A stretch of DNA of 52,705 nt, taken from NCBI GenBank assembly GCA_015485495.1, contig WFTL01000112.1, forward strand, positions 1 through 52,705, written 5' to 3'. Made by a program: the position numbers and the translations under genes. The notes under the pieces are model-generated. The model saw nothing but the letters and a program-made list of their open reading frames with translations, had not been told where the DNA came from and did not search any database. Below, piece after piece: positions 1 through 52,705 of this stretch; the first letter of the stretch is position 1; every line of letters begins with the position of its first letter. Source of the DNA: Planctomycetaceae bacterium. Lineage in GTDB: Bacteria; Planctomycetota; Planctomycetia; Planctomycetales; Planctomycetaceae.

Positions 1-1830
1 CGACGTGATCTGTCGCGTGATGCCCGGGCGACTCGTCCCGAACGGCGCCGTTCCGAAAGGACCCTGCTTCCCTGGACGCACAGAATCCCGTCGCCCCACA
101 ATCGGCTGCCCGTCCGCGACGATCGCCATTCCTGGCTGCCGATCGATCCTGTGGTCGTCCACAGTCCCGATGGCACCTGGTGGTTCGCGGAATCTCAGGG
201 CGTCGGGTGCCTGCACAACGGACAGTGGACGCTGTACACCCCCGCAGACGGGGTCCCTTATACGGATTTCACCTGTGCCGCAGTGGACGATTCCGGACGT
301 CTCTGGCTGGGCACCACACGGGGCGTTGTACGATTCGACGGCACCCACTGGGCCTATCGCCAGGGAAAACGCTGGCTGCCGGCCGACGATGTGCGGTGCA
401 TCGCCATCGCGAAGGATGGATCGGCCTGGATCGCCACATCCGGCGGGCTGGCACAGATCCGGTTCCAGCCGATGACGCTGAAAGACAAGGCCGCGTTCTA
501 CGAAACGGAAATCGACCGATACAATCGCCGCACGGAATTCGGCTATGTTCTGGAAGCTCACTGTGCCCGTCCCGGTGACAAGTCCGAACTTTCTCATCAC
601 GACAGCGACAATGACGGCCTGTGGACGTCCATGTATGGTGCCGGAGAATGTTTCGCCTGGGCCGCCACGAAAGATCCTCAGGCCCGAAAACGTGCCCGGC
701 AGGCGTTCGAAGCTTTGCGATTTCTGAGCATCGCGCCACGGGGCGGATCGCATCCGGCTCCGCGCGGATTCATCGCCCGCACCGTTCTGCCCACCACGGA
801 ACCGGACCCCAACAAACGGCCGGGGCATACTCTGGACGGACAGAAGAAAAGCCGGCAGCGCGATGCGCTGTGGCGTGTCTATGAACCGCGCTGGCCGGTG
901 ACGGAAGACGGCCGCTACTACTGGAAAAGCGACACGAGTTCCGATGAACTGGACGGACACTACTTTTTCTACGGCCTGTACTTCGATCTGGTGGCCGACA
1001 CCGAAGAAGAAAAGGAACGCGTGCGGGAAATTGTTCGAGACAACATCGATCATCTGATCGAACACGATTTTCGCCTGCACGACCATGCCGGACCGACCCG
1101 CTGGGCCAACTACAACCCGGAATCGCTCAATCATGACCCCCGCTGGGCGGTGGAACGCGGTCTGAATTCCCTGAGCATGCTGTCCTACCTGGCCACGGCC
1201 GCTCACATCACGGGCGATTCCCGGTATCACGATGTCGCCGCCGAACTGCGCGACCGGCACGGGTACGCTCAGAACCTGCTGGTCCCCAAAATCCAGGCGG
1301 GCATCGGTACCGGCAATCAGTCCGACGATGAAATGGCCTTCATGTGCTTCTACAACCTGCTGAAGTACGAACCCGACGAACAACTGCGGAAACTGTACCG
1401 ATTTTCTTTTCTGCGATACTGGATTCTGGAACGCCCGGAACTGAATCCCTTCTTCAACTTCTGCTATGCAGCCGGCAGCGACACCGACACCTACACCGAC
1501 CAGTGGGGAACGATGTCTCTGAATCCCGGCGGGACCTGGCTGGACGAATCCATCGAGACACTCCGACGATTTCCTCTGGATCGCTTCAACTGGGCCCACA
1601 CGAACAGCCACCGTCTGGACCTGGTGACGCTGCCCGGCCCGGCTCTGGAAACCCGCGGCCGGCAGATGCGCGTCAACGAGCGCGTGATTCCCGTCGACGA
1701 ATGCCACTTCAACCACTGGAATCGCAATCCCTGGGATCCGGACACCGGAGGCGACGGGCGGACCCTGTCTGACGGAACCGTGTTCCTGCTGCCCTATTAC
1801 ATGGGCCTGTATCACGGCTTCATCAAATGA
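1..1830 (+). CDS. Propeller plus alpha/alpha-toroid protein, 5' partial
   Basis: The frame is open from the first base of the window, so the true start lies upstream; 609 residues are visible. Residues about 50-155 contain short repeats such as SPDGTWWFAES, DDSGRLWLGTTRGVVRF and AKDGSAWIATSGGLAQI. These are the signature of the two-component-regulator propeller (ligand-binding sensor) repeat. The remaining 450 residues are helical, rich in Trp, Tyr and His (GLWTSMYGAGE, DGHYFFYGLYFDL), and resemble an alpha/alpha toroid of the kind found in glycan-active enzymes. No kinase or DNA-binding domain follows, so this is not a standard sensor kinase. An exported enzyme or glycan-binding protein is an inference. 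The gene ends in TGA ahead of a strong hairpin and converges on the Bax-inhibitor gene. Confidence 0.75.
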   Translation, partial: RRDLSRDARATRPERRRSERTLLPWTHRIPSPHNRLPVRDDRHSWLPIDPVVVHSPDGTWWFAESQGVGCLHNGQWTLYTPADGVPYTDFTCAAVDDSGRLWLGTTRGVVRFDGTHWAYRQGKRWLPADDVRCIAIAKDGSAWIATSGGLAQIRFQPMTLKDKAAFYETEIDRYNRRTEFGYVLEAHCARPGDKSELSHHDSDNDGLWTSMYGAGECFAWAATKDPQARKRARQAFEALRFLSIAPRGGSHPAPRGFIARTVLPTTEPDPNKRPGHTLDGQKKSRQRDALWRVYEPRWPVTEDGRYYWKSDTSSDELDGHYFFYGLYFDLVADTEEEKERVREIVRDNIDHLIEHDFRLHDHAGPTRWANYNPESLNHDPRWAVERGLNSLSMLSYLATAAHITGDSRYHDVAAELRDRHGYAQNLLVPKIQAGIGTGNQSDDEMAFMCFYNLLKYEPDEQLRKLYRFSFLRYWILERPELNPFFNFCYAAGSDTDTYTDQWGTMSLNPGGTWLDESIETLRRFPLDRFNWAHTNSHRLDLVTLPGPALETRGRQMRVNERVIPVDECHFNHWNRNPWDPDTGGDGRTLSDGTVFLLPYYMGLYHGFIK

Positions 1831-1921
1831 CGGTCTGAATCCCTGCCGCCTGTTTTGCTGCCGCCTGTTCGTCGTCCGTCAAGGGCGGACTGTTCACGGG
1901 TCGTCTGTGCGGCAAACAGAT

Positions 1922-1968
1922 CGCCTGCCCCGGCCCGTGAACGCGGGCCGAACCGGGGCCCTCAGGCG
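1922..1968. terminator. Nested hairpin between convergent genes
   Basis: Three complementary arms are nested: CGCCTG with CAGGCG, CCCCGG with CCGGGG, and GCCCG with CGGGC around a TGAACG loop. The structure sits in the 172-base gap between two convergent genes. No long T-run follows, so a bidirectional terminator or mRNA 3' stabiliser is an inference from position and symmetry. Confidence 0.55.
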
Positions 1969-2002
1969 GTACGAACCCGGCCGGGATTCGTTCTCATTCG
2001 GA

Positions 2003-2752
2003 TCAGTCGCGGCTCTGCAGTTTCGACAGCAGGCGCAGAATTTCCAGGTACAGCCAGACCAGCGTCACCAGAAGCGCAAAGGCGGCATACCATTCCATCT
2101 GTTTCGGAGCCCGCTGCGCCACCAGCCGATCCACCAGATCGAAATCCAGCAGCAGGTTGAAAGCCGCCAGCCCGGTCACGAACACACTGAAGGCGATCCC
2201 GATCGGCCCGGCCGAATGAATGTAGGGGACGGCCACACCGAAAATCGACAGAACGAATGTGACCAGATACAGCAGCGCGACTGCGCCGGTGGCCACCACG
2301 ATTCCGGCCCGCAGCTTTTCGGTGACACGGATGATGCCGGACTGATAGCAGATGAGCATCACGAACAGGGTCCCGAATGTCAGAGCACAGGCCTGCGGAA
2401 TGATGCTCACCTGCGGATACGCCGCCGCAATGATGGCTGAAATGCCGCCCAGAAACGCACCTTCCGCCAGAGCGTACAGAGGCGTCGTGAACGGTGCCCA
2501 GGCCGGCCGAAACACGGTGATCAGGGATGTGATCAGGCCCGCGATCAGGCCGCCGGTCATCAGCGGAACCACCGCCGGGTATCCCCCGCGGGAAAACTGG
2601 ATCCAGGAAATGCCGGCTGTCAGCAGGACACCCAGCAGAGCCAGAATCGTTTTCAGAACGACACCCTGAACCGTCATCGTGGTGGCGGATTCGTCCGCGA
2701 ACGTCACGTTCTGCAGCACACCATCACTCAGCACCGGATTCGAACTGCGCAT
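2003..2752 (-). CDS. Bax inhibitor-1/YccA family membrane protein
   Basis: This 249-residue protein is almost entirely hydrophobic after residue 28, with about seven predicted membrane helices. It ends in the family-typical DFDLVDRLV segment followed by WYAAFALLVTLVWLYLEILRLL. Length and layout match bacterial Bax inhibitor-1-like (YbhL/YccA) proteins, which are inner-membrane proteins; some homologues conduct calcium. The ATG at 2750-2752 is preceded by AAAGGA eight bases upstream, which fixes the start. The gene faces the propeller/toroid gene and does not appear to share an operon with it. A physiological role cannot be read from the sequence. Confidence 0.88.
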   Translation of the reverse strand: MRSSNPVLSDGVLQNVTFADESATTMTVQGVVLKTILALLGVLLTAGISWIQFSRGGYPAVVPLMTGGLIAGLITSLITVFRPAWAPFTTPLYALAEGAFLGGISAIIAAAYPQVSIIPQACALTFGTLFVMLICYQSGIIRVTEKLRAGIVVATGAVALLYLVTFVLSIFGVAVPYIHSAGPIGIAFSVFVTGLAAFNLLLDFDLVDRLVAQRAPKQMEWYAAFALLVTLVWLYLEILRLLSKLQSRD

Positions 2753-3054
2753 CCACCGATTCCTTTGTCAGAAGCAGTCGCCAGCTATTCAGAAACAACC
2801 GTCTGCGGCCGATCTGGCTGCCGCCACACCGGCGCGCCATCACGCCGGCCAGGTCCTGCCGATTCTATCCGGGCCGGGGCTGCCTGACTATCGGGAATCG
2901 GGGGATCTTTCGACAGACAATGTTCGGCGCAGCGAATCCGAATGCATGAGGAGCGTCCTGCCCGCCGACGGATGTCGCCTCCGGCCGCGTGAATCGGGCC
3001 TGAGTGCGTTCCGGGACGCTGTGGCCCCGTTCCGGGAAAACGAAGACGCCTGCG
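2753..3054. other. Intergenic stretch, promoter side of the BI-1 gene
   Basis: No credible coding frame is seen here. It should hold the promoter of the minus-strand Bax-inhibitor gene, but I cannot point to a convincing -35/-10 pair. A 10-base direct repeat, CGTTCCGGGA, occurs at 3007-3016 and 3028-3037. The two copies are 21 bases apart, or two helical turns, which is compatible with a protein-binding site but could be chance in GC-rich DNA. Confidence 0.4.
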
Positions 3055-3366
3055 TCAGGACGCGCACGGCACAGGATTGGGCAGACGCACCCGGCAGAAG
3101 CGCGTGCCGTTGGCCGCGTACATCAGAATTTCGTTGCGGTCGGCGGCCCAGATGGCTGCCAGTCTGACACGGCGCGGACCATGCAGAATGAACTGCAGTC
3201 CACAGAGGATGCCGTTCTTTTTCAGTTCCACTTCCGTCATGGGGAACTGAAATTCCAGCAGGTTTTCCCTGCGGCACAGCATCACATGAACGAATTTCCT
3301 CAACTGATCCAGACTGCGGACTTCCGATGCGGAGACGGACGAAACAGACGGCGCGCTGGCTGCCAT
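3055..3366 (-). CDS. Small conserved-looking protein of unknown function
   Basis: A 103-residue product starts MAASAPSVSSVSASE. A Ser/Ala-rich head of about 15 residues is followed by a compact mixed alpha/beta domain (LDQLRKFVHVMLCRREN, GLQFILHGPRRVRLAAIW). No family is recognised. The frame stays open upstream to 3537, but that part reads like intergenic sequence. The ATG at 3364-3366 has AGGA about ten bases upstream, so the short form is preferred. It lies 239 bases downstream of the exporter gene on the same strand and could be co-transcribed. Balanced composition and a plausible ribosome site are the main arguments that it is real. Confidence 0.55.
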   Translation of the reverse strand: MAASAPSVSSVSASEVRSLDQLRKFVHVMLCRRENLLEFQFPMTEVELKKNGILCGLQFILHGPRRVRLAAIWAADRNEILMYAANGTRFCRVRLPNPVPCAS

Positions 3367-3605
3367 AAAGAACGTGTCCTGCCAATAAGAACCCTCAGCC
3401 GACTCACCGTGTGAAACGGGAGAAGCATGGCTGAATCTGCGGATGAACGAAGGCAGAGGATTGATCGGCCGCAGCAGCAGCCGTTCTTCGCAAATCCGCA
3501 AAGTCGATGCACAGCCGACAGCACGGTTCTGAATCACAGGATCCTGTCAATCGATAAGGGCGGCGAATCTCGTGCATCAAACTGCGACATCCCGCACAGC
3601 ATGAC

Positions 3606-5951
3606 TCAAGTTGTCATTTTTTTCAGCAAAGACAGCATCGCCGGCAGCAGCACGACGTCTCCCGGCAGGGCGGCGCACATCGTGACAGCCGCCAGTTCCG
3701 CAAATCGCCGCGTCGGCAGAAACTCGGAAAACATCAGGACACTCAGTCCGGACACGATCAGAAGACTCGTCAGAACGATGGCCCGGCCGCTGGATGCCAG
3801 CGCCGCCGACACGATGTCCGCCGGATCCTCACACCGTCCGGCTTCCTCACGATAGCGGGCCAGAAAATGGATTGTGTCGTCCACAGCGATTCCCAGACTG
3901 ATGGCGAACACAATGACATTGCCGGCCGTCAGTTCATAGCCGCGCAGATACATGTAGCCCAGCGTGATCGTCAGAGGAAACAGATTGGGCAGTGCGGAAA
4001 CCAGGCCGGTGCGCACGGAACGGAACAGCAGTCCGATCAGAACGAAAATGATGCCGGAAGCAGCCAGCAGCGAATAAAACAGATCGTGGACGAACTGATC
4101 CATACACACCGCGTGCAGCCAGGCGTCTCCCGTGACGCTGTAACGAATGTCGGCCGGAAGTTCCCGATCCAGAATCCGCCGCACATCGGACACAAGCCCC
4201 TTGAAGCCCCGACTGCCGATATCCCGCACCCGCAGCATGATGCGGGCCCGGGCCTGGTCTTCAGCCAGAAAGGCAGCATGCAGATCGTCCCGATCCAGCC
4301 GTTTCATCATCCGCTGTACCCGTTCCGCCCCCGCCCGAACCACCTCCCGATCTTCCGACAGGAGGGCCCGACTGAACGCCGACAGAACCTGCACGTAATC
4401 CCGAACGAACGTGATGCGGCCGTCCTGTTCCAGGCGGCGGCGGATTCGCCCGCAGGCCAGTATCACATCCGGATCGAAAAACCGTTCTGCCCGATCAGCC
4501 GCAAGCTGCAGTTCCAGTGTCACCAGACCCGACATCCGATCATCCAGCGTTTCCGTGACGGCCACCACGGGGTGTCCGGATTCGTAGGTTTCGAACATGT
4601 AGGAATTCAAAGGAATCTGCGTCGCCGCCGCGACAGCCGCTGCGGCCACCACCACGTGCCCGCCAACAATCAGCGGAGCATGACGGCAGACGAATGCTCC
4701 CAGAGACCGCCAGGGACCGGAATCCGTCCCGCCCCCGCCCCCGCTCACCGCTGCCGATACAGCCGACAGCCGTGACTGGCGCGGCAGGGTGTGTGCAGTC
4801 AGCTTCAGGCCCGGACCCAGAAGCAGCATCAGACACAGATAATTGCACAGCATTCCCACAGCCGACTGGACCGCCAGAAGCTGCAGCAGCTCAGAACGGG
4901 CCATCAGCAGACTGCCGAATCCGATGGCCGTGGTGGCCAGCGTCAGAAAACAGGTTTTCGACATTTCGTCCATCACCTGTCGCACGGCCGCTTCGCCGTC
5001 TGCCTGGCCGGTTCGCAGAACGATCTGCAGTCTCCCGATGATATGCACGCAGTTGGCCGCACCAATGATCATGACCAGAGTCGGCACGATGTTGCTCAGA
5101 ATGGAAAACGTCATGCCGCACCAGCCCATGATTCCCAGTGTCAGCGCCACCGCGGCCAGCACGGCCATCAGAGCGACCAGCGTGATCCGCACACTGCGAT
5201 ACATGATCACGCTGATCAGTACGAACAGAAAGGCGGACACGGGAGTCATCACAAGCTGATCGTTCTGCAGACTGCGGACGACATCCACGCGAATCGCCGG
5301 AACCCCGCTGAGCATGACGCGTGTCCCCGGCAGAGACGGCATGTCATCCAGCAGATGACGCAGATCGGCGATCCGCCGCGACGTGGTGCGAATGTCGCGA
5401 CCATCGGGCGACAGCGTGACCAGTGTGAGCGTGAGCTGCCGATCGGCACTGACGAGCATGTCGTTCAGCAGGGGCAGACGGTGGAGCCGCCGGCCCAGCC
5501 ATTCGTCGTCCCGGAAGCGAACCTGCGGAACCAGAGGCACCCATTCCATCTGACGCAGACGCAGATTCAGTCGGGGAGCTTCCAGCGCCACCAGAGAAGC
5601 CACGTCGGTGACGCCGTCGATTTCCGGAACCCGCTGCGACAGACGAAGCATCCATTCCAGAACGTCCGGACGAATCAGAGAACGCCCGTCGACGGATTCC
5701 AGCAGAACCAGAACAATACTGTCCTCGTAACGAAACAGCCGTTTGTGCGCTTCGGCCGTCTCGATCACATCCTTCTGGCCTCCGTAGACCTGCTGCGGCG
5801 AAAAATCGAACTCCAGTCTCAGCACACCCAGTGACACGCCCGCCACCACGAACAGTCCGATCGCGAGAGATCGTCGAGGCCGGGAAATCGCCAGTTGAAT
5901 CAGTCGCCGCATGAAACCGGACCGGACAGACAGAACAAAACGCCCGTGCAT
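3606..5951 (-). CDS. RND/MMPL-family exporter
   Basis: This is a 781-residue inner-membrane transporter of the RND superfamily, MMPL branch, probably driven by the proton gradient. It shows the duplicated layout: a membrane helix near the N-terminus, a periplasmic loop, a five-helix bundle (around LFVLISVIMYRSVRITLVALM), a second loop, and a second bundle ending with GNVIVFAISLGIAVDDTIHF. The GIAVDDTIHF segment is the typical charged motif of helix IV. Substrates in this branch include lipids and hopanoids; none can be assigned here. ATG at 5949-5951 has GGAGGAG about 13 bases upstream. An internal ATG at 5912 is an alternative start. It is divergent from the AAA ATPase gene. Confidence 0.85.
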   Translation of the reverse strand: MHGRFVLSVRSGFMRRLIQLAISRPRRSLAIGLFVVAGVSLGVLRLEFDFSPQQVYGGQKDVIETAEAHKRLFRYEDSIVLVLLESVDGRSLIRPDVLEWMLRLSQRVPEIDGVTDVASLVALEAPRLNLRLRQMEWVPLVPQVRFRDDEWLGRRLHRLPLLNDMLVSADRQLTLTLVTLSPDGRDIRTTSRRIADLRHLLDDMPSLPGTRVMLSGVPAIRVDVVRSLQNDQLVMTPVSAFLFVLISVIMYRSVRITLVALMAVLAAVALTLGIMGWCGMTFSILSNIVPTLVMIIGAANCVHIIGRLQIVLRTGQADGEAAVRQVMDEMSKTCFLTLATTAIGFGSLLMARSELLQLLAVQSAVGMLCNYLCLMLLLGPGLKLTAHTLPRQSRLSAVSAAVSGGGGGTDSGPWRSLGAFVCRHAPLIVGGHVVVAAAAVAAATQIPLNSYMFETYESGHPVVAVTETLDDRMSGLVTLELQLAADRAERFFDPDVILACGRIRRRLEQDGRITFVRDYVQVLSAFSRALLSEDREVVRAGAERVQRMMKRLDRDDLHAAFLAEDQARARIMLRVRDIGSRGFKGLVSDVRRILDRELPADIRYSVTGDAWLHAVCMDQFVHDLFYSLLAASGIIFVLIGLLFRSVRTGLVSALPNLFPLTITLGYMYLRGYELTAGNVIVFAISLGIAVDDTIHFLARYREEAGRCEDPADIVSAALASSGRAIVLTSLLIVSGLSVLMFSEFLPTRRFAELAAVTMCAALPGDVVLLPAMLSLLKKMTT

Positions 5952-6079
5952 CAGACCGCAGCAGCTCCTCCGGTGCGACTGAGAAACCGGCAATTCTCAG
6001 GCCTGACCGGCTGTTTTCCATTCTCATTTTCATCAGAATTCCCCACCGGTCGCCCCGTCCTTCCACCTGACTCCCTGTC

Positions 6080-6709
6080 ATGCCCGCCGCATCCTCTCCA
6101 GGACTCGCGTTCGCCCATCTGAACCTCCGCTGGAACCCGTTTCGCGACCTGACCCGGGACGAATGGATCGATCTGGCCGATGCGGACTGTGCGGGCATCC
6201 TGAATCATCTCAGCGGTCATGATGCCCGTCCTGTCGTTCAGTTACTGGGAAAGAAGGGGGCAGGAAAAACATCGCACCTGCTGGCGATTCTGCGGCACCG
6301 TCCGGAAGCAGCATACGTTCATATTCCGGAAGGACAGCGGCGGGAGATTCCCGAAGCACGGCTGATTCTCATCGATGAAGCCCAGCGCCTGACACGGCGT
6401 CAGAAACGGCATCTGTTCCGTTCCGACACACCGCTGGTTCTGGGCACACATACAGATTTTTCCGCCCGCCTGACCCGGTGCGGGCGTTCTGTCCTGTCTG
6501 TCCATGTTCACAGACAGATGACAGTCGAACGGCTGCATCGTCTCATCAATGCCCGCATCGCCTGGTCCCGCCGCGGTCCGGGCACCGTGCCGTCCGTGTC
6601 TTCGGAAACCACACGCGCTTTGTGGACACAGTGGCAGCCCGATGTCCGCCGCATCATGCGGGAACTGTATCTGCAGTTTCAGAACATGAAGACTCCCGCC
6701 GAAGTGTAG
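6080..6709 (+). CDS. AAA-type ATPase
   Basis: This 209-residue soluble protein has a Walker A motif, GKKGAGKT, at residues 57-64 and a Walker B motif, LILIDEA, with D99 and E100. The N-terminal LRWNPFRDLTRDEW resembles the WNPF-type lead-in of ExeA/GspA-like AAA ATPases. The C-terminal lid is short, and no peptidoglycan-binding or helicase domain follows. No catalytic partner domain is fused, so it probably acts on another protein. It is followed 100 bases downstream on the same strand by an arrestin-like membrane protein. The target and pathway are unknown. ATG at 6080 is used; no strong Shine-Dalgarno is visible. Confidence 0.75.
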   Translation: MPAASSPGLAFAHLNLRWNPFRDLTRDEWIDLADADCAGILNHLSGHDARPVVQLLGKKGAGKTSHLLAILRHRPEAAYVHIPEGQRREIPEARLILIDEAQRLTRRQKRHLFRSDTPLVLGTHTDFSARLTRCGRSVLSVHVHRQMTVERLHRLINARIAWSRRGPGTVPSVSSETTRALWTQWQPDVRRIMRELYLQFQNMKTPAEV

Positions 6710-6809
6710 ACAGGCGAGGGCATCCTGTCACACAATACGATGAGCGCTCCGCCGGCTGCGCAGCCGAGCAGACCGTGCCGCGCCTTCGTTTTCTGTCAGG
6801 ACGACAGCC

Positions 6810-8330
6810 GTGTCCCGATGCGACATTCATATCGCGTTCGATCGAGACGACCGCACCTATCGCGGCGGGGAACGTGTGAGCGGAATGGTCACGATTCGCG
6901 CCCATGAGGATTTCCGCTGCAACGGCATTCTGCTTCAGCACTACTGGAAAACACACGGCCGCGGCAACGTGGACAGCGGGACACGGCAGGAAATCCGCCT
7001 GCAGGAAGCCTGGTCGTTCTCGGCCGGCGACGAACGGGAATTCCCCTTCGAATTCGACAGTGAACGGTGGCCACTGACGTACCGTGGCCATTTCGTCAAT
7101 GTGGACCACGTGGTTCAGGTGTCCCTCGACATCCCCTGGGCACGGGACAGCCGACACGAAGAAGACTTCATCGTTCTTCCCGGTGACATCCCGGAACAGT
7201 TCCGTGGCGACCGAACGGAATCCGCGGACCTGCAGGACGCCGTCGCGAAGAAACCGGCCTCTTCAGGCGGTCTGGTCGCAAAGGTCCTGCTCGGTCTGCT
7301 TGTTCTGATCATTGCGGGGCTGCTGATCGTGCTGTTCACGATGCTGCTGCCGATTTTCATCGTCGTGGGAATCGTCACCTGGCTGAGACGAACGGCGGTG
7401 CGGCGGCGGCTGGGAGAAGTGGAGTGCCGGGCGCCCGTCGTGAAAGTGGGACCGGAAGAACCGTGGCGATTTCACCTGGCGTTCACGCCCCGGCGATCGT
7501 TTCGCATCAACGAAATCTCCGCCAGACTGCTTGTCCAGGAAGTCGCCGTCTCCGGCAGCGGAACCAACAAAACGACTCACCGCCACACGCTGTACGACGA
7601 TAAGGTCATTCTGGAACCGTCCGGATTCCTGACAGCCGGAGAATCCTTTTCCCGATCGTCCGCACTGAATCTGCCCGACACGCAGGCCTGGAGCATCAAA
7701 ACAGACGACAACAGCATCGAATGGACGGTCGATGTGCGCATCGACATTCCCTGGTATCCGGACTGGTCGAAAAAATTCGAACTGCAGATGCTGCCTCCGG
7801 CGTTCCTCAGCCCGCTGCCGGATGGTTCTGCAGACACCACCCTGCCGCCGGATCCGTCCGATACGCCCGCCCCGTCGGGCGCTGCATCGGATCCGTCAGA
7901 CAACAGCCGGACCGGCAGTGACCGGGAACCGCTGTCATCATCCGCTGACAGCGCCGTGGACGCTGTCGACCGACAGTCGGTTCCGGCAACCATCTTCGAA
8001 CTGGTGTCTGCGATTCAGGCAGCCGATCGCTACGGCAGCGAACGATCCCGCATCGCAGACAGCGTCGCGGGAATGGAATTCGATGTGCCGATCCTCATCG
8101 ACCGGGTGTCTTCCACTCTGGGGCTGTCCGATGCGGTCGATCCGGACCATCGGGACGGGCGCACCATCACAGGCACGATCGCCGGAACGGAGCAGGATGT
8201 GCAGCTTTTCACGCGGGCGGCTTCTGCTGATGACGCGGATGCCCTGACCCGGGGCGATGTGTGGGAAGCCCGCGTTCATGTGCGCAAATGGGATTCCCTG
8301 TACAGCCGGCTGGTCCTGAGCGAAATCTGA
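6810..8330 (+). CDS. Arrestin-like membrane protein
   Basis: The product is 506 residues. Residues 1-135 form a beta-rich domain (YRGGERVSGMVTIRAHED, REFPFEF) that reads like the arrestin-N/Spo0M/Vps26 fold. A long hydrophobic segment spans about residues 150-190 (LLGLLVLIIAGLLIVLFTML), enough for one or two membrane helices. A second beta-rich domain at 200-330 contains FHLAFTPRRSFRINEI and is followed by WSIKTDDNSIEWTVDVRIDIP. An acidic Asp/Ser/Pro linker then joins a C-terminal domain of about 110 residues. Start is GTG at 6810, with AGGA nine bases upstream. Arrestin-fold proteins bind other proteins; partner and role are not known. Pairing with the upstream ATPase is suggestive only. Confidence 0.7.
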   Translation: MSRCDIHIAFDRDDRTYRGGERVSGMVTIRAHEDFRCNGILLQHYWKTHGRGNVDSGTRQEIRLQEAWSFSAGDEREFPFEFDSERWPLTYRGHFVNVDHVVQVSLDIPWARDSRHEEDFIVLPGDIPEQFRGDRTESADLQDAVAKKPASSGGLVAKVLLGLLVLIIAGLLIVLFTMLLPIFIVVGIVTWLRRTAVRRRLGEVECRAPVVKVGPEEPWRFHLAFTPRRSFRINEISARLLVQEVAVSGSGTNKTTHRHTLYDDKVILEPSGFLTAGESFSRSSALNLPDTQAWSIKTDDNSIEWTVDVRIDIPWYPDWSKKFELQMLPPAFLSPLPDGSADTTLPPDPSDTPAPSGAASDPSDNSRTGSDREPLSSSADSAVDAVDRQSVPATIFELVSAIQAADRYGSERSRIADSVAGMEFDVPILIDRVSSTLGLSDAVDPDHRDGRTITGTIAGTEQDVQLFTRAASADDADALTRGDVWEARVHVRKWDSLYSRLVLSEI

Positions 8331-8398
8331 CCGACCGGACTGCCCGCCAGGTGCCCCGCTCCCTCCGTGTCGCTCCCTCATGAAATGCCGCAGGACTC

Positions 8399-9478
8399 CT
8401 ACGGAATACCGCGTACGATCGGCGGACCGATCAGGCGAGTCAGCCAGACCGGCATGCGTTTCCACACGCCGATCACAACGTCGAACCGGCCGCTGCCAGG
8501 ACGCAGATCGCTCACCTGCCCTTCCCGCAGGCAGTACTGCCAGACGGCTGTGTGCTCCTGAGCGCCCCATTGCTTCTTGAATCGCCACGTTCCCGATTCC
8601 GGTGAGCTGCGACCGAAATCGAACGTGTGCTGTCCTCGTTCCACAGACCGCTTCAGAACATTCCAGTACAGCAGCATGTTGCAGCCGGTTCGGTTGTGCG
8701 GTCTCAGCGAACTGGCACTGGGAATCAGCGTCACCCCCGGTCCGTGCAGCAGAAATCCGGATGCCACCGGCTGATCCTTCAGATGCACCGTGCAGATTTC
8801 CGCGACATCGGAAAATTCCGTCAGCATGGCTTCGAAAAGCCGTCTGGAAAACGGCGGCGTCCCCAGATCCCGCATGTTGCGGCAGAACACCTCATAGAAC
8901 TCGTCCAGGCGATCCCGGCCTCCGAAATGCACGGACAGATCGGAATCCTTCAGCGGACGGCGGATCTGACTGCGCACCTTGGACTTCAGACCATCCCACA
9001 GTTCGTCTGTCGTGGCCGGGAGTGGCAGCCGCATGTGGACCTTCTCACAGCTCACAGCGTTCAAAGCGGGATGGTCGAGATGCCGTTCGTGCCGCAGCTG
9101 CAGATGGCGGACATCGAGTTCTTCCGCCAGCCGGGCCGCGGCATCGACCAGCTTTCCGGCCGTGGCCGGACATTCGGCCAGCACGCCGCCGGTATTCAGA
9201 TACGGCTGTGACACGAGAAACCGTCCGAACAGCGGCCCGTCGATCAGCATCAGCGGCAGCACTCCGGTGATCCGGGCACCGCCGTCCGGCACGTTCTGTT
9301 CGGCCCACAGATAATACGGCTGCTGCCGCAGCCCGTCCCGAAAAACGTTTCCCCATTCGGAACGCAGGTGGAACCCGTCGTATCCGAACGCCTGAAGCCA
9401 GCTGTTCCAGCCGGACGGCGGCGTCTCCGATATCCGAACGCAGCAGGGCGCGGCAGAATGTGTCCGGGCAGCGATCAT
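8399..9478 (-). CDS. FemAB-like GNAT protein, exosortase-system type
   Basis: The product is 359 residues. The N-terminal half includes WGNVFRDGLRQQPYYLWAEQ, and the C-terminal half carries SQIRRPLKDSDLSVHFGG and TFDFGRSSPESGTWRFKKQWG. The phrase FDFGRSSPESGTWRFKKQWG is characteristic of the FemAB-related proteins found in XrtA/PEP-CTERM exopolysaccharide loci. FemAB relatives transfer aminoacyl groups; the substrate in this subgroup is not established. It is the last gene of a five-gene minus-strand operon, 49 bases after a glycosyltransferase. No signal peptide is seen, so it is probably cytosolic. Confidence 0.82.
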   Translation of the reverse strand: MIAARTHSAAPCCVRISETPPSGWNSWLQAFGYDGFHLRSEWGNVFRDGLRQQPYYLWAEQNVPDGGARITGVLPLMLIDGPLFGRFLVSQPYLNTGGVLAECPATAGKLVDAAARLAEELDVRHLQLRHERHLDHPALNAVSCEKVHMRLPLPATTDELWDGLKSKVRSQIRRPLKDSDLSVHFGGRDRLDEFYEVFCRNMRDLGTPPFSRRLFEAMLTEFSDVAEICTVHLKDQPVASGFLLHGPGVTLIPSASSLRPHNRTGCNMLLYWNVLKRSVERGQHTFDFGRSSPESGTWRFKKQWGAQEHTAVWQYCLREGQVSDLRPGSGRFDVVIGVWKRMPVWLTRLIGPPIVRGIP

Positions 9479-9527
9479 CGGTATGGATCCGTGTCTGAAA
9501 TCTGTCTGTCAGAAAAGCGGCCGCCGG

Positions 9528-10733
9528 TCACACGGCCGACCGTTCCGCCGTTCGTTCGGCAGCCTGGCGGATCCGTTCGGCCGTCTGCGGACTCAGCCGG
9601 CAGTACGCATCCACCACCTTCTGCATGCGCTGATCGAATGAAAACCGTTCTTCAACCGTTCGCCGCGCGGCCACAGCCAGCCGACGACGCAGCTTTTCAG
9701 ACTGTACGCAGCGCCGAATGCCGGCGGCCAGGGCCGGGATGTCATCCGGAGGCACCACCAGCCCGTTGTGCCCGTCCTGCACAAGACGGGGAATTCCGTT
9801 GCACGCAGTCGTCACCACAGCCCGCCCGGATGCCATCGCCTCCAGCACCACATTCGGCAGCCCTTCCCGCAGACTGCTGAGCACGTAGATATCGGCGGCG
9901 CGGTAAAGCCGGCGAGGATCCGGCAGATACCCCGTCAGTCGAACCCGGTGCTGAAGTTCGAGCCGTTCGATCTGGTCCTGCAGAACCGGCTTCAGATGTC
10001 CTTCCCCGGCGATGGCCAGTCCGATGTCACAGCCTTCGGAAACCAGAAAGCTGACCGCATCGATCAGCCTGTCGAACCCCTTCTCTTCCGACAGTCGCCC
10101 CACGGCCGCCAGAACAACCTGCTGAGGCCGGAAACCGAGAGACCGTTTTTCTTCGGCGGTCGGTTCGGACGGATCGTAATCGGTGTGCACGATGGCGTTG
10201 TCGATCAGCGTCAGCCGGTCTTCGGAAATCCCGGCTTCCCGACATCGCTGCATGAGATCTTCGGAAACACACAGCACGCGCCGGTAGCGTTTCATGCAGA
10301 AGCGGTCGATGCGGTAATACATCGGTGTCCGCGACGTGAAATGCACCCACCCATGAGCGGTGGTGATCAGTTTCATGCGATGAAACAGGCGGACCAGAAG
10401 TCCCAGCGCATTGCTTTTGTAATCGTGACCATGCCAGATCGTCACGCCGCGTTCCCGGCACAGCTGCACAGCCCGGCGGACGACGTTCAGATCGAGCGGT
10501 CCGCGGTCGTCGACACCGATGATGTCCGCTCCGGCAGCCGCCGCCCGGGATTCCAGCGACGCGAATCCGGGATCGCCCGGCGGTTTCATGAACATGCAGG
10601 CCGAATCGATTCCCCACTGCTTCAGAAACCGGGGAGAATTCAGAATCGTCTTTTCCGGGCCGCCGCCGGTGCCGGTCACCACACGGGTGTGCAGAACGAA
10701 CGGCCGATGTTCAGATGGATACACTGTCATCAC
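9528..10733 (-). CDS. GT4-family glycosyltransferase
   Basis: This 401-residue enzyme has the two-Rossmann GT-B layout. The N-terminal acceptor domain contains the Gly-rich segment GTGGGPEKTI. The C-terminal donor domain contains VLAAVGRLSEEKGFDRLI and the GT4 motif SLREGLPNVVLEAMASG, in which the two Glu residues form the E-x7-E element. It should transfer a sugar from a nucleotide donor on the cytosolic face of the membrane; donor and acceptor cannot be assigned. Its ATG overlaps the stop of the upstream glycosyltransferase by four bases (ATGA), and GGAGG lies about ten bases upstream, so the two are translationally coupled. Confidence 0.9.
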   Translation of the reverse strand: MMTVYPSEHRPFVLHTRVVTGTGGGPEKTILNSPRFLKQWGIDSACMFMKPPGDPGFASLESRAAAAGADIIGVDDRGPLDLNVVRRAVQLCRERGVTIWHGHDYKSNALGLLVRLFHRMKLITTAHGWVHFTSRTPMYYRIDRFCMKRYRRVLCVSEDLMQRCREAGISEDRLTLIDNAIVHTDYDPSEPTAEEKRSLGFRPQQVVLAAVGRLSEEKGFDRLIDAVSFLVSEGCDIGLAIAGEGHLKPVLQDQIERLELQHRVRLTGYLPDPRRLYRAADIYVLSSLREGLPNVVLEAMASGRAVVTTACNGIPRLVQDGHNGLVVPPDDIPALAAGIRRCVQSEKLRRRLAVAARRTVEERFSFDQRMQKVVDAYCRLSPQTAERIRQAAERTAERSAV

Positions 10734-11944
10734 CAGGACGCCTCCGAAGGTTTCCGGTTCCGCCCATCCACCACCCCGGTCATCTGCTCATAGATTTCCG
10801 CATACGTTCTCAGCATCTGCTGCAGGCTGAACCGGCGTTCGGCCGTGATTCTCCCGGCCCGCCCCATGAGGTGTCCCCGTTCGGGAACCAGGGCCAGTTC
10901 CACCAGGCGAGACGCCACAGCCCGATCGTTCCGCGGTTCGCACAGAAACCCGGTGACCCCGTGTTCGACCATTTCCGGAAGTCCTCCCACACGAGTGGCC
11001 ACCACGGGCCGTGCGGCCGCCATGGCTTCGATGACCGTCAGCGGGATGCCTTCGCTGATGCTGGTCAGCAGAAACACGTCGGCCGCTTCCAGCAGACGAG
11101 GCACGTCAGTGCGTGTTCCGACCAGCCGCACATGTTCGTGCAGGTTCCGTTCGGCCACGGTCTGTTCGATCGCCGTCCGTTCGTCGCCATCGCCCACTAT
11201 GAGCAGCCGGATGCGGGGCTGTTCGCGGCGGGCCCGGTCGACAGCCCGCAAAGCGGTCTGGTGATCCTTCAGCGCGTGCAGTCGGGCAACCTGCACCACA
11301 ACGAAATCGTCCTGCTGGAAACCACATTCCGCCCGGACCGATACCCGGGTGTCGCTGGACATCGTCCCGGAATGCTCCAGATCCATCCCGTTGTAAACGA
11401 CTTCCACGCGACCGGCCGGCAGCCCTTCGTTGTCAATCAGAGCCTGCCGCACCGCTTCCCCGCAGCCGACCAGCCGATCCTGAGGTTTCAGCAGCAGCCG
11501 GTTGACGATTTTTCGTTTCAGACTCGGCAGATCCGGCACATGACGTCCGTGTTCGGTCAGCAGAACGGGCACCTGCCCGGACAGACCGCGACTGAGCATC
11601 GCCTGAAGAAACGGCGTGTACTGGTGCGCGTGCAGCAGCGACACATGATGCTGCCGCACCAGATGCCGCAGTCGCCGCGCGCAGGCCAGATCGATGCCCG
11701 GCCCCCGATGCAGATGTTCCACCGTGAAACCGTCCTGCCGCAGCCGTTCGCCGATCTGCCCGACAGCATCCAGAACGGCCACCAGACATCGGAACCGACC
11801 GGAAAGGTGACGCACCATCCGATCGACCAGAACTTCCGCTCCTCCCACATCGAGCGCATGGATCACGTGACAGACTGTCGGACGACAGGCCGGCCGGTCG
11901 GCAGACGGGAGCACAGCAGTGTCAGCAGGACTGGCAGTGGTCAT
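10730..11944 (-). CDS. GT4-family glycosyltransferase
   Basis: The product is about 404 residues with a GT-B fold. It begins the catalytic part with CHVIHALDVGGAEVLVDRM, a common opening of GT4 enzymes in exopolysaccharide loci. The donor-binding half includes VVQVARLHALKDHQTALRA, then SISEGIPLTVIEAMAAARPVV with the paired Glu motif. The start is uncertain: ATG at 11944 is chosen, but GTG at 11977 would add 11 residues, and neither has a good ribosome site. It lies about 80 bases downstream of the lyase-like gene and overlaps the next glycosyltransferase by four bases. A cytosolic role in assembly of a repeating unit is inferred from context. Confidence 0.88.
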   Translation of the reverse strand: MTTASPADTAVLPSADRPACRPTVCHVIHALDVGGAEVLVDRMVRHLSGRFRCLVAVLDAVGQIGERLRQDGFTVEHLHRGPGIDLACARRLRHLVRQHHVSLLHAHQYTPFLQAMLSRGLSGQVPVLLTEHGRHVPDLPSLKRKIVNRLLLKPQDRLVGCGEAVRQALIDNEGLPAGRVEVVYNGMDLEHSGTMSSDTRVSVRAECGFQQDDFVVVQVARLHALKDHQTALRAVDRARREQPRIRLLIVGDGDERTAIEQTVAERNLHEHVRLVGTRTDVPRLLEAADVFLLTSISEGIPLTVIEAMAAARPVVATRVGGLPEMVEHGVTGFLCEPRNDRAVASRLVELALVPERGHLMGRAGRITAERRFSLQQMLRTYAEIYEQMTGVVDGRNRKPSEASW

Positions 11945-12026
11945 GACCACATCGACATCCGAAAAAACAGAAGGCACGATTGTTCGACTCGGAAACGCTG
12001 TTTTCCTGTGAGCTGCCTCAGACGAA

Positions 12027-14654
12027 TCACAGACGGCGTTTCAAAGCATCCATCGCCCGCCGCCACCGGCTCACCTGCAGCAGACGCAGCAGAACAGCCG
12101 GCAGCCGCCGTGGTGATTTCAGCATTCGTTTCACACGCGTTTTCTGCGGGACGAACATGGTCCATTCTGTTCCACAGAATGGTTCTTCGGCCGGTCTGGC
12201 ACGGTCATAACGGTGGCACCGGTGAAACACATCGCGTAAACCCTCCGTCATCACGATGGAAAAACACCGGGCTGTCAGATGCCGGTCTCCGAACCCGTAC
12301 AGGTCGGTCCATGCCGCATCATTCAGTTCATCCGCGCGGGCACGCATGCGGACCGCCAGGTTTTCATCGTCGCAGCACGATGCCGCAATGCGCAGCACGT
12401 TCGCCTTCCGAAACTCCTGTGCCGCCCAGGCCTCGGTCACGAATTCCAGCCCTTCCGGATGCCGCAGGGTCGGCCGCTCGTGTTCCAGCATCCAGCGTCC
12501 GTAGTGCTGCAGTGTGCGCCGCACGTAGTCGTACAGAGGACCGCGACGGTCGGCTTCGTCCATTTTCTTCAGATAGCGCCCCAGAGCCGTCAGACACACC
12601 GTGTAGGACCAGCGGTATTCGGCATTCAGCAGGTCCAGAGCGGAAAGATCCTGATGCGGATGCACCACGCGCTGAATGAGCTGCTCCGCCCCGTCCAGAT
12701 ATTTCTGTTCCCGTGTCAGATCCCAGGCATCCAGCAGGGCGTTGATGGAGTTTCCGGACCCGCGGCCAGGACCGTGGTAATCATCGGTGACAGTCGCCGA
12801 GGCCGCTCCGGTCGGACCGTCATCCAGCAGTGCAAACACCGTCCGGCTGCCGTCGTCCATGGCCAGGACCCAGTCAGCCAGTGAACGGACCGATGCGGCC
12901 GCTTCCGGATTTCCCGTCAGGTAATAGTAGGTCAGCAGTCCCGTCGTGTAGTTGTGTTCATTGCCAGGTCCGCCGCCATACACCCGGCCGGCGGCATTGA
13001 CACGCGAATAGGTGCGGTGCGTGGCCGTCCCGGCATCCAGATAATGGTCGGTGTGCCAGAACAGACCGCCGTTGAAAGCCGCCCGATCGTCCTGAGTGTG
13101 ATAGATATCGATGTCCATCACATGTCGGGCCAGCGGATCGTAAAGCTGCCGCCATGCAGGGTCTCCGGACACGAACTGATTGACGATGCCGCCGTAGATC
13201 AGATCGAACTGATTGTTGTAATGGGAAATGATCGTGCCGGAACCCTGATAGTGCGTCTGTTCATGGTCGGCATGCACGTCTCCGAAATTCCGCCATCCGT
13301 ACTCATCGACCGCATCGCGCCGCGCCGCGATGCTGCGGGGTCCCGACGTCACCTCCTGAATCCATGTTTCGTACCGAACGGTGATCTGCGGATCGCGGAC
13401 GGCCTTCAGATCGCCGGCAAACCAGTCCAGAACCTGGGCGTTCTGCACCCACACAGCCGGCTGCAGAAGAACGGCCGGGTGATACACCCAGTCCAGCCGC
13501 TGCAGATCGGCAGACGGCCGAGTCGAAGACAGCCACACGCGGCCGGTTGTCTGTTCGCCACCCTGCAGTTCGTAATCGGCCGCAGCCGCGGATTCCGGAA
13601 ACACCCCGATCGTGATCGCGTTTTCTCCGGCCGCCACTGAAGACGGAAACTTCTCCCAGAATTCCGGCACAGCGACCATCAGGCCGCCATGATTCCCTTC
13701 CAGGGCCGCCACCGGACTGGCTCGAAGCCCCTGTTCCGAACCGCTTTCCCACAGAACCTGATACCCGCGGTGCAGAACCGTAGAACGTCCGTCCGCTCCC
13801 ACATGATTTCGGCTGTCCCAGGCAGGACCGCCGCTGCCGTACTGAACGATCCGGAACGGTGCGTTCGATGGCTGCTGACGCACATCGGCATCCGGCTGCA
13901 CTTTCCACAGAATCCGTTTTCCGAAGTCGGACCGCAAAACAGCGGTCAGTTCCAGATTCGCAAACCGGAAGGAACCCGGATCTCCCAGATCCCACAGACC
14001 GCCGCGATGCCGGGCTCGCCGTTCATTGCGAAGCCGCGTTTCCACACACAGCAGGCCGGCCGTCGGCCAGGCTTCCAGCCGCACCTGGAAAGACAGCCAT
14101 GGAGCCTGCCTGAAGCGGCCGCTGAATCGATGCACGGACCGGATCGGTCCGGATGTTTCCTCCGTCCATTCCTCCTGCTTCCAGTCCAGTTTCCCTGTTC
14201 GCGCATCCCGCAGTTGAAAGGCAATGCCGATTTCCGAATGAGGCGATGTTCCCCCGTTCATTTCTGCCTGCCGGATGATCAGACCGGATTCACTCTGACG
14301 GATGACCATCTGAGGCGCCGACAAATCCGGCCGGGTTCCGGACACGTCACCGTGGAACCGAACCACCCCGTCCTCACAACCGAGTTCCGGCGGAGCGATC
14401 CAGGAAACCAGGACCCAGCGCACAGACTTGTCGCTCCAGCGACTGAGCACTTCGGCCTGTGCCGGCAGTCGGCGGCCGGCCGCCAGAATCTCCACCGACC
14501 GGAATGTTCCCAGGTGACCTCGGGGCACACACAGTCCGCCGCACACCGGCTGTTCCGCCACAGCCGGCCGCGATGTCCTGAGCTGAAAGGGGACATCTGC
14601 GGTCCGGCTGCCCGCAGACGCCGGTTCCCCGGACGTTGACAGAACGGTTTTCAT
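12027..14654 (-). CDS. Rhamnogalacturonan-lyase-like (PcRGLX/YetA) protein
   Basis: This 875-residue protein opens with a RIFT-barrel-like domain: CVPRGHLGTFRSVEILAAG and EVLSRWSDKSVRWVLVSW match the N-terminal part of exo-rhamnogalacturonan lyase PcRGLX and Bacillus YetA. A central beta-sandwich follows, then from about residue 450 a helical domain with many aromatic and His residues (GGLFWHTDHYLDAG, GPGNEHNYTTGLLTYYYL). No signal peptide is visible at the ATG (14652-14654), which overlaps the stop of the amidotransferase gene by four bases. A longer upstream reading frame exists but runs through that gene. The family suggests cleavage or modification of an acidic glycan; activity is not shown. 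An intracellular location would be unusual for a pectin degrader and fits glycan processing in this locus. Confidence 0.75.
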   Translation of the reverse strand: MKTVLSTSGEPASAGSRTADVPFQLRTSRPAVAEQPVCGGLCVPRGHLGTFRSVEILAAGRRLPAQAEVLSRWSDKSVRWVLVSWIAPPELGCEDGVVRFHGDVSGTRPDLSAPQMVIRQSESGLIIRQAEMNGGTSPHSEIGIAFQLRDARTGKLDWKQEEWTEETSGPIRSVHRFSGRFRQAPWLSFQVRLEAWPTAGLLCVETRLRNERRARHRGGLWDLGDPGSFRFANLELTAVLRSDFGKRILWKVQPDADVRQQPSNAPFRIVQYGSGGPAWDSRNHVGADGRSTVLHRGYQVLWESGSEQGLRASPVAALEGNHGGLMVAVPEFWEKFPSSVAAGENAITIGVFPESAAAADYELQGGEQTTGRVWLSSTRPSADLQRLDWVYHPAVLLQPAVWVQNAQVLDWFAGDLKAVRDPQITVRYETWIQEVTSGPRSIAARRDAVDEYGWRNFGDVHADHEQTHYQGSGTIISHYNNQFDLIYGGIVNQFVSGDPAWRQLYDPLARHVMDIDIYHTQDDRAAFNGGLFWHTDHYLDAGTATHRTYSRVNAAGRVYGGGPGNEHNYTTGLLTYYYLTGNPEAAASVRSLADWVLAMDDGSRTVFALLDDGPTGAASATVTDDYHGPGRGSGNSINALLDAWDLTREQKYLDGAEQLIQRVVHPHQDLSALDLLNAEYRWSYTVCLTALGRYLKKMDEADRRGPLYDYVRRTLQHYGRWMLEHERPTLRHPEGLEFVTEAWAAQEFRKANVLRIAASCCDDENLAVRMRARADELNDAAWTDLYGFGDRHLTARCFSIVMTEGLRDVFHRCHRYDRARPAEEPFCGTEWTMFVPQKTRVKRMLKSPRRLPAVLLRLLQVSRWRRAMDALKRRL

Positions 14655-16591
14655 GACATCACCACTGCTTCGGCCTGCCGGCGGAAAGAAATTCCGGCTT
14701 CTGTCTCCTCTTTCGCCCACGTCTCCAGCCACCGTCCCAGAACCAGCAGAGACCACAGGATCTGCCCGTGCTGACCGGTGCGCCGGCAGTGCTGATCGAA
14801 CAGGCGACCCGCTTCCCGAACGCTGATGCATTCGGCGATGGGATGACCGGGCTGCAGCACGACATCCTGGATCTGCTCCCGAAGCGGTCCTCGCAGCCAT
14901 TCGTCCACCGGCAGTTCGAACCCCTGTTTTCGACGTCGCGCCAGACCGGGCGGCAGACGCGATTCCCAGATGTGCTTCAGAATCCACTTCGTTTGGCCGT
15001 CTCGCACCTTCTGAGACGACGGCATGGACGCTGCCAGTTCCAGCAGAGGCACATCCAGCAGAGGCGGCCGCACTTCCAGACCAAAGGCCATACTGGCCCG
15101 ATCGACCTTCGTGAGAAAATCATCCGGCAGCAGAACTCCGGTGTCCGCAGCCAGCATCCCGCTCAGACAGTCCCGCGCCCCGCTGCGACAGGCCCGTTCC
15201 ACGATGTCTTCCGGACGATGCCCTGACAGGTGCCGCGCCAGATCCGGATGCAGCAGCCGACGACGGACGGTCCGGCGGCACTGAGACACCGTATTGGCGT
15301 AAGCAGCAGCCGGATCGCTGGCGAGATTTTCCAGCAGCGTCCGAACACGCAGCGGACGAGGCAGCCAGTCGGCCTTCGGCCACACAGCCGACAGCGGCCG
15401 CAGGACCCGCCGGCGGAACCACATCGGCAGCATCCGGCGAATGGCCGCTTCCTTCAGGTCATGACGGTACCGGCTGTAGCCTCCGAATGCTTCATCTCCT
15501 CCGTCGCCGGACAGAACAACCTTCACGTGCGACGCGGCCAGACGCGACACGGCCATCGTGGGAATCGCGGACGCATCGGCGAACGGTTCATCGTAGAACC
15601 GCACCAGGTCGTTCAGATCACGAACCGCTTCCGCAGTGACAATCTGTTCCGTGTGCCGCGTTCCGCAGTGAGCGGCTGTCTGAGCAGCATACGGAAGTTC
15701 GCTGTACTGCCGTTCATGAAATCCGATGGAAAATGTCGGCACGGCAGACGGCACCAGACCGGACAGCACCGAAACGATGAGACTGCTGTCCAGTCCTCCA
15801 CTGAGGAAGGCGCCGACGGGAACGTCGGCGACCAGATGACTGCGTACGCTGTCCGTCACGGCCGCTTCGATGCGCTCAGCCCATTCCCGGTCGGAACCTG
15901 GTTCTTCGTGAACGAACGAAAGGCGCCAGTAGCGTTTCGCGGGCGACACGATTCCGTGACGGACCTGCAGCGTGTGGGCGGCCGGAAGGCGCCGGATCTT
16001 TTCGAAAATGCTGCGGGCTCCGGGAATGAACCCGAAGGTCAGATAGTCTTCCACGGCGGCCGGATCGATCGTCCGATCGACACCGGGATGCGCAAGAATC
16101 GCCTTGATTTCGGAACCGAACAGGATCTTTTCGTGATCCTGATAAACGTACAGCGGTTTCTGGCCGACGTGATCCCGGGCCAGCAGAAGCTGCTGCCGCC
16201 GGTCGTCCCAGATGGCAAACGCGAACATGCCGCGCAGGTGCTGCACCAGATCGCTGCCGAATTCTTCGTACAGATGGACGAGCACTTCCGTGTCGGACCG
16301 GGTGCGAAACCGATGGCCGCGGCCTGTGAGCTGATCGCGCAGCTTTCGGTAGTTGTAGATTTCTCCATTGAAGACAACGTGAATGGAATCGTCTTCATTC
16401 GCGATGGGCTGATGACCTCCGGCCACGTCGATGATGGCCAGCCGGCGATGCACCAGTCCGGCCGGTCCACAGCAGACCACCCCTTCTCCGTCCGGGCCCC
16501 GATGCCGGATGGCACGCCCCATCCGCTGCAGCACAGCAGGATCCGCAGGACGCTGGAAATCCCTGTAGACAATTCCGGCGATGCCGCACAT
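14651..16591 (-). CDS. asnB: Asparagine synthase-like amidotransferase (exopolysaccharide type)
   Basis: The 646-residue product starts MCGIAGI; Cys2 is the N-terminal nucleophile of the class II glutaminase domain once Met is removed. Glutaminase motifs include HRRLAIID, NGEIYNYRKLR and RSDTEVLVHLYEEFG. The synthetase half carries the PP-loop SGGLDSS and GDGGDEAFGGYSRYR. It is longer than a housekeeping AsnB and matches amidotransferase 1 of exosortase-associated exopolysaccharide loci. It may amidate a sugar acid or precursor rather than free aspartate, which is inferred from context. It is the first gene of the operon. The upstream in-frame extension is rejected because the conserved MCGIAG must be N-terminal. 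Confidence 0.88.
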   Translation of the reverse strand: MCGIAGIVYRDFQRPADPAVLQRMGRAIRHRGPDGEGVVCCGPAGLVHRRLAIIDVAGGHQPIANEDDSIHVVFNGEIYNYRKLRDQLTGRGHRFRTRSDTEVLVHLYEEFGSDLVQHLRGMFAFAIWDDRRQQLLLARDHVGQKPLYVYQDHEKILFGSEIKAILAHPGVDRTIDPAAVEDYLTFGFIPGARSIFEKIRRLPAAHTLQVRHGIVSPAKRYWRLSFVHEEPGSDREWAERIEAAVTDSVRSHLVADVPVGAFLSGGLDSSLIVSVLSGLVPSAVPTFSIGFHERQYSELPYAAQTAAHCGTRHTEQIVTAEAVRDLNDLVRFYDEPFADASAIPTMAVSRLAASHVKVVLSGDGGDEAFGGYSRYRHDLKEAAIRRMLPMWFRRRVLRPLSAVWPKADWLPRPLRVRTLLENLASDPAAAYANTVSQCRRTVRRRLLHPDLARHLSGHRPEDIVERACRSGARDCLSGMLAADTGVLLPDDFLTKVDRASMAFGLEVRPPLLDVPLLELAASMPSSQKVRDGQTKWILKHIWESRLPPGLARRRKQGFELPVDEWLRGPLREQIQDVVLQPGHPIAECISVREAGRLFDQHCRRTGQHGQILWSLLVLGRWLETWAKEETEAGISFRRQAEAVVMS

Positions 16592-16624
16592 GACCAGGAC
16601 CGCTATGACCGGTGCAAACCTCAT

Positions 16625-16647
16625 GATCCGTCCGGATCGGACGGATC
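16625..16647. repeat. Perfect inverted repeat in the asnB leader
   Basis: GATCCGTCCG (16625-16634), a GAT spacer and CGGACGGATC (16638-16647) form a perfect 10-base inverted repeat. It lies 33 bases upstream of the asnB start and just downstream of a TATAGT box read on the minus strand. It could be an operator or a hairpin in the 5' leader of the exopolysaccharide operon. Confidence 0.6.
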
Positions 16648-16657
16648 CAACCGGGCA

Positions 16658-16663
16658 ACTATA
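16658..16663 (-). promoter_or_regulatory. Candidate -10 box of the exopolysaccharide operon
   Basis: TATAGT on the minus strand matches the sigma-70 -10 consensus at five of six positions. Transcription would start near 16651, placing the inverted repeat at about +4 to +26. No good -35 is seen at the expected distance, so an activator or alternative sigma factor may be involved. Confidence 0.35.
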
Positions 16664-17013
16664 GGTCGCAGAACGCCGTGTTCCGCCGGAATCCGCCTCT
16701 TTCCGGCCGCCGGCACCAGGTGTCCTGTTTTGCCGCCATCGTGGCTTCCGGTGCCGGGCCGTGCTGATCGCCGGGGGGGCGTTCGTTACTTCGTTACTGA
16801 GAATGAAAAGGGTGTCGTGCCGGAATGAGTCTCCGCAGCGCTTGACAAACGCTGCATCCGGCCTGAAACTCAGTGGCAGCGAGTCGGCGTACGGAGGATC
16901 CTTACCTGATCCGGACGGCGCGGCTCGTCCCTCCCCAACTGCCTGCCAGCAGCGTCTGCTCACCCGACTTTCCCACCTTGCAGCAGACGTCCTTCAACAT
17001 GGAGCATGCACTC

Positions 17014-18312
17014 ATGACACGCTTCTGTTCACGCCGCGGCTTTCTTCAGGTTGGCTTCTGTGGCGGAATCGGTCTGAGCCTGCCGGAATTCTTCCGCCTG
17101 CAGTCCGTCCAGGCGGACCTGAAACACTATGAGTCGGTGGAAGGAACGGCGAAATCCGTCATCTTCATCTTTCTGCCTGGCGGCATGGCCCACCAGGAAA
17201 GCTTCGATCCCAAGCCGTACGCTCCGGTCGAATACCGCGGCCCGCTGTCTGCCATCCAGACAAACGTCAGCGGAACAGTGATCAGCCAGATGTGGCAGAA
17301 GACCGCTCAGGTGGCCGACAAACTCGCCATCTGCCGGTCCATGACGCATGGCGAAGCGGCCCATGAACGCGGCACGCACAATATGTTCACGGGATATCGT
17401 CCCAGCCCGGCGCTGACGTTCCCCAGCATGGGCAGCGTGGTCACTCATGAATTCGGCCCGCGGAACAACATTCCGCAGTACATCTGCATACCGAACCAGC
17501 CCAACGAATTCGCCGGCACCGGTTATCTCAGTTCGTCTTACGCCCCGTTCAGTCTGGGAGCCGATCCTGCAGCGAACGGCTTCACGGTCCGCGATCTGAA
17601 ACTGCCGGGCGGAGTGGATTCTCAGCGGTTCGATCGCCGCCGCTCGATTCTCGATCTGGTCAACCAGCAGTTCACCAGCCGCCAGGAAGCGGATGCTCTG
17701 AAAGCGGTGGACACCTTCTACGAACGGGCATACGGCCTGGTCACCTCCCCCCAGGCTCAGGAAGCGTTCGATCTGTCCAAAGAGCCGGATAAGCTGCGGG
17801 ATGAATACGGCCGCAACGCAGCCGGTGCCCGGCTGCTCATGGCGCGCCGCCTGGTGGAAGCAGGAGCACGTTTTGTCACGCTGACCTACGGGGGATGGGA
17901 TCACCACGACAACATCGAGCGCGGGATCAAAGGGCAGGTTCCGGCTCTGGATCAGGCCTTCGCCCGACTCATCCGCGATCTGGACGAACGCGGCCGACTG
18001 GGAGAAACGCTGGTGTGCATCGCCAGCGAGTTCGGCCGGACGCCGAAAATCAACGGCACATCAGGCCGCGACCACTGGCCGAAGGTCTTCAGCGTCGTGC
18101 TGGCCGGCGGAGGCATCAAAGGCGGCATCACTTACGGCACATCCAACGCGACAGCCAGCGAACCGGAAGATGATCCGCTGACGGTCCCGGACTGGGCATC
18201 CACAATTTATCACTGTCTGGGCATTGTTTCCGACAAGGAACTGATGGCTCCGGGAGACCGGCCGATCGAAATCGTCAAAGGGGGCCGGGTCCGTCAGGAA
18301 CTGCTGGCATGA
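17014..18312 (+). CDS. Tat-exported DUF1501 protein
   Basis: The 432-residue product begins MTRFCSRRGFLQVGF. The SRRGFLQ segment (R7, R8) followed by a hydrophobic stretch is a twin-arginine signal. The body is a sulfatase-like DUF1501 domain: IFIFLPGGMAHQESFDPKP near the start, LTYGGWDHHDNIERG in the middle, and CIASEFGRTPKINGTSGRDHWP. The Asp/His-rich motifs are placed as metal ligands in the alkaline-phosphatase-like superfamily. DUF1501 proteins are very abundant in planctomycetes and usually sit next to DUF1549/DUF1553 genes; their reaction is not known. GGAG at 17001-17004 lies nine bases before the chosen ATG, favouring it over the ATG at 16999. It is the first gene of a four-gene exported block. 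Confidence 0.9.
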   Translation: MTRFCSRRGFLQVGFCGGIGLSLPEFFRLQSVQADLKHYESVEGTAKSVIFIFLPGGMAHQESFDPKPYAPVEYRGPLSAIQTNVSGTVISQMWQKTAQVADKLAICRSMTHGEAAHERGTHNMFTGYRPSPALTFPSMGSVVTHEFGPRNNIPQYICIPNQPNEFAGTGYLSSSYAPFSLGADPAANGFTVRDLKLPGGVDSQRFDRRRSILDLVNQQFTSRQEADALKAVDTFYERAYGLVTSPQAQEAFDLSKEPDKLRDEYGRNAAGARLLMARRLVEAGARFVTLTYGGWDHHDNIERGIKGQVPALDQAFARLIRDLDERGRLGETLVCIASEFGRTPKINGTSGRDHWPKVFSVVLAGGGIKGGITYGTSNATASEPEDDPLTVPDWASTIYHCLGIVSDKELMAPGDRPIEIVKGGRVRQELLA

Positions 18313-18442
18313 AGCGGACATCCGGCTGTCGCCTGACTGCCGGACCGTATCAGACCGACCGTCGGAGAACACATCGGACGTGTTCGATCCCGCAAAACAC
18401 GGATGTCTTCGAATCCTGTTTTTCGCGACTGTGAGTTTCCTG

Positions 18443-20896
18443 ATGAGTGGTCTTCTGCGCAGTCTCCTGTTCGTCGTTCTGCTGGCCGGATGGACCGGCC
18501 TGCCGCGCGCGGCCGCGTCCGATCCGAAACTCAGCGTCATTCTGCCGCGCGGCATTCAGCGCGGAACGGAAACAGAAATGACGTTTCGCGGAGCCCGGCT
18601 GAACGATGCGGAAGAGATCTTCTTCTACGAACCGGGCTTTACAGTCAGCAGCATCACGCCCGTCGATGCCAACACGATCAAAGCTGTCGTCCAGGTCGCT
18701 CCCGACTGTGCTCCTGGCGAACACACCGCTCAGATTCGCACGAAATCCGGAATCACGGAATTCCGAACCTTCTTCGTCGGCGACCTGCCGGCCGTTGCCG
18801 AAAAGGAGCCCAATACGACGTTCGAACAGGCCCAGACCATCGAACTGGATTCCATGGTTCTGGGTGTGATCACATCGGAAGACGTCGACTACTTCGCCGT
18901 GCAGTGTTCCAAAGGACAGCGGCTGTCCGTTGAGATTGCGGCCATGCGGCTCGGGCAGGCCTTTTTCGACCCCTACATCGCCATTCTGGACAGCCGGCGG
19001 TTCGAACTGGCGGCCGCTGATGACTCGCCGCTGCTGAAGCAGGATGCTCTGGCATCCGTCATCATCCCGGAAGACGGAACCTACATCATCGAAATCCGCG
19101 ATACGGGATACGGAGGGGCCGGGAATGCACATTACTGTGCCCATATCGGCCGCTTCCCGCGTCCATCGGCCGTGTTTCCTGCCGGCGGACAGGCCGGCCA
19201 GACCGTCGAATTCCGGTTTCTCGGTGATGCGGCCGGTGATCTGACCGTCCAGACCGCACTGCCGGACGATGGCAGAGAAGCGGTGCCGTTCTGGCCTTCG
19301 GATGACCACGGCACCGCGGTGACGCCCCACCTGCTGCGTGTGTCACCCGATCCGAATGCCGTGGAAGTGGAACCCAATCAGACGCTGAACACGGCCACTC
19401 CTGTGGAATTTCCCTGCACGTTCAACGGCATTCTGCAGGAAGACGGCGATGTGGACGTGTATCGCTTCACCGCAAAAAAAGGCCAGGTGTTCGATGTGGA
19501 ATGTTATGCCCGCCGCATTCAGTCACCGGTGGATCCGGTGATGCATCTGTACAAACCGGATAACGGCGTGCTGGCTTCGAACGATGATTCCCGCGGTCCC
19601 GACAGCTATTTTCGGGTCACGATTCCTGCCGACGGAGAATACAGGCTGCGGGTGACGGACCTCCTGGGGAAAGGCGGACCGGAGTACGTGTATCGTGTGG
19701 AGTTTCGCCGGATTCAGCCGTCTCTGACACTCGGAATTCCCCGCGTGGCCCGTTACAGCCAGGATCGTCAGCGGATTTATGTCCCGCGCGGCGGACGTTT
19801 CGCCACGATCATTTCCGCCACCCGGACGGCATTCAGCGGCGAACTGGAACTCATCCCCGAAGGTCTGCCGGAAGGCATCCGCATGGTCGCCCGGACCATG
19901 CCGGCCAGTCTCAACACGATGCCCGTTGTTTTCGAAGCCGCTGCCGATGCACCGCTCAGCGGGGCCCTGGTCGACTTCCGTGCCCGGCTGAAAAGCGACG
20001 AAAAAACCATTGTCGGCGGTTTCCGAAACCGAGCGGACTTCATCATCGCCCAGCCCGGGCAGTCGCTTTATGCCTGGAAGGACGTGGATCGGCTGGCCTT
20101 TGCCGTGGTGGAAGAACTGCCGTTTACCATCGACATCGTTCAGCCGCAGGTTCCGATTGTCCGCAACGGCTCCATGCAGCTGAAAGTGGTCGTCACGAAA
20201 AAAGAAGGGTGGGACGAAGCGATCACAGTCCAGTTTCCGTTCCGGCCGCCGGGAATCGGCGCCCGACCGAACATCACGATTCCGAAAGGAAAGTCTGAAG
20301 GCGTCTATCCCATCAGTGCCAACGGCAACGCGGCACTCGGAAAGTGGCCGGTTTACGCCATCGCCAGCGCCAATGTGAACGGCGCGGCCTGGACCGCATC
20401 CGGCATGGCGACTCTGGAAGTCGCCGAACCGTGGGTCGGCGTCACTCTGGCGAAATCGTCCGTCGAACAGGGCCAGACCACGGAAATCGTCGCCGAAGTT
20501 CAGCTTCTGAAGGAACTGCCCGCTCCGGCAAAAGTCGAACTGCTCGGCCTGCCCCATCACGTCAGCACGAACCCGCTGGAAATCACACCGGACACCAAAG
20601 AACTCGTCTTTCCGATCTCCACCCAGGCCGACAGTCCGGCCGGCACCCACAAGAACATCTTCTGCCGCATCACGGTCGTCCAGAATAACGAACCGATCGT
20701 GCATACACGCGTGGGGAATACCGAACTGCGCATCGACAAACCGCTGCCCAGACCCGTCGCTCAGGCGGCAGCGCCGAAGGAAAAACCGAAACCGCAGTCG
20801 CAGCCGGCTGCAAAGGACAAACCGAAACCCGAGCGCCGGCTGACACGTCTGGAGAAACTCCGTCTGGAGGCCAAAAAACGGGCGTCCGGATCCTGA
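18443..20896 (+). CDS. Secreted protein with two PPC domains
   Basis: The product is 817 residues. A signal peptide (SLLFVVLLAGW, probable cleavage after AAAS) leads into beta-rich sequence. Two bacterial pre-peptidase C-terminal domains are seen at about residues 120-230 (EKEPNTTFEQAQTI, DVDYFAVQCSKGQRLSVEI) and 310-420 (VEPNQTLNTATPV, DVDVYRFTAKKGQVFDVEC). More beta-sandwich segments follow, and the tail is a Lys/Pro/Gln-rich, positively charged low-complexity stretch ending KLRLEAKKRASGS. There is no protease domain, so the PPC domains are not accessory to an enzyme here. It may bind polymers or other cell-surface proteins of the block. An upstream ATG at 18380 is an alternative, but the signal peptide is better placed from 18443. 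Confidence 0.85.
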   Translation: MSGLLRSLLFVVLLAGWTGLPRAAASDPKLSVILPRGIQRGTETEMTFRGARLNDAEEIFFYEPGFTVSSITPVDANTIKAVVQVAPDCAPGEHTAQIRTKSGITEFRTFFVGDLPAVAEKEPNTTFEQAQTIELDSMVLGVITSEDVDYFAVQCSKGQRLSVEIAAMRLGQAFFDPYIAILDSRRFELAAADDSPLLKQDALASVIIPEDGTYIIEIRDTGYGGAGNAHYCAHIGRFPRPSAVFPAGGQAGQTVEFRFLGDAAGDLTVQTALPDDGREAVPFWPSDDHGTAVTPHLLRVSPDPNAVEVEPNQTLNTATPVEFPCTFNGILQEDGDVDVYRFTAKKGQVFDVECYARRIQSPVDPVMHLYKPDNGVLASNDDSRGPDSYFRVTIPADGEYRLRVTDLLGKGGPEYVYRVEFRRIQPSLTLGIPRVARYSQDRQRIYVPRGGRFATIISATRTAFSGELELIPEGLPEGIRMVARTMPASLNTMPVVFEAAADAPLSGALVDFRARLKSDEKTIVGGFRNRADFIIAQPGQSLYAWKDVDRLAFAVVEELPFTIDIVQPQVPIVRNGSMQLKVVVTKKEGWDEAITVQFPFRPPGIGARPNITIPKGKSEGVYPISANGNAALGKWPVYAIASANVNGAAWTASGMATLEVAEPWVGVTLAKSSVEQGQTTEIVAEVQLLKELPAPAKVELLGLPHHVSTNPLEITPDTKELVFPISTQADSPAGTHKNIFCRITVVQNNEPIVHTRVGNTELRIDKPLPRPVAQAAAPKEKPKPQSQPAAKDKPKPERRLTRLEKLRLEAKKRASGS

Positions 20897-21021
20897 CTGT
20901 CTGCCATCGGAAACCGTCCGTCGTGTCGACTGCACCGATCACAACACGTGTTCTGACAGGACAGAAACCACAACCACAGAAATCACAACGGGCACTGTGT
21001 TCGCGGAGGCAAACTGAGGCG

Positions 21022-23457
21022 ATGAAACGAGCGATTCTGACGGCCGGCCTGTGTCTGGCTTCGTGCTTCCCATCCGTTGCGGATGACACCGCCGCCTCGG
21101 TGACATCCATCAGCGTCAGTCCGCCGGACATCCACCTGTCGTCGGCCCGAGATCACCAGTCGATCATCGTGCAGGCCGTTCTGGCCAGCGGACTCACACG
21201 CGATGTCACCACCGAATGCCGCATCACGACTGAGGATGAATCGCTGGTCCGGCTGGAAGGGCAGACATTCTTCGCTGCCAAAGACGGCGATACGACGGTC
21301 ACTGTGGCGTACGGCGAACACACTGTTCAGGTTCCCGTGACAGTCCGGAATGCGGCCGACAATCCGGAACTCAGCTTCCGTCTGGACATCATGCCGATTT
21401 TCATGAAGGCCAGCTGCAACAACGGAAGCTGTCACGGAGCGGCCCGGGGCAAGGACGGTTTTCGGCTGTCTCTGTTCGGATTCGATCCGGCCGGAGACCA
21501 TTTTCGGCTGACCCGCGAACTGCCGGGACGCCGCATCAATCTGGCTCTGCCGGAAGAAAGCCTGCTCATCGAAAAAGCCTGCGGCCTGGTGCCTCATTCG
21601 GGAGGCAAACGGATCGAGCCCGGAGGAGACAAATACAGTACACTCATTCGCTGGCTGAAGGCGGGAGCTCCCGATGACCCGGGAGAAGTTCCTTCGGTTG
21701 TGAGTCTGGAACTGTATCCGCGGGAAGCGGTGCTGGATGGGGAAGGGGAAACACAGCGGCTGACCGTACGGGCGAAGTATTCTGACGGAACCGACCGCGA
21801 CGTGACGAGTCTGGCGTGGTTCAGCACAAGTAACGAAACGTCGGCAGCCGTCGACCAGACGGGAATCGTCACGGGCCATGACCGCGGTGAAGCCTTTGTC
21901 ATGGCCCGCTTCGAAACGCATACCGTGGGTTCCGATTTCATCGTCCTGCCGAAGGGGCTCGAGTACACCGACCCTCAGACACCCGAATTCAACTACATCG
22001 ACACGCTGGTCCATGCGAAGCTGCGCAAGCTGAGGATCGTTCCGTCTGAAGTGTGTTCAGATGAGGAGTTTCTGCGTCGGGTCTTCATCGACATCACGGG
22101 AACACTGCCGACGCCGGAAGAGCGGGCGGCGTTCCTGGCCGACGAACAACCCGACAAACGCGCCCGGATCATCGATGAACTGCTGGAACGCAAAGAATTC
22201 GTAGACATCTGGGTCATGAAATGGGCCGAACTGCTGCAGGTCCGCACGATTCCCAATCGCGTCACCAAAAAACCGATGCTGCGGTACTACGGCTGGCTCC
22301 GGGAAAAGATCGCGGGCAACACGCCGATCGACCAGATGGTGCGGGAACTGCTGGCTTCAAAGGGAGGCACGTTTTCCAGCCCCGCCACGAACTACTACCA
22401 GACCGAGACAGAAACCCTGAAGGTGGCGGAAAATGTGGCTCAGGTGTTTCTGGGAATGCGTATCCAGTGTGCCCAGTGCCACAACCATCCGTTCGACCGC
22501 TGGACGATGGACGACTACTACAGCTTCGCCGCTTTCTTTTCTCAGATCGGCCGCAAGAAAAGCGACGATCCCAGGGAAACCGTCGTGTACAACAAAGGCG
22601 GCGGGGAGGTGAAGCATCCGGTCGGAGGCCGCGTGATGCCGCCGAAGTTTCTGGGCGGCGCGGTGCCGGATGTCAAAGGAAAAGACCGTCGCGAAGTCCT
22701 GGCCGCCTGGCTGGCGTCTCCGGACAACCCCTGGTTCGCCACGAACCTGGCCAACATCGTGTGGGCCCATTTCTTCGGACGGGGCATCATCGATCCGGTC
22801 GATGACGTGCGCGTCAGCAATCCGCCGGTGAACGGACCGCTGCTTGAAGAGCTGGGAAAACGGTTCACATCGTACAACTACGATTTCCGTCAGCTCGTAC
22901 GGGACATCTGCAATTCCCGCACCTACCAGCTGTCCACCGTCACGAACGAAACGAACGCGTCCGACCACAGCAATTTCGCTCACGCCGAACTGCGGCGGAT
23001 GCGGGCCGAAGTGCTTCTGGACTGCATCACTCAGGTCACATCGACGAACAACAAGTTTCCCGGCCTTCCGGTCGGTGCCCGAGCCGTCCATGTGGCCGAT
23101 GGCAACACATCCACCTACTTCCTGACAACCTTCGGACGCGCCAAACGGGCGACGGTCTGTTCCTGCGAAGTGAAAATGGAACCCAATCTGTCTCAGGCTC
23201 TGCACCTGATCAACGGAGAAACCACCAATCAGAAGATCCGCCAGGGTGGACTCATTCCCGGACTGCTTAAAGAAGGAAAGACGCCTGAACAGATCATTCA
23301 GGAACTGTACCTGCGGTGTCTGACCCGCCTGCCCACCGAACAGGAAATGGCCCGGCTGCTGGAAACGGTCCAGGCCGGTGGCGACGATGCGACCCAGACG
23401 CTTGAAGACATCTTCTGGTCCCTGCTCAATTCCCGGGAGTTTCTGTTCAATCACTGA
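21022..23457 (+). CDS. Exported Ig-like/DUF1549/DUF1553 haem-motif protein
   Basis: This 811-residue protein starts with a signal peptide (MKRAILTAGLCLASCF). An Ig-like Big_2 domain lies at about 25-110. A CNNGSCH motif (C132, C137, H138) has CX4CH spacing. A second Ig-like domain at about 235-315 is followed by DUF1549 with a canonical CAQCH motif (C483, C486, H487) in CAQCHNHPFDRW. DUF1553 forms the C-terminus (EELGKRFTSYNYDFRQLVRDI, SREFLFNH). These are the marks of a planctomycete surface or periplasmic cytochrome-like protein. Function is unknown; electron transfer is inferred from the haem motifs. It lies 125 bases after the PPC gene. ATG at 21022 follows GGAGG at a 12-base distance. 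Confidence 0.9.
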   Translation: MKRAILTAGLCLASCFPSVADDTAASVTSISVSPPDIHLSSARDHQSIIVQAVLASGLTRDVTTECRITTEDESLVRLEGQTFFAAKDGDTTVTVAYGEHTVQVPVTVRNAADNPELSFRLDIMPIFMKASCNNGSCHGAARGKDGFRLSLFGFDPAGDHFRLTRELPGRRINLALPEESLLIEKACGLVPHSGGKRIEPGGDKYSTLIRWLKAGAPDDPGEVPSVVSLELYPREAVLDGEGETQRLTVRAKYSDGTDRDVTSLAWFSTSNETSAAVDQTGIVTGHDRGEAFVMARFETHTVGSDFIVLPKGLEYTDPQTPEFNYIDTLVHAKLRKLRIVPSEVCSDEEFLRRVFIDITGTLPTPEERAAFLADEQPDKRARIIDELLERKEFVDIWVMKWAELLQVRTIPNRVTKKPMLRYYGWLREKIAGNTPIDQMVRELLASKGGTFSSPATNYYQTETETLKVAENVAQVFLGMRIQCAQCHNHPFDRWTMDDYYSFAAFFSQIGRKKSDDPRETVVYNKGGGEVKHPVGGRVMPPKFLGGAVPDVKGKDRREVLAAWLASPDNPWFATNLANIVWAHFFGRGIIDPVDDVRVSNPPVNGPLLEELGKRFTSYNYDFRQLVRDICNSRTYQLSTVTNETNASDHSNFAHAELRRMRAEVLLDCITQVTSTNNKFPGLPVGARAVHVADGNTSTYFLTTFGRAKRATVCSCEVKMEPNLSQALHLINGETTNQKIRQGGLIPGLLKEGKTPEQIIQELYLRCLTRLPTEQEMARLLETVQAGGDDATQTLEDIFWSLLNSREFLFNH

Positions 23458-23660
23458 TTCAGCGGAATGCCGGAACCGGCGGGAGAGGAAGCATGATGGC
23501 TGTGCCTGCCTCTCCGGTCCGGTTGCACTCAGGTTTTGGGTTAATCCGGAGACTCTGCACAGACTTTCCTGACCAGCCGGACTGTGTCGATAGATTCTTT
23601 GACCCGTCCCGTCGGGATCCCGCCCGCCTGCCTTCCTTCCTGCTTCATCTGAGAACGACC

Positions 23661-26366
23661 ATGACGCGATCCATCGCCACCTGTCTGCTGCTGCTGCTGA
23701 CGCTGACTTCGACCGGACGCGGCGCTGAAGAACAGATCAATTACACCGATCACGTGCGGCCCATTTTTCGGGAAAAGTGCTTCAGCTGCCACAACACGAA
23801 CAAGAAGTCTGCCAGCCTGGACCTGACCAGCTTCACGTCTCTGATGCAGGGCGGAGCGTCGGGGGAAGTCATTTCTCCCGGCAGTGCGGAAGACAGTTAT
23901 CTGTTCATGCTCATCACCCATGAAAGCGAACCTTTCATGCCTCCGGATTCCGATCGGATTCCGGACGCGATGATCGATGTGGTGCGCCGCTGGATCGATG
24001 GGGGAGCTCCGGAAACTTCGTCCAGCAAAGTCATGCTGCCGAAGAAGCCGAAAATCGATCTGAGCGTTTCTGTGTCGGCCGGCGAACGTCCCGAAGGTCC
24101 TCCGCCCGTCCCGGATGTGCTCAGTCTCGAACCGGTCGTCCACACACCGGCCACGACCGCCGTATCAGCCATCGCCACCAGCCCCTGGGCGCCGGTGGCC
24201 GCCATCGGTGGTCAGAAACAGGTTGTGCTGTACGACACCCGATCTCTGGAAACCGTCGGCATTCTTCCTTTTCCGGAGGGCCAGGTTCGTGTTCTGCGTT
24301 TCAGCCGAAACGGATCGCTGCTGCTGGCCGGCGGAGGCCGTGGGGGAGCCCGCGGACTGGCCGTCGTCTGGGATGTCCGAACGGGCGAACGCCTGTTTTC
24401 CGTCGGTGACGAACTGGATGAAGTGCTCGCCGCCGATATCAGTGCCGATCACGAATTCGTGGCTCTGGGAGGACCTCAGAAGATCGTCCGCGTCTATGCC
24501 ACCGGAACCGGGGAACTCGTCTGGGAAGTCACCAAACACACCGACTGGGTCACGGCACTGGAATTCAGTCCGGACTCCGTTCTTTTGGCAACGGGAGATC
24601 GCGCCGGCGGTCTGCATGTCTGGGAAGCCTTCACGGGACGCCACTACGCGGTTCTGAACGGTCATTCCGGATTCATCACCGGGGTTTCCTGGCGGATCGA
24701 CAGCAACGTTCTCGCATCAGCCTCTCAGGACGGCAGCATCCGTCTGTGGGAAATGGAAAACGGAAAATCCATCAAATCGTGGACGGCACATGGTGGAGGC
24801 GTGTCGTCCGTGGAATTCTGTCGGGACGGACGCATCGTCTCCTGCGGACGCGACAAACTCACGAAGCTGTGGGATCAGAACGGCAAACAGCTGGTCGCCT
24901 TCGAAGCATTCGCCGATCTGGCCGTGAGCGTGTCGCACTGCGATGAAACCAATCGCGTCATCGCCGGAGACTGGATCGGTTCCATCCGCGCCTGGAACGC
25001 CGCTGACGGCAAACGCATCGGAAACCTGACCGCCAATCCGCCTCTGCTGGCCACACGTCTGGCACAGGCCGAAGCCGCTCTGCCGGCCGCTCTGGAAAAT
25101 CAGAAGAAAGCGGACGCCGCTTACAGCGAAACGGCCGCCGCCCACAAAATGCAGTCAGATAAACTGGCTGCCGCTCAGAAAACACTGGCAGCGGCCCGGA
25201 AGGCTGTGGCCGAACTGACGAAGCAGAAAGAAGCACGCGAACCGGAACTGGCCGAACTCCGGAAAAAACTCACCTCGGAAGAAGCCGCCCTGACGGCTCT
25301 GCAGAAGGCCGTCCCCAGTCTGAAACAGGCTGCCGACAATGCATCAGCGGCCGCCCAGGCGCTTCCTCAGGACAAGGAACTGGCAGAAGCGGCATCCGGG
25401 ATGGAAGCGGCTCTGAAAGAGAAAACGGAATCTGCAGCCGCTCTGCAGAAGACGATCGAAGCCCGCAAACAGGACATCGCCGCCCGCCAGGCCGCTCTGA
25501 AGGAACTGCAGACGAAACTGTCTGAGCAGCAGCAGACGGCCGCCAGTGCGGAAACAGCCGCCAAAGAAGCCACGGCCGCTCTGGAATCGCTCAAACCCCG
25601 ACTCGAACAGACCCGGCAGGCGAAAGCCGCAGCCGATGCCCAGGTGGGCCGACTGCAGGCCGAAATCGAGCGATGGAAACAGTACATCGCCCTGCGCGAC
25701 GAACTGTCCGTTCAGCAGCAGAAAAAGGCGGTTCAGGAAGAGCGCCAGATCGCTCTGCTCACCGCTCAGGCCGCTCTGGATGAACATCAGCAGAAAATCG
25801 ATGCCGTTCAGAAGACCATCACGACTCATGAACAGACAGTAACCGGCCACCGGAAGCAGATTGAGGAACTGCAGCAGCGCATTGCCACGGCGAAGAAGCA
25901 GGCCGAACAGCAGCAGCAGATTGCGAAAAAGCATGAGCAGGCCGCCCCGCCCATCAGCCAGGCTATCTCACAGATTCAGGAAGCTCTGAAACAACTGCCG
26001 GACGATCCGTCCGTACAGGCGGCTCTGACCAGCCTGAAGACCGCCATGGAAATGAACCAGAAAGCTCTGGCAGCCGCGCAGAAAGCCGTCGCAGACGCGA
26101 AGGAAGCGATTCAGAAAGACGAAGCCGCAGTAGCCGCCGCCATGGCAGCCATCAAACAGACTCAGGAAAAACAGGCAGCCGAACAGAAAAAACTGGATGC
26201 TCTGAAAGCAGCCCAGGAACCCCTGGCTGCCGCCGTCAGGACCGCTCAGCAGGCCTACGACGCGGCCGCGAAAGAGTATGAACAGGCCACTCAGATCGTG
26301 GAAAACCGGCGGCGTCAGATTCGCCCGGACACTCAGGTGACTCAAACGGACGGAAACACACCATAA
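23661..26366 (+). CDS. PSCyt1-WD40-coiled-coil exported protein
   Basis: The 901-residue product has a signal peptide (SIATCLLLLLTLTSTGRGA) and a PSCyt1 cytochrome domain with CFSCH (C40, C43, H44) and FMPPDSDRIPD. Residues about 160-450 form a WD40 propeller with GH/WD-type repeats such as GHSGFITGVSW and DGSIRLWEMENGKSIKSW. Residues about 455-890 are a long Ala/Gln/Lys/Glu-rich coiled coil. Two related segments, ALPQDKELAEAASGMEAALK and QLPDDPSVQAALTSLKTAME, suggest an internal duplication within it. The coiled coil could anchor or space the haem and propeller head at the cell surface (inference). ATG at 23661 is chosen because it starts the signal peptide; an upstream in-frame start adds unconvincing sequence. 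Confidence 0.88.
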   Translation: MTRSIATCLLLLLTLTSTGRGAEEQINYTDHVRPIFREKCFSCHNTNKKSASLDLTSFTSLMQGGASGEVISPGSAEDSYLFMLITHESEPFMPPDSDRIPDAMIDVVRRWIDGGAPETSSSKVMLPKKPKIDLSVSVSAGERPEGPPPVPDVLSLEPVVHTPATTAVSAIATSPWAPVAAIGGQKQVVLYDTRSLETVGILPFPEGQVRVLRFSRNGSLLLAGGGRGGARGLAVVWDVRTGERLFSVGDELDEVLAADISADHEFVALGGPQKIVRVYATGTGELVWEVTKHTDWVTALEFSPDSVLLATGDRAGGLHVWEAFTGRHYAVLNGHSGFITGVSWRIDSNVLASASQDGSIRLWEMENGKSIKSWTAHGGGVSSVEFCRDGRIVSCGRDKLTKLWDQNGKQLVAFEAFADLAVSVSHCDETNRVIAGDWIGSIRAWNAADGKRIGNLTANPPLLATRLAQAEAALPAALENQKKADAAYSETAAAHKMQSDKLAAAQKTLAAARKAVAELTKQKEAREPELAELRKKLTSEEAALTALQKAVPSLKQAADNASAAAQALPQDKELAEAASGMEAALKEKTESAAALQKTIEARKQDIAARQAALKELQTKLSEQQQTAASAETAAKEATAALESLKPRLEQTRQAKAAADAQVGRLQAEIERWKQYIALRDELSVQQQKKAVQEERQIALLTAQAALDEHQQKIDAVQKTITTHEQTVTGHRKQIEELQQRIATAKKQAEQQQQIAKKHEQAAPPISQAISQIQEALKQLPDDPSVQAALTSLKTAMEMNQKALAAAQKAVADAKEAIQKDEAAVAAAMAAIKQTQEKQAAEQKKLDALKAAQEPLAAAVRTAQQAYDAAAKEYEQATQIVENRRRQIRPDTQVTQTDGNTP

Positions 26367-26484
26367 CCAGGCGCCCGGAAACGATCTTTCGGAGGTGGCG
26401 GGGAGGAACCGTGACAGGCCCCGTTTCGTCCGGTACGATGTTCGCAGCCGGCTGCCTGTTCCTGTTTCCTGCTGACATGTCCCC

Positions 26485-27072
26485 GTGATTTCTCCTGCTT
26501 CTGCCATCTCCCGGACCGCAGAACCGACACGCCAGGTGCTCGTGCGCTACGGGACGATTCCTCAGGTGGCCCGCTTCAGTCCGCCGGCCGCAGGAACCGA
26601 CCGCGTGCAACGGGGATCTCGGGTGATCGTTCGAACCGACCGCGGTCTGGAAGTCGGGGAAGTTCTGGAGACGGTCGCCCCTGCTTCGTCGGCGGACAGC
26701 CACGCACCGGTCGATGCCGAACGCATCGAACGCGTCGCCACACCGGAAGATCTGTCCCGCCAGGAACGCTGCCGGAAGCAGGCGGCCGATCTGTTTCCCG
26801 TGTGGCTGCAGCGGATTGGTGAATGGGATCTGGATCTGCAGCTCGTCGACGTCGAAGTTCCGCTGGATGAAGAACACGTCATTCTGTACGTCCTGAACGA
26901 TCGCGGTGCTGAGACGACACGACTGGCACTGCTGGCAGCCGCCGCGGGACACGGCATCGTGACCGTCCAGCCCGTGGCGGCAGAAGGCATTGTGGCCGGT
27001 CATCCCGGAGGCTGTGGGTCCGGCTGCGGCAGTTCGGGCTGCGGCGGGTCAGGTGGAACCTGCCATTCCTGA
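26485..27072 (+). CDS. PSP1-domain (RicT/YaaT-like) protein
   Basis: The 195-residue product has the PSP1 pattern: RYGTIPQVARF near the start, RGSRVIVRTDRGLEVGEVLE, and RKQAADLFPVWLQRIGEWDLDLQLVDVEV before LDEEHVILYVLN. The family includes Bacillus RicT (YaaT), an iron-sulfur-associated subunit affecting RNase Y and phosphorelay activity. The C-terminus is a Gly/Ser-rich tail with four Cys (GGCGSGCGSSGCGGSGGTC) that could bind a metal or cluster. Start is GTG at 26485, with no better in-frame start nearby. It leads a three-gene run with an unknown protein and ispD. Confidence 0.82.
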   Translation: MISPASAISRTAEPTRQVLVRYGTIPQVARFSPPAAGTDRVQRGSRVIVRTDRGLEVGEVLETVAPASSADSHAPVDAERIERVATPEDLSRQERCRKQAADLFPVWLQRIGEWDLDLQLVDVEVPLDEEHVILYVLNDRGAETTRLALLAAAAGHGIVTVQPVAAEGIVAGHPGGCGSGCGSSGCGGSGGTCHS

Positions 27073-27132
27073 TGCCGGTTGTCCGCAGTCCCCGCTTCCA
27101 GCCTCCCCGATGGCGTCCAGAAAGAAGTCTTC

Positions 27133-28326
27133 ATGACAGAACAGATTTCCGACGAATCCGCATCGATCATCGCACAGCTTGAACAGATCGATGACAGCGA
27201 ATCGCTTCTGGAAGCCGCTGCGGCGTGTCTGCGGAGCCGTGGGGATGCCCACCGACTGTTCGACGTGCGGATGCTCCAGGCGCGTGATCGGCTGGGACTT
27301 CCTCTCACACAGCCGGCCTCCCTGGACAACGTTCCTCCGGAAAAGGAAGCCGCATTCCGCGATGCCTGGGTGGCTGCGGCCAGAGAATCCGGCGGACTGC
27401 TGCTGGACGCCGGGAATCTGAGCGAGGCGTGGCCGTATTTCCGGACCATCGGCGAATACGACGCCATCCAGGCAGCCATCGAAGCGGTTCCCGTTCCCGA
27501 TGCCCCCGATGACCGTCTCGATGAAATCATCAACGTGGCCCTGTATGAAGGCGCCCATGTGATCCGCGGTCTGGAGCTGCTTCTGCACACGCATGGGGTG
27601 TGCAATACCATCACAGCCTGCACGCAGCTTCAGCAGCAGATGACCGGCTCCCAGCGCCGCCAGGCGGCCGCACTGCTGACCCGCCACCTGACCGAAGAAC
27701 TCGAATCCTCACTGCGAGCCGACCTGGAATCCCGCGGAGCTGCCGTCGGAGCCGAAGAATCGCTGAACGTTCTGCTCCGTCAGCACGGACATCTTCTGAC
27801 TGAAGGCGGTTATCATATCGACGTATCGCATCTGCATTCCGTCGTGGGGTTCGCCCGCGCTCTGACGGCAGACGATCCGGAACTGCAGCAGGCGATCGAT
27901 CTGTGCGACTACGGCCGGCGTCTGGCGGAACCGCTGCAGTACCCCGGCAGTCCGCCCTTCGAACAGTACTATGAAACCCACCGCCTCTTTCTGACAGCTC
28001 TGGCCGGAGAAGCTCCCACACAGGCTCTGAACCGGTTCGTGGAACGGATGGAACAGGAACAGGATGAGCAGAATCGTCAGCTCACCGCCTTCGTCGTGCT
28101 CGATCTGGGCCAGCGAACCGGACAGACGGACCGGGCGCTGGCAGCGGTTGCTCCCGTTCTCGGATCACTGGAAGATCCCGGAGGGTTTTCGTTCACGACT
28201 TTGTGCGTTGAACAGAATCACCTGGAACTTCTCGAAGAAACAGCCCGCCGGAACGACGACATTGTCGGCTGGGCAACAGCGAAGATTCTGAAGAGCCGAT
28301 CTGCGGAAGCAGATGCCGACCGATGA
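27133..28326 (+). CDS. Conserved-looking helical protein of unknown function
   Basis: This 397-residue, largely alpha-helical, acidic protein starts MTEQISDESASIIAQLEQID. It has no signal peptide or membrane helix. Segments such as GLLLDAGNLSEAWPYFRTIGE and AFVVLDLGQRTGQTDRALAAVAP look like helical-repeat (TPR-like) pairs. I do not recognise a named family. It lies 60 bases after the PSP1 gene, and its stop overlaps the ispD start by four bases (28323-28326), so the three genes are probably co-transcribed. An upstream in-frame start at 27079 would add 18 unconvincing residues. Confidence 0.75.
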   Translation: MTEQISDESASIIAQLEQIDDSESLLEAAAACLRSRGDAHRLFDVRMLQARDRLGLPLTQPASLDNVPPEKEAAFRDAWVAAARESGGLLLDAGNLSEAWPYFRTIGEYDAIQAAIEAVPVPDAPDDRLDEIINVALYEGAHVIRGLELLLHTHGVCNTITACTQLQQQMTGSQRRQAAALLTRHLTEELESSLRADLESRGAAVGAEESLNVLLRQHGHLLTEGGYHIDVSHLHSVVGFARALTADDPELQQAIDLCDYGRRLAEPLQYPGSPPFEQYYETHRLFLTALAGEAPTQALNRFVERMEQEQDEQNRQLTAFVVLDLGQRTGQTDRALAAVAPVLGSLEDPGGFSFTTLCVEQNHLELLEETARRNDDIVGWATAKILKSRSAEADADR

Positions 28327-29042
28327 AAAGGGTGTCGGACATGCGGGACTTCGCAGTGATTCTTCCGGCAGCGGGCCGCAGCACACGTTTTCACGGATTT
28401 TCCGACGCCAAACCGTTCGTCGATCTCTGTGGAACTCCTGTCTGGCAGCGAACGGTTCAGGCATTCGCCCGTCGCTCCGATGTCCGCCGAATCATTCTTG
28501 TCCTGCCGCCGGATCGGCTGGATACATTTCGATCGCAGCACGCCGGCCGTCTGGACGGCATCGACACGGTAGCCGGCGGATCCTCACGAGCGGCCAGTGT
28601 GGTCCACGGAATGCAGGCCGTTCCTCCGGACTGTCCGTTTGTCGCCGTTCACGATGCGGCCCGTCCGCTGGTCAGCGACCGTGTCATCGACACCGTCTTC
28701 GATGCAGCCCGGGGCAGCGGCGCGGCCATTCCCGGCATTCCCGTGACCAGCACGGTCAAACGCGTGAACAGCCGCGGGCTCATCGAACAGACCGTGGACC
28801 GACGGCCGCTCCGGCTGGCCCAGACCCCCCAGGCCTTCGCCCGCAGCGTTCTGGAATCCGCTCTGCGAAAGGCTGCCGATACGCTGGATGCCTGCACCGA
28901 CGAAGCAGCGGTTGTGGAAGCGGCCGGGCACCCGGTGACCATGACGGCCGGATGTCCGCTGAACATCAAGATCACCACGGCGGACGATTTCCATCTGGCC
29001 GAACGGCTGCTGTCGGCGGCCACCCCGCCGCCTCCGTCGTGA
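28323..29042 (+). CDS. ispD: 2-C-methyl-D-erythritol 4-phosphate cytidylyltransferase
   Basis: The 239-residue enzyme should convert MEP and CTP to CDP-ME in the non-mevalonate isoprenoid pathway in the cytosol. The nucleotide-binding segment is ILPAAGRSTRF (residues 13-23). Others are AGGSSRAASVVHG, VHDAARPLV and QTPQAFARS, all IspD signatures. The length is normal. The usual KQY after the Gly-rich loop is AKPFVDLCGTP here, a variant that keeps the Lys. The ATG overlaps the upstream stop by four bases. A hairpin beyond the stop separates it from convergent fabF. Confidence 0.92.
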   Translation: MKRVSDMRDFAVILPAAGRSTRFHGFSDAKPFVDLCGTPVWQRTVQAFARRSDVRRIILVLPPDRLDTFRSQHAGRLDGIDTVAGGSSRAASVVHGMQAVPPDCPFVAVHDAARPLVSDRVIDTVFDAARGSGAAIPGIPVTSTVKRVNSRGLIEQTVDRRPLRLAQTPQAFARSVLESALRKAADTLDACTDEAAVVEAAGHPVTMTAGCPLNIKITTADDFHLAERLLSAATPPPPS

Positions 29043-29086
29043 CGAAGCGCCTGATCAGAAAACGCACCCGCCTGAAGAACCGTTCT

Positions 29087-29119
29087 GCCTGACGCGGCCG
29101 TCCCGCTGAATCGTCAGGC
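29087..29119. terminator. Inverted repeat between convergent ispD and fabF-like genes
   Basis: GCCTGACG (29087-29094) and CGTCAGGC (29112-29119) are perfect complements around a 17-base GC-rich loop. The gap between the convergent genes is only 107 bases. A bidirectional terminator is likely from position, although no T-run follows. Confidence 0.5.
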
Positions 29120-29149
29120 GCCCCGTGTGTTCCGGCACCCCGGCGTCCT

Positions 29150-30427
29150 TCAGTCGACGCGGCGCCGCAGATCATCGTCTTCAACGCGTCCCAGAACCAG
29201 TGACACGTTGTGTCCGCCAAATCCGAAACTGTTGTTCACCGCCCAGACCACATCGGCTTCCACAGCCTGGTTCGGCACGTAATTCAGATCGCATTCGGGA
29301 TCCGGAGTCGAATAGTTGATTGTAGGCGGAATGGTTCCGGTCGCCAGAGCCATGGCACACGCCGACATTTCCACAGCACACGCCGCTCCGATCATGTGAC
29401 CGGTCATGCTTTTGGTGGAACTGATCCGCAGTGCAGTGGCATGATCGCCGAACACTTTTTTCAGCGCCACAGTTTCCATCGCATCGTTGTAGCGGGTGCT
29501 GGTTCCGTGAGCATTGACATACATTCGCGAAGCGGCTTCTTCGGGATTCAGTCCGGCGGCCCGCAGGGCTCCGGAAATCGCTTTCACAGCCTGACGTCCT
29601 TCCGGGTCCGGCTGCACAAGGTGATATGCATCGCTCGTGGCACATCCGCTGAGCACCTCGGCCCACGCCGTGCCGCCGCGACGCTTCAGATGTTCTTCCG
29701 TTTCGAAAATCAGAATGGATGCACCTTCCGCCATCACGAAGCCGGCCCGCGTGTCGTCGAACGGGCGCATGGCTGCCTGAGGATTGTCGTTGCTGTCCCG
29801 GCACATGGCCTTCATACGCACGAAGGACGAAATCCCCAGCCGGGTCAGAGACGCCTCCGTGCCTCCGGTCACGACGAAATCCGCCTGTCCGCGACGCAGG
29901 TATTCCAGAGCGTCGATCATCGCATGGCCCGATGAAGAACAGGCACTGCTGCACGTAGAACACGAACCGTGAATCCCAAACGCCAGGCTGATGCACGCCG
30001 GCGGTGCATTGGGCATGAGCATGGGAATGGTGAACGGACTGACACGTGCCGGCCCGCGTGTCAGCATCCGTTCGTGCTGATATTCATAGGTTTCCAGACC
30101 AGCCAGACCGGCTCCCAGGATCACAGCGGCGCGGTCCCCGATGTCCTGAATCGGCAGACCGGCATCCTCCAGAGCCTCCCGAGCCGCATAGACGGCGAAC
30201 TGCGTCGACCGATCCATCCGTCTGGCACTCACCAGATCGCTGACATTCACACGGTCCGTGTCCAGGTCCCGCACCTCGCCGCCGATCGTGACTTCCAGAT
30301 CGGTCGTGTCGTGCAGTTCCAGACGGTCCAGCCCGCAGAATCCGTCGACCATCCGCTGCCAGCAGGTGGAACGGTCATTCCCCAGACACGATGTGATTCC
30401 GATTCCTGAAATAAAGACTCTGTGCAT
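29150..30427 (-). CDS. fabF: Beta-ketoacyl-ACP synthase, FabF/KAS II type
   Basis: The 425-residue enzyme condenses malonyl-ACP with acyl-ACP in fatty-acid elongation or a related pathway. It begins MHRVFISGIGITSCLGND. The nucleophile is C163 in SACSSSGHAM. The two catalytic His lie in NAHGTSTRYND and KSMTGHMIGA, and the C-terminus has NNSFGFGGHNVSLVLG. The region before the nucleophile (GSCSTCSSACSSS) has extra Cys residues and differs from the usual housekeeping sequence, so a specialised paralogue is possible. No acyl-carrier-protein gene is adjacent. ATG at 30427 is chosen; an upstream in-frame start at 30625 would add 66 residues without family character. It is divergent from mtdB. Confidence 0.88.
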   Translation of the reverse strand: MHRVFISGIGITSCLGNDRSTCWQRMVDGFCGLDRLELHDTTDLEVTIGGEVRDLDTDRVNVSDLVSARRMDRSTQFAVYAAREALEDAGLPIQDIGDRAAVILGAGLAGLETYEYQHERMLTRGPARVSPFTIPMLMPNAPPACISLAFGIHGSCSTCSSACSSSGHAMIDALEYLRRGQADFVVTGGTEASLTRLGISSFVRMKAMCRDSNDNPQAAMRPFDDTRAGFVMAEGASILIFETEEHLKRRGGTAWAEVLSGCATSDAYHLVQPDPEGRQAVKAISGALRAAGLNPEEAASRMYVNAHGTSTRYNDAMETVALKKVFGDHATALRISSTKSMTGHMIGAACAVEMSACAMALATGTIPPTINYSTPDPECDLNYVPNQAVEADVVWAVNNSFGFGGHNVSLVLGRVEDDDLRRRVD

Positions 30428-30644
30428 ACTCAGATTCAGCTCATGGGTTATCCTGAAGTCGCCGGCCGCCCGGCGGCTTGTAGATGATACCGCCGTTCGG
30501 CTGCAATGGCAGCCCGCCCGGCTCCAGGCTTCGCCGCAATCTTCTCGAAACCGGTGCGCCGTCTTCGGCATGCCGATCTCTGCAGACGTCGCCTGCAGGC
30601 CGGCCCGCAGATCACAGGACTTCACCTGTAAAGATTCTCATCTC

Positions 30645-31532
30645 ATGCAGACTGTTCTCATTCAGCTCGACACGGATCCCCATCCCAGTTCCTTCGATCA
30701 GGTGGTGGCCGTGGATTCCGGAATCGACCGCATCCTGAGCTACGGCGGCGTTGCAGAAAACACGGTTGAACCGCTTGTTCATGGAGCCATATTCACACGT
30801 GGCCCCGCCGATCTGCATCACACGGCAATCTTCATCGGAGGCAGTCATGTGGAATCCGGCGAACGTCTCCTGCGGCGCGTTCAGGAAACGTTCTTCGGCC
30901 CCATGCGCGTTTCCGTGATGATGGATTCCAGTGGCTGCAATACGACGGCGGCCGCGGCTGTCGCGGCCGCTGCCCGGCACGTGTCCCTGCCCGGCACGAC
31001 GGCCGTGGTCCCTGGCGGGACCGGTCCGGTGGGCCAGCGTATCGCTCAGCTCCTTGCGGCCGAAGGTGCCCAGGTGACACTGGTATCCCGTTCCGCGGCC
31101 CGGGCGGCCGACGCATGCGACCGCATCCGCACGGCGGTCGCTTCTTGCGCTTCCCCGGGGCGCCTCATTCCAGCCGCCGCCACCACCCCGGATGAAACGG
31201 CCGCCATCGCGCAGAATGCAGACCTGCTGTTCGCCGCGGGGGCCGCGGGCGTTCGTTTTCTGGATTCCCGGCACCTGGCCGAACTCACAAATCTTCAGGT
31301 CGCCGTGGACCTCAATGCCGTCCCGCCGGCCGGTCTGGCCGGCATCGAACCGGCCGATCGCGCTGTCCGCCGTCACGGAATCGTCTGCTATGGCGCTCTG
31401 GGCGTGGGCCACACCAAAATGAAGGTTCATCGCCAGGCCCTGCAGCGGCTGTTCACAGCGTCCGACCTGATCTTCGACACAGCCGCAATCTACCGCCTGG
31501 CGCTGGAACTGGAAGCTGACGGACCGGTGTGA
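30645..31532 (+). CDS. mtdB: Methylene-tetrahydromethanopterin dehydrogenase
   Basis: The 295-residue product starts MQTVLIQLDTDPHPSSFDQV. Recognisable parts are YGGVAENTVEPLVHGAIFTRG, SCNTTAAA-like DSSGCNTTAAAAV, the nucleotide-binding GGTGPVGQRIAQLLAAEG, and HGIVCYGALGVGHTKMKVHR. These match the MtdA/MtdB family that oxidises methylene-H4MPT with NAD(P). H4MPT-linked C1 transfer is known in planctomycetes. The role is probably formaldehyde oxidation or detoxification; whether the enzyme uses H4F or H4MPT cannot be seen. No clear ribosome site precedes the ATG. No other C1 genes are adjacent. Confidence 0.85.
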   Translation: MQTVLIQLDTDPHPSSFDQVVAVDSGIDRILSYGGVAENTVEPLVHGAIFTRGPADLHHTAIFIGGSHVESGERLLRRVQETFFGPMRVSVMMDSSGCNTTAAAAVAAAARHVSLPGTTAVVPGGTGPVGQRIAQLLAAEGAQVTLVSRSAARAADACDRIRTAVASCASPGRLIPAAATTPDETAAIAQNADLLFAAGAAGVRFLDSRHLAELTNLQVAVDLNAVPPAGLAGIEPADRAVRRHGIVCYGALGVGHTKMKVHRQALQRLFTASDLIFDTAAIYRLALELEADGPV

Positions 31533-31689
31533 TGCGCATGCGATTCCGGACGACGAATTCCGACCGCACAATCCGCCTCCAGTCGCACAATCCTGACCCA
31601 CGTCCTATCCGACGGCCGGCCGCCGTTCTGATCGGTCTGACCGGCCGTGTTTCAGCATCCGCAGTCGTTCCACAGCGCACTGCAAAACA

Positions 31690-31714
31690 CGGCCGTCCGG
31701 CTTCCGGACGGCCG
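31690..31714. terminator. Perfect 11-base-pair hairpin
   Basis: CGGCCGTCCGG, a CTT loop and CCGGACGGCCG form an 11-pair perfect stem. AAAA lies a few bases upstream and TTTG downstream, giving short A/T tracts on both strands. It sits between the convergent mtdB and the small DNA-binding-like gene. This is the best factor-independent terminator candidate in the window. Confidence 0.75.
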
Positions 31715-31739
31715 CCGTTTGTGCCGAAAACAACTGCGT

Positions 31740-32102
31740 TCAGTCCTGCAGAGCGCGGATTTCCTTGAGGACAGCCGTCGCCAGACGCACATCGCCTTTC
31801 GTATGCGACAGCAGTTCCCGGGCACTGCGCAGAGCCGGCAGAGACACCGTATCCACGGACGGCACCGCCGTCGGCCGGGCCACCCGCCGGACTTTCCGAC
31901 CGCCCTTTTTCCGTTTGACGCGGATTTTCAGTTTCTTCCGGGCGTTCGAAACAGCAACCGAACAACTGTTGCGATTGATTTTCCGACCCGGAAATTTCGC
32001 GGTGAGCGCCTTGTAAACCTGCGGCCCCGTCAGGGTCCGGTCTTCCTTCAGCAGCGCCACGACTTCGGCCGAAAGTTTAAAGTCATCATCCTTTTTCGCC
32101 AT
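31740..32102 (-). CDS. Small wHTH/basic-linker DNA-binding-like protein
   Basis: The 120-residue protein has three parts. Residues 1-58 look like a winged or simple helix-turn-helix (SAEVVALLKEDRTLTGPQVY, KINRNSCSVAVSNARKKL). Residues about 60-75 are very basic (KRKKGGRKVRRV). Residues 85-120 form a helical hairpin (ALRSARELLSHTKGDVRLA). This layout resembles a group of small proteins common in planctomycetes. A role in transcription or nucleoid binding is inferred. AGAGGA lies eight bases before the ATG, confirming the start. Confidence 0.75.
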   Translation of the reverse strand: MAKKDDDFKLSAEVVALLKEDRTLTGPQVYKALTAKFPGRKINRNSCSVAVSNARKKLKIRVKRKKGGRKVRRVARPTAVPSVDTVSLPALRSARELLSHTKGDVRLATAVLKEIRALQD

Positions 32103-32797
32103 GGAGTCGGTCCTCTCATCTCAAGTGTATGCAGTGCTCTTCAGAACATGGTCAGCCCGTTTATCTTTCTGAAAGTTATTCTGTCGGCGGAACAGATCAA
32201 TACCCGATCGCCTTCATTCTCCGTATTGCCGAAGAATCGTGCGGCAGTTTCTCATTCTGAATGTTTCACAGCCCCGTGTTCTTTCGAACGGGAAAACGTG
32301 AACCGTTTCACCAGCGCTCTGCCTGTTTCGCAGGTCGCACCTGACAGCGAACACGATCCGCAGCCTCCGCGCTGAACCTGTCCGCAGGATCTGCGCACGG
32401 ACAGCGTGACCTGCGTCGGGTCCGCACGAAAATCCGCACCGGCAGATCGGATACGCGGCTGCGGCCCGTGGCCGCGAACAACGCGTCAGCGGGCCGGCTG
32501 ACGATGCGATCATCGGCCGTTCTGCCCGTTTCGTCGTTTTCCTGGCCCGGTCGAAGCGACCCGACCCGCCGATCTCTCATTCCTGATTCCCGCCGGAACG
32601 GCCCAGGTCCGATTCTTGCATGCCGGCCGTTTGCTGCTAACCTTCGCGGGATTTTGCGCGGCCTGCTGCCGTCAGCGCTGAGATTCGGATTTCGGCCTCC
32701 GTATGACGTCTGTCCGGCCGGCAGTCTGCGCCCGCAGAATCGACACCCGCGTTTCTTCTGGTGAATCCTCCGTCCCGAATCTGCAGGAACTCTCTTC
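32103..32797. other. 695-base intergenic region upstream of carB
   Basis: This is the longest gap in the window. The first 190 bases are noticeably more AT-rich and should hold the promoter of the minus-strand basic protein. The rest is GC-rich with no convincing coding frame. Before carB, TTGCAT (32616-32621), sixteen bases and TAACCT (32638-32643) preceded by TGC resemble an extended -10 promoter. No riboswitch or attenuator could be recognised by eye, although carbamoyl-phosphate synthase genes are often controlled at this point. Confidence 0.35.
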
Positions 32798-35700
32798 GTG
32801 CCACGGCGTGACGATATCAAGAAAATTCTGATCATCGGATCCGGCCCCATCGTCATCGGCCAGGCCTGTGAATTCGACTATTCGGGAACTCAGGCCTGCA
32901 AGGCCCTGCGCGAAGAGGGTTACGAAGTCGTCCTGGTCAATTCGAATCCGGCCACGATCATGACGGATCCGGATACCGCCGACCGGACCTATATCGAGCC
33001 CATCACGTGGCAGTACGTCGAAAAAATCATTGAAAAGGAACGGCCCGACGCGCTGCTGCCCACTCTGGGAGGCCAGACGGGACTCAACACCGCCATGGAT
33101 CTGGCGCGTCGGGGCATTCTGGAAAAGTACGGCTGTGAAATGATCGGGGCGCGGGAAGACGTCATCCAGCGCGCCGAAGAACGGGAATCCTTCAAAGCCG
33201 CCATGACGGCCATCGGTCTGGATGTGCCGCGCAGCGCGTCTGTCCGAACGATGGAAGAAGCCCGGGAAGCGCTTCAGGAAATCGGCCTGCCCATCATTGT
33301 CCGTGCCAGTTTCACTCTGGGAGGCACGGGCGGTGGCGTGGCCTACAACGTCGATGAATTCAATGACATTGTGCGGCGGGGACTGGAACTGTCGCCGATT
33401 TCCGAAGTCCTTCTGGAGGAATCGATTCTCGGGTGGAAGGAATATGAAATGGAAGTGATGCGTGACCGCGCCGACAACGTGGTCATCATCTGCTGCATCG
33501 AAAACTTCGATCCGATGGGCGTTCACACGGGAGACTCCATCACGGTGGCTCCGGCACAGACGCTGACCGACAAGGAATATCAGCGTATGCGGGATGCGAC
33601 CATCGCCTGCATGCGGGCCATCGGAGTGGAAACGGGCGGTTCCAACGTTCAGTTCGCCATCGACCCGCGCAGCGGCCGAATGACGATCATCGAAATGAAT
33701 CCTCGCGTCAGCCGGTCCAGCGCTCTGGCTTCCAAGGCCACCGGATTTCCCATCGCCAAAATCGCCGCGAAGCTGGCGGTCGGCTATACGCTTGATGAAA
33801 TCCCCAACGACATCACCCGCGAAACGCTGGCCTGTTTCGAACCGACCATCGACTATGTGGTCACCAAGGTTCCCCGCTGGACGTTCGAAAAGTTCCCCGA
33901 GGCCGATCCCACTCTGACAGTCCAGATGAAATCCGTCGGCGAAACAATGGCCATCGGCCGTACGTTTCGCGAATCCCTGCAGAAGGCGCTGCGCGGACTG
34001 GAAATCGGTCAGTTCGGGCTGGGGGGAGGCAAGAAGGATCTCTGGGGAACACCGCAGCAGCCGGACGAAGATGCGATTCGCAAGAATCTGAGCACGCCGA
34101 ACGCGGAGCGGATTTTCTGGATCCGATACGCGTTTCGATCCGGCATGACGGTCGACGATGTTTTTTCACTGACGGAAATCGATCCCTGGTTTCTGCGGCA
34201 GATTCAGCAGCTCGTGAAGGTGGAAGACGAAATCCGCGCTGCCGGCCGGCTTCAGGATGCGTCCGCGGAACTGCTGCGGCGCGCCAAACAGAACGGGTTT
34301 TCCGATGCCCAGCTTGCCTTCTGGTGGGACACGTCCCAGATGGAAGTCCGGCGCCGCCGCCAGGAACTGGGAATCGAAGCAACGTTCAAGCAGGTGGATA
34401 CGTGTGCGGCTGAGTTCGAGGCATTCACCCCGTATTATTACTCCACGTATGAACAGGAAGACGAAACACCGCCGCATGACCCCGAAAAGAAGCGAATCAT
34501 GATTCTGGGAGGCGGCCCCAATCGGATCGGACAGGGAATCGAATTCGACTACTGCTGCTGTCAGGCCGCCTTCGCCCTGAAAGAACTGGGCATCGAAAGC
34601 ATCATGGTCAATTCCAACCCGGAAACCGTTTCCACGGACTACGACACATCCGACTACCTGTTCTTTGAACCTCTGACGACCGAAGACGTTCTCAACATCT
34701 GCGACCGCATGAAACCGGACGGCGTCATCGTTCAGTTCGGCGGCCAGACACCTCTCAATCTGGCGCGCGGTCTGGAAGCCGCCGGCGTGCGCATCATCGG
34801 AACCAGCCCGGACATGATCGATGCGGCGGAAGACCGGGAACGGTTCCAGGCGATCCTGGAAAAGCTCGGACTGCGTCAGCCGCCCAACGGCATCGCCGTG
34901 AACACCGAAGGAGCACGGTCGGTGGCGGAACGCATCGGATATCCGGTGCTGGTCCGCCCCAGTTATGTTCTGGGCGGACGGGCCATGGAAATCTGTTACG
35001 ACCAGGAATCCCTGGTCCGTTACATGTCCGAAGCGGTCGACGTGTCTCCTGACAAGCCGGTGCTGATCGACCAGTTTCTGGAGGATGCCATCGAAGTGGA
35101 TGTCGATGCCATTTCCGACGGACAGACAACGATCGTCGGCGGGATCATGGAACACATCGAAGAAGCCGGCGTGCATTCAGGAGATTCCGCCTGTGCCCTG
35201 CCGCCGCATTCTCTTCCGGAACCCGTTCTGGACGAAATCCGCCGCGCCACGCAGGACCTGGCCGCGGAACTGCAGGTGCGCGGCCTGATGAACATCCAGT
35301 TCGCCGTCAAGGCCGACGGAAATGACTGGAGGGTGTATCTGCTGGAGGTCAATCCGCGGGCCAGCCGCACTTCCCCCTTCGTGTCCAAGGCCACCGGCCG
35401 CTCACTGGCCCGCATAGCCGCCAAGGTCATGGCCGGCGTGTCTCTGCAGGAACAGGGACAGACCGAAGAAATCGTTCCGGAACACACTTCCGTGAAGGAA
35501 AGCGTGTTTCCGTTCAACCGATTCATCGGAGTGGACATTATTCTGGGGCCGGAGATGCGGTCCACCGGTGAAGTCATGGGAATTCATGAACAGTTCCCGA
35601 CCGCCTTCGCCAAATCGCAGATTGCCGCCGGGGCTCAGCTTCCGACAGAAGGCAAAGTATTCATCAGTATGGCGGCCGGCCACAAGGAAAGCATGATCGG

Positions 35701-36067
35701 CCCGGCACGGCGTCTGAAGGACCTGGGATTCGACATCGTGTGCACGGCCGGCACCGCCCGGGTGCTGACGGCCGCGGGAATCGAAGTGGATACGATTCGC
35801 AAACTGCAGGAAGGCCGTCCCAATCTGCTGGATCTGATGGCCAACGGCGAAATTCAGTTCATCTTCAACACGCCCAGCGGCAAAGGCGCCCGCACGGACG
35901 AAGGCCGGATTCGAGCTGCTTCCGTCACTCATCGGGTCCCGTGCGTGACCACGCTGCCAGGCTGCATGGCGGTCGTGGCCGCTCTGGAAGCCCAGCGAAA
36001 ACATCCGGATCCCCAGGTCCGCGCTCTGCAGGACTGGGAGACAGGCGTCGCCCGCCCAGGCTGCTGA
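32798..36067 (+). CDS. carB: Carbamoyl-phosphate synthase large subunit
   Basis: The 1089-residue enzyme makes carbamoyl phosphate from bicarbonate, ATP and ammonia, supplied by CarA, for arginine and pyrimidine synthesis. The two homologous halves each carry an ATP-grasp domain: N-terminal [19 protein letters not shown] and C-terminal [35 protein letters not shown] and [16 protein letters not shown] mark the active sites. A C-terminal MGS-like domain ends [13 protein letters not shown]. Length is normal. Start is GTG at 32798, with AGGA nine bases upstream. carA is not in the window. The gene converges on a membrane-protein gene. Confidence 0.97.
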
Positions 36068-36120
36068 ACGGTCCCCGGACGGGTCTGCCGTGCCAGCGTT
36101 TCTGCGACCTCCCCGGCTTC

Positions 36121-37188
36121 TCAGTCGAGAATTCCCTGCTGAAACGCCTCCGGAACAGATCCCGTCGCCGCGGAATCCTCCAGACGGCTCAGCAGGTCTT
36201 CCGGAGACACCGCGTCGATTCCGTCGAATGACGGCGAAGCCGGCAGCCGCGTCAGTTCGTAGGTCCGTTCGCTGCGATGGCCCGCATCGCTGGCCAGAAA
36301 TGTCCAGATGACCAGCCCCAGCCCGCCGCAGGTGATCACAGCCAGCCAGCTCAGCCACTCGGTCAGCTGATCCGATCGCGTCGTCACGGCAGCCGGTTCC
36401 GGAACGCGGGAAATCTTCCCGGCCAGAATGAGCGGCGCGATGCTCAGCCCGGATTCCGTATGCGACGGATACGCTTCCCGTTTCAGGAAATAGCCTGTCA
36501 GAGTGACGATCGGAGGATCCTGTTCATAGCGCTCCTGAACCGGAAGATCCCTGTCGGCATCCCGACTGACCACGTGCACCAGACCGCTGCCGGAATCAGG
36601 AAGCGTCAGCCAGGCGTCGAGAACAGGAACCTCGCCCAGCCGGCTGTGGCGGACGGTTTCCCGTGTCATGCGCCGCAACGTGCCGGTCACCCGCCAGGGG
36701 CGCCCGCGGCAGTCATCCGGAACATTCATCAGCAGAGCATACCTGACCTGTGGGACAGACAGGTCTGGCTGAGATTCCAGGAGACGCTGCAGGTCTTCCG
36801 CGTATTTCAGAGACACCCCCCAGGCCTTCCATTCCTCGGCCGTCACGCCAATGACATTGTCTCGCACCACATCGCGCAGCTCCTGGGACAGTTCCGGAAT
36901 CCTGGCATTTTCGCGGGCAGGATCTTCATAGACAGGACGGCGCACCGCATGGCTGACCGGTGCGGGCGGTTCGGTCCCCGTGACGGCCTCACCGCCGTCG
37001 AACAGCGGTTTCCAGAAATCCGGACGTCCGACGATACGTCGCCCGCCCAGCACGGCGGCCAGTGCCAGCAGCAGAAGCAGCAGCCGCACCTGATGGCGGC
37101 GAGACAGCAGTCCGTGAGGCCGTTGAGTTGTCCGGAAACGCACACGCAGTTCCTCTGTCAGTTCATTCCGGGGCAGAACAGGCCGCAT
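36121..37188 (-). CDS. Two-helix membrane protein of unknown function
   Basis: The 355-residue protein has a basic N-terminus, a membrane helix near residues 35-48 (VRLLLLLLALAAVLGG), a soluble domain of about 200 residues, and a second helix near 290-305 (WLAVITCGGLGLVIWTFLA). The soluble part contains YALLMNVPDDCRGRPWRVTGTLRRM and LDAWLTLPDSGSGLVHVVS, which could be a beta-barrel OB-type fold. I do not recognise a family. It is divergent from nadK and convergent with carB. The ATG at 37186-37188 lacks a clear ribosome site. Confidence 0.75.
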   Translation of the reverse strand: MRPVLPRNELTEELRVRFRTTQRPHGLLSRRHQVRLLLLLLALAAVLGGRRIVGRPDFWKPLFDGGEAVTGTEPPAPVSHAVRRPVYEDPARENARIPELSQELRDVVRDNVIGVTAEEWKAWGVSLKYAEDLQRLLESQPDLSVPQVRYALLMNVPDDCRGRPWRVTGTLRRMTRETVRHSRLGEVPVLDAWLTLPDSGSGLVHVVSRDADRDLPVQERYEQDPPIVTLTGYFLKREAYPSHTESGLSIAPLILAGKISRVPEPAAVTTRSDQLTEWLSWLAVITCGGLGLVIWTFLASDAGHRSERTYELTRLPASPSFDGIDAVSPEDLLSRLEDSAATGSVPEAFQQGILD

Positions 37189-37300
37189 TATCCGGATTTC
37201 CCGGCGCCGTGTCGACGGCTTTGCAGATGCAATCTTCCTTCCGGTCGGCAGAACGCCATCCCGGCCCCGAAATCCGCTCCCAGGAATCGGACCTCACCGA

Positions 37301-37330
37301 TTGGGAATCGACCGGTTTCTGGCGTAGCAT
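37301..37330 (+). promoter_or_regulatory. Candidate promoter of the nadK-hslVU operon
   Basis: TTGGGA (37301-37306), an 18-base spacer and TAGCAT (37325-37330) match sigma-70 boxes at four of six positions each. It lies about 50 bases upstream of nadK in the divergent gap. Only a motif match supports it. Confidence 0.3.
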
Positions 37331-37377
37331 TCCGCCGTTCGGGCAGACTCCCCGCCTTCCCACTCCGGACTGTTGTC

Positions 37378-38268
37378 ATGGCATCAGAACCCCTCCGGCT
37401 CATCGTTCTCACCGGCAGCGACCGGCCGGAAGTCCGAACGGCCTGGGACACGCTGCTGCCGGTTCTGAACCGCACGGACGGCATTCAGGTCGTGGGCGAA
37501 TTCACCCGATCTGACGATGTCCCGGAGGGTCTGGCTGCGGATGTGGCCGTGGTTCTGGGAGGCGATGGATCCATTCTGCGCGGCTGTCGTCAGATGGGAC
37601 GGAGGCAGCTTCCGATTGCCGGAATCAATCTGGGACAGCTCGGTTTTCTCGCCGACCTGACTCCTGAGGAATTCCGCCGCTGTCTTCCCAAACTGCGGGA
37701 CCGTCGCTTCGATGTCGACGAGTTTCTCATGTTCGAATGGACTCATCGGTCCGAATCCGGCGACCGCCAGACGGGGCTGGGACTCAACGAAATCACCATC
37801 ACCTCCGCCCGGGCGTCCCGCATGATCGATGTGTGTCTGTCGATCGACGACGAACCGGTGACGACATTCAGCTGCGACGGACTGATTCTCAGCACGCCGG
37901 TAGGCTCCACAGCTCACAATCTGTCGGCCGGAGGCCCCATTCTGCGGCAGGATCTGCAGGCCTTCTGCATCACTCCCATCTGTCCGCACACGCTGACCGT
38001 TCGTCCGATTGTGGACACGGCCGACCGGACCTACATTCTGTCGGTCAGCCGCAGCCGGGACGGTGCCCGTCTGGTGGTGGACGGCCAGATCGACCGTCCG
38101 CTGCAGCCGGGCGATCAGGTCATCGTCCGACGGGCGGAGGCCTGTTTCCGCAAGATTCGTTTTCCAGGACACAGTTACTATTCCACTCTGCACCGCAAGC
38201 TGGGCTGGCGGGGACAACTGAACTACCGACAGCAGTCCGGCGGGCAGACTGAAGGCGGCTCGTCATGA
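37378..38268 (+). CDS. nadK: NAD kinase
   Basis: The 296-residue enzyme phosphorylates NAD to NADP in the cytosol. The GGDGS motif is at residues 61-65, with the catalytic Asp at 63. LGLNEITI and the signature STPVGSTAHNLSAGGPI follow, then the beta-sandwich with LVVDGQ. Length is typical. The start is ATG at 37378; the longer upstream frame is antisense to another gene. Its stop overlaps the hslV start by four bases, so nadK, hslV and hslU are an operon. Confidence 0.93.
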   Translation: MASEPLRLIVLTGSDRPEVRTAWDTLLPVLNRTDGIQVVGEFTRSDDVPEGLAADVAVVLGGDGSILRGCRQMGRRQLPIAGINLGQLGFLADLTPEEFRRCLPKLRDRRFDVDEFLMFEWTHRSESGDRQTGLGLNEITITSARASRMIDVCLSIDDEPVTTFSCDGLILSTPVGSTAHNLSAGGPILRQDLQAFCITPICPHTLTVRPIVDTADRTYILSVSRSRDGARLVVDGQIDRPLQPGDQVIVRRAEACFRKIRFPGHSYYSTLHRKLGWRGQLNYRQQSGGQTEGGSS

Positions 38269-38831
38269 CAGGGCATTCCGAACCGGACCGCAGATGGCGA
38301 TCGACGACCGTTCTGGCTGTTCGGCGCGACAACCAGGTCGTGCTGGGAGCCGACGGGCAGGTGACGTACGGCAACACCATCATGAAATCCGACACGAAAA
38401 AACTGCGCCGCATGCTGGACGGCAGCGTTGTGGTCGGGTTTGCCGGATCGACAGCGGATGCTTTCGCTCTGATGGAACGGTTTGAGGAGAAACTGAAGGA
38501 TTACCCGGCGAACATCGCGCGGGCATCCACGGAGCTGGCCCGCGACTGGCGAATGGATCGGGCTCTGCGGCGTCTGGAAGCCATGATGATCGTGGCCGAC
38601 CGGGACATCACCCTGCTGCTCACCGGCCAGGGCGACGTCGTGCAGCCGACGGATGGTGTGGTGGGGATTGGATCCGGAGGCCCCTATGCGGTGTCTTCCG
38701 CAAGAGCCCTCATGCGGCATACACAGATGTCGGCCGCGGACATCGTCCGTGAATCACTGAAAATCGCTTCCGAAATCGACGTGTATACGAACGACAGTAT
38801 CATTCTTGAGGAACCCGCGTGTCCGAACTGA
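38265..38831 (+). CDS. hslV: ATP-dependent protease peptidase subunit HslV
   Basis: The 188-residue threonine protease forms two stacked hexamers that pair with HslU to degrade cytosolic proteins. The nucleophile Thr is expected at T14 in WRSTTVLAVRRD, so a 13-residue propeptide must be removed. Other family parts are LGADGQVTYGNTIMKSDTKKLRRM and VGFAGSTADAFALMERFEEKL, with GIGSGGPYAVSSARAL near the end. The start overlaps the nadK stop, and the end overlaps hslU by 13 bases, implying tight translational coupling. Confidence 0.95.
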   Translation: MTGHSEPDRRWRSTTVLAVRRDNQVVLGADGQVTYGNTIMKSDTKKLRRMLDGSVVVGFAGSTADAFALMERFEEKLKDYPANIARASTELARDWRMDRALRRLEAMMIVADRDITLLLTGQGDVVQPTDGVVGIGSGGPYAVSSARALMRHTQMSAADIVRESLKIASEIDVYTNDSIILEEPACPN

Positions 38832-40165
38832 CTCCCCGGCAGATCGTCCACCATCTGGATGAACACATCGTCGGCCAGAACGATGCCAAACGGGCCGTCG
38901 CGGTGGCTCTGCGCAACCGCTGGCGGTGGAAACATCTCGACGAAACCATGAGGCGGGAAGTCACGCCCCGCAACATCCTGATGATCGGCCCGACCGGTGT
39001 GGGCAAAACGGAAATCACACGCCGCCTGGCCACCCTGATGAACGCTCCTTTCATCAAGGTGGAAGCCACCAAGTACACCGAAGTCGGGTACTACGGACGC
39101 GATGTGGAAAGCATGATCCGCGATCTGGTGGAAGCGGCCATTCAGCTTGTCCGCCGCACCCGCCGCAGCGAAGTCGAATCGGCTGCCGAGCAGCGGGCCG
39201 AAGAACGTCTGCTGGATCTTCTGGTTCCTGCCGAACCGAACCTTCCCGCTGCCGATGATTCGGACGCGTCCCTGCAGGCCCGACATGAACGAACCCGCGA
39301 AAAATTCCGCGATATGCTGCGAGACGGGCGCCTCGAAGAGCGGACCGTGGAACTGTCCGTCGAACAGCGTCATTCCCCCGTCCAGGTGTTCACCAGCATG
39401 GGCATGGAACAGATGGATATGGACCTGCAGGGCATGCTGGAACGCATGATGCCCCGCCAGCAGAAGGACCGCCGGCTGACCGTGAAAGAAGCACGCGGAG
39501 TGCTTGTGGAACAGGAAATCGAAAACCTCCTGGATACAGAAAGCATCCAGGAAGAAGCCGTTCGCCTTGCGGAAGAATCGGGGATCATCTTCATCGACGA
39601 AATCGACAAGGTGTGCAGTTCCGCCGAAGGCAGCCGTTCGGCCGATGTGAGCCGTCAGGGAGTCCAGCGGGATCTGCTGCCGATTGTCGAAGGAACCAGC
39701 GTGCAGACCCGCTACGGCACGGTGTCCACGGACAAAATCATGTTCATCGCTGCCGGCGCCTTTCACCGGTCACGCCCGTCAGACCTCATGCCCGAACTCC
39801 AGGGACGGTTCCCCATCCGCGTGGAACTGAAGGATCTGTCGCGAGACGACCTGGTGCGGATTCTGGTGGAACCGTCCGGCTCCCTGACGCGGCAGTATCA
39901 GGCGCTGCTGAAAACCGACCAGGTCTCTCTTTCGTTCACTCAGGACGGAATCGAAGCCATCGCCGATACGGCGTGGGCGGTCAATCAGTCCACTCAGAAT
40001 ATCGGTGCCCGCCGTCTGCATACGATCATGGAACGGCTGCTGGAAGACGTCAGTTTTCAGGCTCCGGACTGCGGACCGATGTCGATATCCGTGGATCGGA
40101 AGTTCGTGGAATCCCGCATGGCCGACATTCGGGAAGACGAAGACCTCAGCAGTTTCGTGCTGTAG
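38819..40165 (+). CDS. hslU: HslU ATPase subunit
   Basis: The 448-residue AAA+ unfoldase feeds substrates into HslV. Walker A GPTGVGKT is at residues 57-64 and Walker B IIFIDEIDK near 256-264. The I-domain lies between them (IKVEATKYTEVGYYGRDVESM before it). The sensor-2 region NIGARRLHTIMERLLEDVSF is intact. The C-terminus ends EDLSSFVL, close to the conserved HslU tail that activates HslV. Start is GTG at 38819, inside the hslV coding region. An 18-base palindrome follows the stop. Confidence 0.96.
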   Translation: MSELTPRQIVHHLDEHIVGQNDAKRAVAVALRNRWRWKHLDETMRREVTPRNILMIGPTGVGKTEITRRLATLMNAPFIKVEATKYTEVGYYGRDVESMIRDLVEAAIQLVRRTRRSEVESAAEQRAEERLLDLLVPAEPNLPAADDSDASLQARHERTREKFRDMLRDGRLEERTVELSVEQRHSPVQVFTSMGMEQMDMDLQGMLERMMPRQQKDRRLTVKEARGVLVEQEIENLLDTESIQEEAVRLAEESGIIFIDEIDKVCSSAEGSRSADVSRQGVQRDLLPIVEGTSVQTRYGTVSTDKIMFIAAGAFHRSRPSDLMPELQGRFPIRVELKDLSRDDLVRILVEPSGSLTRQYQALLKTDQVSLSFTQDGIEAIADTAWAVNQSTQNIGARRLHTIMERLLEDVSFQAPDCGPMSISVDRKFVESRMADIREDEDLSSFVL

Positions 40166-40182
40166 ACGGACACGTGTCCGTC
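40165..40182. terminator. 18-base perfect palindrome after hslU
   Basis: GACGGACACGTGTCCGTC reads the same on both strands. It begins at the last base of the hslU stop codon and lies in the 53-base gap between convergent hslU and the response-regulator gene. It could fold as a seven-pair stem with a four-base loop (terminator) or act as a dimeric protein-binding site. Confidence 0.5.
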
Positions 40183-40218
40183 AGAATGCTTTGGTCGGAA
40201 CCGCTTCGCTCCCGGCAT

Positions 40219-41172
40219 TCAGGCCGTTCCGCCGGCATCCTGCACGCTGACATCGGCAGGCATTGTCCGCAGTTCGGCCGGCCGCCGCTTGATCATGGTG
40301 ATTTCGTTGCCGGCCGCATTGTGCGTCACCTCATCCATGAAACTGCGGATCAGCATCAGACCGCGTCCGTGGGCTCTGAGCAGATTTTCCGGATCCAGCG
40401 GATCCGGAAGCGTGGACGGATCGAAACCCGGACCTTCATCGGACACGGTGTAGCAGACTTCGTGCGGCGTCACGCGGGCTCTGATCGTGACGCGCCGGTC
40501 CTGCCAGGGAGCGTTCGCAGCCCGCAGCCGTCCCAGTTCGGAATAGCCGGGACCGTCGTCGTCCCGCATGGCCGAATCGAGTTCCAGATTGCCGTGATCG
40601 ATCGCATTGGCCACCGCTTCCCGCAGAGCCATCGTGATCCGCAGAATGCCGGTCGCGTCGCTGTATTTCATCGCCCGAAGCTGTTCTTCCAGATGGGCAA
40701 TGACCCGGCCGGCAATCTGATGATCGTTCCCGATCACAAACGTCGATTCGGCCGAAACCAGAGCATCCATGACGGCTTCCCGGCTCTGGCGGGCCGCAAT
40801 CATCTCCATGATTTCACTGACTGCCGTTGTCAGTGAGTGGGCCAGTTCGCTTTTCGGCAGATAGCTGGCCGCTCCCGATCGGAGCGCCTGCACAGCCGTC
40901 TGCTCAGACCCCTGTCCGGTCACCAGCATGATGGGAATGTCGGCGTGGTGATCGCGAACATGCTCCACCAGTTCCAGACCGTCCATTTCCGGCATGATCA
41001 GGTCCGTGATGATCAGATCCGGAAGACGGTCGTTCGAAAGACAGTCGTTCAGCAGATCGGCAGCCTGCCGACCGCTGCCGACCACGTTCACGGCATGCCC
41101 CGCCTGTTCCAGCAGCACCCGCATCTGCGTGGCACACGCGGCACTGTCTTCGACAATCAGAATGTCCCCCAT
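40219..41172 (-). CDS. Response regulator fused to an RsbW-like ATPase domain
   Basis: The 317-residue protein has a receiver domain at 1-115. Acidic pocket residues are E8 and D9, the phospho-acceptor is D57 in IITDLIMPEMDG, with T85 and K107. A linker is followed by a GHKL ATPase domain (175-300) of the RsbW/SpoIIAB class: MALREAVANAIDHGN with E185 and N189, then SDEGPGFDPSTLP and HGRGLMLIRSFMDEV. No HisKA dimerisation helix is present, so it is not a histidine kinase. RsbW-type domains phosphorylate anti-sigma antagonists or bind sigma factors. GGAG six bases before the ATG at 41172 fixes the start. Partner genes are not adjacent. Confidence 0.88.
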   Translation of the reverse strand: MGDILIVEDSAACATQMRVLLEQAGHAVNVVGSGRQAADLLNDCLSNDRLPDLIITDLIMPEMDGLELVEHVRDHHADIPIMLVTGQGSEQTAVQALRSGAASYLPKSELAHSLTTAVSEIMEMIAARQSREAVMDALVSAESTFVIGNDHQIAGRVIAHLEEQLRAMKYSDATGILRITMALREAVANAIDHGNLELDSAMRDDDGPGYSELGRLRAANAPWQDRRVTIRARVTPHEVCYTVSDEGPGFDPSTLPDPLDPENLLRAHGRGLMLIRSFMDEVTHNAAGNEITMIKRRPAELRTMPADVSVQDAGGTA

Positions 41173-41276
41173 CCGCTTCTCCGCTGACTGCTGCCCCATC
41201 CTGTCACCGGCACCGGATTCCGAAACCCGAACCCGGAAATCAGATGCATCAGGCCCGCTGACACAATATGACCGCT

Positions 41277-41302
41277 GCGGCCGCGCGGGAAGCCGCGGCC
41301 GC
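41277..41302. repeat. GC-rich inverted repeat between divergent genes
   Basis: GCGGCCGCG (41277-41285) and CGCGGCCGC (41294-41302) are perfect 9-base complements with an eight-base loop. It lies in the 261-base divergent gap between the response-regulator gene and the dioxygenase gene, about 105 bases from the first and 130 from the second. Confidence 0.5.
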
Positions 41303-41397
41303 CGGCAATGGCCGTCTCCGGACCAGGAAACCACGTCACAGCCCGTGCGTCCGGCAGAAACCGGGATTCCCGTACAGGCCCGCCGCTTCCGGCAGCC

Positions 41398-41426
41398 GCG
41401 ACAATCGTCCCAGCCTGCACTAAAAT
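41398..41426 (+). promoter_or_regulatory. Candidate promoter giving a leaderless mRNA
   Basis: GCGACA (41398-41403), a 17-base spacer and TAAAAT (41421-41426) match sigma-70 boxes at four and five of six positions. The dioxygenase ATG is at 41434, seven bases beyond the -10, which is where transcription should start. No Shine-Dalgarno precedes the ATG, so a leaderless transcript is predicted. Confidence 0.45.
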
Positions 41427-41433
41427 ACCGTCC

Positions 41434-42216
41434 ATGTCCACTGCTCAAAACATCTCCACAGAATTCTCCGCCGACGAACAGACGCGGTTTCGCGAGTCCG
41501 GCTTCCTCATCTGCCGCGGCCTCATCGCCGATGAGGATGTGGCTGCCATTCGAACCGTGGCCGAACGGGATCTGGTCGAATGCCGCGGAGATATCGAATA
41601 CGAATGCGACGTCCGTTACCCCGGCGCCCCGGAATCTCCTCAGGCAGCAGGCGGACGCACGGTGCGGCGTCTGCGGCAGGCCTTCAGCCGCGATCCGGTT
41701 TTCGCCCGGCTGCTGAAACAACCGGTCCTGGTCGACCGGCTGAAACAGCTTCTGGGATCACCGGTCGTCATGCCGCTGGCCCACCACAACTGCATCATGA
41801 CCAAGCATCCGCGGTACAGCAGCGATACCGGATGGCACCAGGACACCCGCTACTGGTCGTTTCCCTCCGGCGACCTGGTGAATGTGTGGATCGCGCTGAC
41901 GGAGGAATCGGAAGAAAACGGCTGTCTCCGTCTGCTGCCGGGAACGCATCGCGCGGAGATCCGGCCGCAGCACCTGGATGAACGTCAGTTCCTGCGAACC
42001 GAGACGCCGGATGGCCGTGCCTGGCTGGAATCCGCTGTCACGGCGGAACTGTCACCGGGCGATGTCCTGTTCTTTCACGCCCGCTGCTTCCATTCGGCAA
42101 CGCGCAATTTCACCGACCGCACCAAGTTTTCGGCGGTGTTCACGTTTCGCAGAATGGACAACCCGCCGATTGCCGGAACGCGCAGCGCGTCGCTGCCGGA
42201 ACTGCTTCTGCAGTAG
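41434..42216 (+). CDS. Phytanoyl-CoA dioxygenase-family (PhyH) protein
   Basis: The 260-residue protein is probably an Fe(II)/2-oxoglutarate-dependent oxygenase. Iron ligands are H135 and D137 in TGWHQDTRYW, and the distal His is H220 in FHSATRN, with a nearby Arg for 2-oxoglutarate. LLPGTHR is a typical family segment before the core ends. The substrate is unknown; the family hydroxylates varied small molecules. The frame is open further upstream, but ATG at 41434 fits the family N-terminus and the promoter spacing. It is divergent from the response regulator and convergent with mqnC. Confidence 0.88.
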   Translation: MSTAQNISTEFSADEQTRFRESGFLICRGLIADEDVAAIRTVAERDLVECRGDIEYECDVRYPGAPESPQAAGGRTVRRLRQAFSRDPVFARLLKQPVLVDRLKQLLGSPVVMPLAHHNCIMTKHPRYSSDTGWHQDTRYWSFPSGDLVNVWIALTEESEENGCLRLLPGTHRAEIRPQHLDERQFLRTETPDGRAWLESAVTAELSPGDVLFFHARCFHSATRNFTDRTKFSAVFTFRRMDNPPIAGTRSASLPELLLQ

Positions 42217-42294
42217 CACGGTCACCGGCACCGAACAGCACGATCCGCCAGGGACGGACGCACCGGCAGGAACAGGCGCGCCACCAGACAGCGG

Positions 42295-43410
42295 TCACAC
42301 GATCGGCAGCAGCGACGCGGATTCTTCCGCCCGGAATTCGTCGGCTTCATCGATGTATTCGTAGAACACGTTGCGCTGACGCGGAATGTAGCCGACTTCC
42401 GAAATGCAGCGGCGGATGTCATCCACAGACAGATGGTAAACCGTCCCCGCCTCGGACACGACATTCTCTTCGATCATCAGACTGCCCATGTCGTTGGCTC
42501 CAAAGCGCAGAGCGAGCTGTCCGATTTTTTCTCCCTGAGTCACCCAGGACGACTGAATGTTGGGAATGTTGTCCAGATACAGCCGGCTGACCGCCTGCGT
42601 TTTCAGGTATTCGAACGCTCCGGCCGGAGGAATGTGAGACATGTCGGTGTGATCCGGCTGGAACGTCCAGCAGATGAAGGCCGTGAACCCGCCGGTTTCA
42701 TCCTGAAGCTGCCGCACGCGTTCCAGATGCTCGATGCGTTCTTCCAGAGTCTCCACATGACCGAACATCATGGTGGCTGTTGAACGCCCGCCCAGTTCAT
42801 GCCACACCCGCATGACGTTCAGCCAGTCGTCGCTGAGCACCTTGCCGCGGGTGATTTTTTTGCGCACGCGGTCGACAAGAATCTCCGCACCGCCTCCTGG
42901 AAGACTTCCCAGCCCGGCATCCCGCAGCCGTTCCAGCACCGTTTTCAGAGGCTGTCTGGAGATTTTGGTGAAGTGATGGATTTCCGGCGGACTGAAGCCG
43001 TGGACGTTCACCTGAGGAAACTTCTGTCGAATCGTCCGCAAAAGATCCTCATACCATTCCAGAGGCAGCTTCGGGTGCAGTCCTCCCTGCAGAAGAATCT
43101 GATCGCCGCCCAGCGCCACGGTTTCTTCGATTTTCGTCAGCAGCGTCTCCATCGGCAGGACATACACATCCGGATGCCCGGGCGGCCGATAAAAGGCGCA
43201 AAAGTCGCACACTGCCGTACACGCGTTCGTGTAATTGATATTCCGATCGATGTTGTACGTGCGGTACGGCTCCGGGTGCAGCCGGCAGGTGACCGCGTCC
43301 GCCGCCGCCCCGATGGCCGGCAGGTCGTACGACTGCAGCAGCGCCAGACCGTCGTCCGGGGTGAGCCGTTCTCCTGCTGCGGCACGGTCCAGAATGTTTC
43401 CGATGTTCAT
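42295..43410 (-). CDS. mqnC: Dehypoxanthine futalosine cyclase (MqnC), radical SAM
   Basis: The 371-residue enzyme acts in the futalosine pathway of menaquinone synthesis, cyclising dehypoxanthine futalosine. The radical SAM cluster motif is CTAVCDFC (C64, C68, C71) within NINYTNACTAVCDFCAFYR, the MqnC signature. LLQGGLHPKLPLEWYEDLL, MMFGHVET and FIPLAF-like FICWTFQPDHT support the family. Length is typical. It follows mqnA on the same strand after 24 bases. Menaquinone is the expected quinone of planctomycetes. Confidence 0.92.
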   Translation of the reverse strand: MNIGNILDRAAAGERLTPDDGLALLQSYDLPAIGAAADAVTCRLHPEPYRTYNIDRNINYTNACTAVCDFCAFYRPPGHPDVYVLPMETLLTKIEETVALGGDQILLQGGLHPKLPLEWYEDLLRTIRQKFPQVNVHGFSPPEIHHFTKISRQPLKTVLERLRDAGLGSLPGGGAEILVDRVRKKITRGKVLSDDWLNVMRVWHELGGRSTATMMFGHVETLEERIEHLERVRQLQDETGGFTAFICWTFQPDHTDMSHIPPAGAFEYLKTQAVSRLYLDNIPNIQSSWVTQGEKIGQLALRFGANDMGSLMIEENVVSEAGTVYHLSVDDIRRCISEVGYIPRQRNVFYEYIDEADEFRAEESASLLPIV

Positions 43411-43434
43411 GGCAGATTCCTGCTTCGTTCTGCT

Positions 43435-44256
43435 TCACGTCAGCGCGACGTGCGATGCGGCCGACCGCTGTCCCGACAGCAGCCCCTGCTGTTCGGCCAG
43501 ACGTCGAAACAGTTCCAGCCCGCTCCGCTCGGCAGAAGTCAGGTGATAGTTCAGATGCTGCGACAGATAGGTGCGGGCCGTTTCTTCGGTGAGCCCCAGC
43601 CGGACCGCTTCCCGGGAGGCAATCGCGTCGATGGCGGCAACCCCCTGATCCCGTGCCGCATTCAGTGCCTGTTCGACCGTCTGCGTGTCGTGGACCCGGC
43701 CGGCGGCGACCCACATGGCAAACACGAACGGCAGCCCCGTCCATTCGTACCACATCTGCCCCAGATCCACGACCTGGGCAAACGGTTCCCGGGGCGGATG
43801 CATGGCGCGGTCGCCGATCAGAAGGACCGCGTCCGCATCGCTGTGGGCCGTGTCGGCGTCCAGAGGAAGCGGTTCCACCGACGGAGACACGCCGTACCGT
43901 TCGGCCAGAATGACACGCGTCAGAGCGGCACTTGTGCGGGACCCTTCGTCCATCGCCACGCGCTGAATGTCTCCCGGATGCGTGCGGCAGTACAGCCGCA
44001 CACTCATCACCGGCCCGCGAGCGGCCACACACGCCGACGACAGAATCGTGTACCCCGTGCCGCGAAAATATTCCACGGATGGAATCAGAGCGACATCGAG
44101 ATCACCGGCGGACAGTCCGTCCGCCAGACGACTGGGATAATCGAGTACGATGCGGGCCTGTGGGAGCAGTTCCTGCAGGTTCTCGATGAGCGGTCGGGAA
44201 TTCAGATAGCTGACAGCTCCCAGCCGCAGCGGCCGGGTGGACAGTTGAGTGATCAC
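43435..44256 (-). CDS. mqnA: Chorismate dehydratase (MqnA)
   Basis: The 273-residue enzyme turns chorismate into 3-enolpyruvylbenzoate, the first step of the futalosine menaquinone route. The protein starts LRLGAVSYLNSRPLIENL and carries LDVALIPSVEYFRG and LGQMWYEWTGLPFVFAMWVA, both MqnA hallmarks. Start is GTG at 44254-44256, with GAGGA eight bases upstream. A good promoter lies about 65 bases upstream. Together with mqnC it forms a short operon; mqnB, mqnD and mqnE are not in the window. Confidence 0.92.
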   Translation of the reverse strand: MITQLSTRPLRLGAVSYLNSRPLIENLQELLPQARIVLDYPSRLADGLSAGDLDVALIPSVEYFRGTGYTILSSACVAARGPVMSVRLYCRTHPGDIQRVAMDEGSRTSAALTRVILAERYGVSPSVEPLPLDADTAHSDADAVLLIGDRAMHPPREPFAQVVDLGQMWYEWTGLPFVFAMWVAAGRVHDTQTVEQALNAARDQGVAAIDAIASREAVRLGLTEETARTYLSQHLNYHLTSAERSGLELFRRLAEQQGLLSGQRSAASHVALT

Positions 44257-44318
44257 GAATCCGGTCCTCAGTGAGTCGGTCCACCCGAGTGACTGCGGCG
44301 GACAGACAGGCCGATTTC

Positions 44319-44346
44319 AGTATAGAAGCCTCCCAGGCCGCCTCAA
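44319..44346 (-). promoter_or_regulatory. Promoter of mqnA-mqnC
   Basis: On the minus strand TTGAGG (44341-44346), 16 bases and TATACT (44319-44324) match the sigma-70 boxes at four and five of six positions. Predicted transcription start near 44312 gives a leader of about 56 bases that includes a GAGGA ribosome site. This is the best promoter match in the window. Confidence 0.55.
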
Positions 44347-44407
44347 CCACGGACATGGATGCAGCCCGGATTCTCACGGCTTCCCGGTACGGTTCTCTGT
44401 TTTCGCC

Positions 44408-44416
44408 TGCTATCAT
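44408..44416 (+). promoter_or_regulatory. Candidate extended -10 box of hom
   Basis: TGC followed by TATCAT (44411-44416) fits an extended -10 element. A leader of about 50 bases would lead to the hom ATG. No -35 at the expected spacing is convincing, which extended -10 promoters can tolerate. Confidence 0.35.
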
Positions 44417-44472
44417 CCCCCGGCCCGTCGGGGCACCGGAACGGCTGTTGAAACTCAGGAATTGTCCCTCCG

Positions 44473-45777
44473 ATGTCAGAATCCCCGCTCCATATCGGTC
44501 TGATCGGCTGCGGAACCGTGGGCAGCGGTGTCGCACGGATTCTCAGCGAACAGCACCGCCTGCTGGAACGGCAGTGCGGCCGGCGTCTTTGCCTGAAACG
44601 CGTCGTCGTGCGTCATCCGGACCGGCCGCGTCCCGGCCTGCCGGAATCCGTCCCCGTCACAGACCGCATCGACGATATTCTTCAGGATGAAAGCATCGAC
44701 CTGGCCGTTCAGCTCATCGGCGGTACCGACGCCGCACTCGATTATGCCCGCCGTCTGCTGCAGGCAGGACGTGATCTGGTCACGGCCAACAAAGCCCTCA
44801 TCTGCGCCCACGGCAGCGAACTGTTTCAGCTGGCCGGCCGGCTGAAAAGGACGATCGGCTTCGAAGCGGCCGTCGCCGGCGGCATTCCCGTCATCAGTAC
44901 CCTCACCACCGCTCTGACGGGCAACCGCATCGAATCCATCGAAGGCATTCTCAACGGAACAAGCAATTTCATCCTGTCCCGGATGCTGACGGACAATCAG
45001 ACCTATGAACAGGCTCTGTCTCTCGCTCAAAAGCAGGGTTACGCCGAAGCCGACCCCACGCTCGATGTCGACGGCACCGATGCCGCCCAGAAACTGTCCA
45101 TCCTCATCCGTCTGGCCTTCGCCACCGACGTTCCCGTCGAAAAGATGATTCGACGGGGAATCGACCGCATCATGCTGTCCGATCTGGAAGCCGCCGCGGC
45201 TCTGGGATATCGCATCAAACTGCTGGCCATGGCCAGACGAAATCAGGAACAGCTCGAAGCCTGGGTGCAGCCGGCTCTCATCCACCACGAACGAACGCTG
45301 GCTCAGACCAGCGGAGCCGACAACATCGTGACCATCACCGGCAGCGCCGTGGGCCGGCTGCGTCTGGCCGGCGCCGGAGCCGGACAGATGCCGACCGCGT
45401 CGGCCGTGGTGGCCGATATCATCGACTACGCCACCGGCCGGGCCGCCCGCACCTTCGATGCCGTCCTCCGCAGCCAGACCGCACCGTCTCTGGACATCCA
45501 GCCGCAGGAAGCCCCCCGGCACCGTTACTACATTCGCTGCACGGTCGATGACCGCCCCCATGTTCTGGCAGACGTCACAGACGTTCTGGGACGGCACGAA
45601 ATCAGCATTTCTTCCCTGCACCAGGATGAACCGACCGGTGCGAACGACCGTCCCGCCGCACGCCTGATCATCATGACTCACCAGACCACTGAAGGCCGCA
45701 TGCGGAACGCCGATCAGGATCTGCACCGGCTGGACTGCGTGCGCGATCAGCCGCTGCGTCTGCCGGTCGCCGACTGA
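44473..45777 (+). CDS. hom: Homoserine dehydrogenase
   Basis: The 434-residue enzyme reduces aspartate semialdehyde to homoserine for threonine and methionine synthesis. The nucleotide-binding segment GLIGCGTVGSGV is at residues 9-20. The core signature is EGILNGTSNFILSRM, followed by AEADPTLDVDGTDAAQKL. A C-terminal ACT domain (about 350-430, CTVDDRPHVLADVTDVLGRH) suggests feedback control, usually by threonine. Layout and length are standard. Start is ATG at 44473, with AGGA twelve bases upstream. It is divergent from mqnA and followed by a small membrane protein 41 bases on. Confidence 0.95.
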   Translation: MSESPLHIGLIGCGTVGSGVARILSEQHRLLERQCGRRLCLKRVVVRHPDRPRPGLPESVPVTDRIDDILQDESIDLAVQLIGGTDAALDYARRLLQAGRDLVTANKALICAHGSELFQLAGRLKRTIGFEAAVAGGIPVISTLTTALTGNRIESIEGILNGTSNFILSRMLTDNQTYEQALSLAQKQGYAEADPTLDVDGTDAAQKLSILIRLAFATDVPVEKMIRRGIDRIMLSDLEAAAALGYRIKLLAMARRNQEQLEAWVQPALIHHERTLAQTSGADNIVTITGSAVGRLRLAGAGAGQMPTASAVVADIIDYATGRAARTFDAVLRSQTAPSLDIQPQEAPRHRYYIRCTVDDRPHVLADVTDVLGRHEISISSLHQDEPTGANDRPAARLIIMTHQTTEGRMRNADQDLHRLDCVRDQPLRLPVAD

Positions 45778-45818
45778 ATGCGTTTCAAAACTCCGCCGAA
45801 ATCGGGAAACCGCCTTTC

Positions 45819-46151
45819 ATGTCCGCCGATCCGGAGATGATCCGGAAACGACAACTCGTGGGACTGCTCAGCCTTGCCGGCCTCCTGGCCGGCGTGCTGC
45901 TGCTGGTGTTCGGCAGCAGCGACGCACTGGCTTCCGCGCTGCTCCGTGGCGGCGTGCTGCTGGGAACGCTGTGGCTGGCCCTGCCCACGGCCCGTCGGCC
46001 GGCCGCCTGGTCCCGGACGGCCCTCTGGCCGTTCGCTCTGATCATCATCATCGTCGCCCTGTTTCCCCGCATCCGGCCGATTCTGCCGGTGCTGCTGATC
46101 GGATTCCTGATCGGCTGGATCGTGCGTCCCCGCCGCCATTCCGAACCGTAA
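45819..46151 (+). CDS. Small membrane protein of unknown function
   Basis: The 110-residue product has a short polar head and about four hydrophobic segments (LLSLAGLLAGVLLLVF, LLRGGVLLGTLWLAL, WPFALIIIIVALF, ILPVLLIGFLIGWIV) and ends in a basic RPRRHSEP tail. No family is recognised. It begins 41 bases after hom and may share its transcript. It is followed by 271 bases with no gene before the TAXI protein. Confidence 0.7.
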   Translation: MSADPEMIRKRQLVGLLSLAGLLAGVLLLVFGSSDALASALLRGGVLLGTLWLALPTARRPAAWSRTALWPFALIIIIVALFPRIRPILPVLLIGFLIGWIVRPRRHSEP

Positions 46152-46422
46152 TCGAAACCGCCGGAATCCCTGGACCTCCCGGCACCACGACTCCCTCCCC
46201 GATATCCCCTTCCCCGAATCTGCTGCTGTGGCAATCCGGCCCCCACCGAACAGAACCGTTGGGATCATCGGGATCCTGACGATTGCGCTGAGCCGACACG
46301 ATCCGCACGGCCGAAACATCCACTGACGGGCCTCCCGATTTCGCGACACATTCGTGAACGCACTTTTCCACCGGCACATTCCGCGGGTTTTCCCCGAAAG
46401 GCTGTGAGAAGGAATCTGCCCG

Positions 46423-47814
46423 ATGTCCCGACCGACTCCCCTGAATCACGAAACGGAACCGCCGGCAGGACCATCCGGCCGCCGCACGCGTCTGATGGAT
46501 GAGCGCCGCGACCTGTGGCGGGCCTTCGGGCCGGCTGCCGCTCTTTCTCTGGCAGGATTCGTTCTGGCCTGGTTCTTCATGGCTCCGGCGCCTCCGGACC
46601 AGATCACCATCGCCGCCGGACCGCGCGACGGAGCCTACTACCGGTATTGCCAGCAGTATGCGGAATGCCTTGCCGAAAACGGTATCACACTGCATGTTCT
46701 GGAAACCGCCGGGTCGGTGGAGAACTATGATCGTCTGCTTCATGACCCCGACGTCTCAGTGGCTCTGGTTCAGGGGGGGACCGCGCCGAACGATCCGCCC
46801 GCGGTATCTCTCGAAAGCATTGCCGGCGTGTTCCCGGAACCTCTGTGGATTTTCTGCCGCGGAACCGCACGCCGCACGGAAGTGCGGCAGCTTCGGGGAC
46901 AACGCATCGCCATCGGTCCGCCCGGCAGCGGCACGAGGCGGATGGCCCGGCTGATCCTCAGCACCGCCGGCCTGTCAGCGGAGAATGGAGATTTCCATCC
47001 GGACAGCCGGACCGGGGCGGCAGCCGCCCGGGCCCTCATCGCCGGGGAACTCGACGCCGCCCTGTTCGTCTCCACGGCCGACACCGACTGGATGGAATCG
47101 CTGCTGCGGTGCCCGGATGTCCGCCTGGTCACTCTGGACAGACAGCGGGCCTGGACGCAGCGGTATCCGTGGCTGCAGCCGGTCACACTGGCCCGAGGCG
47201 TGTTTGATCTGGAGAACGACCTGCCCCGCGAAGACATCGACCTGGTGGCTCCGTCCGCCAGCCTGGTGGCTGCTCCCGAACTCCACGACGCCTTCGTGCC
47301 ACTGTTTCTGGAAGCGGTCCATCGCGTACACGGCCGCGCCGGCCTGTTCGAACACCCCGGCGACTTTCCCCGCGGCCGGCGGCTGGAACATCCGCTGAAT
47401 GCCTCCGCCGCCGAATACTTTCGACACGGTCCGTCACCGGCCGACCGCTATCTCCCGTTCTGGATCGCTTCGCTCATCGCGCGGACCAAAATTTTTCTGG
47501 TGCCTTTGCTGACGCTGCTCTTCCCGCTGGTACGTCTCACCCCGCCCCTTTATCGCTGGCGGATCCGTTCCCGCATCTACCGCTGGTATGAAGTTCTTCG
47601 CCGCATCGACCAGGACCTGTCGGACCCTGCGTCGTCCTGTTCTCCGGAGGCCTGCCGAAACGAACTGGAACGCATGGAACAGGAACTCCGTGAGATCCGC
47701 GTGCCGCTGTCTTATATGGAAGAGTTCTACCACCTCCATCTGCACCTGGAACTCGTGCAGCGGCGCCTGTCTGAACAGCAGCAACAGCCACCGGCAGCCG
47801 CTCAGGCCGCCTGA
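46423..47814 (+). CDS. TAXI-type substrate-binding protein with membrane anchors
   Basis: The 463-residue product has an N-terminal membrane helix (AALSLAGFVLAWFFMA) and then the TAXI binding fold: TIAAGPRDGAYYRYCQQYA, DVSVALVQGG, and GSGTRRMARLIL. TAXI proteins are the binding subunits of some TRAP transporters. Here the domain is membrane-tethered at residues about 35-50 and followed by another hydrophobic segment (IFLVPLLTLLFPLVRL) and a helical tail with Gln-rich end. No TRAP permease genes are adjacent, so a sensing rather than a transport role is possible. AAGGA lies nine bases before the ATG. Confidence 0.82.
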   Translation: MSRPTPLNHETEPPAGPSGRRTRLMDERRDLWRAFGPAAALSLAGFVLAWFFMAPAPPDQITIAAGPRDGAYYRYCQQYAECLAENGITLHVLETAGSVENYDRLLHDPDVSVALVQGGTAPNDPPAVSLESIAGVFPEPLWIFCRGTARRTEVRQLRGQRIAIGPPGSGTRRMARLILSTAGLSAENGDFHPDSRTGAAAARALIAGELDAALFVSTADTDWMESLLRCPDVRLVTLDRQRAWTQRYPWLQPVTLARGVFDLENDLPREDIDLVAPSASLVAAPELHDAFVPLFLEAVHRVHGRAGLFEHPGDFPRGRRLEHPLNASAAEYFRHGPSPADRYLPFWIASLIARTKIFLVPLLTLLFPLVRLTPPLYRWRIRSRIYRWYEVLRRIDQDLSDPASSCSPEACRNELERMEQELREIRVPLSYMEEFYHLHLHLELVQRRLSEQQQQPPAAAQAA

Positions 47815-47860
47815 CAGCTCAGGCCGTCTGGCACCTCAGAATCCCCCCCCAGGCCGGCCG

Positions 47861-48160
47861 CTACGGTTTTTCTTCGTCGGCACAGACACACACCATCTGC
47901 CCGCACCCCGGACACCCGCTGCCGTACTTGTTCTGCACCGCCTCCGACAGATTCACCCCCGCCACGTTGGCGATCGTGGCCAGCCAGGCCAGAACATCGG
48001 CGAATTCCCGGGCGACCTCCTCCGGAGACGATTCCCGCAGCGCCGCGGCCAGTTCGCCGATTTCCTCCATGAGCCACATGAACGTGCCTTCCACGCCCCG
48101 CGCTTCATCTTTGCGCGAATACATGCGGTCGATGAGTGTCTGCAGTTCGTCCAGCGTCAT
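47861..48160 (-). CDS. MazG-like nucleotide pyrophosphohydrolase
   Basis: The 99-residue protein is a single MazG-type four-helix domain: FMWLMEEIGELAAALRE with the metal-binding Glu cluster and EFADVLAWLATIANVAGV with the paired Glu/Asp. Such enzymes hydrolyse non-canonical or excess nucleoside triphosphates. An unusual C-terminal CPGCGQMVCVC could bind zinc. It is convergent with the TAXI gene and lies 84 bases downstream of the FG-GAP gene on the same strand. The start is ATG at 48158-48160. Confidence 0.85.
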   Translation of the reverse strand: MTLDELQTLIDRMYSRKDEARGVEGTFMWLMEEIGELAAALRESSPEEVAREFADVLAWLATIANVAGVNLSEAVQNKYGSGCPGCGQMVCVCADEEKP

Positions 48161-48244
48161 GGGACAATCCCGTCCAAACCATGGAATTCCGGGAAATCGG
48201 TGCCGGCACCCGACATCCCGCCCCGGGTACAGACCGGACCAGAG

Positions 48245-49483
48245 TCATTTCTGAATGAGCACGTTGACGCCGCTTTTGTTCGCCAGCACCAGATCCGGCC
48301 GGCCATCGCCGTTCATGTCCTGAACGGTGAGCTGCGTTCCCACACCCGTTCCCCGGCCGGCCACGATTTCATGAGCGACGAACTGAACAGTCTTCTCCTC
48401 GGAAGTCCGGTATTCGTACCAGTACATCACCACCGGTTCCCTGCCGCCTGGATCATGACCATTGTGAGCGAAGAAGCGTTTTCCGGTGACATAGTCCGGT
48501 CGGCCGTCTCCATTGATGTCGACTTCTTCCATGGCATGGGTCTGAGAATACGAGTCGTCGATCGTGTGCAGCTTCCAGATGTCCCCCGTGTTTTCCGCCC
48601 ACCAGACACCATACTGGTGAGCGGAACTCAGGATCAGATCGGCGTCGCCGTCGCCGTCGAAATCCCGTGCATAGATGTTCGCGCAGTCCGGCAGCGACCC
48701 GACTCCCTGGGCCGTCTGCACACGAATCGGATGGTACACCCACGGTTCGTCGGTCCGGAGATCCCCGGGAGATTCCCACCAGCCATGCTGCATGATGACA
48801 TCGCGGTGCCCGTCCTGACTGACATCCGCCACACCCAGTCCGTGAGAATACCGGTAGGTGCCGTTGTCGCGGCCGCGGGTTCTGCTGTCGGCCGGCTCCG
48901 CCGACGGCTGACTGATCGCGTGAAACGGCCGATTCGGATCGGCATGCGGCGTCCCCGGCAGACGCACGAATCCCATCTGCGCTTCCGGCTGCGAACCGAG
49001 GACCAGCTCCGGAATTCCGTCCCCGTCCAGATCCTCGAACTCAATGGACTCATTGCAGGCACTCGACCAGATCTGCGTGTCCACCCAGTGCCCGCCGTCC
49101 GCACCCGGGTTGCGGTACCAGGAAAACGGAGCCCCTGGAAAACCGACAATGATCACATCCGTCAGGCCGTCCCGGTCGATGTCCCAGGTGAAATTGAAAA
49201 AGCTGTTGCTGTAACCTTGTCCCGCCACGTATTCACCCGGCAGACGAATCTCATGCCGCTTCCACTGCGCCCCGTCCGTGTACTGCGGCGATGACGGATC
49301 CGGCGCCGCATACCAGACGTCTCCGGCCACCACATCGATCGTCCCGTCGCCGTTCAGATCCGCGGCTGCGGACCCTTCCGACCGGAAGCGTTCATCGAGC
49401 TGAATTCGGATCCAGCCGTGATCTTCGGCTGCCGGCAGCAGCGACATGCAGCAGCACCACACCCACACCGTTCGGAAGACCAC
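48245..49483 (-). CDS. Exported FG-GAP/VCBS-repeat protein
   Basis: The 412-residue product has calcium-site repeats such as ADLNGDGTIDVVAGD, DLDGDGIPELVLGS, DFDGDGDADLILSS, DINGDGRPDYVTGK and DMNGDGRPDLVLAN. They predict a seven-bladed integrin-alpha-like propeller. The start is GTG at 49481-49483, seven bases after AAAGGAG (49491-49497), giving a signal peptide FRTVWVWCCCMSLLPAA. This beats the upstream TTG at 49507. A role in surface attachment or carbohydrate binding is typical but unproven here. Confidence 0.85.
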   Translation of the reverse strand: MVFRTVWVWCCCMSLLPAAEDHGWIRIQLDERFRSEGSAAADLNGDGTIDVVAGDVWYAAPDPSSPQYTDGAQWKRHEIRLPGEYVAGQGYSNSFFNFTWDIDRDGLTDVIIVGFPGAPFSWYRNPGADGGHWVDTQIWSSACNESIEFEDLDGDGIPELVLGSQPEAQMGFVRLPGTPHADPNRPFHAISQPSAEPADSRTRGRDNGTYRYSHGLGVADVSQDGHRDVIMQHGWWESPGDLRTDEPWVYHPIRVQTAQGVGSLPDCANIYARDFDGDGDADLILSSAHQYGVWWAENTGDIWKLHTIDDSYSQTHAMEEVDINGDGRPDYVTGKRFFAHNGHDPGGREPVVMYWYEYRTSEEKTVQFVAHEIVAGRGTGVGTQLTVQDMNGDGRPDLVLANKSGVNVLIQK

Positions 49484-50816
49484 AGCCACTCTCCTTTGAT
49501 CTGACAAACCTTTCTGACAACACAGATTCGCAAGTGTACCGGCACACCCGAACGCCTGTCAGCTTTTCCCGGACGATTTCCGCCACACGGCTGCACACGG
49601 GAATTTCCAGAGATCCGGCGAGAAGACGCGCCCCCCGGGGCGCCCGTTCACAGCCGATACCAACTTCGAAACCAGCGTGTTCGGTCCCTGAAACGCCGCA
49701 ACGAACAGCCGGAATGAGAAACGCCAGGAACGATCGAATCGGAAGGGCGCGAGCCCTCCGGTGGCGAACGGGCAGAATAGTCGCGAAACGACGCAAGCCG
49801 TCTGGTGGGGACAATCTCGCGGACAACGACCGGACGGCCGGCGCCCGTCCACTTCCATGCGCTGTTCCGTGCCGCTGGTCCTGGGTCCGGGCAGCGGCAT
49901 CACGAAGCAGCGATTCAGTCAGACGATCCGCTTCATCGCCGTCGGCAGCCTGAATGACGGTTCCGTCTTCGACCACGAACACAGCCGGACTGGCGACGGA
50001 CGGTTCCCCCGCCGGCCAGGTGATGAACCGATCGCCTGACCGTTCGAAGGAAATGAAATCGAACTGAAACGGCCATTCATCGCTTCCCGCAACGAACAGC
50101 GCTGTTCGCTCACCGGGACGGTGTGTTCGCGGATCACGGAAATACCGGACCATCAGTTCTCCACAGTGGTCGCAGTCTTCGCGAACCACCAGAATGAGCC
50201 ATCTGCCGCTGCTCAGTTGCTTCAGGTCCGGGTGGAACTGTTCATCGAGCGGCCAGGGCTTCCCGGTCAGCATGTGTGCCAGCAGAAATTCCAGCGGGTC
50301 CGTGCGGTCGGTCGTCTGATCGTTCCAGATGGACAGTCCCGCAAATGCACCGCCCACAGCAACGGCGATCACCAGGTGCGCTGTGAGCCACCTGGAAGTG
50401 TTCCTGCGACCGACCGGGCGGAAGGATGCCACAAGGAACAGCACGCAGACATCCAGAATCAGCATGGTCCGAGCATCAACCTGGTCTCCGAAACAGTTGC
50501 AGGACTGTCCGGTAAGGATCGCCCAGGTCGTCGATACCACGAATACGACAAAGATCGCCAGCGTGAGAATCCAGGAAACAAACCGATCTCCGACAACGAT
50601 CCACGCAGCGGCGGCTGCTTCGAAGGCCGTGACGAACACGATGCGCGGCAGTGTTCCGAGCAGTCCGCCGCCGGCGAGAATGCGGGGTGTGTCGATGACC
50701 TTTGTCGCCGCGGCGGCCAGCAGCAGTCCGGCCACGGCATACCGCAGTTGATTCCAGCCGAAAGGCCTCTGCGTGGCCGCTCGTTCTTCAGTCGGTTCGT
50801 GATTCCACCCTGGCAT
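49392..50816 (-). CDS. MauE-like/thioredoxin-like fusion; C-terminus doubtful
   Basis: The open frame encodes 474 residues. The N-terminal part is a MauE/DoxX-type four-helix membrane domain (LRYAVAGLLLAAAATKVID, AILTGQSCNCFGDQV). A soluble thioredoxin-like domain follows, with an EDCDHCG active-site-like segment. Family resemblance stops near SLLRDAAARTQ, around position 49890. The last 165 or so residues look non-coding, cross two hairpins and overlap the FG-GAP start by 92 bases. Either a stop codon was lost or a frameshift lies near 49890. The domain pair suggests thiol-redox handling at the membrane. ATG at 50814-50816 has AAGGAA about 10 bases upstream. Confidence 0.65.
   Translation of the reverse strand: MPGWNHEPTEERAATQRPFGWNQLRYAVAGLLLAAAATKVIDTPRILAGGGLLGTLPRIVFVTAFEAAAAAWIVVGDRFVSWILTLAIFVVFVVSTTWAILTGQSCNCFGDQVDARTMLILDVCVLFLVASFRPVGRRNTSRWLTAHLVIAVAVGGAFAGLSIWNDQTTDRTDPLEFLLAHMLTGKPWPLDEQFHPDLKQLSSGRWLILVVREDCDHCGELMVRYFRDPRTHRPGERTALFVAGSDEWPFQFDFISFERSGDRFITWPAGEPSVASPAVFVVEDGTVIQAADGDEADRLTESLLRDAAARTQDQRHGTAHGSGRAPAVRSLSARLSPPDGLRRFATILPVRHRRARALPIRSFLAFLIPAVRCGVSGTEHAGFEVGIGCERAPRGARLLAGSLEIPVCSRVAEIVREKLTGVRVCRYTCESVLSERFVRSKESGCGLPNGVGVVLLHVAAAGSRRSRLDPNSAR
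49628..49643. terminator. GC-rich hairpin inside the run-on frame
   Basis: GCGCCCC and GGGGCGC pair perfectly around a two-base loop. A second hairpin (AGGGC-GCGA-GCCCT) lies at 49744-49757, with a GNRA-type loop. Both fall inside the doubtful C-terminal part of the MauE-like frame, which supports that part being non-coding. Confidence 0.35.
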
Positions 50817-51102
50817 CAGCCGCGATTTCCTTCTGCCGTCTGCGGAAGACTGCGGGCGGCCGATGACTGCGGACCGAACCTGATGCGTCCCCGGCATGTT
50901 CTCCCAATCGCGTGCTCCCCACACGCTGGTTCAGTTCCTGTGAAAGTCGCAGCGATCCGGCAGGAGCTGGAGCCTGTCTCCCAATGTCTGAACAGCCGCC
51001 CCGCCGGCGAAAGTCGCCCATCTTCCCCCAGGCGTTCCTGTCGCCGGCAAAACGAAGCACTATGGCCGCAGCGAAACCCACACTCACAGTGAGAAACAAC
51101 GT

Positions 51103-52242
51103 TCAACCCACCCTCCAGCTCGCAAGTGTCCGGACCGACGTGTTCCAGCACCAGTGCGCTGCGACAGAAACCACAACAAGGTCCGCAATCACCAGGATCA
51201 CCACCGGCAATGTGCCGTCGAACCATGCAAACAGACCGATGGACAAAAACGAAAGGACAACTCCCACTGAATAAAAGAACAGTGAATGTCGGCCATAACC
51301 GCTCACCCACCGAACGACACGGTTTTCGAACAGGCGGCTGTGTCGTGAAACAATGGATGTCGCCAGCCAGGCGACCGCCAGAAAGTGGATGATGAGAAGA
51401 GGTCCCGCCGTTGCCCTGCTCGTCAGAAACGGCCATTCAGTGCTGACCCGCTGAAGAAACCTGTACTGAGGCGACAGAGTGTCCAGCAGAACGGCTGCTG
51501 TCAGCGCCACGGTTCCGGCGGTCACAGTGGTTTTCATCCTCGCTGTCCACCGATCGAAACGCATCCGGCTGCAGACCATTCCCAGAAAGAACAGGAACTG
51601 CCAGGAAAAGGGATTGAAGTACCAGACCTGCCCATCCGTCCAGCGAATCAGATTCAGCGACGGGTCCCACTGAGTCCAGGCATACAGGCCAGTGGACACG
51701 ACAACAGCAGAAAATGCCGTCAGTCGGTTCCGGTTCAGCAGCCACAACTGCAGAGCCCCGAGAGGAATCAGGATCACATACAGCGTCAGAGTGTTCAGTA
51801 TGACCAGACGGCTTGACATCAGCAGGCCCGCGACGAGTTCATCCGTGAAGGACGATCCCGGACGCGGCCAGCCTGAAAACAAATGTGACACGGTCCTCAG
51901 AAAGGGTACGGAAATGATGACGGCGGTCAGCACGAGCAGCGAAGCGCCATAGATCTGAAACGCACGCCACAGCGAAGTTCTCAGAACACGAAAGAATCCT
52001 TTCTGCAGCAGACGCACTCCATACACCATTCCATACGTGTATCCGGACAGGAAGACAAAGACTTCCGCGCAGTTCGACAGTCCCAGACCCTGAAGTGTCC
52101 AGGAACTCAGAATCTTCAGCCCGTTCATGATTTCCACGTGATCAGTCAGCACCATCAGCAGCGCTGCGCCCCGAAAAAAGTCCACACGCTGATCTCTTAC
52201 GCGTCTTCCGCCCTGGCCGGTTCCCGTTTCCACCGGACTCAT
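51103..52242 (-). CDS. opgC: OpgC-family membrane acyltransferase
   Basis: The 379-residue protein has about ten membrane helices. RVDFFRGAALLMVLTDHVEIMNG with FFRG and DH motifs, and CAEVFVFLSGYTYGMVYG, are the OpgC signatures. OpgC transfers succinyl groups to osmoregulated periplasmic glucans in proteobacteria; the planctomycete substrate is unknown. The ATG at 52240-52242 follows AAGGAGG six bases upstream, one of the strongest ribosome sites in the window. It lies 286 bases upstream of the MauE-like gene on the same strand. Confidence 0.88.
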   Translation of the reverse strand: MSPVETGTGQGGRRVRDQRVDFFRGAALLMVLTDHVEIMNGLKILSSWTLQGLGLSNCAEVFVFLSGYTYGMVYGVRLLQKGFFRVLRTSLWRAFQIYGASLLVLTAVIISVPFLRTVSHLFSGWPRPGSSFTDELVAGLLMSSRLVILNTLTLYVILIPLGALQLWLLNRNRLTAFSAVVVSTGLYAWTQWDPSLNLIRWTDGQVWYFNPFSWQFLFFLGMVCSRMRFDRWTARMKTTVTAGTVALTAAVLLDTLSPQYRFLQRVSTEWPFLTSRATAGPLLIIHFLAVAWLATSIVSRHSRLFENRVVRWVSGYGRHSLFFYSVGVVLSFLSIGLFAWFDGTLPVVILVIADLVVVSVAAHWCWNTSVRTLASWRVG

Positions 52243-52426
52243 TTCTCCCCTCCTTTTTCAGCCTGTGCTCCGGCTGCTCGAAGCCATGCGGTCGCCACCC
52301 TGGCACGTTTCCCGAAATCCTGCCACGCGCTCCACAGACGGCCACGCACATTCATCTCTTTGTCCGAAAAACGCTGTCGACCAGAGCTTCTCACGGAAAC
52401 GCCACCCTGCAACTTCACGCGTTCGG

Positions 52427-52705
52427 TTACGCGGTCGATCGCGCCCGCCACCAGCGGACCAGCAGCACCACACCGAACAGAACCAGCACACCGGCGTTCA
52501 CAATCAGCACCCGGCGGTCTGGTGGTTTCATCAACTCGGCACGCTTCCGCTGGCTCGCTTCCCGAGCTTCGTCTTCTGCAATGAGTTCCTGGTCAAGTTT
52601 GAGGACGGCGGCTTCCAGTTCGTGCAGCTTCGCTTCCGTCAGCACAACGTCTTCCGTCAGCCTGTACCTGCTGGTCAGTGCATGTTCCACCAGAACGGTG
52701 TGCCC
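52427..52705 (-). CDS. C-terminal part of a coiled-coil membrane protein, 5' partial
   Basis: The visible 92 residues run from the window edge: a charged coiled coil (EAKLHELEAAVLKLDQEL) and one membrane helix (VLIVNAGVLVLFGVVLLV), ending WWRARSTA. A GTG at 52690 could start an 87-residue protein, but the frame stays open to the edge, so this is likely the end of a longer protein. The orientation fits a C-terminal membrane anchor. No family is recognised. Confidence 0.6.
   Translation of the reverse strand, partial: GHTVLVEHALTSRYRLTEDVVLTEAKLHELEAAVLKLDQELIAEDEAREASQRKRAELMKPPDRRVLIVNAGVLVLFGVVLLVRWWRARSTA

Follow-up and report, generated by a model that had tools for sequence, protein, structure and literature searches.

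The four-gene block

The window, that is, the whole stretch of 52,705 nucleotides that was analysed, holds four reading frames, here called P1 to P4, which are all open on its + strand and are separated by gaps of 130, 125 and 203 bp (P1/P2, P2/P3 and P3/P4, respectively). P1 (17014..18312, +) is a DUF1501 protein of 432 aa with the twin-arginine signal SRRGFL, and P2 (18443..20896, +) is a PPC/Ig-like protein of 817 aa, for which the ATG at 18443 is more likely to be the start than the beginning of the frame at 18380. P3 (21022..23457, +; 811 aa), the start of which was placed at 21022, has the arrangement Ig, CX4CH, Ig (Big_2), PSCyt2 and PSD1. In P4 (23661..26366, +; 901 aa), a PSCyt1 haem domain is followed by a WD40 propeller and a coiled-coil-like tail; its start was set to 23661 and not to 23493, since the ATG at the former position precedes a signal-like stretch.

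The original prediction had described four exported proteins encoded on one strand, with these domains and with haem c motifs in two of them, and on all these points it stands. The Pfam scores lie above the cut-offs (DUF1501 395, PPC 57, Big_2 31, PSCyt1 51 and WD40 79 bits), the haem motifs are found in P3 and P4, and an export signal can be recognised by eye in each protein, of the twin-arginine type in P1 and as a Sec-type hydrophobic stretch at the start of P2, P3 and P4. A scan for sigma-70-type sites, which found one site in 15 kb, gave none between P1 and P4, and as it gave none even upstream of P1, it is uninformative on the operon structure.

Domains and haem motifs of P2, P3 and P4

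In P3, the matches to PF07583 (PSCyt2, DUF1549; 171 bits) and PF07587 (PSD1, DUF1553; 131 bits) exceed the gathering scores, and both families are matched at E up to 0.1 by all 48 sequences of the P3 alignment (48 of 55 sequences, window included). Counted from the start at 21022, the first haem motif, CNNGSCH (CX4CH), comprises residues 132-138 (21415..21435, +), and the second, CAQCH (CXXCH), lies within PSCyt2 at residues 483-487 (22468..22482, +). The residues C132, C137 and H138 of the former and C483, C486 and H487 of the latter are invariant in the 48 sequences. The second Ig domain resembles LigA with Z 15.2 and the S-layer protein SbsC with Z of about 11, and the confidence of the structure model is weakest near the haem motifs. 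Sequence and fold searches with P3 recovered the Ig domains and otherwise chance-level rows; they scarcely probed PSCyt2-PSD1, so a new fold is not claimed here.

The PSCyt1 match of P4 spans 23778-23948 and begins with the motif CFSCH (CXXCH; 23778..23792, +; residues 40-44), in which both cysteines and the histidine are invariant in 33 of 33 aligned sequences (33 of 57, window included). A Met-Pro-Pro segment starting at Met93 is likewise invariant in the aligned sequences, and we consider it likely to provide the sixth ligand of the haem. The tail of about 440 aa is rich in Ala, Glu, Lys and Gln, and its length differs among relatives. The similarity of the WD40 part to eukaryotic families was dismissed as generic.

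P2 bears a Pro-rich linker. Both its PF04151 (PPC) match and a C-terminal motif, [LMV][TSN][RP][LI][EQ]xLR, are present in 32 of 32 aligned sequences, the window included. Judged only by its PPC and Ig-like domains, a role of P2 as a scaffold is plausible.

Predicted fold of P1

P1 matches PF07394 (DUF1501) with E 4e-118, and the arginine pair of its signal is retained by 41 of the 43 sequences aligned (the window being one of these), while the other two have a gap there. The AlphaFold2 model has a mean pLDDT of 72.1 and a pTM of 0.77. A VIA-align comparison superimposes it on ENPP6 with Z 16.9 and an rmsd of 3.7 over 239 aligned residues at 12% identity, and the best 50 rows are phosphatases, phosphodiesterases or sulfatase-type enzymes throughout. 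Foldseek gives 60 matches at E <= 0.001, with low TM-scores of 0.25-0.39 by query length among the matches listed, and the Pfam family Phosphodiest is matched weakly by 33 of the 43 P1 sequences (best 0.002). A sequence search of P1 against PDB sequences gave no convincing match. P1 is predicted from the model to have the alkaline-phosphatase/sulfatase-type fold of the alkaline phosphatase superfamily.

In that superfamily, the active centre is built from a first Asp, an SDHG motif, a two-metal site and a Ser/Thr/Cys nucleophile. Reading motifs together with secondary structure, we find that in P1 Pro55 seems to stand for the first Asp, SEFG for SDHG and His117 for the nucleophile. These positions fall in low-confidence loops, the model being least reliable around its centre. 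A profile match that is itself insignificant (E 0.9) likewise aligns SEFG with SDHG. The active centre of P1 is thus apparently changed relative to the superfamily.

Relation between PSD1 and DUF1800

DUF1800 (PF08811) is weakly matched by 27 of the 48 P3 sequences (best 9.3e-5); P3 of the window itself stays below the gathering score, with no match listed at E up to 0.1. When the whole PSCyt2-PSD1 part was compared with DUF1800 by hhalign, a probability of 89.4% (local) and a score of 57.8 were obtained, against at most 23.9 over 20 column shuffles and 18.7 for the reversed profile. The highest unrelated control, the P3 against the P4 alignment, reached 35.6 (11.7%, 22 columns around the common haem motif). 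Separate runs of the two halves confine the signal to PSD1 (92.0% local, 95.8% global); PSCyt2 alone gave 0.8% local and 3.3% global, within the range of 10 shuffles. As judged by these profile comparisons, PSD1 of P3 and DUF1800 are remotely related. Extending this relation to the full PSCyt2-PSD1 region was rejected accordingly, and no claim is made for the placement of CAQCH against the DUF1800 loop NENYARELxELHTLG that a global alignment showed. On these comparisons, the haem-bearing half of P3 gives no sign of descent from DUF1800.

Each of the 30 DUF1800 loci examined is accompanied by a DUF1501-like gene in the 1.5 kb on its sides (E from 5e-21 to 3e-6), and none of the 30 DUF1800 proteins carries CXXCH or CX4CH. 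The control genome of Caulobacter vibrioides has matches for both DUF1501 and DUF1800.

Conservation of the gene order and fusions

The gene order across relatives had been set beforehand as the refuting test for the block, and it is kept. P1-P2-P3-P4 on one strand is complete in 45 of 53 loci of near relatives; 7 of the others are cut by contig ends and one is without P1 and P2. A separate scan of 80 loci, 9 of which repeat loci of the first set, gave 52 in this order, 6 with P4 flipped, 18 cut and 4 without some members, and for these 4 (among 71 non-duplicate loci) a contig end is no explanation. In six verrucomicrobial loci, P4 is present but divergently oriented, which means that a single transcript is no strict requirement. 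The score cut-off for P4 orthologues is not clean, as second copies in G047, G028 and G031 outscore G009, and orthology was therefore decided by synteny. Three second loci (L083-L085) were excluded from the order counts, though the full order P1-P2-P3-P4 is present in L083.

The flanking genes were surveyed in 136 loci (9 repeats and three second copies included; single-linkage families at E 1e-15), leaving aside ORFs that score more than 60 bits to P1-P4 or overlap the block. The families vary: the commonest occurs in 12 of the 136 loci and a sulfatase-like one, recognised by eye, in 11, and a fifth conserved partner was not found among these ORFs. Since the order is kept while the flanks change, the neighbourhood of P1-P4 is more than chance, and the four genes probably form one conserved unit in the cell envelope.

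P3 shows a bias towards the class: matches of at least 715 bits occur in 39 of the 40 class members listed (own genome included), compared to 32 of the other 352 listed. Two candidates were scored per genome, and 283 rows without a match come besides. Both congeners searched lack orthologues of the block, which shows it to be dispensable. In a P3 tree of 67 sequences, 12 verrucomicrobial and 2 planctomycete sequences group together (support 0.76) within the planctomycete set, and a transfer of the block between phyla is possible. This tree contains 13 hand-picked loci of the first set and about half of one planctomycete locus set, the rest having been dropped by a parity rule; its outgroup paralogues fail to group as a single clade, and support for the ingroup node is 0.59.

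Fusions between the genes occur in related loci. A P4-type and a P3-type part share one frame in three loci (L166 in the own genome, L170 and L171), and P2 and P3 do so in two (L174 and the more distant L172). Pfam backs the fusions in L166, L170 and L174. The last of these is an otherwise orthologous block, in which P1 precedes and P4 follows the fusion, and there is no signal peptide between its P2 and P3 parts. A candidate P4-P2 fusion (L169) is indicated by weak similarity alone (E 4e-8), and PPC was not matched in that locus. Most fusions sit in paralogues of about 40% identity or lower; the own genome of 4.67 Mb has 41 DUF1501 and 34 PSD1 matched stretches. The fusions support a physical complex, and the products of the block probably associate with one another. 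Of the multi-protein surface complex that had been suggested originally, the conserved unit, this probable association and the invariant haem motifs hold up, while the surface location, electron transfer and polymer handling stay interpretation.

Proposed mechanism and alternatives

We propose that the four genes encode one envelope complex that would couple the DUF1501 protein to c-type haems, a reading to which we assign a probability of roughly 45%. The core pair would consist of P1, with its Tat-type signal and alkaline-phosphatase-superfamily fold, and of P3, which would contribute the DUF1800-related PSD1 and two haem motifs. P2 and P4 would bind the core together and extend outwards. 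The substrate of P1 and P3 may be a component of the envelope or a polymer, the polymer being taken from the literature context only. Electrons would move between the haems of P3 and that of P4, the latter ligated by His/Met through the invariant Met-Pro-Pro, and continue to a periplasmic acceptor. In drawing this scheme we infer complex formation in this organism, its location, the loading of haem, the direction of the electrons and the substrate. More tentatively, the DUF1501 and PSCyt2-PSD1 proteins could be a haem-bearing branch of the DUF1501/DUF1800 system, with an invariant His at the place of the alkaline-phosphatase nucleophile and the helical, DUF1800-like partner joined in planctomycetes to c-type haem domains and, in the present block, wired to a second cytochrome with a propeller.

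Another explanation, which we regard as rather unlikely, is a structural wall or adhesion assembly in which the DUF1501 protein is a pseudo-enzyme and the haems are structural or minor. Domains of the adhesion or scaffold type indeed abound (the LigA/SbsC-like second Ig domain of P3, PPC, propeller and coiled coil), and the motif reading leaves the two-metal site of alkaline phosphatase seemingly incomplete. However, no aligned sequence lacks any of the three haem motifs or Met-Pro-Pro, and H117, D296, H298, E339, R342, D353 and H354 of the P1 centre recur unchanged in all 30 of the distant DUF1501 proteins encoded beside DUF1800, a pattern suggestive of retained chemistry.

The complex could also oxidise or cleave carbohydrate, which would make the block a redox locus for glycan processing of the kind suggested for other PSCyt loci. 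According to the passages available, PSCyt genes in Verrucomicrobia MAGs can carry CBMs and adjoin sulfatases (PMC5615132), and DUF1501 and DUF1800 genes were co-transferred with bacterial chitin synthases (PMC5122149). Around the present block, however, no flanking family is constant, the sulfatase-like one included, and the Pfam listings of the four proteins (for P4, 25 of 38 families) contain no CBM; we find this option unlikely. Four neighbouring envelope genes with independent functions, to which the divergent P4 of the verrucomicrobial loci and a P3-P2-P4-like set of the own genome (L167) with no DUF1501 within the 14 kb taken would be congenial, are very improbable given an order kept across families and two phyla despite changing flanks, and given the P4-P3 and P2-P3 fusions.

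Comparison with known systems

The proposed haem-coupled complex can be set beside several known systems. Quinohaemoprotein amine dehydrogenase combines a c haem with a propeller. The model for domain III of its alpha subunit matches 10 of 32 P2 sequences (best E 3.7e-8), and a chain of this enzyme is among the fold matches of the P3 Ig domain (Z 9.5); the likeness to the block is confined to the level of Ig-like domains. The porin-multihaem cytochrome conduits, as described in PMC5615132, share exported c-type haem proteins with the block, whose haem proteins instead bear one or two motifs each; no porin appears in the Pfam listings of the four proteins and of four neighbouring genes (for P4, 25 of 38 families).

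A module of this kind has already been named and is prior art, namely the DUF1501 module of Kamneva et al. (2012). In the passages on it (via PMC4452313, PMC4960237 and PMC5122149), it is a conserved genomic cluster of PVC bacteria around DUF1501 with several signal peptides, found preferentially in PVC species with intracellular membranes. The present block is likewise a DUF1501-centred cluster in a PVC host, with signal peptides, judged by eye, on all four proteins. Those passages say nothing of the fusions, the DUF1800 relation or the P1 fold, and the portions available of the essential-gene papers on Planctopirus limnophila and Verrucomicrobium spinosum do not name the block genes.

Partner families are also shared with the PSCyt2-PSD1 and DUF1501 pairs. 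In the own genome, 26 of the 41 DUF1501 matches lie at most 5 kb from a PSD1 match, and in 23 of these 26 cases PSD1 precedes DUF1501 in the same orientation, whereas the block has DUF1501 first and the PPC gene in between. Because most of the class retains the block, it is well suited to a search for the function of DUF1501 and PSD1, and the haem-branch reading, if true, would explain by a single mechanism the dozens of paralogues in each planctomycete genome that now lack an explanation. The PSD1-DUF1800 link ties the block to a gene pair of culturable bacteria, which makes the question testable. In that DUF1501/DUF1800 pair, the DUF1501 centre residues are the same as in P1 and DUF1800 is remotely related to PSD1 of P3, while the 30 DUF1800 proteins examined, unlike P3, are free of CXXCH and CX4CH motifs.

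Results and Discussion

The block comprises four open frames on the + strand. P1 (17014-18312) belongs to the DUF1501 family and starts with a twin-arginine signal, and P2 (18443-20896) has PPC together with Ig-like domains and ends in a Pro-rich linker and a conserved motif. P3 (21022-23457) is built from an Ig domain, a CX4CH segment, a Big_2 Ig domain, PSCyt2 (DUF1549) with a CXXCH, and PSD1 (DUF1553), and P4 (23661-26366) combines PSCyt1 and WD40 with a tail of ca 440 residues (58% Ala, Glu, Lys or Gln). The intergenic gaps are 130, 125 and 203 bp, and the corresponding medians in 45 relatives, with starts picked by script, are 136, 103 and 97 bp. The gene downstream (26485-27072) encodes a PSP1/RicT-like protein with a Gly/Cys-rich tail at its end, GGCGSGCGSSGCGGSGGTC.

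We now turn to the gene order. P4 was searched for in 58 near relatives, with 14 candidates scored per genome, and a strong match (E <1e-120) was found in 53 of them, the exceptions being G001, G002, G012, G041 and G043. G012, which is 79% complete, has kept P2 at 55% identity, and in the congeners G001 and G002 the searches with P2 and P3 gave no orthologues (best identities 28-32% and 40-41%). These two genomes contain 153 and 159 P3-like stretches, compared to 62 in the own genome of the block, yet they are without orthologues of P2, P3 and P4. The order P1-P2-P3-P4 on one strand is present at 45 of the 53 loci; seven are cut by contig ends, and one (L069) is without P1 and P2. At one of the cut loci (L072), the usual adjacency is broken by ca 3.5 kb separating P3 from P4.

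A second set of loci was obtained by scanning genome contigs with a P3 profile and taking the best 80 of 578, a choice biased to true orthologues. The standard order was found at 52 of these (9 being repeats of the first set), P4 is divergent beside P1 at 6, and 18 are cut. At four of the 80 (L132, L145, L152 and L155) members are missing and a contig end is no explanation. The six loci with a flipped P4, and three of those in the standard order (L157, L158 and L161), are verrucomicrobial by name. As an internal control, the commonest other gene family of the same neighbourhoods occurs at 12 of 136 loci. The four-gene block of the original prediction is a real and strongly conserved unit.

The distribution of P3 was surveyed in 392 Planctomycetota genomes, with two candidates scored per genome. 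A match of at least 715 bits occurs in 71, namely in 39 of the 40 listed members of the class and in 32 of the 352 others; a repeat search of the sole listed class member without one (G399) had the same outcome. The own genome has matched stretches for 41 DUF1501, 34 PSD1, 28 PSCyt1 and 3 PPC domains (one PPC above the cut-off), and 26 of the 41 DUF1501 matches have a PSD1 match at most 5 kb away. In 23 of these 26 pairs both matches share a strand and PSD1 leads, and DUF1501 leads in only two (the block and C8; the remaining pair is on opposite strands), so the block is one unusual arrangement in a large paralogous set.

It was also proposed that the four products form a surface complex, perhaps for electron transfer. 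That the products associate is likely in view of gene fusions; the chemistry is unsupported. Single frames joining PSCyt1-WD40 to Ig-CX4CH-Ig-PSCyt2-PSD1, followed by DUF1501, are found in the own genome (L166, contig C153, 3218-10063; 1715 aa) and at L170 (1788 aa) and L171 (1658 aa), the Pfam check covering L166 and L170. The L166 chain has three haem motifs and a further C-terminal part beyond PSD1. At L174 (5213-13705), an orthologous-looking block from a different class, P2 and P3 share one frame, with P1 before and P4 after (594, 710, 689 and 342 bits to the four). Pfam finds PPC, PSCyt2 and PSD1 in this frame, and a second signal peptide is absent at the P2-P3 junction. In the more distant P2-P3 fusion L172, the P2 part is detected with the window protein only. 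Two further loci belong to the own genome: a PSCyt1-WD40 frame (L169) has weak P2-like stretches (E 4e-8), in which the PPC search of this genome gave no match, and at L167 (contig C4, 3498-11783) genes resembling P3, P2 and P4 stand one after another, with DUF1501 absent from the 14 kb taken.

The alignments, which include the window proteins, retained 43 of 48 sequences for P1, 32 of 49 for P2, 48 of 55 for P3 and 33 of 57 for P4. All 32 P2 sequences end in the motif [LMV][TSN][RP][LI][EQ]xLR, and judging from sequence this end, with its Pro-rich linker, resembles a docking peptide. A version of the motif precedes the P2-P3 junction in the L174 fusion. The model for domain III of the quinohaemoprotein amine dehydrogenase alpha-subunit is matched by 10 of the 32 (best E 3.7e-8). 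P4 has a CXXCH and an invariant Met-Pro-Pro. In P3, an invariant His192 lies C-terminal to the CX4CH and could be a second haem ligand, and Cys713-x-Cys715 of PSD1 (23158-23166), in a low-confidence region of the model, is invariant in 48/48.

Profile comparison shows PSD1 of P3 to be remotely related in sequence to DUF1800, the DUF1501 partner family in other bacteria. Of the 48 P3 sequences, 27 have a weak Pfam match to DUF1800 (best 9.3e-5), and matches to PSD5 and to PSD2 occur in 14 each. Compared with 30 planctomycetal DUF1800 proteins, the PSCyt2-PSD1 part gave 89.4% in the local run (E 2e-6, score 57.8, 198 columns) and 90.8% in the global one (414 columns). The control scores were at most 23.9 for 20 column shuffles, 18.7 for the reversed alignment and at most 26.8 for unrelated alignments, save for 35.6 with the P4 alignment, because the haem motif is common to P3 and P4. 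When the two domains were split, PSD1 alone gave 92.0% (local) and 95.8% (global) and PSCyt2 alone shuffle-like values of 0.8% and 3.3%; the relation is therefore shown only for PSD1. A haem motif occurs in none of the 30 DUF1800 proteins examined. A DUF1501-like gene adjoins DUF1800 at all 30 loci, a non-random sample consisting of the best matches from a search of 149 genomes (88 positive).

In fold comparison the modelled P1 (pLDDT 72) resembles the alkaline-phosphatase superfamily; Z is 16.9 to ENPP6, and the rows that follow include PafA, NPPs and sulfatases. Foldseek returned the same superfamily with low TM-scores, and weak Pfam matches are to Phosphodiest (33/43 sequences) and Sulfatase (16/43). 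Set against the superfamily motifs, P1 appears to have a His at the nucleophile position and a partly missing two-metal site. H117, D296, H298, E339, F340, R342, D353 and H354 are the same in 30/30 DUF1501 neighbours of DUF1800.

Conclusion

The DUF1501 module of Kamneva et al. (2012) is said to be membrane-targeted and involved in electron transport. Genomic clusters of DUF1501 with signal peptides in PVC bacteria are credited to the same authors in three papers (PMC4452313, PMC4960237, PMC5122149). PSCyt genes and their neighbours of unassigned role are discussed in PMC5615132, and planctomycete WD40 genes are described as often neighboured by DUF1501 in PMC5587647. No statement of the PSD1-DUF1800 relation was found in the accessible portions of the literature mentioning DUF1501, DUF1800, DUF1549 or DUF1553. 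The block as a system belongs to the known DUF1501 module, and what the present analysis adds is the PSD1-DUF1800 relation, the gene fusions and the gene-order survey.
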